Shown here piece by piece: positions 1-64,000 of a stretch of 64,000 nucleotides of DNA. Numbering within the stretch: the stretch's first letter is position 1; each line of letters begins with the position of its first letter. The notes under the pieces are model-generated. The model did no database searches and was not told the DNA's origin. It was given only the letters and a program-made list of their open reading frames with translations. The DNA comes from Dermatophagoides farinae (Eukaryota; Arthropoda; Arachnida; Sarcoptiformes; Pyroglyphidae), in contig NC_134679.1 of the NCBI RefSeq assembly GCF_024713945.1, positions 935,001 to 999,000 on the forward strand. Direction: 5' to 3'. The position numbers were made by a program, and so were the translations under genes.

Positions 1-3000
1 GACGTAAACATGATTCCACAAGAATTTATTCTCTCTCTCTCTTTCTCTCTTTAATTTTTCATTATTTGTCGCTGTCATTGTCAACGAGAAAGCAATCAAA
101 ATATTCAATATATGATGATGGCGATGATGACAAGACAATGATGATGATCATCTCATTTACATGATGTTAGTTTGATTATACATGCAAAATAAGGACAAAA
201 AAAACTGTTCGGTGGTTGTCAAATGTTGATGATGACAATTTTTCTTTTTTTTTGGTTTTGTTTTCATTGAGATTATGGTTTTACTTGTGATTAAATTGTT
301 TCATCAGTACAGGATTTTTTTTTTCATGTCACAGCTGATGATGATGATGATTTGCTTCATTTCTTATGTGCACATATGCATAACAAACAAACAAACAAAA
401 AATTCTGGAATTTCGATCAAAGTATATGTATAAATCGAAATCCCAGAATTTAAAAGAATTTCATAGCGACAGCAAAATTGTTTTCTCTCTGACTCGTACA
501 GAATAAAATTGCCAGTATTGAAAAACTAATTAAAAATACATTTGAAACATGAAAACATGTGGGCATGCCACATTCTCAAAGTGGTTGAAAATAAATATTC
601 TTGCAACGACAGCAAGAATTTTTATTATTGTTTTTTTTTCACTGATATTCCTGATTCGATCAGAATGTAATGTTTTTTTTTCTTTTTGTTTCAACAGGCT
701 GATGAATGCAATGACAATGTAGAATTTCGTCGTTTGTTTTTTATAATCGTAGGAATTTTTTCTCTGTGTGTTTGTTTGTTTAATCCATTTTTTTTCTCTA
801 TTTCAACAATATATGCGTTGGTGTTATTGCAAATAGCTGACATCATTCTGATAAAAAGAGATTTGAAATTTAAATTATCGTTTGTTTCGATGGATGACAA
901 TGAATTGGAAAATGAAAACTTTGAAAAAAGGATTTTTTTAAATATTTCTAACCAGACAAAAAAAATTAAAAATTTTCAAAATTTCATCACTCACTACTAC
1001 TACTACTACCAGAATGATGGATTTCAGAATTTTATTTTTTCGTTTTTTAAAAACTTTTTTTCTCTCTGTTGCAAGATTTGCAAAAAGTTTTTCCTCATTC
1101 ACTTTCTTTTTCTGTCTGTTGGTTTGAAAAACACTTTCTCATTTGACAAACTCATCATTCACACACACACACACACACACACATACACAATCAAAAAGTT
1201 TGATTTGAAATGAAATGAACGAATGCAAATGATGACAAAAAAAAAACGAACCATTTAATGAATTACATTCACATTTATATTTATACAAGAAAACAGCATT
1301 TCCGTTGAACCAGGAATATGGTCATCATCATTATCATTTCAAAATGATCATTGGCAAGTTATGAAAAAAAAACGACAACGACAACAACGTAATTTACACC
1401 AAACAATAATGATGATGATGAAAAATCGTTTCATTTTTTTCTCATTTCCCAAATTCCGAAACAACAACAACAACAACAAAAACGACAACGATCCATTTGT
1501 AATAATACATCAGTAATATGTAAAAAAAACAACAACAACAACAACATTTTTTTCTGGATCTTTTATCTCGATTTCTCTTTATTTAGGAAATTGACATGAT
1601 GATATACAAATGGCCAGCAAGAAAACAAAAACGTAATAATGTCCATTTTTTTGATTAAAGAAAAAGATGAAAATCTTTCTGTATCCAAAAAAAAAAAACA
1701 GAAACAAAAAGAATATCTAAATTCTTCTGGTCCGAGATGTTTTGTTTTGTTTCAATAAAAATTGCTTGTTGTTGTTGTTGTTGTTGTTATTGCCACAGGG
1801 ATTCATTTTGGTTTTTTCGATAACTTTTTTTTGTCGCTGTTGTCATGATTGTCATTTTTTTCTGGATTTTTTTTTACAAACCATGATTGGTTATGAATAT
1901 AATTCATGTGTGAAAAATCTAAAACCGTCATCGGGCAAATTTGAAAATGGAATGAAAATAGAATTTACTGCTACAGAAATGGCTGAATAAAAAAAAAATT
2001 CGTCCATAGAAACATTCAAAGATGATATTTAGTGAGTGAGTGTGTGTGTGTGTGTTTTTCCAAGTCATGAACAAATTTGCATTCTCAAATTAAGACAATG
2101 ACGACAACGACAATGAATGATGGCTTTATTTATGGTTCATTTAAATTTTGTTGTCATCTCATTACATTAGATGCATTTTACAGACAATGCCAAAAAAACC
2201 TTACAAAGTCATCATAAGATCATCGATTATTTACATGAAGATGAAGACTAGAAAAAAAAGACGACAAACAACGAACAAAAGAAAAAAAAACGAAATTATC
2301 CAAAAATGAAACGGTACATTAAATCTGAATTGAAAATGAAATGAAATGGAGCGAGAAATAAAGAAAATTTTTCCACACACTCACACACACACACACAGAA
2401 TCATTACCCGCTGATAATTTTATCGAGAATTTCATAAATTATTCAAAAAGAATTAAATATTAGGAATTTTTAATCATGGAACCAAAAAAAAAAAATTTAA
2501 AAATTTAGCAAACAAAATATGTGATTCTGGGTAAATTCTATTCTTGATTCTAGATTCAATTATTTGATAAAAACAAAAAAAAATTGAAAGACAAATGTTA
2601 AGACACACTTTTTATCACTACTGCTGCTGGCGTTGATTGTCGTCGTCATCATTATCATCGCTGTCAACATCATCATGTCGATTATCAATTTACCTAGATC
2701 AATATCAAGAGAGAAACAAAAGAGAAAAAAAAAATTCCAAAATTCGATTATCTTATCCTATAAAATAGAGCCAAAAAAAAGTGATTGTTGAATAGAAAAT
2801 TCAATATACGCGCATAATTGAATCGATGATTGATCAGCAACCAAAAAAAAAAAACGTAATTCATTGTCATCGATTGCTATAAAAAAAAATCGAATAATTT
2901 AATTCATCATTTCCACATTGATTGATTGATGAATTTAAGATTAAAAATTCTGGAATCGACGATTTTTTTTCTTGCAGGCAAACAGAATTTTCACAAATAA

Positions 3001-6000
3001 CAAAAAAAGCGTCCATTTTTTGATCATCTGAGCCAAAGAATTTTTCTCTATGAACAAATCATTAGCCAAACAACAACAACAAAAACGGCATCATCTGAGT
3101 CAATTTCTCATTCATGATTTTTTTTTGCACAATGAAATACAACCACATGACAACCAGAAACGATGATGAGGACTAAAAAAAAAAAAAAAATTCCAGTGAA
3201 CAAAAAAAAAAAAAACAGTGGAAAATCCAAAGCAAAGAAAAAAAAGACAGACTGGCATATTTTTGGTCGTCCAATATTATTCTACTGGATATTCTGTACT
3301 GTGGACAACGAAAATTATAACAAGATTTTTGAAAAGAAAAAAAAAATTTTTTTTTTTTTTTACAATACTAACAATCAGTAAATTGATGATGAAAATTTCA
3401 GAATTTTTTTTCTCTCGACGTTGTTGTTGTTGTTGCCGTTTGTTTGTTGTTTCATTTGGAATTTTGAGAAAGAGAAAAAAAAAATTTTCGTTTCCATTGG
3501 CCATATTCTTGGTTCTCCTGATTACAGATTATTGATTAATTTTTGGTTGTCCATTCTTGTTCAGATCTTTTAGAGAGATGGTTGTTTTTCTTGGAAAAAA
3601 ATAGCTGGACAACTGGTCTCTCTCTTTTTCTCTCTATTAATTTCATTCAATTAATTAATGACTATATCCGAGTTGTGAAAAATGAATCAAAATGTTAATT
3701 ATTACTGCAATCTATTTAATGTTTTAAAGTTGTTGAAAAAGCAAAAGCAAAAGCGAGGAAAAAAACAACAGTGAAAAATCCTCTCCTAATCAACCATATA
3801 TGGCTGTGAGCAATTTTATCGATTTTTTTGTTTATCATTAAGTTGTCATTTATGCCCTAAAAATTGCTATCAGATTTCAGGTCACACAACAGTGATTGAT
3901 GAATTTGGTGAATATACAAGAAAACTCAAACTCAGAAACATTCTATTTGGCTTGAAGCAAAATTCTGGCTAAATAAAAAAAAATAGCTCGATTTTTCTTC
4001 ACTTTTTTTTCGAAATTGAATCAAAAGTGAAACAAAGTTTTTCACTTTAAATTTTGATTTTAAATTAGATTTCGAAAATGGTATGGTTTTTTTCACATTG
4101 CAATATAAAAACGAGAAAAAGTGATGGGCGGTAAATTTTTCCATTTCAACAACAACAACAAAAAATCAATGAATCGGAATTGATAATTGAATGATAATTG
4201 TGGCTTTTTTTTCTTTAGTCCCATAAATACACAACACACACACACACCCAATTTGGAATTTATGCAAATGAATTTGTCAGGTACATTTTGGCACTAATTG
4301 TAATTATATTCAATCACAATTTACCAATTTAGGTCAGGAAATTATATATAGTCTTTGAATGGTGTAGTTTCAATTGGAACAAAAACTAAAACTAATGACA
4401 TTTCGGTATTATTTTTTCTGGTTCAACCTTTACAAATCATTTTTTTTTTCACCAGTTCTTTTATTTTCCGGTGAGCTTTTTTTCACTTTTGCACAAAAAC
4501 ACGGTTTTTTACCAATCAAACAGATGTATTTGTTTTTTGTTTGTTCGTTTCACTTACTTTGTCGCATTTTTTTTTCTTCACTTGCCATACTCATTATGGA
4601 ACGTCGATTCTTCTGTGTGTGTCATGATATGGTATAAAGTGCACAAAAAAAAATTCAAAGTAAAAAATAATGATGATGATGTGAACACACACTCAGAAAA
4701 AAGGATTCTCGTCGATTCTTCTACAGATGGCCGTTGTTGTTGTTGTTGTTGTTGTTGAAAGTTGAACGATTTTTTTTGTTCAAAGAATACAACAAAAAAA
4801 ACAGCAAAACAGTTTCTTTGTTTAAATTCTTGTAATGGTTTTCAGACGCCAAAAAAAAACAAGTTAAATGTCCATGAATGAACCAAGAAGAATAACGATG
4901 ATGATGATGATGATGATGAAAAATCATTTCATCATCATCATCAGAATTTTCCATTTTTTTTTCTTCTTTGATAATTATTATTAACTAAATAGTTGATTTG
5001 ACCGGAATAAAAAGTTTCTTTCTCTCGCTCTCTCTTTCTGTCTTTACTTGTAATACAATCTATTTAGTTACTAATTTCAAAATGCTGATAAAAATTGACA
5101 AACAACAACAACAACAACGACTACATTAATGGATCAATATGGATATTAAACATCATGATGATGATGATGATTTATGAATCAACAGAACATGACCGAAGAC
5201 AGAAACGATTGCTGTTCTTTTTTTTCACATATCCATTTTTTTTTTGTTGTTGCCCCTGTTGTCGTTGTTGCTAGTGTCCAAGATTAATGATCTTATAAGA
5301 ATCGCATTCTTTCTTTCATTGTAACAAACACACACACAGTAGCATCGTCAGCAACTTTTTTTTTTTTTGCTATGTCCAAAAATTATAATAAATGAATGAA
5401 TGAAAAAAAAAGTAAAAGTAAAAGTTTTTCTCAATTTTCAATATCTTGATGTGTTGTTTATATTCAACTTTTTTTTGTTTAGTATTATGTAAAAAATAAA
5501 AAAAAATTTCAATTTTTCTCACCAAACATTTAATAAGAATACGTACTTTGTGAACGGTGTCTCATGTTTCGAATTTTGTTTTTGTTTTTGTTTTCTATTT
5601 TTTTTTTTTTTTTTTGTTTCACAAGAAAAGCCAATTTTAGAAATTGAAACAATAAATGTCTGGGAAAAAAAATGAAAAAATTTCTGTTTCTGTAAAGTTT
5701 ACACACACAAACACACACACACGCAATGTGGAAAAAAACAAAACAAAACAAAAACTTTTTTTATTCTCTCATCGTGAAAAAAAAACCGATGACTGACTTT
5801 GGATTCAGGTTTCTCGAACAAAACAAAAAATAACATAGAAAAAAAAATTTCCATTTTCTTTTCACAAATCGATAAGTCTTCATTGATTGGTTACAGAAGA
5901 GCTTATCACACACACGTACACACACTGATATTCTGAACTTGGAACCAACTTGATTCTTTCACTCATTTTTGGCATATTTTTTTCACATAGCAACCGTGTT

Positions 6001-6180
6001 TGTGAAATGAAAAATCCAGGATTCCACATTTGATTTCATTTGGATAACGTACACACACATGCACACAAAAAAACAAAGAAACAAAATTACAATTTCACGT
6101 GTTACCAGCAGCAGCAGCACACTCGAAATTGGGAATTTTTTTTTGTTGTCATTTTATAAATTGTAAACACCCGATATATT
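1..6180. other. Noncoding, microsatellite-rich region
   Basis: I see no convincing gene in this stretch. The open frames here are short and made of homopolymer or repeat translation (F/K/I/N runs), with no recognisable domain and no consistent splice structure. It holds many A/T runs, (ATG)n and (CAT)n tracts (for example around 330-350 and 4890-4945), (CA)n around 1160-1182, (TG)n around 2039-2055 and (TTG)n at 4733-4756. At 4906-4919 and 4929-4942 a (GAT)n and a (TCA)n tract face each other and could pair as a hairpin. It may be intergenic, or an intron or UTR of a gene lying to the left of the window. Confidence 0.6.
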
Positions 6181-6182
6181 GT

Positions 6183-6247
6183 GCGACATCTAGTGTATTA
6201 GAAATTCAACAAAAAAAAAATTTCACGTTCAACGCGCCATCTATCGG
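6183..6247 (-). promoter_or_regulatory. Two CTCF-like motifs flanking the histone cluster
   Basis: Read on the minus strand, 6183-6196 is ACACTAGATGTCGC and 6234-6247 is CCGATAGATGGCGC. Each matches 12 of 14 positions of the CTCF core consensus CCASYAGRKGGCRS that I know from vertebrates and flies. They have the same orientation, lie 51 bp apart, and sit just beyond the 3' side of H2B, at the border between repeat-rich DNA and the histone genes. A boundary or insulator role is inference; motif similarity alone does not show binding. Confidence 0.3.
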
Positions 6248-6523
6248 AGATGCCGGTGTAAGAAAATGATAAACTCATTGTTTACCAATTTTTTTTTTGC
6301 TCATTTTATTTACCGCCAAAAAAAAAATGAAAATTTTTTTCATGTTGCAAAAAAAATGAAATTTATTAGATTTACACAAAAGAAATTTTTATTCGAAACA
6401 GTAAATTTTATGGTTGAAATGAAAAAAATGGAAATGTGTTATGATAATGAATGAATGAAATGAATGATAAAGCGGCAAAAAAGAATCAGAAATCAAACGA
6501 ATGAAGAAGAGAACAAAAAAAAT

Positions 6524-6901
6524 CTATTTGCTCGATGTATATTTAGTTACGGCTTTTGTGCCTTCGGATACGGCATGTTTGGCCAATTCACCTGGCAATA
6601 AAAGTCGGACAGCCGTTTGTACTTCTCTCGATGTAATAGTAGTTCGTTTATTGTAATGCGATAGACGTGATGATTCGGCAGCAATACGTTCAAAAATATC
6701 ATTGACAAATGAATTCATGATTGACATTGCTTTCGATGATATACCAGTATCAGGATGAACTTGTTTCAATACTTTATAAATGTAAATGGAAAATGATTCT
6801 TTCCTGCGACGATGTTTCTTTTTTTTATCAGTAGCACGAACAGATTTTTGAGCTTTACCAGATTTTTTCACTGCTTTACCGGTGCTGCTTGGTGGTGCCA
6901 T
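6524..6901 (-). CDS. Histone H2B
   Basis: Core histone H2B, which pairs with H2A in the nucleosome. The 125-residue product has the basic N-terminal tail ([20 protein letters not shown]), the histone-fold segment [20 protein letters not shown] and the invariant C-terminal end (AVTKYTSSK). I chose the internal ATG at 6901 rather than the upstream in-frame ATG at 7000, because MAPPSS is a typical H2B start and the preceding 33 codons are not histone-like. The CDS has no intron. It is transcribed away from H2A. Unlike H2A and H4 it has no recognisable histone 3' stem-loop in the roughly 500 bases after the stop. Minus-strand AATAAA hexamers are present there (for example 6362-6367), so its mRNA may be polyadenylated. 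Confidence 0.97.
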
Positions 6902-7024
6902 GGTTTTTTTCAGAGTTGTAGTGTTGATTGTTTTTGGTGGTGGTTGTTGAAAATATGTCAGGTCAATAATGACTACCGAACGACAAAAACAAAATGACAA
7001 CCGAAGAAATGAGCAACACCAAGA

Positions 7025-7640
<616 letters not shown>

Positions 7641-7680
7641 AATTTTCATTCTACATTCCATTATCATTTATACGAAAAAC

Positions 7681-7696
7681 GGTCCTTTTTCGGGCC
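7681..7696 (+). terminator. Histone mRNA 3' stem-loop (H2A)
   Basis: The sequence GGTCCTTTTTCGGGCC lies 40 nt after the H2A stop. It has the 16-nt size of the metazoan histone hairpin (6-bp stem, 4-nt loop), with GG/CC at the base. The closing pair would be T-C, so it forms five good pairs, one of them G-U, and a wider loop. The usual loop is UUUC; here it is U-rich. It should be bound by SLBP and direct processing of replication-dependent histone mRNA. I see no clear purine-rich downstream element. Confidence 0.75.
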
Positions 7697-7743
7697 ACAA
7701 TTTCATTTTGATTGAATTTTAGCAATTTTTTTGTTTGCTTGTA

Positions 7744-7829
7744 AATAAAATCCAAAAATTTTTGTTTTCATAAAATAAACACGTGACTCTATTTCCACCC
7801 AACCATGTCACTGGTTGGATTGTTTTATT
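7744..7829. promoter_or_regulatory. Back-up poly(A) signals and hairpin between convergent H2A and H4
   Basis: AATAAA occurs on the plus strand at 7744-7749 and 7774-7779 (H2A side). On the minus strand it is encoded by TTTATT at 7824-7829 (H4 side), beyond both histone stem-loops. Between them, CCAACCA (7799-7805) and TGGTTGG (7812-7818) form a perfect 7-bp inverted repeat with a 6-nt loop. The arrangement would let both genes make either hairpin-ended or polyadenylated mRNA. Use of these signals is inference. Confidence 0.4.
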
Positions 7830-7935
7830 TTGAGAAATTTTACCGAAATGTCAAGAATCCAAACGAAAAAATTTTTTTGATGAAAAATTAAAATTTTTAT
7901 TTTTATCAAAGCAAAAAAAAAAAAAAAGAATCCAG

Positions 7936-7951
7936 GGCCCTAAAAAGGACC
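7936..7951 (-). terminator. Histone mRNA 3' stem-loop (H4)
   Basis: On the minus strand the sequence is GGTCCTTTTTAGGGCC, starting 88 nt after the H4 stop. It forms a full 6-bp stem (one G-U pair) with a UUUU loop, the geometry of the SLBP-binding histone hairpin. It differs from the H2A hairpin by a single base at the top of the stem. Confidence 0.8.
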
Positions 7952-8038
7952 GTTTTTTATCATGATATGAATGAATGGATAGACCGAGTGAATGAATGAG
8001 CCAGATGATATTTGATTCCATTGACAATAAGTTTATTA

Positions 8039-8485
<447 letters not shown>

Positions 8486-8608
8486 TTAACCACTACCACA
8501 TGTGATTATTATGATGTGTATCTATCGAATGAGACACAGCCACTACAACAACAATGAATCGGGCGTCATCCTCACAGGGATCTCAATTTTTTTTTTTTTG
8601 GTTTGGCG

Positions 8609-8660
8609 TATAAAATGGTGAGCAAAACGTAACCAATTTTACACTGCATTTAGTTGCGTG
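8609..8660 (+). promoter_or_regulatory. Orphan plus-strand TATA promoter
   Basis: TATAAAA at 8609-8615 lies in an island with fewer homopolymers, with a CCAAT at 8633-8637 and a possible initiator near 8640-8655. It points away from H4. No histone or other coding sequence follows; the first downstream ATG (about 8746) opens only a frame of about 28 codons that runs into a CT/GT tract. It could start a noncoding RNA or a 5' exon spliced to something I cannot recognise. Confidence 0.35.
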
Positions 8661-9849
8661 TCCCGTCGTTGATTAAACTTTTTTTTTTTTTGATTGTTTC
8701 CGGCGGTCATTTGTGTTGAATTGAAACAAAAACAGTGAAAAAAAAATGTTGAATTTCAACTTTAAACCAGCCAAAATTTGTAACCTCTCTCTCTGTGTGT
8801 GTGTTTTCAGCAATGAATTGATTCATGTGTAAATCAATATATGAAGAAAAATTTTCTTTCTCAAAAATAGAAAAAAAACTCCCATAAATGGATTATCGTT
8901 TTCCTGATTCCTGAAATTTGGTGCAAGAAACGTTCCTGTTTTTTTTTGGCTATAACCAGAGAAGATACATCTATTGATCAAAATTCATAGGATTCTAAAT
9001 ATTTATAAAAGAGACTTTTGCAAAATAATAAAAGGAAAACCTAAAAGTTAAACCCTACAAAGATTCAAAAAAAAAATGAAAAACTCGAACATTACCGGTT
9101 ACTGGATTTTTGTTTTGCTTTAATTTGTTTACTTTTTTTCCCGAATAGATAAAAAAAACAATTTACATTTCATCATCATCACTATGGATCTATGAAGAAT
9201 TTTTCCAAAAAAAAAATTTTCTTGTTGGCCATCCCCCCCATTGTTCATCAATTGAATTGAATTTTTCATTTTTTGATTGAATTTGCCAATTTTGTTCTTT
9301 TTTTTCTGAATATTTTTCTGTCCTCACACTAAATTTTTTTATATATACTTTATTAATGTGTAATGATGATTATTGTATAATTGTTTATTGTTTGTAAACA
9401 TTTTTTTATTTTATCCGGCAAAATTTTTCCAATGAATCCGGTTAATTGTTCAAATAAAATAAATATAACAAAGATAAAAACGTAAAAAAATCGTTTGTCC
9501 CTTGTTTTTGTTTTTTGTTTGGTCAAATTCCAAGGTCATAGCGTGTGTGTGTATGTGTGGAAAATTTTCAACTTTTCGAGAATTTTCCATTTTTTTGTGG
9601 ACTACGTGATTTTTTTTTTTTTTTTTTTGCTCAACACCACACACACACACACACACAGGAGAGAGGAGGGAGTGAAAGCATAAAATCACAAGATTTTTAT
9701 ACAGTCAGTCATGTGCATACTTTCAAGTGGATGATTATGATCATCATCATTTGATTTAAATTTAACCAAATTAATCATTTCTACAATTATCATTGATTTC
9801 TTTAATTGATTAATCAATGATGATAAGATAAAAATTTGATCCAAAATCT
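8661..9849. other. Noncoding, low-complexity stretch
   Basis: I see no gene here. It contains long A/T runs, a short (CT)n(GT)n tract at 8786-8804 followed by TTTTCAG (an acceptor-like signal), and (CA)n at 9641-9657. The short frames on both strands are repeat translations. Confidence 0.55.
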
Positions 9850-9897
9850 TTGATTTCAATTTTTTTTTTGCATTTGTTTGTTTGTTTGGGTGTGGAT

Positions 9898-10500
9898 TAC
9901 ATGGCGGTGGATATACTGTATAAATCTGAAATTGGAAAATTCGCCATTTTGTTTCATGCGCATTCGATTCGAATTACCAATTGTTTTGTGGCTCTTAGCC
10001 TGACTATAAATAGCTGTGTAAAATGTTTAGAAAATTTGTACGCATTTAACTTGTTTTGTTTGGTGGTCGAAACGCCATTCAATAACTTGTGTAATCCAAT
10101 TTTTTGGTTATTTTCATAACCATGAAAAAGGATTGTTGGAGGTCCAATTTTTTGGTTGTTTTCATGACCATAAAAAAGGATCGTCGAAGATCCACACTGT
10201 AGTGATGGAGATTCCCGTACCCTTCGTTTGTTTTTGGAAACTCACGAAGTAATCAACATCGGTATTACGAAACATTTGTGTGGTTCCACAATTCACGATT
10301 TTTTCCGGATACATTGGATCCTTGGACGTTTATCCTTTGGCCGAGTTTTGATGGTTCCTCCTCCTCGGCGCAATCGATTATTTTCCACTAAAAATTGTCA
10401 AGACAAAAATTATGGCCGCCAATTGTGAATAACCAATCATTGTCGACACACATTGGATTCTATTTCCCTTTATTTATAGGTTTGAAATAGCTCTTGGCAG
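9898..10500. other. Less AT-rich block of unknown origin, possible fossil coding sequence
   Basis: This block differs from its surroundings: almost no homopolymers, more G+C and ordinary codon-like texture. Several frames stay open for 60-90 codons but are broken by stops. On the minus strand, one frame reads through a tandem pair of 16-residue units (ILFYGHENNQKIG, then ILFHGYENNQKIG) encoded by a 48-bp duplication. I do not recognise a domain. A degraded mobile-element gene, an exon of an unrecognised gene or a conserved noncoding RNA are all possible. Confidence 0.35.
10096..10191. repeat. Tandem duplication, 2 x 48 bp
   Basis: Two 48-bp units (10096-10143 and 10144-10191) both begin CCAATTTTTTGGTT and differ at several positions, with G/A and T/C substitutions. 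They are not microsatellite. Each also contains a small palindrome, CCAA followed by a T run and TTGG. The divergence indicates an old duplication. Confidence 0.85.
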
Positions 10501-10780
10501 GCGACTTGGCTTAATTTTTTTTTATGAAAAGTGATGTATAATTTTGATTGCTTAATGGATCAAATTGTCCTTATGTACACATTTTGTATCGGTTGTCGTT
10601 TGTAATTGTGTTGTAATCCTAAATTTATTGTGTTTCAATTCCGATCTTACCTGAAAACAAAGATAAAAGCAAAAAAAAAAAATCTTGTACTTGTCTATTC
10701 ATTTTTTTTAAATATTAATTTTAATAATTTCAAATTTAGTATATATCTACATCATCATCATTATCATCATTGATATATAT

Positions 10781-10966
10781 TCAAATATTTGCTTCACGTA
10801 AATGTATAAAACGTGAAAGTATAAAACAAATTGCTACCGAAATGATGGTTATACCACACGCAGCCAAATAGAATGTTTCTTCATCAAATAATTGATCAAA
10901 TTCGGGAAAAATGTTATAAACCATGTCATACATTTCGATTAATACGCTATAATGTCTATCCTGCAT
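10781..10966 (-). CDS. Small single-pass membrane protein (61 aa), unknown
   Basis: A 61-residue product with an acidic, aromatic N-terminal half (IFPEFDQLFDEETFYLA), one hydrophobic segment (about residues 33-51, AACGITIISVAICFILSRF) and a short basic tail (LREANI). The composition is free of homopolymer translation, unlike neighbouring spurious frames, and the start context is reasonable. I do not recognise the family; it resembles the many small integral membrane proteins of animals. It lies on the same strand as MRPL53, with its ATG 105 nt after the MRPL53 stop. It may therefore share that transcript or have a promoter inside the MRPL53 3' end. It could also be the last exon of a gene whose other exons I missed. 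Confidence 0.55.
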   Translation of the reverse strand: MQDRHYSVLIEMYDMVYNIFPEFDQLFDEETFYLAACGITIISVAICFILSRFIHLREANI

Positions 10967-11071
10967 GATTGTTGATGGTGGTGGTGGTGGTGGTGCTGGT
11001 TCGATTTAGCTTGGTGTTTGTTTGAATTTATTGCAACAGGCACAAAAATTTGTATTTAATCAATCAATAAA

Positions 11072-11568
11072 TCATTGATCGATGATAAATTTCTTTGTAT
11101 ATTGATTAAAATATTCCAATAATTCTATGGTTGTTAAATTGGCCGTTTTGAAGAGGATTTTTTTACCGTTTTCTACCAAAAAAAAAAAAACAAAGTAATG
11201 GATGAGAATTCATCAAAAATCAATCATTTGAATATCATACCAAGATGTGCAACGATTGTTGGTTCTTGTTGATTGCAAACAATTTCCGTTCGAATCATAC
11301 ACTTTGGATTTGTTTTGTGTACTTGACGACGATCCAAATGTTGTAGAAATTCTCTAGATTTTTATTTTCGTAAAAATTTTAGAATCAGATTTCATATAAT
11401 AAACAAACAGACTTACCGTATTGAAACAACTTGAGAATGAAATGGATCAAATTTAAAATGAATACGTTTAAATGGTTTCAATTGTAATTGACGAATCTCA
11501 TTCTGTTTAGCCAACAATAATGGATTCTTTGCACGTGGAAATGTTTTTGGTAAAATTTTTGAAAACAT
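11072..11568 (-). CDS. MRPL53: Mitochondrial ribosomal protein L53 (mL53)
   Basis: Component of the mitochondrial large ribosomal subunit. Three exons: 11417-11568, 11241-11353 and 11072-11172 (152+113+101 nt, 121 residues), joined by GT-AG introns of 63 and 68 nt with phases 2 and 1. The product aligns with animal MRPL53 along its length: LKPFKRIHFKFDPF near the N-terminus, then VSIREFLQHL, TNPKC and a C-terminal LTTIELLEYF. Human MRPL53 (112 aa) has the matching LRPVKQVRVQFCPF, TRTFLQTV and LTALEMLTAF. The N-terminus is basic, fitting mitochondrial import. The gene is divergent from DCTN1 and is followed closely by the small membrane-protein ORF. Confidence 0.87.
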
Positions 11569-12147
11569 CGACTATTATTTATAATTGAAAGTAAAAAGTA
11601 AAATGAATAAATTTTCGTCTTTACGAATAGCGAATATAGAAACATCGAGAATCAAGCATGATAATAAACAAACAAACAAAAATAAATACGGTGTAATGAA
11701 CAAAAGAAACAAAAAATTCGAGCAACTCATCATCATCACATATATATAGCAAATCGCGTACGCATCGAAAAAATTGATTAAATCCAAATTATCTGGAAAT
11801 TTCATTACAAAATTAGAAAATATTACTTACAAATGAATAATTGGTTCTAAATGATTCTAAATATTGAACAAAAATTGAAATATCAAATTCAGCAAAATTT
11901 CCAATAAAAATTTTAATTATCATAAATTGGCAAAAAAAAAATTTATCGAACATATGAATTCTGTTTCAACGTATTAACTTGGTACATGATGAATTGAATG
12001 AAAACTTGCAACATATGAAAACAACATCGATGGTGATTTATCAACAACAGTCGAAAAAAATGATTTTTTTCTATTTGTAAAAAGTTAAATCATTAAAAAT
12101 TTTGATGATTTGATTGAATTTATCCATGTTTTTTTTTCAATTGAAAA
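11569..12147. promoter_or_regulatory. Shared 5' region between MRPL53 and DCTN1
   Basis: These 579 bp separate two divergent start codons and so must hold both promoters or 5' exons. I see no strong TATA box with correct spacing. The minus-strand open frame at 11575-11805 does not resemble a protein and lies in the MRPL53 leader. A bidirectional promoter is inferred from layout only. Confidence 0.45.
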
Positions 12148-15100
12148 ATGTCTAATCGAAAAGTTTCCACAACATTACGAATTGGTTCTCGAGTTGAATA
12201 CACTGTCGTTATTAATGGTGAACGTCGCAAAGTTCCTGGCACTATTGCTTATGGTCCCGGTGCTTTTCATTTGAAACCAAATGAAAATGATTGGTGTGGT
12301 GTCGTATTGGATGAACCGGTTGGTAAAAATAATGGCACTATACAAGGTAGACAATATTTTGATTGTTCCGATAATTATGGTGTTTTCGTACGTGTTTCAA
12401 CATTGCGTCCAATTCTTGATCATGGTAGTCGTATACCAATGTCTCGTACATCACGATCATCGACACCATCATCAACACCGAAATCAATGACACCATCATC
12501 ATCGATTCAATCATTTGCCGGTATTATTGATGGGGGTGATACAGGTGCCTTGATTATTGATAAAAATTCCAAACTAACCGAATCGATTAATTTACCGGCA
12601 ACCAGTCAGATTTCGAAAATACGTCCACCAACCAATTTAATGTCCACATCAAGTCATGAAATAAGTGCAAAATCTCAACAACAACATTCGCAATCTAATA
12701 TACAAAAATTGGTGGAAAAAATTGAAACCAAACGTGATGAAATGATTCGTGAAGATGATGCTGCACAACATTGGTCCCAATCATCATCAACACCAACACA
12801 TAAAACAAAAGAATTACAAGAAGCAAATGAAAAAATCAAAGATCTTGAATCCAAACTGAATACATTGATGTTGAAACGTGCTGAAGATAGGCAAAAATTC
12901 AAAGAATTTGAACGATTAAAAATACAGAATGAACAGCTGTTGGAGAATAAAAAACAAATGGCCGAAAAGATTGCTGAATTATCGAAATCAAAAATGCAAT
13001 CTGAAAATGAAGCCCGTGAAGCACGCGAAGAACAAGTACGACAAGCTGAAGAAATTAAAGATCTCGTTGATAATGCTGAAATGGCCGTCATTGATAAAGA
13101 GATGGCTGAAAATAAATCTGAACAATTGCAATTAGAATTGGAACAACTGCGTGAACAATTGGAGGAAGCAAAATTGGATTTTGAAATACTTAAAACCGAA
13201 ATCGAAGATAAAGGTGTCGATGGTGCTGCAAATAGTTTTCAATTGAAAAAATTAGAAGATCAAAATATTCGTTATAAAGATGCATTGCTTAAATTGCGTG
13301 ATATATCCGCTGCTGATCGTACCAATATACAGATGATGCAAAAAGATTTGGAACGTAAAAATGACGAAATACAAAATCTAATGCAAACAAATGATAAAAT
13401 CAAATTAGAAATGGCCAAATGTTATGAACAAATTGAAATACTTAAAGAACAAGTTGATATGGCATTAGGATCACAGGAAATGGTCGAAAAGCTGACTGAA
13501 AAAAATCTAATAATGGAAGATAAATTGGAAGAACTACAGAAAGCATTGGATGAAGAAGAAAAAATTAAAGAATTATCAAATATGATTATTGAAGAAAAAG
13601 ATGATATCATTGCTGATTTACGTGATGAAGTGGATAAATTCAAAACAAATTTGATGAATATTCGCAGTAGTTTTGTAATGGCACAAGAAACAATTCAAGA
13701 TCATGAGAATACAATCAAAAAATTTCGTGAATTAGTATCAATATTGAAAGAAGAAAACGGTATGCTTCGTGCTGCACAAGAACAAGATCATACAAAAGTA
13801 CAACAAGCTGTCGATGTGCAAAAACAATTGGCCAATATTGAATTCAAAACACGCTTATTGGATCGTAAAGATGTATCGAGAGCTATTGATATGGAATTAC
13901 GTCAATTAGACATTGATCAATGTTATCGTCATATGATTTATTTGTCACGTTTTTTTCCCGAATCATTTTTCGTTCGTGGTGGTGATCATGATGCAATAGC
14001 CGTTTTGTTGTTCATTCCTCGTATGTTTACAAAATGTTTTATTATCGAACGACAAGTATTGGAAAAACATTCGACAACATTTAACCAACAACAAGATGCT
14101 GATGTGGCTGTAACGCCAGAATCGATTCTACGAGAATTTTTTGATGATGATCGAATACAAGTAGAATCAAGTGATAAATTGAAACAACAAATTTTTGCCA
14201 AACACATTGTCTATTTATTAACATCAATTCGTTCAACATTGGATAAATATCAGGATATTCTAGGCAAATGTGATTCAGATTTGTTTATGAAACTTGGATC
14301 ATTATATCCAGAATTGGCAGCACATGAAAAAAATATTGATTATTTCCTGAATTTATTACGTGAAGATAAATTAGACGAAACAGTATCATTGGATTCATTG
14401 GAAAAAATTCTCAATTATCTACATTCATTATATAATATTTATATTGCATCCACGAATCTAGAATCTGTTGATAATCATAATAAATTCTTAAATGATTTGA
14501 TTGATGTTCTACGTACTGGTACCGAAGCATCAATATTGGATTTGAAAATAATTTCACGTATGACCGATATGGATACATCAATGTTTCTTTCCACAATGGA
14601 AACATCATTAAATGATATTGAACAATTTGGTCGTAAAATTCGTAGAAGAATGATATCTATTGGTTCCGGTCAAGCTGATACGAATCCAGCCTGTTTTATA
14701 AGATTTCCATCCACTGTTGAAGCAGAATTATTGGATTCATTTCATAATTTTTCACTTATTGTTCGTAGCCTAAAACAAATACGTCAAGTATTAATGAATG
14801 AATTTCTTAATCAATTTATTCGTAATAATAATGTTGATGGTGATACTTCTAATGTTGATTCCGATGAAATGAATAAAATAACACGTTTTACTATCGATGA
14901 TTTGGAACGTACCTGTAAAGAATGGAATGGTAATAGTATTAAATCATTGAATGAAATGCTAACAAATGTTATGAGTACAATTTGTAAATTCTGTACGATA
15001 ATTCAACAAGGTAATGATCCATAATCAAGTTTTTCACTTTTATTAATTTTTCTCTGTTTTTTCCCATATTTTAGGTGATTATGATATTTCAAAGAATGAG

Positions 15101-16696
15101 ACAGCTACTACAGTGCCATCACAGAATTCAACATTTGATTCATTACAATCAAATCCAACAACAAGTTTACAACTTCCTTCATCATTTCAAAGTTTATTCA
15201 GTAGTAATACTACACGTGGTGGTGGTGCTGGTGGATCATCATGTTCATTACAATGTCAACCATTGGATCAACGTGCATTACTATGGCGACAACAATCGGA
15301 ACAAATTACAGATTTTCGTATGAAAATTCAACAACAAGAATCTGATATTACTGAATTGAAACGTGCATTGAAAATGAAAATTGATGAAATAAGTGAAATA
15401 CAAATACGTCGTGATCTTTCTGAAAAGAAATACAAAGAATCATTGAAAGAACAACAAAAACTTCAAGATGAATTGGAACGTTTAACGAAAGAATTTAAGG
15501 AAAAAGAAGCTGAACGTGAACGTACATTGAATAAATATAATCAAGAAATTAATGATCTTTATTCTGATCATCGATTGATGAAAGAAAAGTTGAAAGATTA
15601 TTCTAAAAATGCATTGTTTGGTAAAGTTTCTATGTTATCCAGTTCAACAAATTCACCTTTAAGCATGAATCATAATACAATGTCATCAACAACAAGTCCA
15701 ATGAGTCTGGGAAATCTTTCATCTATTCATCATTCACCAAATATTAGCCTAAGTCCAACACCAAGTTTAAATCAATCATTATTATCGAATACTACGGCCA
15801 CATATGGTCCAGATGGTTCATCAGTAGCGGTCACTAATACCACCGTACAAACACCAATGGTCAGCAATGATGTTTTACAATTACAGCAACATATACAAAG
15901 TTTACGTTTAGCTATGAAACAGATTGCAATGAAAAATATTGAACTACGAACAATGTTAACATTATCGAATGAAGAAAAAATTCAAATAAATAATGATGGT
16001 GAATTGATTAAAATTCGTCCAAAATGGTATCTAGATACAATGAAGCGTCAACAACAACAACAACGACGACAACAACACGGATTATATGATGATGTTGATT
16101 ATGATGATGATGATCAGATAGAAATGAAATTTCAACAATTTCGTACTAAACTTTTACAATTAGATAATGATTGGACTGAATATCGTTTGAAAAGTTTAAT
16201 GCAGATATTTAATTTAGATCAATTTTCTCCAGATAATAATAATAATAAACCTGGATGGACAAAATGTTTTGCCGATTTAATGTATAAACATGGACAACAA
16301 CAAAAATTGGATGAATTGAATTTTTCATTACGTTTTCAACAATTGAAAATTGATTTTGAACAATTTATCAAAACATTGGATCAAAATGGTGGTTATCAAT
16401 GTGATTCAACATTTACAACATTTATTGCTCCACACATTTCAAAGGTAATAATAATAAATAAATAGATGCAAATTGAAATTGTTTTCTGATTTTTTGTGTT
16501 TTTTTCCATTTTTTTTTTATAAACATAGATTGTAAATGCACAACCAAAATTGGTTGCACGAATTATTGTTGGTGGTGGTGGTGGTGGTAAAACTGTACAA
16601 TCATCATCGACATCAGCATCGACAATGGCGAAAATCATACCATTAGAAGTAACAAATGATGAATTGAATCGTTTACAGAAAATTTTACTTTATTAA
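12148..16696 (+). CDS. DCTN1: Dynactin subunit 1 (p150Glued)
   Basis: The microtubule- and dynein-binding arm of dynactin. Exons are 12148-15010, 15075-16444 and 16529-16696, with GT-AG introns of 64 and 84 nt and phases 1 and 0, giving 1466 residues. The N-terminus is a CAP-Gly domain (residues about 10-88, with the signature GKNNGTIQG at 59-67). A Ser/Thr/Pro-rich linker follows (about 95-215), then a long coiled coil (CC1, about 220-550), the conserved dynactin region (about 560-620 onward, LRQLDIDQCYRHMIYLSRFF), and a second coiled coil and C-terminal domain encoded by exon 2. An in-frame TGA two codons upstream supports the start. The protein is about 200 residues longer than human or fly p150, mainly through Q, S and D runs. 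AATAAA follows the stop at 16698. Confidence 0.95.
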
Positions 16697-17050
16697 TAAT
16701 AAAATAATTTTATTGTGATTATGAAATTTTTTTTTTTCAATAAATCGATAATTTATCATCAGAATTTCCGGTTTTTTCTCCTGATTTATTTTTTCCCCCC
16801 CCCCACCACCACCACCATAACCACAACAACCACCGTCATCATTGTACATTTTTTTCTGGCTTTGGAATTTTTTTTTCTTGTTTTCATTCAAAAAAAAAAC
16901 AAACAAATCGTTATTTGATATGACCAATTTTTTAATCAAAATCAACTGATTATTATGATGATGATGATGATGATGATTGTGTGAACACACATCGTGCGTG
17001 ATCACCATATAAAAACGCGTTATATAAATATAACCAGAGTGTAGAGAAAA

Positions 17051-17087
17051 AAAAAAATAAAGCCAATCACATTGGCTTTATTTTTTT
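17051..17087. repeat. Perfect 17-bp inverted repeat (hairpin) between DCTN1 and CTSA-like gene
   Basis: The left arm 17051-17067 and right arm 17071-17087 are exact reverse complements around a CAC loop; the non-homopolymer core is AATAAAGCCAAT / ATTGGCTTTATT. Because of the symmetry both strands read AATAAA. It lies about 355 nt after the DCTN1 stop. It may act as a two-way 3'-end signal or be a small foldback element. Confidence 0.7.
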
Positions 17088-17458
17088 CCCCCAATCGATA
17101 ATCGATGAATGATTGTGGATTGATTCGCGTACAAAACAAACAACCAACATATTTATTTTTGAGTACAGTACATAAAGAAAACGAATGCATTGGAATTTTT
17201 TTTTCCCATCACCATCACCATCATCAAAGATGTCATTGAATCATTTTGAAAAGTGGAAAACAAACCAAAAAAAAAAACCTGATAATCACACACTGATTAA
17301 CGATTACGATAATGTCGAAATTTTTTTTTTTTTTTGTTCTTTCGATATATAAAAATACTATATTTTTTCTCGACCACAAAAAAAACTGGCTGTTATTTAT
17401 TTGTGTTTGTTTGTTTGTTGAACTTTCCATGTGTGTTGATCTGGTTTTGTTTTTTGTT

Positions 17459-17490
<32 letters not shown>

Positions 17491-17529
17491 CTTTGAAAAA
17501 AATCCCATAATTTTGATCGTACAATAGAA

Positions 17530-19020
17530 ATGAGCCTTTTGAATATTGCAGCCATTTTATCAACAATGACCGCATCATCATCATCATCTATACAACAATC
17601 TCAACATCTAATATCCAATATGAATCATCATAATCATAACGACTTGGTCGATGATTTAATTGGTCTGAATTTTCGGCCAAATTTTCATCATTATTCTGGT
17701 TTCCTATCTGCATTGAATGATGTTTATCTACATTATTGGTTTTTTGAAAGTCAACAAAATCCTTTGAATGATCCATTAGTATTATGGTTAAATGGTGGTC
17801 CTGGTTGCAGTTCATTAGTCGGTGCATTGGCCGAAAATGGTCCATTTCGTATTAATTCCAATCTAACCGTTGATTATAATCCACATACATGGAATACAAA
17901 TGTTAATATGCTTTATATTGAAACACCAGCACAGGTTGGTTTCTCATATAAATTGGATCAAAATTATCAAACAAATGATAATGAAACTGCTCATATGAAT
18001 CTGGCAGCATTGAAAAGTTTTTATCGAAAATTTCCAAATTTCATTCAAAATGATTTTTATATTACCGGTGAAAGTTATGCCGGCATATTCATACCAATGT
18101 TGGCCACATTAATACTTGATGATCATTATCCACCAAATATGAAAGGATTTGCATTAGGAAATCCATTATTGGATCAAAATATTAATATAAATTCACAATA
18201 TTTTTATCTTTATTCACATGGAATTATTGATGAAAAAATTTGGCTAAAATTGTTACAATTTTGTCGTTGTGATCATCATCATCATCATCATAAAAAACAA
18301 CCATCATCATCATCATCATCATCATCATCTGTACGAAATTGTAATTTCATCACGAATAAATCACCATTATGTCAACAAGCAATCAATCTACTTGATATTT
18401 ATATGAATTCATTTGATTTAAATCTTTATAATATAAATAGTGATTGTAAACAGGAATCAATAAATGATGAATTATTATTGAAAAATTGGAAAGAATCATC
18501 AGAAAAATTGAATAAATTAATGATATCATTACCATGTGCAATGGATGAACATGCATTGACACATTGGTTGAATAAAAAATCGGTTAAAAAATCATTACAT
18601 GTACCATCGAAATTTCATTGGTCATTCTGTAATAAAGTTGATTATGATCGTAATGAAACAAAATCTGTACGAACCGAAATCGAACGTTTAATTGATTCCG
18701 GTATAAATGGTTTATTATATGCTGGTGATTTGGATGTTGTTTGTAATTTTCTTGGCATACAATGGTTTGTCGATGATTTATTATTAAAAGAATCTATTGA
18801 TGATAATAATAAACTACGGCCAATGATAAATCATACTTATTGGAAATATAATGGACAGATTGGTGGATTTTATAAACACTATACAACGGATGGTGGCAGT
18901 AATCTAACATTTGCAACAATACGTGGTGCTGGCCATTCAACCGCCGTGGATAAACCAGCTGAAACGAAATATTTATTTTATAAATTTTTAAATCAAAAAA
19001 ATTCGGACAAATTTTTTTGA
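17530..19020 (+). CDS. Serine carboxypeptidase, S10 family (cathepsin A / lysosomal protective protein-like)
   Basis: Predicted serine carboxypeptidase removing C-terminal residues, probably lysosomal or secreted. The 496-residue, single-exon frame has the substrate-binding motif LNGGPGCSS (residues 87-95), the nucleophile motif GESYAG (Ser182), the Asp motif GDLDVVCNFLG (Asp400/402) and the His motif GAGHSTAVDKP (His469), so the catalytic triad looks intact. It carries several N-glycosylation sequons and a low-complexity His/Ser insertion around residues 248-270. The usual ESPAGVGFSY motif reads ETPAQVGFSY here. The N-terminus has only a short hydrophobic stretch (LLNIAAIL), a weak signal peptide. 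A signal-encoding upstream exon is possible, since acceptor-like CAATAG and TTGCAG lie near the start. The cathepsin A assignment rests on overall motif match. Confidence 0.9.
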   Translation: MSLLNIAAILSTMTASSSSSIQQSQHLISNMNHHNHNDLVDDLIGLNFRPNFHHYSGFLSALNDVYLHYWFFESQQNPLNDPLVLWLNGGPGCSSLVGALAENGPFRINSNLTVDYNPHTWNTNVNMLYIETPAQVGFSYKLDQNYQTNDNETAHMNLAALKSFYRKFPNFIQNDFYITGESYAGIFIPMLATLILDDHYPPNMKGFALGNPLLDQNININSQYFYLYSHGIIDEKIWLKLLQFCRCDHHHHHHKKQPSSSSSSSSSVRNCNFITNKSPLCQQAINLLDIYMNSFDLNLYNINSDCKQESINDELLLKNWKESSEKLNKLMISLPCAMDEHALTHWLNKKSVKKSLHVPSKFHWSFCNKVDYDRNETKSVRTEIERLIDSGINGLLYAGDLDVVCNFLGIQWFVDDLLLKESIDDNNKLRPMINHTYWKYNGQIGGFYKHYTTDGGSNLTFATIRGAGHSTAVDKPAETKYLFYKFLNQKNSDKFF

Positions 19021-20291
19021 TAATTTTTGTTGTTGTTGTTGTTGATGAATTTTTGTAATTTAAAAAAAAAAACATTCCATATGACATACGCCCACACACA
19101 CATCATTTTTTTTATTGAATTTTGAACATAATCTTTTAATTTATATTACTTTATTTGACAAATCAGAATTAAAAAAAAAAAACATTCATCATAAGTTAAT
19201 TTTTTTGTTTTGTTAATATTCATCTTGGTTTTGTTTTGATTGTTATTTAGAATATTATAAAGATAACAACAACAACAATAATAATAACAACAACAACAAC
19301 TACTACTACTACAACAATGACAGATGAATAAAAATGGGTGAATGTAATGAAAAGTGATCATCCAGAATTTCGGGAATGTTATTGTGGTATAAATGTGGTT
19401 GTCTTGCGTAAAAATTTCCACCAAAAAAAAAGAAAAAAAATAGTGAGATTTGCAATTAAAAATTCTGTATGATCCATCTGGATTTTTGGTTATTTTTTTT
19501 TCTTTGGAACAAAAAAAAAACAACAACAACAAAGATAATTGGGAATCAACCGGCAAAGCAGAAAATAGAAAAAAAATGACCAGAATATTTCATTCAGCAT
19601 CGTGTTTCTTCAAAAAGAAAAATGGCAATTAAATTTTGTCCATCTCTTTTTTTTTCTTCTCATCATAATTCTTCTAAAATGATTGGTCCAGTAGTTTTGG
19701 TGTGTACATTGATTCTCCAAATTCAGATCAAATCGGATCAGATGAAAAAATTTTTTTTTTTTTCGTGAAACTAGAAAAACGAAAGAAAAGATTAAAATCA
19801 TTAATTAATACGAAATTGAAATAAACAGTAAAAAAAATAACAATCGAATAACTCTAATTAAAAACTACTACTAGTTTTGTGGTCAATGGAAAAACTCGTC
19901 GTTGTCAGTGAAAAAAAACGACATTTCTCGGTATTTGTCATGTTTGTGTGTGTGTGTGTGTATTCTTTGGATGGATTAAATGAAAAAAAAATTAAACTTT
20001 CAAAAAAAAACTTTCATTTTATAATGATGATGATCATCATTCAATTGAATTATGATTGTTTTTTGGTCTTTTTTTTGTTCGTTCATGAAACTAAATAAAA
20101 GTGGTGAGGAAAAAAAACAAGCCATCAATGATGATGACCATTATTTACTGTTCCATTCATTGATTGATCCATTCATTTATTGAATATTCTTCGTTTTCTT
20201 GCAATTCTGAAATCAAAGACGAATTTTTTTATTATTTTTTTGTCCATGTAAACATAATGAATCAACTTACCATTTTGATAATCAACAAGAT
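19021..20291. other. Intergenic region between the carboxypeptidase and GPCR 3' ends
   Basis: This is convergent 3' space with no gene seen. It contains (TTG)n at 19028-19043, (CAA)n-type tracts at 19267-19315 and a (TG)n tract near 19946. On the minus strand a clean donor-like GTAAGT lies at about 20266-20271, shortly after the GPCR stop. This suggests the GPCR transcript may be spliced within its 3' UTR or have an alternative C-terminus. Confidence 0.5.
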
Positions 20292-21230
20292 TTAAACAGC
20301 TGTGACTGCTGCTATTTCTTCAGTTGTGGCAACTATTGCTGTTGAATTATTTGATGTTGATATTGATGATGATGTTGATTGTTGTCGTTGTTGTTGTTGT
20401 TGTTGTTTATGATTATCATCACGCATAATAATTGTTGATGATCCTGATAAGCTTGCATCCTGTTGTTCCACTATACCAGTATTGTCTGATAATTGTGATT
20501 GTAATCGATTTTTATGTTGACGATTCTGTGCATTTGTAATATTTGGTTGAAATGATTGTTTATTAACATTTAAATTTATCATTTGATTATTTGAATGTTG
20601 ATTATGTTGTTGTTGTTGTAGATGATAATGATAAAAATTATTGTTACTATTGCTGCAATTTCCACCGCAACCACCACCACCACCACCACCACTATTAATA
20701 CTGCTACCACTTCCAGCACGTGGATGACGATAACGTATAATTGAAAGGCAATTAAATGTTTTAAGCCACGTACTACGATAATATGAACGAAATTTTGCAT
20801 TAAAGAAAAAATACAATATCGGATTCACACAACTATTCGATGCACCAAGCCATTGTGCTATTGGTACTGAATCCTGTAATATTTGCATCAAAATTGATTG
20901 ATCATCTGAATGTGGTCCAATTTTTAATATAAAAAATATCACATATAATGGTAACCAGCTTAATGCAAATAACAATACAAGAACTATAAGCATTTTGAAT
21001 ACTTTAACTTTTGACCGTTCAATAACCAATGATGATTGTCGATTACCATCTTTAACATTGGATGGTAAATGTCTAGCCAATTTTGGTAATTTACGTTCGG
21101 CAATTTTTTTCAATATTAATATATAAAATAATGCAATTATACTCAATGGTATCAAATATTGTAGACCTAGATTGACTATTAAAAAATGTGCATTTGCCAT
21201 CGCTGAATTTGGCCATCGGTCACCACAAAT
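20292..21230 (-). CDS. GPCR exon 4: ECL2 cysteine, TM5-TM7, C-terminal tail
   Basis: It begins after an acceptor CAG at 21231-21233 with ICGDRWPN, carrying the ECL2 cysteine that should pair with the TM3 cysteine. TM5, TM6 ([10 protein letters not shown]) and TM7 ([12 protein letters not shown]) follow, then a basic helix 8. The last about 150 residues are a Gly-, His-, Gln- and Ser-rich cytoplasmic tail. The Cys in NCLSI after helix 8 could be palmitoylated. Confidence 0.9.
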   Translation of the reverse strand: MCGDRWPNSAMANAHFLIVNLGLQYLIPLSIIALFYILILKKIAERKLPKLARHLPSNVKDGNRQSSLVIERSKVKVFKMLIVLVLLFALSWLPLYVIFFILKIGPHSDDQSILMQILQDSVPIAQWLGASNSCVNPILYFFFNAKFRSYYRSTWLKTFNCLSIIRYRHPRAGSGSSINSGGGGGGGCGGNCSNSNNNFYHYHLQQQQHNQHSNNQMINLNVNKQSFQPNITNAQNRQHKNRLQSQLSDNTGIVEQQDASLSGSSTIIMRDDNHKQQQQQQRQQSTSSSISTSNNSTAIVATTEEIAAVTAV

Positions 21231-24200
21231 CTGTTTTTGAATATGAAATGGAGAAAAAAAAACAAGACAAGACAAAAATTAGAAAAAAAAAATTTTCACT
21301 ATTATTATTCATTCACAGATCAAAGAATTGTACATTGTTTGAACTGGGCAAAAAAAAACTTGAATATTCTGTAGTGTGAAAGAATTTCAAAAAAGTTAAA
21401 TAGTGTGAAAATTTAGAACAAAAAAATATATATAATGTTTATTCACTCACTCGATTCTCTTCATTTTTTTTTTCATTTTACACTTGAAATTGACGTAAAA
21501 CAATACGTTTTTTTTTCTTTGGCTGTTTTTTTTTGTGTTTGTCGAATCGTTTTTTTTGCTCTATTGAATTCAATTAAAATTATTCGAATGTTGTTGTTGA
21601 AGCATAATGCAAAAAAAAAGCTGGCAAAAACGACAAACATTTGTGTTTGGAGCTATTTTTACTTTCATTTTTCTGTGTATTCGTTGTTGTTTTGAATTTT
21701 TGTTACTGCAAAAACAAGTCATGACTATGACGACGACGATGGCAAAGAGAGAAAAAAACTTTGTAAATGCATAGAAAAACAATGATTATCATGATGATGA
21801 TGATGATCATGAATATTCATCTTTTTTTTCACATTAATTTTGTCATTTGTTTTTTCAACAACAACAACAACAACAACACTGCAACAACAACAACAGCACA
21901 ATGGAATAAAATGACAATCTAATCGAAATTGAATCTTTCGCGTGTGTGTGTGAAAAAAAAAAATTTTTTCTGATTTTTCTTTTTTGCCATAAAGGATGAC
22001 AATAATATTGAAAATGAGAATTCATTTTCACAAATCAATATCTCTCACTCTCACACACACACATTCACTCACTTGCACATATGTTATATATATTGATTAA
22101 TGAAGTTTTTGTTTTGTTTTGTTTTTCCATTTGAAGAATTGATTCTTTGTCAACTTCTTTTTTTTTTTTTTTGATTTATCAACCATTGTTAATTTGAATT
22201 TTGTTTTTTCATTGTTTTTTTTTTGCTTTTTTTTGTCATTCATTCGCAGCAAAAAATGGGAATTCATTTCAGCTGTCAATGTGTGGCTTACAACAACAAT
22301 ACACTGACACATCCACAGAATTCCTTCAGGGCTGATTGTTTTTTTTTTACATGATGATGATGATGATGATTATCTAGCCTGAATCAATTTTGAACATATT
22401 AAGCGTTTTAAAATGTCATGAAATGAAAATTGAATTTTTTTTTTCTTAAATTTTCTGTGTATAAAAATAACAAACAAACAAACACATTGGTCAATGTTGG
22501 GGTCCATATGTTTTGTTATTCAAATGTTAGTCATCATCATTTACCATTATGAACATTCACAAAATAAACAACCACAACAACAACAACAACAAAAACAACA
22601 ACAACAAAAAACATTTTTATATGAATAAAGGCCACCATTTTCGATGATCGTTTTTGTTGTTGTTGTTGTTTTTCGATGATTGTCATTGGTAATTGTTTTG
22701 TTATTTTTTTTTCTATTTGTCAAAAAAAAAAACACATTTTTCATAAAACGACAAACAAATTTCAATTGATGTTTTTTCATTTCATTTTTTTTTCACTATT
22801 CTTCTACTTCATATTTCTGGTGGTTACCATGAATAATTTTTTTTGCCCAAAGATGTAAACAACAACAACAAAACAGCACACACAAAAAAAAGTTTTTTAT
22901 GTAATTTTTGGCAACAAAAACAAAACAAAACAAAAAAAAAAAACGCAAAGAAATTAAATTCATTCCCTCTTTCGCATAAGAATATTCTCATAAGAATGAA
23001 TAAATGTCCGAAGGCTATTTTTGTGCATCTTGCCATTTCTTATAATTTTTTATTTCTACTATATAGTGCGATAAATAAAAGTTACCATGTTCTATAATTG
23101 ATTTTTTGCCTACTCATTTTTGAAACGACAACAACAACATCGACAACAACGAAAATCCGGTGATGACATTTTTTTTTCTCGGGTAATTTCTCATTCAATT
23201 TACCAATGGAAAGAATTGTAATAAACGAATGATGATGATGATAATAATAATAACACTATAATTTGGAACATATTAACCAACAACGACAGCATTGATTTAC
23301 GTTGATTGTCCATCCATTCTATGATGATGAAAAGTACATTCACATTCACATTTCATTTCATCATCATCGTGATTCTTAATTTGAAAATGGGCAATTTTTG
23401 TTTTTTTTTTCATTCTTCACAGTCCATTTGATACGTTTGATAACATTTTGTCATCGTTGATCAAATGTGGGCAATAACCTTCTTTAAACCCCTTTGCAGA
23501 AAGAGAGAGAAAGAAAATGACGATGATGATTACTATTGGCTTATTTGCTAAAATCAATCAGAAAAAAAAGAAAAAACGATGTCATTGACATTGGAAGATG
23601 AAGAAAGAGAGAAAGAGAGAGAGAGAGAGAGAATATCTATTTATTTATCAAAGAATAACTATAAAAGTAATCGATACTATTATGAATATGACCAGAATCC
23701 GGATCAATATCATCATCATCAGCGTCATCAATGTTTTTCTTTTTTCTATTTCTTCTTATTCCGAAATTCCAAACAAATTACACTACTATTGATTTTTCTA
23801 TCTGTCTTATTGAAAGCCAGACTTTATTTTCTTTTTCGATCCACTTTCAATGATCCAAAATGTTTATCGATAGGAAGAAAGAGAATTTAATTCCGACGAA
23901 AATAGTGAGCAAATAAACAGGCAACAAATGTGGTAATCGTTTGATTTATATGAATGAAAAAAAAAACAGAGAATCATCATCATCTACCAAACCAAATCCA
24001 AAAACATATATATCAATATTTTGTGATCAAAAAGGTATTTGACCTTTTGATGCTGTTGATGATGATGATGATGAATCTAAGATGATTTTTTTTGTCTCTT
24101 TCTTCCCACTTATACATTAAAAATGGAGGTAGATTCAAATTTTGATTTCAAATGAATGAATACAAATGATTTTTTTTTTTGATATTAACAATTGTCATTA

Positions 24201-27200
24201 CTATCATCCATCCATCTATATCTATCGTTGGATCGATTGTTTGATCCCAATGGAATTCATTAAAAGAAAGAATATGGAGATCCAGACTGAGACCGAGACA
24301 CACACACACACACACACACACAGATACACGAAGATGATGAAGACAAAATGATTAAAGTGAAGAAGAATAATAAAAACCAAAAGAAATTCGACGAAATATC
24401 ATTATTATCATCATCATGATGAAATCACACAAAAAAAAATAAGAATATCGTAAAGAAAAAAAAGAAAGGATTTCACTCACACACACACACAGAATACCCT
24501 ATTATTATTATTGTTGAATGATTCAAATGATTACATTCTCTCACAGAATTTTTTTATTCCGTGTTTCATACACACACACACACACTAGAATCTATGGAAT
24601 AGAATTTGAGAAACAAAAAAAAGTGAATGATTATTCCATGATAACAATGAAAGATGGTTTTTATTGGAAATAATGATCATATACATTCATCTGATACACA
24701 CACACACACACACGAATTTTCAAATACAAAATTCCAATGACAATTTTATTTCATACACATAAGTGGGTCATTCAGTGTGTGTTTCATGTTTTGGATCACC
24801 ATATTTGATAAAATTTTTTTCATATCTTTTTTTTCGATCTTTATTATCAAACATCATCATCATAATAATACTTGAAATACTTATCATCGAAAAGAGAGAG
24901 AGAGAGAGATAGAGAAAAAAAAATTCCCATGTTTGTTTGTATTAGTAGCTATCATTATATTCTATCTTAATTATCATTATGTAATTGATAATAACAGAAT
25001 TTTTTTTCCTTTTCCCATACACTTCAGATCTATTTTTGTTGGTGACATGGTATGTGTGGTGATGATGGCTAAAACGAAATGATAATGATCAGATGAACAG
25101 AGATGGAAAAAAAAAATTTTGCTGTTAATGAAAAAGTACGAAAAATAAAAATGCCATAATTGTTGTTGCGCTACAATCAACAAAAAGAATTTAGATAGAT
25201 AAAAAGAAGAAAACAAAAAAAAAATGTCGTAAAATTTTTCTCTCTGTCGTCATTGAATTTTTTTGGGGATTTATTTCATATAAATAAAACAATAATAAAA
25301 ATAATGAGATTGTCCATATACACAATCAAGCAATTGGTAGTGGATGGTGGCGGCGGTGATGGTGGTGGTGGTTGGGGTAGTAGTGGTGGTGATTATCTAT
25401 CTAGAAGTTTCATTGTTATTTTCTTCTTCGTTCACTTTTTTTTAAATCAATTTTAATGGTCAAGAACTTTCTTTCTATTCTTGACCAATTTCTTTAGATA
25501 ATAATTATGGAATCTATATATACTGGTACTGTTTGGTGATGATGGTGGCGTTGGTTGTAGCAAAATTATCGTATTAATGATAACGATGAGGAATGTGATA
25601 AAAATAGAAAAAAAAAATGATGATGATGATGATGATCACCCTTAAGAAAAACAACTACATCCCGGTTTCCGTTGTTGTTGTTGTTGTTGTTGTTGTTTCG
25701 CAATACAATTATTATGTCTTGAAAATTCTTAGAGTTAAATTCTGGAGCAAAAAAAAAAAAACAGAAAACAGAAAAACAAAATCCGGAAAAATATCCGTTG
25801 TTTGGTCGTTCGGTTGTGGTTGTTATTGTTGTTGTTGTTGTTGTCATTATGTCGTTGATGAGATGAAATAAAAAAAAAATGACCAATTCGGTTGTTTTGT
25901 TTATACCAGGCGCATTGTTTACGTTTTTCATTTTTCATTCGCTTGATGAACCACCATAATCCATTGTTATTTTGGGCGAAAAAAAAAAATTTTTTAAATT
26001 CCAAAATGATACAAAAAAACGAGCAAATGTAATTATGATTTGCATCTTTATTTATTTTTGTTTTTATTATTATTATCGCAATTTTTGTCATTTCCGAAAC
26101 ATTTCCGTTTTGAAAGAAACATTTTTTTTTCTCACCATCAGAATCCAATTTTTTATTTTTTTTTTTTTTTGAAACAGCAATGAATGGGTAAAAAAAAATT
26201 CTTTGCAAAATTTTCATTTTCTTGTTTTGATTATCGGCATGATGATGATGATGATTGAACGCATGAATAAGTTTATTTTCATAAGATTTTCATCATCATC
26301 ATCATTTTTTTCGCTTTTGTTGTCTTTGGTGTTTATTGTTCACACGCACACACTCGCACACAAATAAAAAAAAACCCGAAATTGAATGAAAAATTTTTTT
26401 TTCCAATGAAAATAAAAAAAAAACACATATAGACTACATGGTAAATGGGGAGAAAACATTTTTTTTTGTGCGATGATGATAGCGGTGATGATGATGATGA
26501 CGATGAAAGATTCAGTTTATTATTCTATCTAGGATTTTTTTTCCATGGAATTCAAACGAGTGATAAAGAGATAGAAAAAGCAAGAAACTTCGTCATCCGA
26601 ATCCAAAAAAAAAAAAAAAAAAAATAATCGGATTCATTCAGTTCAATTCTTTTCCTTTTTTTCATATTGCCAATATATATATATATTGGTTTCTTGTTGT
26701 TAGGTGCAGTTTGTATTTTTTTTTCCTTGGTTTTCTATCATCATTTTTTTTCCATTGGTTAAGTGAACAAAAAAAAAAAAAAAAAACACACGAAAACTTT
26801 TTCCAACATCGATGTAGCATTGTAAAAGAGATAAAAATGGCAAGAGTTCATTGTCATTATTTACTGTAGACAAATTTCAACAAGATCCAGATAAAAAAAA
26901 AACAGAGATGAAGAAACGATCACAAAAAATGATTGTCTGTAGTCAAGTAGAGACTAATTGAATTTATAAGTAGAAAAAAATTCCATTGGTCATCCAATTG
27001 GTCATCATTTTCAATTTCAATTTTTCTTTCATTGCCTGTTTTTTTATATATTTATATTATGTAAATAAATTAATTACTAAATGTTTTTTCTGCTGCTGCT
27101 GCTGCTGTTGTTGTTGTTGTTGTAGAGGTAGATAGAGGTATGTTGTTGTTGTTGTCTGTTGTTTATGATCAAGTCATATTTACATTGTGAAGAAAAAATG

Positions 27201-28997
27201 AATGCAAAAAAAAAAATTTTCATTATTGAAATTTGAGATTTTCAGCACGTAATGAATAAGCAAATGAGCTGCTCTTGTTTCTAGGATCCAATTTCATCGA
27301 TGAATAAACAAATAAACAAACAAACAAACATAGATAACATGGGTCAAAAAACGTTTTAGATGCTTTGTTTTTTTGTTGTTGTTGTTGTTGTTGTCATCGT
27401 GATTAGCATTTGTACTGGTGAAAACATTTTTGAGGTTGTGATATATATGAGTATCAAAAGAAAAAAAAATCAAATTTCAATAATGTCCATTAAGGGTTTT
27501 TTATTTCTTTTTGTTGTTGCTTGCCAGATTCTCAAGAATTTTGTGTTTGTTCCAGTAATACGAATTCAAGTTGAAACAGAACGAAAACGAAAAAAAAAGA
27601 ATTGAGATCAGATCAGAATCATCATTCAATGATCAATCAAAAGTTTAGCCACTAAATCATCCTCTCTCTCTATCGCTTGATTGCTAAAATCATTGAATGA
27701 GTTAATCATAAGAAATTATTTCCGATCATTTGCTCAATCAATTTCGAAACATTCATTGAAATTAATTATTCCAAACGAGTGATTATAGACAGTGGACTAA
27801 ATTGCCACAGTCTATAACTAAATGACCAAATAAATTCTGTTGATTCTGCAGCTGAGTTTCAAATTCAATTGATTGGTCAGTTAGTTGGAAAAGAACTTTA
27901 TGATAAAATGCAAATCTTTTCGTAATCCCAAATGATTTTGATACAAAGTTTATTTCAATCATGGACAATGGTTTTATTTTTAGTCGTCAATTTTTTTCTC
28001 CGTTCAATGACTTTTTGATTCCAACTTTTTTTGTTCACCCACTATTTATTGATTCTATTTTTATTCATGAAAATCTAGAATTTTGTGCTCATTAAATGAT
28101 GGTGGTGATGATTAAATTTTTTTTTTCTTTTCCAAATTCGAAACTCATCATCATCGGTATGAATAAAACAGAAACAAAAGTCAAATCTGTCCATGTTTGC
28201 AAAAAAAAAAAAAAAAAAAAATTCAATTTACTTGGCACATATATCGGTATAGATCGGTGGATCGATCAAACAATCAATCAATCAATCGATTGTGAGTCAT
28301 ATCGATCAACACGATGGATAAGAATCAGTGGATAAAAATGGCAAAATTTCAAGAAATGAAGAAAATAAAAAAAAATTGTCAACATATTCAAGTTCATAGA
28401 CCTCGTTTTTTTTCATTTATCCATTATCATTCTATTTAGTTACAAGGTAGAATTTAGGTATTTAGATTCATTTCATCTTTTTTTTCTGGAATAAAAGACC
28501 ATATATTCTTTCTTTTTTCATTGAATCCATGAATACATATATCGTTTATATCAATTTAGATTTCAAATAAAAATAAAAATAAAATAACCATCATCATTAT
28601 GAAAAAGAAAAAAAAAATGAAACAAAAATAGAATGAATTTATTGACACTTGCCTGAATCGTTGTAGTTGATTGCTGCTGTAATGGCTGTATAAATGACGG
28701 TGGTGATGGTGGTGGTGTTGGTGGTGGTGGTGGTGTTGTTGGTGAGAAAGTTTTAGCCTGACCATTATGATGATGATTTTGTTGTTGTTGTTGATAATGA
28801 TTTTGATTATGATGATAATGATGTTGTTGTTGTTGTTGTTGTTGGTGATGGTTCTGGTGTTGATGATGATAATGTGGATGCTGATGTTGATGATGATGAT
28901 GTTGATGTTGATGTTGATGTTGATGATGATTTAAAAATTCAGATCCAGATGTATCAAATGTTGAAATCATTATATCAATGGCTGAATCTGATAATAA

Positions 28998-29028
<31 letters not shown>

Positions 29029-32000
29029 GCTGTTGTCGTTGCCGCTGTTGCGGTTACGTTTGTTTTTATTGTTGATAAATTTGATGCTGCAATTGATATA
29101 TATGCGGCAGCAGCGGCAATCGTGCTATTAGCAGTAGTAGCAGTAGTTGTGGTAGTAGTAGTAGTAGTTGGAAAATCATTACCAACATCAATATTGAAAA
29201 CATCGAAATAAACAAGCCATGGAAATGATATAATCATACTAAATAGCCAAATCAATATAATGGTTGTCCAACACATACGGGTAGAACATTTTTTACTCAA
29301 TGGATAATAAATTGCATAGAATCTGAAATTTTTTTGTTGTTGTTGTTGTTGTTGTTGTTCCAAAGGCAACAAAAACGATGATACCACAAAAAAAACCACA
29401 AAAATTGAAAGATGAAAGAGAAAGAAAACAAAATTTGTTAGTCAACAAAATGGAAATTTTTTTTTTACAATCAAATGAAAAAAAAACCAATGAAAATTGC
29501 CATGTAAAAAACATCATCATCATTATCATTTAAAAAAAAATAGAATAGATGGCCAAACAAACAAACAAGAAAAAAAAGTAAACAGAAATTCCAGTATGGT
29601 GACCATTTTTAATATCTGTGTGAATGAAAAGTAATGTTATGTTCGATTTGCCATTATTTGGTTGGTCGGTCGGTCGGTGGGTCTGGTTGATGATTTTCAA
29701 ATTGAAATAGAAATAGAAATATGGCAAATGGAATCATCAGAATTTTTAATCAATTTTCAATTTTCCTAACAAAATTTTTTTTTTTTTTTTTTGACAAGTT
29801 AAATGAAATACAGATTTTTCAGGAATTTTTCCTCTCATTTTGTCTAGTTAGTTATGATTTTTATACCAGTGCATTTTGTTGATTGTTGAAAGAAATGAAT
29901 AAATTTTCTTTTCTATGGAATTATGGCATATTTCTTTTTTTCGTCTGAGATTCTGTATGATTTTATTTTCATCATCATCTTTTTTTTCTGACAATTTGAA
30001 GGACAAATTTCTTGACAGATGTAGGTTTTTGACCTTTTTTTTCTGTATTGTTTTGTTTTTTTTTTCGCTGATTCAACATTCATTTGGTCGACCAATAAGT
30101 GATGAACAAAATGCAATTTTTTTCATGTCAGATGACGATGACGATGATGATGTAAAAGTTTTTCTGGTCACAGAAACCAGATCCAGAGAATTTTCGTATT
30201 TTTTTTTGTTGTTGTTTATTTTTTTTGGCATAATTTATAAAAAAAAAATGCAATTTGGTTCGATGATGATGATGATGATGATAATTACATTTTTTTTCAC
30301 ATTCATACATCCCATGTACTGAATTTTCAAACTCGGTTCTGTGTCCATTGTGTCAAGTAAATATTGGATGGCCAAGAATAAAACGAAACTTTTTTTTTTT
30401 TTTTTGAATTCCAGAATTCATGTAATACAAACGTGTATGATGAAAATTGATATTACCGCACAATAGATATATTATTACAACAATTTCAATAAATCAATAA
30501 TGTCCAGAATCTAGAATCGTAACATTGTTCATTCATTCATTTATTCATTTTTTTTTACTCCACAGAATGTAAGACAATTCCATGGTACAGATAAATAAAC
30601 AGGAAAAAAAATGATGAATGTTTTCCATTATTATTATTCTTATTCAGAATTCAGAATCAAAGATAATTATATCAATGATATGTGTGTGTGTGTGTGTTGT
30701 TTTGATGATGTTTGAGCCACCACCATCAACACCACCACCACCACCACCACTACTACTATTGAATAATGTGATGAATAATATTGAACGGAACAACGATTTT
30801 TTTTCTGGTATCATGGGGTTTGTTCAATAAATGAGTGGGTGGTCTCATTCGTTGGTTGATGATTATTTTTAATTCAATTTTCACTGTCTCTCACTATGCG
30901 TTTGACGAGTTTAATAAGTTATTTTTTGTGTTCAAAAAAAAAAATTTTAGAATTTTTTTCTCATCATCATCACCAGAATCATGGCTTCTGTCTTTTTTTT
31001 CACTTCTAGAATTTTTTTTAACCAAAAAAAAAAAAAAAAAAAAAAAAAAAACACCAAGAACATAAAACAGACAAAAAAAAATCGGCTATTTCTCTGACAG
31101 TTTTGTTCATGTTTTTTTTTTCCATGAAAAATCATGTTTACATTTGGTTTCATCTATGAGAGAGAGATAGAGAAAAGACTTTAAAAAAAAGAAACGTAAA
31201 TTTTCAAACATTTCTTTCCGACCATATATGCAATGCCATTCATTGGGAATGAGAAATCATTGCGAAAAAAATGAAATAAAACTGCTGGAAATGTGTTTTT
31301 TTCTCTCTCTCTCTCTCTCTCACTCTCTAAAACGGATGAATGGTTTATCCATCATCATCGTTGGAATCACTTTCTTTTACATTTTTTTTCCCCCACTATT
31401 ACCATCGTATACACTAGCCATACATCACTGTTAACTGTTTGTTAAGGAAATGAAACCGGATTTTTTTTTTAATGTTGTCATCACTTTTTTTTTACTATTA
31501 ACTTGGATGTTTCTTTTTTTCCATGTTGTTATTTATTTACGGATGAATCAATATTATAAATTGCGTATAGATTTCTCTGTATGTTCAACGGGAAGAAAAA
31601 AAAATGTTTTTAATCCTTTCACGATCATTATCATCATCATCATCATCATCATTTATTTGATCCAAATCACGTAAATTCCATTATTTCATCTTGCTTATTA
31701 ACCTTTTTTTTCATCTTATTCGTGTGTAATACACGTTTTCATGAAATATATTCGATTAAAGTGTACATATGAACATGTGTAATTGTTTGGAAATTGACAA
31801 AAAAACATTGGCAATAACCATACAGAATGAGGGGGAGAGGGTAAAAAAAAAGGAAAATATTTAGGTCACAACAAAGTATGAACCTTGCATTGTATTCAGA
31901 AACAGTGACGAAACAAAACAAAAAAAAAAAAAAAATCAACTTACCGATCAATTGAAATTGCAACCAATGTATAGACCGAAGCATTCACTGATACACCTTG

Positions 32001-33513
32001 TAAATATGGTACAGCTTTACATACTGATCGTCCTAGTACCCAGGCTAAATAAATGGGATAAAAAAGAGAAAGAGAAAAAAAAATAGAAAATGAATAAAAC
32101 ACACAATTACATAATCGTGATTAATTAACTGGAAAGAAAATATATCAACTTAATCACCACCAATCATTATTATTAAATTCTCATTTATCATTCATTTGTC
32201 AATGGAAAAAAAAACTCTTTTTCTAGGTCAGTAGGTCCAAAAAAAAAAAAAAAAAAAAAACAGAACAGAACAAAACAGAATTAGGCCACCATGACAATTA
32301 AATAATAATCATCAAATGACAAGATATTGATTACATTTCCGGACAATTAATAAATGAATGATCAATGGGTGTGTTTGGTTATTAGTTTGTAAAAAAAAAA
32401 AAAAAAATTTGTAACAAACAATTAAAAAGATTCTGTTTTCAACATAAAATTGTTGTTGTTGTTAAATTCTTTGTTTTTTTTCAATTTTTATTATTATTCA
32501 CTAGAAATCATCAATAAAACCATTGAAAAACCTGTTGACCTAAAAACCTAAAACAAACAAACAAAAAAAAAAATTCAAATTAAAAACAACTTACGTAAAT
32601 AGATGTTACCAATTAATGTCGGTATCAAACAGAATAATACAACCAATAGATCGGCTAATGCAAGATTGCAAACAAAACGATAAAAAACTTGATTCGAACG
32701 ATTGATTGTAATCAATGGTACCGATGTTGTATAATAAACTGTATGATGATATTGTGGTGTTGATGTTGTTGTTGTTGTTGTTGTTGAACCACTACTACCG
32801 CCGAAACCAACATTATTATTGCTTATAAAATTCTGATTATGATGATGATGATGATGATGATTAATACTTGGATTCGGTGATAAACTATTATTATTTAGAC
32901 GATTATTATTATTCGTTATAAATCGATGTATACTGTGTGGACTTTGTGGATTATTGTTATTATTATTTTCATTTGTGAAGACGGAATTTCCTTTTTCACC
33001 ACACCCACCACCACCCCCACCGCATCCACTACCACAATTGAATGTATAATTATTATTATTATGACTATTCAATGCTGCCGTTGTAATAGCAACACCAGAT
33101 TGTCTACATTTATTCTCTCGTTTTAACATATAAACAATCCATAATACAGAAATATTGCCAAATAATCCGAATAAAAATACAATCAAATAAGCAATAATCA
33201 AAATGATTGTCCATGATAATGAATAACGTAAATTACAACTAGAAAATGTTGTTGATAATATAGTTGTTGTTGATGGTAATGATGATGATGATGGTGAATC
33301 TGTTAATGAACAATCAATATCCATCAATATTGATGATTCTGTAAATGTTTGATTTTCATTGATGATAAAATCTTTAAATAATTTCGATGATGATGATAGT
33401 GATGATGGTGATAATGATGATGATGATGATGATGATTGCCAATCAAATATTGATTGATTTGATGATGATGGATATAGAATCAAACTATGATTATTATTAT
33501 CAAATAATGACAT
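20292..33513 (-). CDS. Class A neuropeptide GPCR (NPFF/SIFamide/trissin receptor-like)
   Basis: A seven-transmembrane receptor for a neuropeptide, acting at the plasma membrane through G proteins. Coding exons are 32595-33513, 31945-32044, 28653-29322 and 20292-21230 (919+100+670+939 nt, 875 residues), in frame across phases 1, 2 and 0. It shows the class A landmarks: GN in TM1, NLALAD in TM2, TM3 cysteine 315 with [17 protein letters not shown] and a DRF motif, W in TM4, P in TM5, FALSWLP in TM6, and NPILY in TM7. VPYLQG and SVYTLVA resemble the NPFF/SIFamide/trissin receptor group; I cannot pick the ligand. Two loops are hugely enlarged: about 145 residues between TM1 and TM2 and about 200 between TM4 and TM5. 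Introns are 550 nt, 2.6 kb and 7.4 kb, the last with a GC donor. Confidence 0.88.
21231..28652 (-). other. 7.4-kb GPCR intron (GC-AG), no other gene seen
   Basis: This intron starts with GCAAGT after CAG (28653-28655) and ends in CAG. Phase 0 is maintained on both sides, and no GT donor nearby keeps the frame. The interior is microsatellite DNA: (GA)n at 23611-23629, (CA)n at 24300-24321, and facing (CAA)/(GTT) arms at 22576-22596 and 22650-22670. No protein-coding exon, tRNA or other RNA gene is recognisable. A less repetitive patch at about 27640-27980 contains a short inverted repeat at 27785-27817. Confidence 0.6.
28653..29322 (-). CDS. GPCR exon 3: ICL2, TM4 and giant ECL2
   Basis: It starts after AATTTCAG, completing the DRF arginine, then [11 protein letters not shown] and TM4 ([20 protein letters not shown]). 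About 180 residues of T, A, H, Q and P runs follow before the GC donor. Several N-x-S/T sequons (for example NST, NLS, NVT) lie in this predicted extracellular part. The repeat arrays stay in frame with no stop over more than 500 nt, supporting real coding. Confidence 0.85.
31945..32044 (-). CDS. GPCR exon 2: ECL1 and TM3
   Basis: A 100-nt exon between TTTATTTAG and CG|GTAAGT. It encodes [20 protein letters not shown] and then [13 protein letters not shown] plus the first two bases of the arginine codon. It is too short to stand out as an open frame, but it joins exons 1 and 3 in frame and supplies the missing TM3 with its disulfide cysteine, which strongly supports the gene model. Confidence 0.9.
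32595..33513 (-). CDS. GPCR exon 1: N-terminus, TM1, enlarged ICL1, TM2
   Basis: The start ATG at 33513 is the first Met after an in-frame TAA. The Ser-rich extracellular N-terminus (about 95 residues) carries an NQT sequon. TM1 (about 99-129, with GLFGN) is followed by about 145 residues rich in N, G, H and T, including a GCGGGGGGCG stretch, before TM2 ([21 protein letters not shown], about 280-300). Rhodopsin-family ICL1 is normally about ten residues. The donor is TTTAC|GTAAGT. Confidence 0.87.
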
Positions 33514-36500
33514 GATGACAATGATTATTACAAAAATAACATTTTATTCTATTGGGAAAAAAAGAGAAAATGAAAAAAAACAATTATTCATCACATCATT
33601 ATGGTCAGAATTGATTGAATGTGGTCAAAAGATAAGAATCAAGAATTTTTTCATCATCATCATCATCAACATTAATGGTTTGTTGATATTCTGGCGAACA
33701 AAAAACAAAAAAATAAAAATTTATTTTGTACGTCATTTTTTTTTCTATTCATCTGAATAATCAACTCGAATGAATAGAGATTTCTATGAATTATTTGCAC
33801 AACAAATTTACACAAAAACACAATGAATGAATGAAACAAAAAAAAAAAAAAAAAAAAAAAAAACAAAAAAACAAGCGAACATAACAAAACAAAACGAAAC
33901 CAAAAAAATTTGCACTAAATGACAGCGACATTTTTTTTTCATTCTGTTTGTTTGTCACAATTTTGATCATGATTTAGTCTACTGTTTTTTTCTCTTTTCA
34001 TTGTAAGATAAAATGATATAATGGATTTCTCATCATCATCATCATCATCATTATTATTACTATGTGATGAACTTGCTGCATCTCTTTATACAGTCGAAAA
34101 TTCATTGGAAATACCGCTACTGATGTAGACCATTATCGTTAAAATATTTTATTGTCATCATCCACCAATCACACACACACAATATCAAATGGACTAATTT
34201 CTTTTTTTTTTTTTTTTTGGTCGAGTACAATGTTAATGACAATCACTCTAAAAATTATTTACATTGTATAATAACCATGTTTAATGACGATAATGATTAC
34301 GATGATGATGGTAATTTATTTTCACCGAAATATTCTTTTCATGATAGCAAAAAAAAAATGTGACCTTTTTTGGCTTTGGCTAATTAAATGAAAAAAAAAA
34401 TTTAAAATAAAAACGGAAATTTTAATCAATTTTTTTTCTTCATAAACGATATACGATATTTGATACTTTTTTTCCACCAAACAAAAAAAAAACGGAAATT
34501 GAATTGCTAAATAAAAACAGCGGCAGGATTGTTTCTGGAATATCAGGAAAACAAAACAACACAAAAAAAACGCACAGAATAATTCCATTAACTTTTGTCG
34601 TGGTTGTCGTCGTTGTTGTTAAAAATTTCAAGCACGTACATGATTTTTTTTTCTTATCAAAAGTTCAAGAATCTAAAGAAAGAATTTTTTTCTATGATTC
34701 AAATATTGATAAAACAGACGGACAAAATCCGAGAAAGGAGAGGAAAAAAAATTTTAAAATGAAAAAAAACCGTTTAAAGCCGTTTTTTAACAAAAAAAAA
34801 AAAGAAAGAAAGAAAAGAAAAGAAAGTCACGCATTCATCAAAAGAAGGTATCGTATACGATCAAACCAGACTAAGGTCGAAGACCGTTTTTTTTTCGTTA
34901 CTCATGTTTCAAACTCATTTTTCTTAATTTTTCTCTTTAAAACTTGGTGATGATAACTTGAAAGAATTTTCGTTTTGTTTTGTTTTTTTTTCTCACCCAC
35001 CATTTGTTTCATATTCAAACATCACTGAACTATTACATTGACATTGTGCAACGTAAATTTAATGATATTGAAATTTGATTCAGTGAAAACAAAACAAAAC
35101 AAAAAAAAGTGAAACACACACACAAACACACAATCAAACAAACAAAAACGAAAGAAAAGTTGATTCAACTTTTTTTTTACTCATTTTGTCTGGAAAATGA
35201 ATAACACTTGAAATGAGAATGGAATTTTTTTCTGCAGATTCTGGATGTGATAAATTTTTCTCTCACTTTTTTTTTCTCTATTCATATATATAGTAATCGA
35301 TTCGATCTCATTATTGATTGGTGAAAAAAAATAATCAATTTTGATTGCCAGCAAATAGGAAAAAATTAATCAATCTTTCATTTTGATATTTTTTGGGCGA
35401 CCTATGCAAGCAGCAAAAATAAAAAAAAACCGGAATATTTATTTAATTAAGAAAAATCGTGCACAGAAAAAAAACCATTGGTTGACAGCAACAACAAACG
35501 AAAAATTCTATCAAATGTTCAGAATCAAAGTTATTTTTTTTTTGCCAAAAAATCACGTTGAATGAATTCTGAATCACGAAAATCAAAAGAAGAAAAATAG
35601 AAAATAGAAAAAATAAAATAAATAATTATAATTAGTCCTTCGAAGTTCATTGGCTTGTTTTTTTTTTCTCATGTCACTGTTGCTTACAAATTTTTTTTCC
35701 TTCGTTCACTTTCATTGATGATAATAATGATGATGAATGTTTTGTTTGTTTGTTGGCAAAAAAAAAAAAAAAAAAAAGAATTACATTAATCATATATATA
35801 AAGATCATCGAAGATTGAGAATAGAAAGTGGAGACTTTATTTTTTTTTTCGACATACATTTTTCTCTTTTGAAAATTTTTCCTTTTACCGACAATATAAT
35901 AATAATAATGGTAAAAATGATGATAATAATAATGGAAAACTTGCCTGCAAAAAAAAAAAGTTCAGTTTCAGTCAGGTCGTAGTAGTAGTAGTCGTCGTCG
36001 TTGTTGTTCTTGTTGTTGTTGTTGCTGTTTAGTTTTGTTTACAGTTTTGATTATCGCATTTCATCGCATAAAATCCATACCAAATTAGTGGTAATGTTAT
36101 GGAATTTTTTTGTTTTGTTTTTTAACAATTAATCAATTAATCAATCAATCAAAAAAAAACAAAAAACAAAACACAATGTTTTGTAAATCAATCGATAATC
36201 AATGAATAAATCGATGAGAAATTTTTTTTTCCCAATATTCTGTTTGACTAAAACACGACAATGTTTTTTTTTTTGGTGAAAAACAAAAACAAGCAAAAAA
36301 AAATGAGAAACAATTTATCAAATTTTGTCATTTTAATTGATGATAATTCAATCGATTAAATATTGATCTCTGATTTTGATCTGATAAAAAAAAAATTTTT
36401 CTCATGTGAAGAATGAATGAAAATTTTCAATGTTCACGCACACACACACACATACACACAAACACACACATATAGACAAACATTTTCGATATTATCAGTT

Positions 36501-36575
36501 GGCCGGTCTGATCACAACTGAATCTGGGCAACAATCTTTTCAAAATATTTATTATCATCATCATTGATTCTGGAA
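33514..36575 (-). other. Probable 5' UTR/intron region of the GPCR
   Basis: If the promoter near 36576-36608 is correct, this is the transcribed leader, likely spliced. I see no coding exon. It holds long A/T runs (for example 33838-33863), (CAT)n at 34027-34052 and a GTTGTTG/GTCGTCG-type tract at 35980-36028. Confidence 0.35.
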
Positions 36576-36608
36576 TGAGTATGCGCAATCGAGCTAAAAT
36601 TATTTATA
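36576..36608 (-). promoter_or_regulatory. Candidate minus-strand core promoter (TATA + Inr)
   Basis: On the minus strand TATAAATA (36601-36608) is followed by TCATTC (36573-36578), which fits the arthropod initiator TCAKTY. The first T of the TATA box is 32 nt upstream of the initiator A at 36576, the expected spacing. Three ACGAGA-like units lie upstream (about 36638-36656). The next gene in that direction is the GPCR, starting 3 kb away. Assignment to that gene is inference. Confidence 0.4.
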
Positions 36609-37124
36609 TATAATGTGATCATTCTCATATGCGTGTATTTCTCGTTTCTCGTCTCGTATATTATATTTGAATAGATTGATTTTTTTTTTTTTTTTGATTT
36701 CGAGTAATTTCTCGATTTTGATCACCTTTTTACATTTTTGATTCTGGGTTTTTTTTATCTTTTTTTCCATCTCTTAACACAACAATTTTACCGAGAGGAA
36801 AAAAAATCTGTGCTTTTCACATCAACACCATCATCATCTGAATTACCGAATTTTCAATTATTGATTTTTATTTGATTTTTTATATATATAATAAAAAAAA
36901 AATCGTGATGATCGGTTTTTTTCTCTGATAATTAATCTGAATTACATTAATGAATGGGGAAAAAAAAAGAAAAAATTTTTCAATTCATTCATTCGAGGAT
37001 ATATATTAACTGATTTTTTCATTATTTATGATTGTTTTTTGAACTTGAAAACAGAATGATAGCTATTGATAAAGGCCATTGCTTTATTGTTATCGTCGTC
37101 GTCGTCGTCGTCGTCATCGTTGTT

Positions 37125-37183
37125 GTTGTTGTTGTTGTTGTTGTCGAATTTATATGAAACATGACAACAACAACAACAACAAC
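37125..37183. repeat. (GTT)n/(AAC)n inverted repeat, perfect 21-bp arms
   Basis: The left arm 37125-37145 ends in GTC, and the right arm 37163-37183 starts with GAC. They are exact reverse complements, separated by a 17-nt non-repetitive loop, and preceded by a (CGT)n tract at 37094-37114. The arms could form a hairpin in DNA or RNA. Confidence 0.8.
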
Positions 37184-37214
37184 TTTGAGATTTGTTTCAT
37201 TATTAAGCGAAAAT

Positions 37215-37249
<35 letters not shown>

Positions 37250-38125
37250 TATTGATGATGCATAAAAGCGGTAATTTTATTCAAGTTTCATATAAACAAC
37301 TGAAAAAACGAACAAAAATGTGATTTTCAAATGTAAACAAAAAAAAATTTTACAATTAAAAAAACAAAAAAACAAAATAAATAAAATAAAATTCAAATAC
37401 AAATCATCATCATCGGTGATCATGATTCAAAGAAGAAAAAAAACAAAATGACAAGATGAAATCAAAATTCTATTGAAATGGAAAGAAGAAAAAAAAATTG
37501 AATGAAAATTTTTAAATCGAAAAAAAAAATTCATTGATGAAAAAATAAACGAACAAACAAATGATTGATATCAATGACAAGTCAAAATGGGGTAACATAC
37601 AACAGGATGTGTGCTGTTGTTGTTGTTGTAGCCATGTTTTTTTTTCGCTGACGATATGATGAACAGTAGTGAAAAAAAAAAATTTTTTTTTTCATATCCA
37701 ATGTCAATCCATCAATCAATTCATCAAATGATGATGATGATGAAAATGAATCAATTGATTTTTCTGCATAGTAAACAACACACGTACACATACACATAGT
37801 AAACTGCCATAAATCGATCATCACAGTTATTTTTCTTTAAAAAAAAAAAATAAAAAAAATAAAAAAAACTGTCACGTTTTTTTTTATTTCCATGTACCGA
37901 ATTTAAAAAAAAAACAAATGTCGCATGATGTGTATTGGTGATAAGAAGAGAAAAATAAAAAATGAAAAATATTGACCTAAATGCTTGTGTGAAAATGAAT
38001 CGATAATAATTCATAAAAAAAATAAAAACAAAAATTTAAATCGGATGTCAATTTGATTGAAAAAAAATTTTTTTTTTTTTTTTTAAATGAAAAATAACTT
38101 TGTCAAAATCCTTGAATCTATTATT

Positions 38126-38170
<45 letters not shown>

Positions 38171-39433
38171 ATGTTACTTTTATTTTATTTTTGTTTTGTT
38201 TTGTTTGGATTCGACTCAGAATCGTCGTAGATGGCGTAAATTATGCAATTTTTTTCAATGTTGAATGAAAAATAAAAGTCAATGTCTCAAGTACAAAAAA
38301 AAAACAAAATGTTTGTTTTTTTTCATTATTGAAAAACAATATAATTTCATATATATATTCACGATCGATTAAAAATTAATGATAAAAATATGTGTTGTTG
38401 TTTTTTTTTATCTGAGTGAAATTTTCTTTTTTTTTCACCCGATAAAAAATGAAACATTTTTTTTTACCCAAGAAATGGAAACAGAATTTTATTTATCTTG
38501 GACTATTCTAAAAAATTCTCCATTTCTACACACATGAGCAACAATAAAGTTCTGTTTAATTCAACTCAAAAAAAAAATATTTGTTTTTATCACTTTGTTT
38601 TTGACACTTTTTCCATGTTTTTCTTCCGTTTGATCTTATGAAAAAAAATAATACAAACAAATGCTGTTTCTAGAGCTACATTTTGCCAACATCAGTAGAA
38701 TTAACCAATGATGACAATGATTATAAATAGTTACAATTGATGAATTGGAATTTGCGTTTCCAAACAAGATTCCAATTGTCATTATTTTGAATTAAATTAT
38801 ATATATATGATGAATGATAGAAAATATGTCATAAATGCATATATCAATGTATGTTTAAGAAATATACAGAAAATGTAGATTGCAATTCATGAGAATGGAA
38901 TCAATGTACACAACAAATTTGATGACGATAATCAATAATTGGAATTGGAAATAGAAATCTTAGTAGCGGGGTGAAACTCAAGTAGGAATTTCAAGGTAAA
39001 AAAAAAATGAAAAGAGAAAAAATTTTTATTTTTCTGTTGTTGTTGTTGATATATAATAATTTAATTTAGTTTTTTTTTTCATTAAATGCAAACAAAAACC
39101 AAAAGTTCAATTTGCCCTTTGGTGTCTACCGATCGATTGGGATTCACATTTGTTCATTGTCAGTTTTTTTTTCATTTTCTATCATAAAATTTCAATCAAT
39201 TCAATTCAATTAAGTGACAGTGTGTGATTTTAAGTTCAAAGAAAGAAATCAAAATTGAAAATTGAAAATTGTTATCAAATATTCATTTAAAATTGAATGG
39301 AAATTTTTTTTTCACCAGGCCCAAATAAAGTAGATAGTGAATCATTGATTGAGTGTGGAAAAATAAGAAAATGGAGTGAAAATGAATGAATCATGTGATT
39401 CTCTTAAGAGATCATCTCATATAACCTAAAGGG

Positions 39434-39434
<1 letters not shown>

Positions 39435-39514
<80 letters not shown>
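39435..39514. repeat. (TG)40 dinucleotide microsatellite
   Basis: Forty uninterrupted TG units, the longest pure TG array in the window. Alternating purine-pyrimidine DNA of this length can adopt Z-DNA and is likely highly polymorphic. Confidence 0.98.
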
Positions 39515-39517
<3 letters not shown>

Positions 39518-39999
39518 AACTGCTTTTTCTGCTTGTCAAATCAAAAATCAAATTCAAACACACATACACATATGCCAACAAGCAGCAATAGCAGTCATCA
39601 AACGAAAGAAAAAGGAGTGAAAATTCATTAATCGAAAAAAAAATATACACGATATCAAAATCAATGACGACAAAATCAATGGCAGCCAATTTGATGCCTC
39701 CTTTCAATATCAACCGTTACCAAAAAAAAAAAAAAAAAAAAGTTTGGCCCCCTTCTGATTTTTTTTCTCAGTTTCCGGTACCCATTTTATTGATAAAACG
39801 TTTCTCTCTCTCTCTCGCTCTCTCTTCAACACTCAAAAAACAGCAATTGTCACTTTTTCTTTTTCCATGGAATTTTTTTTCCGTTTTTATTTTTTATTCA
39901 CACAAAAATATCATGATGATGGATAATTTAATAATTTTTTTTCCAAAAGAGAACCTCTCAGTCGGTTATGCATTTTTTTCACAATATGAAAAAAGTTTA

Positions 40000-40004
<5 letters not shown>

Positions 40005-40070
<66 letters not shown>
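40005..40070. repeat. (CT)33 dinucleotide microsatellite
   Basis: Thirty-three uninterrupted CT units; a second (CT)13 array follows at 40174-40199. Polypurine-polypyrimidine mirror repeats like this can form triplex (H-DNA) and bind GAGA-type factors. Confidence 0.98.
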
Positions 40071-40072
<2 letters not shown>

Positions 40073-40855
40073 AACCAAATGAATAAATGAATGGCTTTCA
40101 TTTTTTTTAAACGTGAAGGGGCAATAATAGAAAAGATAAAAATCATTGAACTTTTTCCATTCACTAAGTGCAGTCTCTCTCTCTCTCTCTCTCTCTCTGT
40201 GGGTGTGTGTTTGCGAAGAAAAGAAGTGATAAGAATCATGCTGTAAAAAAAAAATTCTTAATTCCTTTTTTTTTCATAATGTGAATTGCTTCAAATGATG
40301 AAAATCGATAAATTGAAATAAGTGAAAATGAGAAGAAGAAAATTCGTAAATTGCCCATCTTAGAAAAAAAAAATGATGGCCACCAACAAACACATACACA
40401 TTAGCACACATATAAATTTGACCTTGATAATATACTGATGAGTATATATTGATGTGTAATGCAAGAATGATTTTTTCTCTTATTCATTTGCAACTATATA
40501 TTGGACAAATAGTATATCCATTTATATTTCATTGGTACTAGATTTTCACTTTATTCCTTTTCACACATTTATTTACTGATCCATTCAACCGTATAAAACA
40601 TACATACATACACACACACACACACAAATATCAAATGATTTATAGATAACTAGCCAAGTTTTTTTTTATTATGGTTATACAATTCGATTTTTTCTTCTTC
40701 TTGGGCTATCCAATTTTTATCATCATTTGTCATTATACAAAAAAAAATGTACATAAAACAAGAGAAAGAGAGATCAATATAGAAACATATAGAAGAATAA
40801 AAATAACATATAAACCACATAAACGGTAAATGTTTGAAATTTATTACCATTTACA

Positions 40856-40887
<32 letters not shown>

Positions 40888-41312
40888 GTATGTGCATCAT
40901 TAGCCCAATCATGAATCATCATCATCATCATCATAATAATCATAATGATCATTAGGGTATATGGTAATGAAATGTTTTGTTGTTATTGTTGTTATAATAT
41001 TTTTGTCTGGATATCGAAAATCGAAACACAATACACAATACAAATTGACCATTGAAAAGTGGTTAGTTTTTATTGTTATTTTGGTTTTTTTTTATTATTA
41101 ATATCATTACCAGATTTTTCAAGGTCAAATCAATTTTTTTTTGTTGAACATAACCGATATGGTTTTTTTTTTAAAAAAAAAATGTCAATAAGCCAGAAAA
41201 AAATATGGATGAATATGTGACAATTATTATTATAGTTAATTTATTTGTTGTTGAAATTCTGTATTCCAAAAAAATGACCTTTTCTCCTTCACTGTTGTTG
41301 TTGTTGTTGCGT

Positions 41313-41343
<31 letters not shown>

Positions 41344-44343
41344 AACACATTTGTCAAATCAACATAAATTCAACTTACAAAAAATTCATAAAATGGATGC
41401 ATAAACCATTTGAAAATATTATCATCATCATCAATAATGATAATGTTGTTTGTTTGTTGAATGTTCTTTTATTCATGATGATGATTCTATGATGATAGCG
41501 TGCAGTGAAATTTAGAAAATTTGTTTCTTTTTTTTTCACTAGCATTTTTCAAAAATTCTAAATAATAAAGAAAAATACCAAATTGTATGACATTTTTTTT
41601 CATCTAAAAATATCCATATTGACAGTAAGTGTATAAGTGTTTATGTGTGTGTGGTAATAAAATCATTCGAATAAATTGATCATGTAAATAGGAATTAGAT
41701 TGCAAGAGTCAAAAAATTTTGCTACAACAAAATGTAATTATCAATTCAAAAAAAAAAAAAAATAAAAATATAATCTATATTTATAACATTTTCATTTTGT
41801 TGTTGTTTTGGTAATTTTGAATGTTATTTGTCAATTTCACCAAAAAAAAAAAAAAAAAAAAACATTTAAAATCAACTCAAATAACACTGTGTTATTACAT
41901 AAAAATCGATAACAACGACAACCATCAAAAAAAAAAGAAGTTTGAAACCTCATTCAGCACATCATTTCAAATGTTACAAATGTTATGATGATTGAATCAA
42001 TTATTATCAATAATTGAAACAAGTAAATGGATCTTTCGATCACGGTTGTATCATCATAAAACATACTGGAATCATTAAAAAGTAAGAAAAAAAACATCAA
42101 AAAGTTGACCAAAATGATAAAAATCAATTAAATTCTTTTTTTTTTGTTTCTTTTATACTACTCGAATTCCAAGCTCAGATGAGTGAGAGAGAGAGAAAAA
42201 TGTCAGTAACACACAACTTTTCTTTTGATTCCATAATAAAAAAAACATTTAAGAAAAAAAAAAGAGAAAAGTTAATGATCATAATGCTTGATACATACAT
42301 GTTAATGGTAGAAATTCTTATTTCATAAAATAAAGTTGACCTTCAAAATATCAAACAGAAAACTATGTCGAGAATTCTATCACTTTCTCTTTCTTTCTCT
42401 TTCTAGATATATCCAGAATTTGGTCGAAACAAGAATTATGTGTGTGTGTATTCTAGATAAAATAAATAAATAAAAAAAAATGTTGAATTGCGTTCCTAAA
42501 TGATGTTAATAATCATTGATCTAATTATTCATCATCAACATCTATGTGATTCTTGTGTTTATCTATTTCTACATATATCTAAACATTCAACATTGACATT
42601 GGAATGTTGTTATGCAATTTGCATTTGTGTGATGAATCTGAATAGAAAAAAAAATCATGAAAAACATTCATTGTAAGAAGCAAGTTTTATCTTATTACTT
42701 CAAATCTATTATATAGACGGGCAATAATTTTTATTTTTTTTCTGGTTTCAACTTTTTTTTTGATTTCTACAAAAGTTTTCATGTTCATTTTTCATGTAAT
42801 TCTGCGGCCAAATAGAAAGATAATAAACATGGTATATATAGTAAACGAACTCGGAGATATAGAGATATATCTATTATTATCAAAAACTTTTGACCATTCA
42901 AACATACAAATAAAAACACAAACATCCAATTGTTATAATCATAATCCATGAAGATGAAAGATTAATAATGGGATCAAATTGAATCAAATCAAACAATGAA
43001 TGATTGGAATCAACAACTTTTATATAGAAAAACAAAAATTCCAATGCAAATGCCATCTATAATGAATAAAGATTGAAAAATTTTGAAAAAAAAACTCAAT
43101 TTCATTCAATCATTTTCACTAGATTTGGTAGTGTTTTTTTTTTGCATTCACCATTCATAAAAAATAGGTAAAACGAACAAACGGATAAAAAAAATCAAAT
43201 TACAGATCGAAGAAAAAACGATGAATCATGTGATTTTTTTTTCTTTGTTTGTTTTGATTGTCTATTGACAAATTGGTTTTTTGTGGAAAATTCTCGAAAT
43301 ACACACACACAAAGATTACGTCAAATGATGCGTTTTTATTTGTTGTTGTTGTTTAGTAGGGCAAGTTAGTCGACAACAACAAAAAAGAATGATTTCAATA
43401 TTTTTTTTTCGCAAAAAAAAAACAAAATCTATTTGATTACATAAGTCTTTGGTTAACATTTTGGATCAACGTTTCATGAATGTTGTTATTTTTGTTCTTG
43501 TTATTATTGTTGTTTTTGTTGTTGTTTTTGTTGTTATTGTTGTTGTTTGAAAAGTAATTTTCTTACCTGATTTTTTTTTCTCAGTAGTAACAGCAATTAC
43601 GTCATACTAGTCAAATCCTTCGTTTTTTTCTTGCCACAACAAAAAAGATTTTTTTTTTGTTGCAGTTGAAACCTGAACATATATGAATAGTTGGTTGGTA
43701 TAAGGGAAAAAAAATTCTTCTTTTGCATCACATTCCATTACTAGCAAATATTCATTCATGAATAAATGTCAGAATCAAAAAAAAAAAAAAAAAAAAAATC
43801 AAATTTCATAATAATAATTGTCATTGCTGGGCACAGAAAAAAGAGAACGATAAAAAACAAAATTTTTATATAAAAAATCACAATTTTTTCAGTAAAAAAT
43901 CTTTCTTTTTTCTAGTTTGTCAACAATTCCGAATGAATCGTTTGTTCATTGCTCTCAGTTTTTTTTCAAATTTTTTATTTTCATCGCATTTGATTGACGG
44001 AAATTGATGTTGATGATGATGATGATGATGATTTTGAGAAAATGAAAATTCTCTATCTACCATCAAAATTTTGTGCGTTTTATTTTCTTTTCATTCACTC
44101 ATTCATCATTTTCACTATTATTATTCAAAATAAATTTGGATTTTTGCCAATATTTTTTTTTATTGGAAATCAGAACCACACCTGTAGGTGGTGTGAATGA
44201 ATGAATGAATAAGAAAAAAAAATCAATAATGAATAATCATTGCTTTATACAAGAAATAAAATATGCTTGTGTAAAGATGCAGAAACATTTTTTTCTGTTT
44301 ATATAATTTGAAAGTGATATAAAAATAGCCAAATTTTTTTGTT

Positions 44344-44363
44344 TCTAGAATCTAGATTCTAGA
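44344..44363. repeat. Perfect 20-bp palindrome
   Basis: TCTAGAATCTAGATTCTAGA equals its own reverse complement and contains three TCTAGA units. It is not part of a microsatellite run. Function is unknown; a dimeric factor site is possible. Confidence 0.85.
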
Positions 44364-46296
44364 TTGTGGAATGTGTTTCGAGAAAATTCACGTTACAATA
44401 AATTCATGAGAATGGCTATTGAAAAACAGTAATAAGATATGAAATAGCAGAACAAAACAGAAAATAAACAAAAAAAAATATTGTCAATGTCACAATGAAA
44501 AGCAAATGAAAATCAGATGTTGATATTTGCAAACAACGACAACAACAACAAAAGAAAAATTCTCAAGAAATAAAAAAAAATGATGATGATTTAATGTCCA
44601 TGGCATACAATTCAACAACAACAACAACAACAACAAAAAACTTTCACAATTTTCTTTTTTCGATCATGTTCTAGTGTGTGTGTGTGTGTCATTAAAATAA
44701 TTTTTCTTTCGTTTTTTTTTCTATTCATCATCATCATCATCATCATCAGCAATGGCTGTGAATTTGTAAGGTAGAAAAAAAAATGTAAAAGTAAAAAAGG
44801 AATAAATGGAACTCTGCTGCTGAAAAAAATCAGATGCTGTAATCGTGAAGAAACAAGAATGGAGAAAAAAAAATTGTAACAAACAACAATAATGAAAGTG
44901 AAGCCAACTTTTCAACAACAACAACAGCAGCAGCAATAATGAAAATTTGAAATGATTATCCGGAATTTTTTTTTCATTTTAATTTCACAACAAAACATCT
45001 TAATTCACAAAGCCAAGTCATCAACATCATCATCATTATCAAGATTCTAATGAATAGTTTATAAATCCAAATCTGAATACCAATTCATTATAATGAGAAT
45101 ATTCTTCTATAAATAAATACTCTAACATCTTTAACTAGCCAAATATATTCCATTTTTCTTTACCTTGATCATATATAAAAATAATTTGTCATTTGTTATT
45201 TGTGACAAAACAAAAAAAAAATGTGTTTCGTTTGTTCAAAATCAATTATTCATATCAAACACTGTTACATCATAAAACTTTTTAATCATTTATAATCATG
45301 ATGTTGTATACGTTATTTATGGATTCATTTCATTTCCTGAAATTTTCCTTATCAATGTTTCCACTGGAATAAACAACAAAAACAAAACGAAAAAAATCCA
45401 ATTTGTTCAGATATCAAATATTGATGTTGAATTTTCGACTTTTTTTGTTGTTGTTTCATCAAAAAAAAAAAAAAAAAAAAAAAAATCCGAATCAAGAATC
45501 AAGAATCTAATTCTATTTCCGATCAACACTGAGTAAAATGTGTTTTCACAGGAAATACACTGGAAACTTGGTAGCAATAAAAAAGAAACATTGTGTTTTT
45601 TTTTTATCTGGCCACTTTATTAGGCATCCATTTAATTTGATAACGACGATAAAATCATTTTTTTTTCATTTCTATATATAGTGAGAAAACGAATAACTTC
45701 TTCTTTTTTTTTTGCAAAAGTTTTTCACTTTCAATTTGTCCTGTGGGGATTTTTTTTGGTTCAAAAATTTTTAAAAAAAAAAAAATGAAAGACAAAAGAA
45801 AATTCCCAGAATTTGTTGAACTTTTTTTACATATCACCTGAATCATTTTTTTTTTCATTGTCCATATAAAAAGTCATTTACAGTTCAAGTGTAAAAATAT
45901 CAATGATTAGTGTTGATTATCTATCTTGATTGGACGACCACTAGAGATCATCATCTGCAGCAGCCATTGAACTTGGTCTATTGTGGTAACGAGAATTTCA
46001 ATTTAGCCATTCATTTAACTATATACTATATATATACTAATGTGTGAAGAAAAAATTAAAAAAAAAATTTTTTTTCATTAACTTGAAAAAAAAACAGAAA
46101 AATTTAATAAAGCACACAAACAGCATCATCATTATTATTTCCATTTTTCATTTTAGATAACGCGTTTGTTGTTTTTTTTTTCATTCACACATCATTTTTT
46201 TTTGCACAAACAAAACACGCAGAAAAATTCTTATTAAATTTTTTTTTATTTCACTTTCTTCTTTATCCTATTTCAGCACCATCACCCATTATTTAT

Positions 46297-47490
46297 TCAG
46301 TTGAACATCATCATGGAACCTGAATTTGTACCAAATAATGATGATGTTGACGTTGATGTTGTACATGAACATGAATAGAATGAATTTGAATTTTCAATAT
46401 AATCGAAATTTTTCAATAATAAATCATGTAGAATCAATAATGATGACATAATTTGTTGTGCACCATTCATCAACCATTGATATTGTTGTTTTTCAAATTG
46501 TTGTAATTGTTTACGTAAATCAATGATTTGTGGATAATGAAATATTTTCATTAGAATATTTAAACGTTCACGTGTATAATCTAACCATGTATTATCGATT
46601 ATCATTGGTTTTATCAATGACAAACGAATTGTTTGCAATTTTCTTAACATAACACAATGTGCACGTCTTATGTTTTGATTAGAATCCTGTATGTTTGGCC
46701 GTAATAATTCAATACCGATATATAGTTTCCATAATCGATCATCAATACGTTTGAGTATTGATCGTAATTGATTAAACAATTCATAATAGATATTGTTCAT
46801 TGATAATAGCTTTTTGTTTGGCCAATAATAACAAACTGATGAATACTGATGATGATGATGAATAGGATGAGAAGAAGAATTTTTCATTTCCATCATTGAA
46901 TAATATTGGATTTTATTTTCATTTTGATAAAGTTTATTCAAGCGTTTAATCACAACATTATTATTTTGAGTAGCAGTAGCAGTAGCAGTAGTTGTAGTGG
47001 TGGTGGTGGTAGTAATGTTTGCCATAAATGGAAAATTTTCATTCAATTCATTGGATAAAGTTTCTAAAAACTTATTTGATAATAATGAACATTGGTTGCT
47101 GTTGTTTGATAATTTTTCTTGGATAAAATCATTCAATTCAATAATAATTTCTGGCAACCATTGATAAACTAGTGATTCTAAATTTTTGTTGAATAAATTT
47201 CTTATAAAATTTCTCATTTCAAATCCTATCAATTTATCATGATGGCAACATGACAATGAATTTGTTTTACAGATTAAATGTTGTTGTTGTTGTTTATTAC
47301 TTGGCCTAGATTTTTGTTTCAATAATAAATTCTTGTCAGCGGTAACTGATGATGATGATGATGATGATGATGATTTACAATCTTGAATTGTTGATGGATG
47401 ACCAATACACTTGATAATTTCTGGTGAATTTTGTTGTTTATCAACATATTCAATATGGCTTTTATTGTCATTTTGTTTTGTTTTCCACAT
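46297..47490 (-). CDS. Divergent proteasome activator PA28/REG subunit
   Basis: Predicted subunit of the 11S ring that caps the 20S proteasome. Single-exon frame of 397 residues. The first helix (LVYQWLPEIIIELNDFI, from about residue 106) matches human PA28 gamma LVANFFPKKLLELDSFL. The C-terminal domain fits too: LWKLYIGIELLRPNIQDSNQ against KMWVQLLIPRIEDGNN (activation loop), then YTRERLNILMKIFHYPQIID and SSLLILHDLLLKN against TRAKLVSKIAKYPHVEDY and VTLHDMILKN. It is much longer than the usual about 250 residues because of a 90-residue Q/S-rich N-terminal extension, a T/N/H-rich linker and a Ser/Thr-rich C-terminal tail replacing the normal short end that docks into the proteasome. Translation could instead start at Met92 (47217). 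The TATATAAG at 47538-47545 favours the upstream start. Confidence 0.75.
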   Translation of the reverse strand: MWKTKQNDNKSHIEYVDKQQNSPEIIKCIGHPSTIQDCKSSSSSSSSSVTADKNLLLKQKSRPSNKQQQQHLICKTNSLSCCHHDKLIGFEMRNFIRNLFNKNLESLVYQWLPEIIIELNDFIQEKLSNNSNQCSLLSNKFLETLSNELNENFPFMANITTTTTTTTTATATATQNNNVVIKRLNKLYQNENKIQYYSMMEMKNSSSHPIHHHHQYSSVCYYWPNKKLLSMNNIYYELFNQLRSILKRIDDRLWKLYIGIELLRPNIQDSNQNIRRAHCVMLRKLQTIRLSLIKPMIIDNTWLDYTRERLNILMKIFHYPQIIDLRKQLQQFEKQQYQWLMNGAQQIMSSLLILHDLLLKNFDYIENSNSFYSCSCTTSTSTSSLFGTNSGSMMMFN

Positions 47491-47537
47491 ATTTTTTTTT
47501 TAATTTTCTCGAAGAAAAAAAAATTTTTTTTTTGCTT

Positions 47538-47545
47538 CTTATATA
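47538..47545 (-). promoter_or_regulatory. TATA box of the PA28-like gene
   Basis: TATATAAG on the minus strand. A start about 31 nt downstream (near 47514) would give a leader of about 24 nt before the ATG at 47490. Confidence 0.4.
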
Positions 47546-50500
47546 GCATTCAATTGAATTTTTTTTTGGGGGGATTTTAATTCAATTTTTTTTTTCATTT
47601 TTTCGTTTTTTTTTCACTCGTTCTTATGTTGAAAATCAACAATGGATTGGATTGGATTTTTATTGTCGTATTGTTGTTGTTGTTGTTGTTGTTGTTGATA
47701 TTGTTATTCAAATAAACAAAAATGGTCCAGTAACACACATTTGTTGTAATTCACCAAAAAAAAAGCGAGGGTGAATAAATTCTGGGTGAATGGGAAAATT
47801 TTTTTTTTGTTGGAATCAAAAAAAAATTGTCAATTTTTTTAAGTGATTTTTCAACATTTTTTTTTTCTTTCTGCTCATGTTTCTTGATTTTACATGTAGA
47901 ATTTTTTTTTTGGACAAACTGGCAAAAAGCAAGCTGACACACACACTGGCCATCGTCATCATCATCATCATCATGATGATGATCATGTTTGAAAATGAAA
48001 AATGGTAAAAAAAAAAATTCAAATTGCACATTTCAAGGTGAAGAAAAATGAAACGAAATATCGATTTTTCATCCAAAAAAAAAGGCAAACCAGCAGCAAA
48101 AAAAAAAAAAACAACAACAGAAACGGCAAATAGACATCCAAACAAACAAAAAAAACAGAAAAAACTCAAATGCAATCAAAGTGAGCCGGAAAAAAAACGA
48201 CAAGAAAAAAATATTTTATTTTCCATTATTATCAATAACACATGGGTCATATATTTTATTATATTATGTTTGAGAAGAAAATAAAAAAAAAAAAAATAAA
48301 AAATTTTTGATTTTTTTCTCTCTCTCTCTCTCTATTGCTTTCCGCATGAAATCTCAATGTTTTATGGCATTTCAAGTTTTTTTTTCTCACTATCTCTACT
48401 CTCTTTTTTTTCGCTGGCCACGATAATAATGGACATTTGTGTGTGCGTGTGTATGAGTATGAGTATGTTTCGGACGTTTTTCATCTACCATTAATAAATA
48501 AAAATAAAAAAATTTCAAATTTAACCAAAAAAAAGGCTCTGAATTCTGAAATCCAAATGCGAAAATTTTCAAAAAAAAAAAAAAAAATAAAAAATTTCTT
48601 TCTTCAAATAAACACACACACACTGAATTCACCTAATATATTCGTATATACTTTATAAACTGATTTCTAATATTAATGATTGAAAAATGAGAAAAATTGT
48701 TTCTTATTTTTTTTTCTTATTTATAAATCAATCAATCATTCTCTCATTCACATTCAATCGATCCATACGGATCATAATCATATTGACTGCATCATAATTT
48801 TTCTTTTTTTTTTTGAGTCTCAAAAAAAGAAACAACAAAGGCAATCACAAGAATATATCGTTTGGGAATTTAGTCAAATAATAATAGTCGGAAACGATAG
48901 ATTCACTTGAATGAATTCACTTTATTATAATTATTTTTGATTGTGGCTGTGGCAGACTTATTTCTTTTTAAAAAATGATCATCATCATGATGATGATGAT
49001 GATGTATTGAACGGTCCTTGACTTTTCCATTATTGTTTCTTTTGTTTCATCATCGATAAGAAACAGAGCAAGATGATTAAAATGAAAACAACAAGAATAA
49101 TAATCACATATATATATAAATGTACTTACAATTGACAGTCAGAATGTTGATGATGATCAAATCAAATCAAATCGGATCGTGAAACAAAACAAAAACAAAA
49201 ACAAAAACAAAGCAAAGCAAAAAAACGAGGAGAACAAAACAAAAAAAATTTTTTTTTTTTTTTGCAAAATCAGTTTTTTTTGGCTATTGAATTATTTTGA
49301 TTAGTACAAATTGATTTTGAACACACACACAGAAAAAAAACAGAGAGATTATATATCTGTCATTATTGTTGTTGTTGTTGTTGTCGTTGTTGTCGGTGTT
49401 GTTTTTTTGGTTTTTTTTTTTTGGTTGGAAATTCATTCAATTTGTTTATTCAATCGGGAATCATCTTCTTTGTTTTTTTTTCTCGTTCATTTTTATTTGT
49501 CTTCTGTTTGTGTTTATTATTATTATTTTTGTTTCCTTATCCATTTGTGAACAACGCACATCTTACCACAGCAGTCAATGAACTTTTTTTTGTTTTGTTT
49601 TTTTTTTCATAAATAAAAACGTCATCCAAATGATGAGAAAATGTTATTATTGTTGTTGTTGTTGTTGTTGTTAATGATAAGAGAAAAACAAAAGCAAAAA
49701 AAAAACATCGATTTATTCATTGATTGAATGAATCAATGACAATTTTCTATTTATTTTTGATCAATCGAAATCAATTGTTGATTGATGAAAGGATACTTGT
49801 TTTTTTTTCTTGATTCTCAGTACCATTGGATTACACAAAAAAAATTGGATGCAATTGAAAATATAAATCATAAATTTGTTTATTTTATATTTACATTTGT
49901 TTCATGGACAATGGTCAAGTTCAATGTTGTTTTTGTTTTTATTGTTGTTTTTTTTTCATTCGATCATTATTATTTCATGATGATGATGATTTTTATTTCA
50001 GCAAGAGAGAGAAAAATGGAAAAAAAAACTGGAAATTTATTCAAAAATATCCGACCAATCGATGAAAAATGAAATTTATTGCCGAAAGTTTATTTTAAAG
50101 AATAAAAAATTCAAAATTTTTTTTTTGTTTTCGAAATATGAATCATATGTTTGTTTGTTTTAGTCTTGTTTTTCATATTTTTTAGTTTTTGTCATTATTT
50201 TTTAATGGAAACATGAACAAGTAAACAAACAAACAATGGAAAGATAATAAAAACAAATTATTCATGAAGATAATGTGATTACAAACAAACAAAAAAATTC
50301 AATACAGTTTTTTTTTGGGTTTTTGTTTATTTGTTTATGAAAATTTTTCATTTCTGAATCTACAGCATTGAAGGGAATTATGGAAATTTGATTTGAAACT
50401 TTATTCTCCATTGGTCAAGTTTTACTGCAAAAAAAAAATTCTGGAAAAATACAACAACAACAACGACCAAACTCAACAAGTTTATTCAAGAATATTCTTC

Positions 50501-53500
50501 CATTGTTTCCGATTTTTAATTCCAAGAAAAAGTAGAGAAAAAAAAATTTCACGTTTTTTTTTCTTTTTCTTGTTTTTCTCGTTACAGTGAACACAATATA
50601 TCGGAGTAATATGTTCCCAATAGAGCTATTCCATGAAATTGTTCGTTTTTTTTTCTGCTGTTTTTTGTTGTTGTTGTTGTTGTTGTCGTAGTTTTTGTCG
50701 TTGTTGTTTGACCTACTATCTCGAATTTATTATACTTTAAAATTACTGTGGAATTATTCAACTTTCAATCTTTCCTATAGCGATATTTTTTTTTTTCGTT
50801 GTATCCAGTGAATCGAACAAAACACACGCACACACATACACACACACTACATGGATGAACAGTTGTTTTTTTTTGTTGTTGTCATCCAGAGATGAAAAAG
50901 TAGAAGAGATGAAAAAAACGACAATAAAATAAAATGAAGAACCAGTGGGAAAAAAAACAAAAAACAAAAACAAAAACAAAAACAGCGAAAAAAAATGTTT
51001 TTCCGTATAATTTCATTTTGGGCAATTCATCGTCGTTGTTTATGAATGTGGAACAACAATAATAGCAATAATAACCAATATATATTCAAATTAATTGTAA
51101 ACAAAACAAAAAAAAATCGACAACAATGGATTCAAAAATTCAATGAATGGATTACACCGAATTCAATATTATATATACACACACACACACACAAAGAATC
51201 CGAATCAATCCGATTCTGGAATATTCTATATTCAAATTCCATAATTTTGGTACAACTTTTTTTTCTAGTGTATTTATTCATTTGCATGATGATGGTGATG
51301 ATGAAAAAAAAACCAAACAAAACAAAACAAACAATAAGAATATCCAGAAATGAAGAAAAAAACAAAACAAAAACTTGCCAAAACAATAACAAAAGAAAAA
51401 AGAAAGAAACAAAAAACAAAAAAAAAGTTTAAATACAGTTTATATCCATTAGCCATTATCTACATCGTCATTATTATTTTTTTTTTTGTTTTTTTTTTCA
51501 TTCATTATTATCATCACTCTTGGGATGCTGTCAAGTTACATCCAAAGACATATACACACACACACACAGACACACAGACACAGATAGACAGATACATCAC
51601 AAAATAATAATCATAATGATTTTTTATTACATAAAGCTGCCAGAAAATGAACACACACACACACACACACACACACAATCAACAAGAGAAAAGTTGAGTT
51701 CAAAAAACTTTTAATATTCTTATCATCATCATCATCTTCATCATAATCATTGGATGATGATGATGAAGATGTTATAAAAAAAATGATTAAAAATCATTTC
51801 CATTCATCGATTATATCCAGTTTATTTTTATTATAGTTAATTATAGAGTTATTTATTATTAATTATCATATACAATGATGATGATGATGATGATACTTGA
51901 TTATTTTATCATTTCATTATTTTTCGTTCATTGACATTTGTTTTTTTTTGTTATTCATGAATTTTTTATTTTTTTTTTCTCTCTTCTCTTTGATGATTCT
52001 TATCGTTTCATCATTCAATGATTCATGATTCGTCATGTTATGTCGTTTGTGGTGTTGTTGTTGTTGTTGTTGTTCGGTTGTTTGGTTGTTTAGTTGTTCC
52101 AATGATTGAACATGATTTTCAATCATGAAAAAAAAATTGGTTTGAATATTCTTGTATGTTATGTGTATGTTGGTAATTTTCAGTTTTGAATTTTTTTTTC
52201 CACGATAGAATGATGATTTCTTCGTTTTTTTTTCTATTACTATCGTTTATTCACTCATTTATTGACATACATCAAAAAGAAAATAAAATAAAATTTATAA
52301 ACACTTCAAATAGCAATCAAAATAAAGAATTCGATTCTATAGAATTTAAGAATAAAAAAAAAATTTTTTCTACACAAAAACAGAAGAAACAGAAAGCAAA
52401 CAAACAAACAAATCAAAATTTCTTAAATTCTGTAATGTAATGAGCATCATCATTATATTATTATCAACATCATCATGAAATGAAATGGAATGGAATTTTA
52501 AATCGATGATGATTGTCAATGTTGTTTTTTTTTGTTTGTGTGTACGTTCACCACCATCACCATTTTTGAATTGTCGTCATCATCATCATCAAAAATATTC
52601 GCAGATGTTTTCTGTTGGCAGATCAGTTGTTTGTTTTGTTTTTGTTTTGCTTGAAAAAAAAACGATGCTGCAAATAAATGAAAAAAAAAAAATTTTTCAT
52701 CTCATTCGTAAATGTTGTTCAAATGAATTTTCCTATAGATTCAAAGTTTTATGGGACAGAAAAATTCGAAGTAAAACAAAAATGAAAAAAATAGGTTTTT
52801 TTTCGCACGTAGAGAGGCCAGAATATTCTATTTTTGGAATGAAAATTTGTTTGTTGGCCTATTTAATATAATGATGATGATGATGATTTTTTTTGTTGTT
52901 TTTTTTCATGTTCAGAATAAATTCGAAATTTTAGATTAATGATGCGATAATTTTGAACAAAAAAAAACATCATCCTCATATTCCACCTGTATATCGCAAA
53001 GGATATAGTGTCAAGGTTATGGAATAATTATATCCAATTTATGGACAAAAAAAAAAATTTTTTTCTCATTTTTTTCTTTATTTACAACAATTTTTTTTTA
53101 TTTGTTTACCAACACACCAATTTTCATCATTGATTTTTAATTTTGTGTTCACGTGTGTGTGTGTGTTTGGTTTTGAGTCTTTTAATTGTTTTTTTTTTGC
53201 TGTGTTGAGTTTGTCATATCCCTGGAAAGAATCAATTATTTTTTTTTTACAATATAGAATAATTTGGGTTAAATGAAAATGGAAAGAAAATTTGTGTGTG
53301 TGTTTGTTTGTATGTAAGATCACAGGGATTTGTGTCCCTATTTTTAGTTATATATATAAAAAAACGGTTATATCCCGTTGATTTTGGGCACAGGAAAAGC
53401 AACGAAAAAAAAGAATCAAAAAAAAAGTTTGTGCAGAATGAATGAATGAATGAATTTAAATCCCAAATAAAATGAGTTTCCGAAAATAAGAAAATTTTTT

Positions 53501-53770
53501 CTTTCTTGGAATTTGTTTTGTTTTGTTTCGTTATTGTAATAGTTTGTATACAAAGTCACAAAGTAACAACAATAAATTCATTGTGAATGAATGATTATTT
53601 AAACCCATCCATTTGATCCAGGATGTTTTAAATGTTGTTGTTGTTGTTTATTTGTTGTTGTCGCCGTTGATGATGATGATGATTGTTGTTGTTGTTGTTG
53701 TTGTTGTGATGTTTGAAGATTTGATTCGAATTTATTATTATCATTTGTAATTTGGTCCATCGTATCTGAT
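47546..53770. other. Noncoding intergenic region, PA28-like gene to ADAM10 3' end
   Basis: No gene is supported. It contains (CAA/TTG)n at 47671-47697 and 49652-49673, (CAT)/(ATG) palindromes near 47961-47984 and 48978-48997, (CA)n at 51179-51193 and 51651-51676, and (TTG)n at 53684-53707. At about 53323-53380 two small inverted repeats occur (AGGGA/TCCCT and AACGG/CCGTT) in a less repetitive patch that may belong to the ADAM10 3' UTR. A minus-strand frame at 53599-53856 overlaps the end of ADAM10 in another frame and is mostly Q/S/T repeat. Confidence 0.55.
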
Positions 53771-56446
53771 TCACGTGATTCTCGAGATCGATTTGTTGCT
53801 GTTGTTGTGGATGTTAAAACCACCACCACCACCACCACTACTATATCTATCATCATTTCGTAATGATCTTATTGTATTTGTAGCTGAATTTATATTTTGA
53901 TGATGATGGTGATGACTATGATGACTTGACGATGGAATAGCTGCTGCCGCCGCCATCTGTTGATCAAATAATAAAAGATGATCTAAATCATCTAAATGTC
54001 CATGAAAACTATTGGAATGATGTAGACGATGTTGTTGTTGTTGTTGTTGCGATTGTTGTGATAATGATGAATCATTGGCCACCGTGGTTTGATGATGATG
54101 TTGATGGAAATTATCTGAATTTCTGGATGAATAATAAATAGAATCCGATTCATGTCCGTTAGATGAATGTTCCAATGAATAACCAAAATGACTAATGGAT
54201 GTTAATGATGGTAATGTTGCCAATGGTTCATAAATATCGGTTGTATGTCGTCGAAATGATGATGCAGATGAATGATGTGTATGATGATTATGTTGTTGTT
54301 GATGATGACCAGAAGACGAATGATAAATTGATTCAGCTGTTAATAAATTATTGGCAGTTTGATTACCACGTGTATTTGTTGTTGGCAAACTAAATGCTTG
54401 TGTATCCAATAATTGTGGATGTGATGAATGATGTTGCCGCGTTGATGATAATGATTGTTGTTGATGCGTTGTTGTTGAATGATGAAAATGATGATCATTA
54501 TTGTTGTTGTTGCTATTTGAAATGGCATGATTATGTAATGTTGATGGAAAATAATGTTGATAATGTCGATTTGTTGATCCATTCTTATTCCGTTGTACAG
54601 TTCCATAATGTTGTTGTGAAAATTTATTTGATGAATTTGAATTTGATGATGATGTTGTACCATGATTATTGTTTGATGATGATGATGATGATGGATAATA
54701 ATAAAAATGATGTAGATTTGAATTTGAATTTGATTTTGTTTGTTGTTGATTTGTCATTGTAGTAGTGGTAGTAGTACCATAATTATTAGTAGATGTATCT
54801 TTAGATGAAGAATATAATCTTCTTGTGGTTGTTGGTACATATGGATCAATAGCATTTGTATTATTCTGTGATGGTGTTGCCGATGTTGACGATGATGATG
54901 ATGACAAGGAATTTTTCGTTTGATTTAATCCACTTGTTGTTGTACCCAAAAGACTTGGATGAGTTGCCATTGAAGGTAATGGTGGTGGTTTATTACCCGA
55001 ACTAATTTGTTGTTGAGTATTAGCAGTGGCCGATGCAGTAGCAGAAGCTACAGTTTGATTCGGATATGGTAAATAATCATAAATAGTAGATGGTTGATAA
55101 TAACTAATAGCCGATGGTGTAGGATAATTTCTTATATTTCCTCCCGTATAACCATAATAACTACGACCATAAGTTGGTTCATAAGTTGCGGCTGCTGCTA
55201 CAGCTCCAGTGGTTGTTCCATAATGTGGATGATTATGATGACCAACAATAGCCAAACCACCACCACCACCAGCAGCAGCAGCAGCAGCTGTATCATAATA
55301 AGATTGATGATGTGCTTGAACTTGTGCTTGTGATGGTATCAATGATTGCGATGGATAACCAAACATTGTCGCCGATGGATGATATAATGATGGTATTGAA
55401 TGATGATGATGACTATTTGATTGATTTTGATGATGAAGATGATTATGATGTCCACCGGTTGTTGTATATCCATAAATGGAATTTATGGCAGCATTATTAT
55501 TATGACCAACGGTATTTGTAGCAGAGAATGGATGATGATATAATGCTGAATTTTGTTGTTGTTTACTATTTGTTGACGGAAAATATAAAGCATGTGATGG
55601 TGTTTTTGATGTTTGTCCAATTTTGTTGCTACCACCACCATTATTTGTTCCATAAAGATTTGATTGTTGTTGATGATGGCCATGATGTTTTGATGAATCA
55701 AATTGATGATAATTTGATTTAGCATTTGATGATGATCCAATCGAATCAAGATTATATGTATTTTGTTGCATTGATTGATTATTAGATGATGAACATAATG
55801 ATGAATAAGTTGATTCAACATTTGAATTCACAGCAACAGCAGCTGAACAATAAGATTTACCATGACTATAAGAATCCATTATTAATGATGATGATTGTGA
55901 ATCAATCGAATTACGTTGTTGTATTGCACTATTTAAATTTTTATTATTATGGATTGATGGACTTGCATTGATTTGATTCACATTTGTTTGATTAGATGCT
56001 GTCGATGTTGGTGTCGTTGTTGTTGTTGTTGTTGTTGTTGATGTTAATGTTTTTGTTGATGATAAAGTACTTGAATTTGTTATATTTGATGATGAAACAT
56101 TTCCACCAGAATTGGAACCTGGTGTATTTGTCACAGAATTAGCAGTAGTATTAGAATTTGTAGATTTAATTGATGATTGAAGATGAATAGCTTGAGATGA
56201 TGTTGTCGCTACTGTTGTTGAATTGGTTCCAATGGATGATGATTCTGATGTCGTATTATTATTATTATTATTGCAATTCTGTTGTTGTTGTGCTTGTTGT
56301 TGTTGTTGTTGTTGAGCTTGTTGTGCAGCGGCAGCTTGTTGTTGTTCTTGTTGATGTTTAGCAACTGCTTCTAATGCAACTTCCATAATATCAGTTTTAG
56401 TTAATCGAAGTGAACGTCGTGAATTGAATACTTTATATGCCATTAA
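53771..56446 (-). CDS. kuz: ADAM10 last exon: end of TM and 885-residue cytoplasmic tail
   Basis: It starts after AATTTAG with [19 protein letters not shown], the inner end of the TM helix and a basic stop-transfer patch. The rest is Q-, N-, S-, T- and H-rich low complexity, open for 2.6 kb. A proline motif KPPPLPS (a possible SH3 ligand, as in vertebrate and fly tails) and several Tyr-rich stretches ([11 protein letters not shown]) stand out. The tail is longer than the whole of human ADAM10 (748 aa). The frame ends at a TGA at 53771-53773; repeat translation in other frames is a shadow. Confidence 0.88.
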   Translation of the reverse strand, partial: LMAYKVFNSRRSLRLTKTDIMEVALEAVAKHQQEQQQAAAAQQAQQQQQQQAQQQQNCNNNNNNTTSESSSIGTNSTTVATTSSQAIHLQSSIKSTNSNTTANSVTNTPGSNSGGNVSSSNITNSSTLSSTKTLTSTTTTTTTTTPTSTASNQTNVNQINASPSIHNNKNLNSAIQQRNSIDSQSSSLIMDSYSHGKSYCSAAVAVNSNVESTYSSLCSSSNNQSMQQNTYNLDSIGSSSNAKSNYHQFDSSKHHGHHQQQSNLYGTNNGGGSNKIGQTSKTPSHALYFPSTNSKQQQNSALYHHPFSATNTVGHNNNAAINSIYGYTTTGGHHNHLHHQNQSNSHHHHSIPSLYHPSATMFGYPSQSLIPSQAQVQAHHQSYYDTAAAAAAGGGGGLAIVGHHNHPHYGTTTGAVAAAATYEPTYGRSYYGYTGGNIRNYPTPSAISYYQPSTIYDYLPYPNQTVASATASATANTQQQISSGNKPPPLPSMATHPSLLGTTTSGLNQTKNSLSSSSSSTSATPSQNNTNAIDPYVPTTTRRLYSSSKDTSTNNYGTTTTTTMTNQQQTKSNSNSNLHHFYYYPSSSSSSNNNHGTTSSSNSNSSNKFSQQHYGTVQRNKNGSTNRHYQHYFPSTLHNHAISNSNNNNNDHHFHHSTTTHQQQSLSSTRQHHSSHPQLLDTQAFSLPTTNTRGNQTANNLLTAESIYHSSSGHHQQQHNHHTHHSSASSFRRHTTDIYEPLATLPSLTSISHFGYSLEHSSNGHESDSIYYSSRNSDNFHQHHHQTTVANDSSLSQQSQQQQQQHRLHHSNSFHGHLDDLDHLLLFDQQMAAAAAIPSSSHHSHHHHHQNINSATNTIRSLRNDDRYSSGGGGGGFNIHNNSNKSISRIT

Positions 56447-59400
56447 CTAAATTATGAATTTGAAAGAAAACAACAACAAAAAAACATTACAATCAAAAAA
56501 ATGAACAGAAAAAAATGCATTGGTTACCAATATAAGAACAGTGATTAGAATCAATACGGCAACATAGAACCATTGTTCATTGAACCAACGTTTCAATGAT
56601 GCCATCGATTCATTTGATAATAATAAACGACGTAATGTTGCCAATGGGCTGGATGGATCAACTTCACGACAACGTTGATTTACATCACAATAACCATTAT
56701 AATTATCACATGGTGTACCAGGTTTAGCATAAAGATCCGGTACATCATATGGACTTGTATTCCATTCAAATGAAGATCTTGTTGATGAAAAAGAAAAAAA
56801 TAAATAAAAATCATCAGAATTTTAATTTTTTTTTTCAAAAACAAAAACATACTTGCAAGTACTATCATCAGAAGGCATACGACAACATAATTCACAAAGT
56901 TTTGCTGGTGAATCATTTGGACCTTGTTTACATTGACAAGATTCAAGACCATATGCCATACATATTGAACCAGTACATTCCTATGAGGGGAATCAAAATG
57001 AAAGAAAAAAATGAAAATAAACAGCAAAAAAAAAAAATTCTCATACCCCCATATAGCAAACATATTCTTCATTACAGATTGTTTTATTTGCTTTATTCGT
57101 TGATGGTGGACATTGTGGACCTTGACCAGTGGATATTTCGAAACGGAAAAAAAGAATAAAAAAAAACATCCAGATAGCAGTTAAGGAGAAATAATTTAAA
57201 AAATAAAAAAAAACATCATTTGTTTCATCAAATAATTGTGTATGAAAAGGATATTTGCAATAGCTTGCTGTACGGCAGCCATTATCATCACGGCATTTAT
57301 TGCCAACTTTTAATTTACAATCCTGTGTACAGCATGGACCTTGGACTTGGGCTACAAATCACATTTGGACGTAATCTATGTGAAAATGAATGAAAATCAA
57401 TCAATACTATATTAATTGGGTAATAATAAATAAGATACTCACCGACATGGTGGCTCATCTGGTGGTGAATTGGCACGCATTGGAAAACAACATGGTTCTT
57501 TACAATCTTCTTCCCAGCCACAATCACATTCTTCACCATCTTCAACAACTTCATTACCGCATATTGCATCTTGTGGTTCTAAATGAAAACAAAAAAAAAA
57601 AAAAAAAAAAAAGATGAAAAAATAACAAGAAGAAAAATTAACTGTCAAGTTTGAATTTTCATTTTTTGTTTGTTTGTTTGTTTGTTTGTTTCAAGTTTAA
57701 ACATTAAAAATTTCGACAATGAAAACAAAAAAATTTTCAACTATGAAAACACACACACAAACACCACATAAGACTATGAGTGAGATTGATCATCACATCT
57801 AACCATCATCGTAGAATATAAAAACCAGCATCGTTTGAAATGATGAAAACATTTTTATTTTGATTTTACAATTTTTGTGTCGACATATTTTACAACTTTG
57901 AATTCGTTTTTTTTTGTTTTGTTTCTAGCCATTTGATTCTTCATTTCATCGTATATCATCATCATAAATTCATTCGTATTTCAAGCGAAAACAACAGCAA
58001 AACAAAAAAATGAAAAAAATGATCATCTTGTTTCCAATGGCAGTGGTAATGATTATTCTGGCATCAGTATTGGATACAATTGTTTGTTTACCAATTTCAA
58101 GCCAAAACAATGATTCTAACGGATCTTTCGAAATGTTTTCAAATTCATTGTCAAAACGTATTGAAAATTTATCTGTGAATAAGACAAATACCACAAATGA
58201 ACTACCACTATTACCATTACCGCCAACAAATGTATCCAGATTGGAAATGACTCCCGATGTTAATCATGCATTGACCATCGATCATCAAAATATTGTCATC
58301 AATCTTGGCCAATCATTATCTTCTGGTATCACTAATGCTATTGTTCGTCCATTAACATTTTTCAATAATCTAATCGGATCGGCTGCCGGATCTTTGCCCG
58401 GATTGTTTGCTGCCAATGGTGCTGGTTAGTGCTAGATATTTTTTTTTGTTTTGTTTCATTTCATGTTCATCATCATCATCATGCCAGAAAACAATCAGAA
58501 TCTAGAACGAATCTAGAACAAATGAATTTTTTTAGTTCTCTGTTTTTTTCCAAATGGCTGATCACTTAATCGTTTTTTTTATTTTGTTTTTTCATTTAAT
58601 TTTTTTCTCTTTCTTTCTTTCTCTCTCTTTTGCTTTTTCAGCTCTTGGCACTGCAATCGCTACACCAATTCAACTTGGCACTTTGGCTGCAAATGCTGCC
58701 ATTTCAGGCATTACTGGTACAGTTGTTTCCATTCCAATATCGTTAGCTTCGGGTGGTGCAGCACAATTAGTCGGTCTTATTGGTACTGGACGACAATTAT
58801 GGCATAGTACATTGGGTTCTGATCCAAATAATTCAACATTCTGGCAAAATGGTCAATTATGGCTACAACCATTGGCCGTTGTTACCGGTACTAATTCAAT
58901 ACTAGCTGGTGTTGGTTTGAATGCATTGAGTCAAGGTGTTAAAAATTTAGGCTGGAGTATTGAACGTTTTGGTGTATCGTTAAGTAATACCGGTAAAAAT
59001 GCTAAACAATTTGGTTCAGTATTGATTGGTTGGGCTAATGGTAAACCATTGTATGCATCCATTATTAATGAAACCGATTCATTAAAGAATTTATCATCGA
59101 TTGTCGAAGAAATCAATCAACAACAACAGCCAATGGATACAATCACTAAAATTGATCTTGACAAAATGATTCCATTGAATTTAGAATCAGAATCGATGAT
59201 TGAAACAACGACAACCACGATGGTTGAAATTGAAAATTCACAAACTCAATCGAAAAATGCTGATGATGATGATGATCAAATAGCTGAAAATTCAATTCAT
59301 AATGAAAAAACTACTAACGAAATTACAAATCAACCAAAAAAAATGTGATCATTTAAAACTATCAATTATTTCGACACTTTAATTTATTTTTTCATTTTCA

Positions 59401-62400
59401 TCATTTTAGTCAAACACATACACACACACTTGTTCTCTCTTTTTTTGTTGTTATTGTTTTTGTTTCACCGAATTTGCATAAAAAAAATCGACTAAAATTA
59501 AAATAAAAAATAAAAATAAAAATAAAAAATTGAAAAACAAAATCGACAAGCAATCGTCTTCACATACACTTCGCATTCATATTTGAATCATCGACTTTTT
59601 TTTCAAAATTCAAATTCAATTTTTATAAAACTGTCAAAGTCATCGAAACACACACACACAGTGAGAGAGAGAGAAAAGAGCAGTTTTTTTTTTGCTAATA
59701 CTTGTCACTATCGCGACAATTGTCAAGTAGCAAAAAAATAAAAAAGTAAAGTTTGTTTTTACATTTTGCTGGAAAAAAAGTGAGATATAATCGAATTTCA
59801 TCAAAATAAGATCAAGTTTGTTTTCGAATGAAAAAATTTTTTTTTTATGGAAACATCAAAATTGTCACACAATCAAACTTTATCGTTTTTTTTTCTCTCA
59901 AGAATCTGATGATCTTGAATGACAGTTTTACATACACACATTGTATTCTGTTGTATTCTGATAAATTCATCTTTTTTGTTGTTGTTGTTGTTGAATGGAA
60001 AGAAAAACTTTCCAGAAACCAATTAGAAAAGTGAGAAAAATTCTCATTTTCTATATTTACAAATTGAAATTTGTATTCCATTTTTTTTTTGGTCTGATGA
60101 TGATTCTGTGTGATTCCGTTCTTTTTTCATTTTCTTTTCGTTTCTCATCAATAATAATGATATAATGATAAAAATAAATGTTGTGCACATCATTATCAAA
60201 GTTCTGGTATATACTACTATATCCAAAAACACACACACACACACAGTAGAAACCGGAAAGAGAAACAAAAAAAAAGCTTTTATATGGCAAAAAAAATATA
60301 TTAATTATAGGAAGACAAACAACACTGACCACAGCAAAAATTTTATATTATTTGATGTGGCAAAAAACACTCAAATACACACACACAGTGGGAAAAAATT
60401 AATAGATTCATCTTGTATTTTTTTTTCTATAATTTGTTTGTTTGTTTGCCAATAATGGCGCTGATTATTATGATGAATACAAGAAAACAGCAGCAATTTT
60501 CATCATAGTCATCATTTCGTTTGTTTGTTTGTTTTGGACCAAAAAACATCATCTGTGGCTCTTGTGTTATTGTAACGAGAAAACAATCTGTGGACTGGAT
60601 ACAGTTTTCAATTTTTGAAAACAAAACAAAACAGAAAAAAAAATCATAATCATTCAATGTAAGATTAAAGGTCACAGTGAAAAACTCTCATTGCTTTTTT
60701 TGTCCATCGATAGATGTTGTTTAATAATGATTGGGACTTGAAATAATTGAATATATCTCATTGTTCCGATATCGTCGTCGTCGTCGTCATCGTCGTAGTT
60801 GTTTGTTGTAGATCGGTTTTGGCCTTTTTTTTTGTTTTCCCATTTTTTTTTTTCATCACGACCGGCATACTAAACAATAGAATTTTCTTTTCTTTTCATT
60901 TTTTTTCTCCATTCTTTTTTTTTTGATTATATTGAATTCGTGTTAATGGAATTAAAGTGAATGATGATGATGATTCAGTGTGAAAGAATGAGAAAAAAAG
61001 TATAATTTTCGATTTTCTTAAAGTTTTTTTTCATCCTTTCTCTCTCTCTTTCTCTCACATTTTATTCAATGAAATGGTCTCTTTTTTTTCTTTTCTTGGA
61101 TTTTTTTTAAACAAAGTTTCATATAAATGAAACAACAACGACATCAGCTGCAGCAGCAGCAGCAGTACACAAACAGTCTTTTAACCAGAAAAAAATATAT
61201 ATAGGCCAAAACAAAGGACCGAGGCTCGTTTTTCTTTTTTTTTTTTGGTCTCAAATCTTGATATTTTTGTTGTTCAGACATACATATAGATGGAAGACTA
61301 TAGTGTAATAGTCACAATTGTAAAAGTGTGATTTGACTGGTAATGTATAGGCAAAGAAAAAAAATAAGAATAAAGATGACGACGTTGAAAAAGAATTTCT
61401 TTAACAAAACAAAACAAAAAAAGAAAAAAAATACAGTGAGATAAAGAATCCAAGAAAAAAAAGACAAACAAAAAGAAAACAAATCATATACAGTGATGAA
61501 AACAATGACAAACAAACAAACAAACAAAAAAAAACACACAGACAAACATCAAACCTAGCTATACTATGAATGAAGATGATGAAGCTAGACAAGATTCTAA
61601 GATGAAATATTCCTGATATGAAAAAAAAACCGAAAGAGCAAAAAAAACAAGACAAAAAAAAGAAATCGATTTATGGTTAAATCACAGATCTGTTGGTCGA
61701 TATCAATGTGTGTGTGTGTGTGTGTGTTACATGAAAAAACAACCAAAATATATTTTTGGGTATATTATTATTGGTCTCTATGTTTGTCCAAACTTTATAA
61801 TCAAAATCAATAAAATGATGATTGAAATGAATTGGAATCATTTTCATTGTAGTTTCGAATCGAAAAAAAGACTAAAAGGTTTCATCTAGTCACATCAAAG
61901 TTGTGATGACAAACTTTTCACTCGTTCTCTCGCTCTCTCTCTCTCACTCTTTTCTTCATAATGTCGATATATAATTCTATCTTTTAAATGTCAAAAAAAA
62001 GAAAAGAAAAATCGATTCACTTCGATACTCACCTTGAAAACATCCTTTTAAACTTTTGGCTTTTGTATTCAATACAGCATTGATACTACGTAATGAACAT
62101 GGTGAAAATTTATTATTATTACGTTTATCACCGGATGTAGCTCTTGCAAACATTATATAGTTGCCATTTTCACCGCCCGGTGTACATGCATGATCATCTT
62201 CAGGATCGTGCTAGAGGATATAGACAAAAAATCATTATTAATTCTCAATAAATCAATCAATTAATAATTACCGGTGATCCAAAATTATGACCAATCTCAT
62301 GAGCCAATGTAACATGCGATACAATGGGAGGCACATGTTTGCCATAATTGAGCAATGTAACGATGCCTGTATTTAAGCTCTTTAGGCTACCACGATAATG

Positions 62401-64000
62401 CTGATAGATTTGAATAAATGAAATGTAAAAAAATGAATCAATTAGATGACTAAAAAAAAACTTACCCCATTCTTTTCACAAACACCACCGGCATTCTTAA
62501 GATCACCGGTCCATGCAAGTCCTAATGTTCCACCTTCAAAATCTCTATAGGTAAACATATAGGCAAGACAGAATGCATCGTAATCTTCTTCAGAAAAAAG
62601 CTCGAGAAATTTTTCCACACCATAAGTGGACGGATAACGATATTCAGGATCTTTTAATGCTTCCATTGTATGTACTTTGATACGTTTAATCAAGAATGAA
62701 ATATTATCTGGACGACCATCTTGATCAAAATCTATCGAAATCAAATTCGTAAATTAATATCCTGAATAAGCAAACTTGTCCAAAAAAAAACTTACCAGTA
62801 TTTTTATAGATATTATTAACCTTTTGTACATGACGTGTCATTGATTCAATACATGCTTCTTCGCTGCCCATTTTTTCATAGAACAAATGATCAGCTTGCA
62901 GATATAGCATACAAGTTGTTTTTTTCGGATCCACAACAACATGACGATCATGATGTCGTTGGTCATCGATCCAATGGGTACGTGGATGCACTGCTTTTAT
63001 ACCGTATGGTTCTGATTCCGTATAATGTAATGAATCCATATCACGCCAATAAATACCATGATTACTACTACTACTACTACCACTTTGTTGTTGTTTTTGT
63101 TTCAATTGTCGTGGCTGTTGCTGTTTATCACCACCACCACCATGATGATCATCATCGATTAATCTTGCATTATTATCATTTCTTGCCGTACTGCTACTGG
63201 TAATTGTTTCCAAAATTGTTGTTTCATTATCATCCATTAAACTGGAACTTTTATTATTGCCATTCATTGACATAATATGAGCTTTTGAAATATTTGTAGA
63301 ACGTCGTTGTCTTCGTTTCATTTTTGTTTGATCTACTAAAGCATCATCATGATATGAATCAAAATTATTTTGATGGAATGAAGAAAGCCAATTACCACCA
63401 CCACCAACAGTAGCGGCAGTTGTTGTTGTTTGGAATGGATTAAACAATGGAATATAATGTACAAAGAATGATGCTGTTGTTGATGTTGTTCCATCATTGG
63501 CAAAAAAATTATGATGATCATTATTAGCCATTGTTGCAGCACCGTGTGTTGCATTCAATGGAAAATTTACATCACCACTAATATAGATAACTGAATGAAA
63601 ATCATAATTTCCAAAATTGAGATCAAAATAACGTTCAGCTGGTTCAATATAGAATTCTTCATATTTCGTTTGCAAATGACCATCCAATAGACCATTTTTA
63701 GTAATAATACCAACAAACGTTGAATCTTCATCATCTTCAAGATGACCAATTATAACATTTGTCATATCATATGTGAATCGTTCATTACCAGTGGATTCAA
63801 TCATAATATCTTGAGCAAAAACAGTTTCACTTTGACTTTTTAATAATAATTGAAATTTACGATTATGAGCCGAAAATTCTAAACGAATATGATGATGATG
63901 ATCATCATCATCATCATTGAAATCTTCATCATCAATATCCTTAATGTAATGATGATCGAATGAAGAAGAATGTTCTTGTTGATCATTATCATCGACAATA
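53771..64000 (-). CDS. kuz: ADAM10 / kuzbanian metalloprotease (5' end outside window)
   Basis: Membrane-anchored disintegrin-metalloprotease; the family is the alpha-secretase that sheds Notch and other ectodomains. Ten exons are seen: >64000-62796, 62731-62466, 62400-62272, 62210-62033, 57578-57443, 57375-57255, 57128-57047, 56980-56853, 56777-56528 and 56446-53771. In order they encode the prodomain, metalloprotease with [11 protein letters not shown], disintegrin ([15 protein letters not shown]), cysteine-rich region, one TM helix and a very long cytoplasmic tail. All splice phases agree except that exon 57255-57375 is one base too long (frameshift). The intron 57129-57254 appears to be AT-AC type. 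The remaining introns are GT-AG of 61-81 nt, apart from one of 4454 nt holding a nested gene. Alignment with human ADAM10 is clear throughout. Confidence 0.93.
56528..57128 (-). CDS. kuz: ADAM10 exons: cysteine-rich region and transmembrane helix
   Basis: Three exons (57047-57128, 56853-56980, 56528-56777) give [37 protein letters not shown] with KLCELCC, then [20 protein letters not shown] and a stalk [14 protein letters not shown]. The TM segment ([15 protein letters not shown]) continues into the next exon as LMAYKVF. Human ADAM10 has the same order ([50 protein letters not shown]). Confidence 0.95.
57129..57254 (-). other. Probable U12-type AT-AC intron in ADAM10
   Basis: The intron reads ATATCCTTTT at its 5' end, an exact match to the U12 donor ATATCCTT, and ends TCCAC. 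It contains TCCTTAAC (57180-57187), the U12 branch-site consensus. Splicing joins TGCAA to TGGTCAAG, giving [17 protein letters not shown], whose cysteine spacing (5 and 6 residues) and CNG equal human CAREGICNGFTALCPAS. No GT-AG choice does this. Oddities: the branch site is about 52 nt from the acceptor (usually 10-20), and AAATATCC is repeated at both ends. The length (126 nt) is a multiple of three with no in-frame stop. Confidence 0.65.
57255..57578 (-). CDS. kuz: ADAM10 exons: disintegrin domain, with a frameshift
   Basis: Exon 57443-57578 encodes [20 protein letters not shown] and [16 protein letters not shown]. Exon 57255-57375 continues [11 protein letters not shown]. It must then shift by one base to read [20 protein letters not shown] and GCRTASYC, as in human [22 protein letters not shown]. 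The extra base is a C in AGTCCAAGG (a G at 57343 or 57344 on the plus strand). Without correction the frame ends at a TAA 13 codons later. Confidence 0.88.
57817..57824 (+). promoter_or_regulatory. TATA box of the nested gene
   Basis: TATAAAAA lies about 190 bp upstream of the nested gene ATG, so transcription would start near 57848. A 7-codon upstream frame (MMKTFLF) begins close by at 57838. Confidence 0.45.
58010..59348 (+). CDS. Secreted Gly/Ala-rich protein of unknown function, nested in ADAM10
   Basis: Two exons, 58010-58424 and 58642-59348, joined by a GT-AG intron (G|GTTAGT ... TTTTTCAG, phase 1), give 373 residues. The N-terminus is a good signal peptide ([20 protein letters not shown], cleavage near VCLP). 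A sequon-rich region follows (NDSNGS, NLS, NKTNTTN), then a hydrophobic Gly/Ala/Ile central part (about 100-230, with [20 protein letters not shown] and [18 protein letters not shown]) with no charged residues in long stretches, and an acidic Ser/Thr/Asn/Asp-rich C-terminus ending KKM. I do not recognise the family; the central part could insert in membranes or form a cuticle- or silk-like hydrophobic core. It lies wholly inside an ADAM10 intron on the other strand. Confidence 0.75.
62033..62731 (-). CDS. kuz: ADAM10 exons: catalytic metalloprotease domain
   Basis: Three exons (62466-62731, 62272-62400, 62033-62210) carry [39 protein letters not shown], the zinc site [11 protein letters not shown] and the Met-turn segment [15 protein letters not shown]. 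The third zinc histidine is the first codon of the last of these exons, so the motif is split by an intron (61 nt, phase 0). All catalytic residues expected for ADAM10 are present. Confidence 0.95.
62796..64000 (-). CDS. kuz: ADAM10 exon: prodomain and start of catalytic domain (partial)
   Basis: Open to the window edge. [18 protein letters not shown] and [14 protein letters not shown] match the ADAM10 prodomain (RLDFHAHGRHFNLRMK, GTFYVEPAERY), followed by HSVIY. The conserved cysteine-switch GGCAD reads HGAAT here (63535-63546), with no cysteine. A basic cluster KRRQRRS (about 63298-63318) is a likely furin site. It is separated by about 125 low-complexity residues from the catalytic start [20 protein letters not shown] (human KNTCQLYIQTDHLFFKYYG). 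Confidence 0.92.

Follow-up and report, generated by a model that had tools for sequence, protein, structure and literature searches.

The window, by which we mean the whole stretch of 64,000 nucleotides that was analysed, carries the ADAM10/kuzbanian gene of Dermatophagoides farinae on its minus strand, and the candidate intron described here lies on the same strand (Table 1). The first-pass annotation had called the DNA probably that of a mite, which is what the host is. Pfam Reprolysin models matched three ORFs of the gene, two of them above the cut-off (34.0 and 31.4 bits) and one below (23.2 bits). The identification as ADAM10/kuzbanian is based on metalloprotease parts followed by disintegrin parts in order, some of the Pfam matches being below cut-off. 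Joining the two exons around the excised candidate intron gave a piece for which the best six of the twelve matched solved sequences were ADAM10. A DNA search of the genome (62,435,336 bases in 22 contigs) revealed a single copy of this stretch.

Table 1. Positions of the ADAM10 exons, introns and splice elements in the window.
Feature	Position	Strand	Basis
Reprolysin (metalloprotease) exons, ADAM10	61977..62753	-	Pfam Reprolysin models, three ORFs
Disintegrin domain start, ADAM10	57443-57690	-	Pfam, 20.8 bits, below cut-off
Neighbouring GT-AG introns, ADAM10	57376-57442 and 56981-57046	-	Boundaries by eye
Upstream ADAM10 exon, disintegrin part	57255..57375	-	Boundaries read from sequence; one-base frame slip inside
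Candidate U12-type AT-AC intron, 126 nt	57129..57254	-	Sequence; top excision against solved ADAM10
Donor ATATCCTTTTCA	57243..57254	-	12 nt equal to prospero donor; +5 to +12 complementary to mite U11 TGAAAAGG
Branch site TCCTTAAC	57180..57187	-	Exact match to U12-type consensus
Predicted hairpin, 5' arm UGGAUGUUUU	57163..57172	-	Folding
Predicted hairpin, 3' arm GAAAUAUCCA	57130..57139	-	Folding; contains second AAATATCC and acceptor A
Acceptor AC	57129..57130	-	First AC or AG past the branch motif
Downstream ADAM10 exon, GQGPQCP...VCYMG	57047..57128	-	Boundaries read from sequence

The upstream exon displays a one-base frame change (window ~57335-57375, minus strand) before QGPCC, about 85-90 nt 5' of the donor. 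An incorrect base in the assembly probably accounts for this slip; at the Merqury quality value of 36.11 given for the D. farinae assembly (PMC11074847), single-base errors are to be expected. Past the ADAM10 membrane segment, an open frame of 891 aa with many Q, N, S and H residues extends over 53771-56446 of the minus strand; it gave no Pfam match at E 0.1 and may form a very long cytoplasmic tail of ADAM10. On the opposite (plus) strand, a gene-like pair of ORFs arranged as two exons is found between the ADAM10 exons (57968-59348). The pair had no Pfam match above cut-off, and the start of its first ORF resembles a signal peptide.

Splice signals and the junction set by the protein

Read on the minus strand from 57254 to 57129, the candidate intron has the form ATATCCTTTT...TCCTTAAC...AAATATCCAC and terminates with the letters TCCAC, as the first-pass annotation had read it. 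Its donor shows an exact ATATCCTT at +1 to +8, located at the junction that is fixed by the protein. Donor and branch site both correspond to the U12-type consensus as printed in PMC2831892, which bears out the consensus matches claimed before. The same combination of ATATCCTT donor, TCCTTAAC branch site and AC end is known from the AT-AC twintron of fly prospero and the U12 intron of human PROX1 (PMC2831892). The flanking AAATATCC repeat, also pointed out earlier, is present at both ends of the intron. Removal of the intron yields CRTASYCNGQGPQCP, with a gap-free junction in the alignment to ADAM10, and this product matched ADAM10 among the solved sequences at E 5.8e-7; the first-pass annotation had claimed an ADAM10-like cysteine spacing and CNG motif for the spliced product.

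To compare possible junctions, excisions 30 to 199 nt long that kept the frame and gave no stop (n=5,527, from 120 start positions around the site) were scored against one solved ADAM10 row, irrespective of splice signals. The AT-AC excision alone took first place with a score of 127; behind it came four excisions offset by 1 to 3 nt, each with 121. The Pfam Disintegrin model gave 29.0 bits for the AT-AC product; this value and those of the other products given below are all under the cut-off of 35.1 because the pieces are partial.

The rival explanation named in the first-pass annotation was an in-frame coding insertion, with the 126 nt kept in the mRNA and 42 residues added to the disintegrin domain. 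The length is indeed divisible by three and the stretch has no in-frame stop, which is slightly unusual (394 of 5000 shuffles were open in that phase). However, the insertion would disrupt the CNG motif and the cysteine spacing and bring a hydrophobic, T-rich stretch into the domain. With no removal the score against the solved ADAM10 row was only 82, the Disintegrin match fell to 17.8 bits and all solved ADAM10 matches at E 0.1 were lost, and we consider a coding insertion improbable. A U2-type GT-AG intron (GTACAG...TCAAG, 153 nt) enclosing the 126 nt would also stay in frame and has GT-AG ends, but it would remove TASYCNGQG including a conserved cysteine, a loss that had been foreseen for the best GT-AG alternative. 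This excision scored 99 (rank 748 of 5,527), and its product reached 16.6 bits with the Disintegrin model and matched no solved sequence at E 0.1, which leaves very little room for a U2-type intron.

A damaged exon, be it in a decaying gene or through an assembly error, with the 126 nt as a random insertion, would be in line with the frame slip in the same exon and with the single-base errors expected at the assembly's quality value. Yet the single slip is better explained by a base error than by decay, the stretch has one genomic copy, and the tested exons retain their metalloprotease and disintegrin similarity. Moreover, a random insertion would not place both U12 signals exactly at the junction, and we regard such damage as highly improbable. 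A chance match of the motifs was rejected because they fall at the protein-fixed junction, although the motif pair taken alone is at about chance level genome-wide. The target-site duplication of a mobile insertion, with AAATATCC at both ends, was rejected as well, since the junction AA/TGG required for the conserved product leaves no full AAATATCC copy; the single genomic copy also speaks against it. The AT-AC signals of the 126-nt stretch are confirmed as real, and it is their coincidence with the protein junction that exceeds chance.

Minor snRNAs and a candidate intron in prospero

A genome-wide search with the strict pattern RTATCCTTN{30,60}TCCTTRAC revealed three places, compared with two for the reversed control, and the N{61,91} version of the pattern revealed none, compared with one for the reversed control; by itself, the motif pair is no more frequent in this genome than expected by chance. 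The three places are the ADAM10 intron, a subtelomeric place on contig C1 (L015) and C9:85497 (L017). The C1 place lies near the contig end, adjoins telomere-like CCTAACCTAACC and has no recognisable coding context; it was taken as a chance match. L017 is prospero: the sequence that follows the candidate intron has a match to fly Prospero at E 2.9e-28. Here the candidate AT-AC intron comprises 78 nt (L017 1501-1578) with 11 nt from the branch site to the end, and its first 12 bases are identical to those of the ADAM10 candidate. No GT with a later AG occurs within it, and the GT-AG intron that is nested in the fly version is missing. The mite intron presumably occupies the same position as in fly, given that reviews locate the fly difference to the region of the homeodomain.

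Genes or candidates for three of the four minor snRNAs are present in the genome. Rfam searches detected U6atac (60.7 bits, cut-off 33) and U11 (cut-off 39; genome search 45.7 bits, locus scan 51.8 bits), together with a U4atac candidate below its cut-off (45.7 bits, cut-off 53). The U4atac candidate and U6atac share a perfect complement of 13 nt, whereas 300 simple shuffles of U6atac gave 10 nt at the longest and 6.8 on average. Close to where its Rfam match begins, the mite U11 contains TGAAAAGG, an 8-nt complement to donor positions +5 to +12; as the Rfam alignment starts the U11 RNA at the G, pairing could involve 7 or 8 bases. Two further matches were set aside: a U4atac match (L005) that is U4 (113.7 bits) and a second U6atac match (L003) below cut-off at 19.3 bits. 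U4, the U4atac candidate, U6atac and U11 all have CNGTAAY 57 to 64 bases 5' of the start of their Rfam match. The chance of this in the 8-position slot is ~0.0024 for each, from its frequency in the window and with the motif chosen after looking, and CNGTAAY is probably a promoter element common to these snRNA genes.

No U12 snRNA was detected at E 1 in the Rfam search of the genome, in which 42 of 5722 first-look candidates were scored; with so few scored, we count the missing U12 as a gap and not as an absence. Pattern searches built on U12 sequence gave 174 places at up to 3 mismatches compared with 199 for the reversed pattern, and 0 versus 0, 10 versus 22 and 0 versus 1 for the other patterns. 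Rfam scans of 23 loci, which represent 22 separate places because two coincide, revealed no U12 match; some of the places listed from among the 174 were included. The first-pass annotation had proposed a look for U11, U12, U4atac and U6atac and had regarded the lack of all minor-spliceosome components as fatal to its reading. Such a complete lack does not occur: U6atac and U11 are present, a U4atac candidate lies below its cut-off, and U12 was not detected in the searches above. CENATAC (PF14968), the sole minor-spliceosome-specific protein that was sought, was not found in the genome, its only match (L028, 20.4 bits) being EBP2 (204.5 bits).

Branch-to-acceptor distance and the predicted hairpin

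The long branch-to-acceptor distance noted in the first-pass annotation was measured as 52 nt in linear sequence, counted to the first AC or AG. For U12-type introns the reported optimum is 11-13 nt, and the mite ADAM10 intron clearly differs in this; a short distance is described as an important recognition factor but not as a defining feature (PMC3584512). Folding of the stretch between branch site and acceptor predicted a hairpin of 10 bp whose last base is the acceptor A. Its energy of -7.3 kcal/mol (z -2.49) was equalled or undercut by 5 of 200 shuffles. Pair probabilities were 0.80-0.96 when it was folded with 150 nt of context on each side. Compared with 3000 shuffles, the energy was reached by 42, the shortening by 226 and both together by 5. 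If the helix is counted as two nt and added to the unpaired bases, the effective distance becomes about 10 nt. The fold of the whole 126-nt intron is not unusually stable (z -1.36, 20 of 200 shuffles as low). The 5' arm of the hairpin could alternatively pair with the donor copy of AAATATCC, though the probabilities of these pairs are just 0.0001 to 0.0002.

On this folding model we give even odds that the hairpin matters for reaching the acceptor. Stems of at least 6 bp downstream of the branch site, which shorten the distance to the acceptor, have been described for 21 of 88 yeast introns (PMC12350175), and the predicted 10-bp stem of the ADAM10 intron would act likewise. The yeast stems, however, belong to U2-type introns, whereas the mite intron is U12-type and its stem is predicted only. 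Among the titles listed in our literature search, none concerned a U12-type intron with a stem of this kind. If real, the hairpin shows a way for a U12-type intron around the short branch-to-acceptor limit.

The ADAM10 intron as a probable minor-spliceosome substrate

The evidence supports the U12-type AT-AC reading of the first-pass annotation. We put the probability at about 0.88 that the minor spliceosome removes 57129-57254 (minus strand) as a U12-type AT-AC intron of D. farinae ADAM10/kuzbanian. The signals, the protein junction, genes or candidates for three minor snRNAs and the predicted fold are what the analysis revealed, and splicing is what we infer. In this process U11 would pair with the donor (CCTTTTCA against TGAAAAGG), and U12, whose presence in D. 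farinae is to be presumed, would be expected to pair with the branch site. U6atac, delivered by U4atac, would then take the place of U11, and the 10-bp hairpin ending in the acceptor would probably loop out 43 nt, which would bring the effective branch-to-acceptor distance to ~10 nt.

Introns of this kind are already known. ADAM10 does not appear from row 3 onwards in the table of 19 U12-type introns of D. melanogaster (PMC2831892), and the literature searched contained no report that pairs ADAM10 with a U12-type intron or Dermatophagoides with U12-type introns; among the matches listed for kuzbanian and minor introns, none named kuzbanian. As far as this search goes, the occurrence in D. farinae and in ADAM10 is new, though a listing in a supplement or an intron database is possible. 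Acari are described as generally very poor in minor introns, which Tropilaelaps mercedesae and Halotydeus destructor appear to have lost completely (PMC10639083); Dermatophagoides is not in the main text of this pan-eukaryotic survey. D. farinae likewise has few strict candidates, yet minor snRNA genes are still present. A mite that keeps these genes for perhaps very few introns, such as those in ADAM10 and prospero, makes it testable which introns sustain a minor spliceosome.

Both candidate introns, the 126 nt of ADAM10 and the 78 nt of prospero, have lengths divisible by three and would leave the frame open on retention, which in prospero would add 26 residues. In ADAM10, retention would spoil the disintegrin match, so that it would be expected to serve as waste or as a switch, which we give as a lead only. 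A more far-reaching scenario, which we consider rather unlikely, is that the mite lineage lost nearly all minor introns and that the remaining AT-AC introns in two regulators of development, ADAM10/kuzbanian and prospero, are frame-keeping, stop-free switches between a spliced and a retained form. The ADAM10 acceptor would then be reached only via the hairpin, and opening of the stem could adjust which form is made; the ADAM10 intron itself may be a lineage-specific gain.
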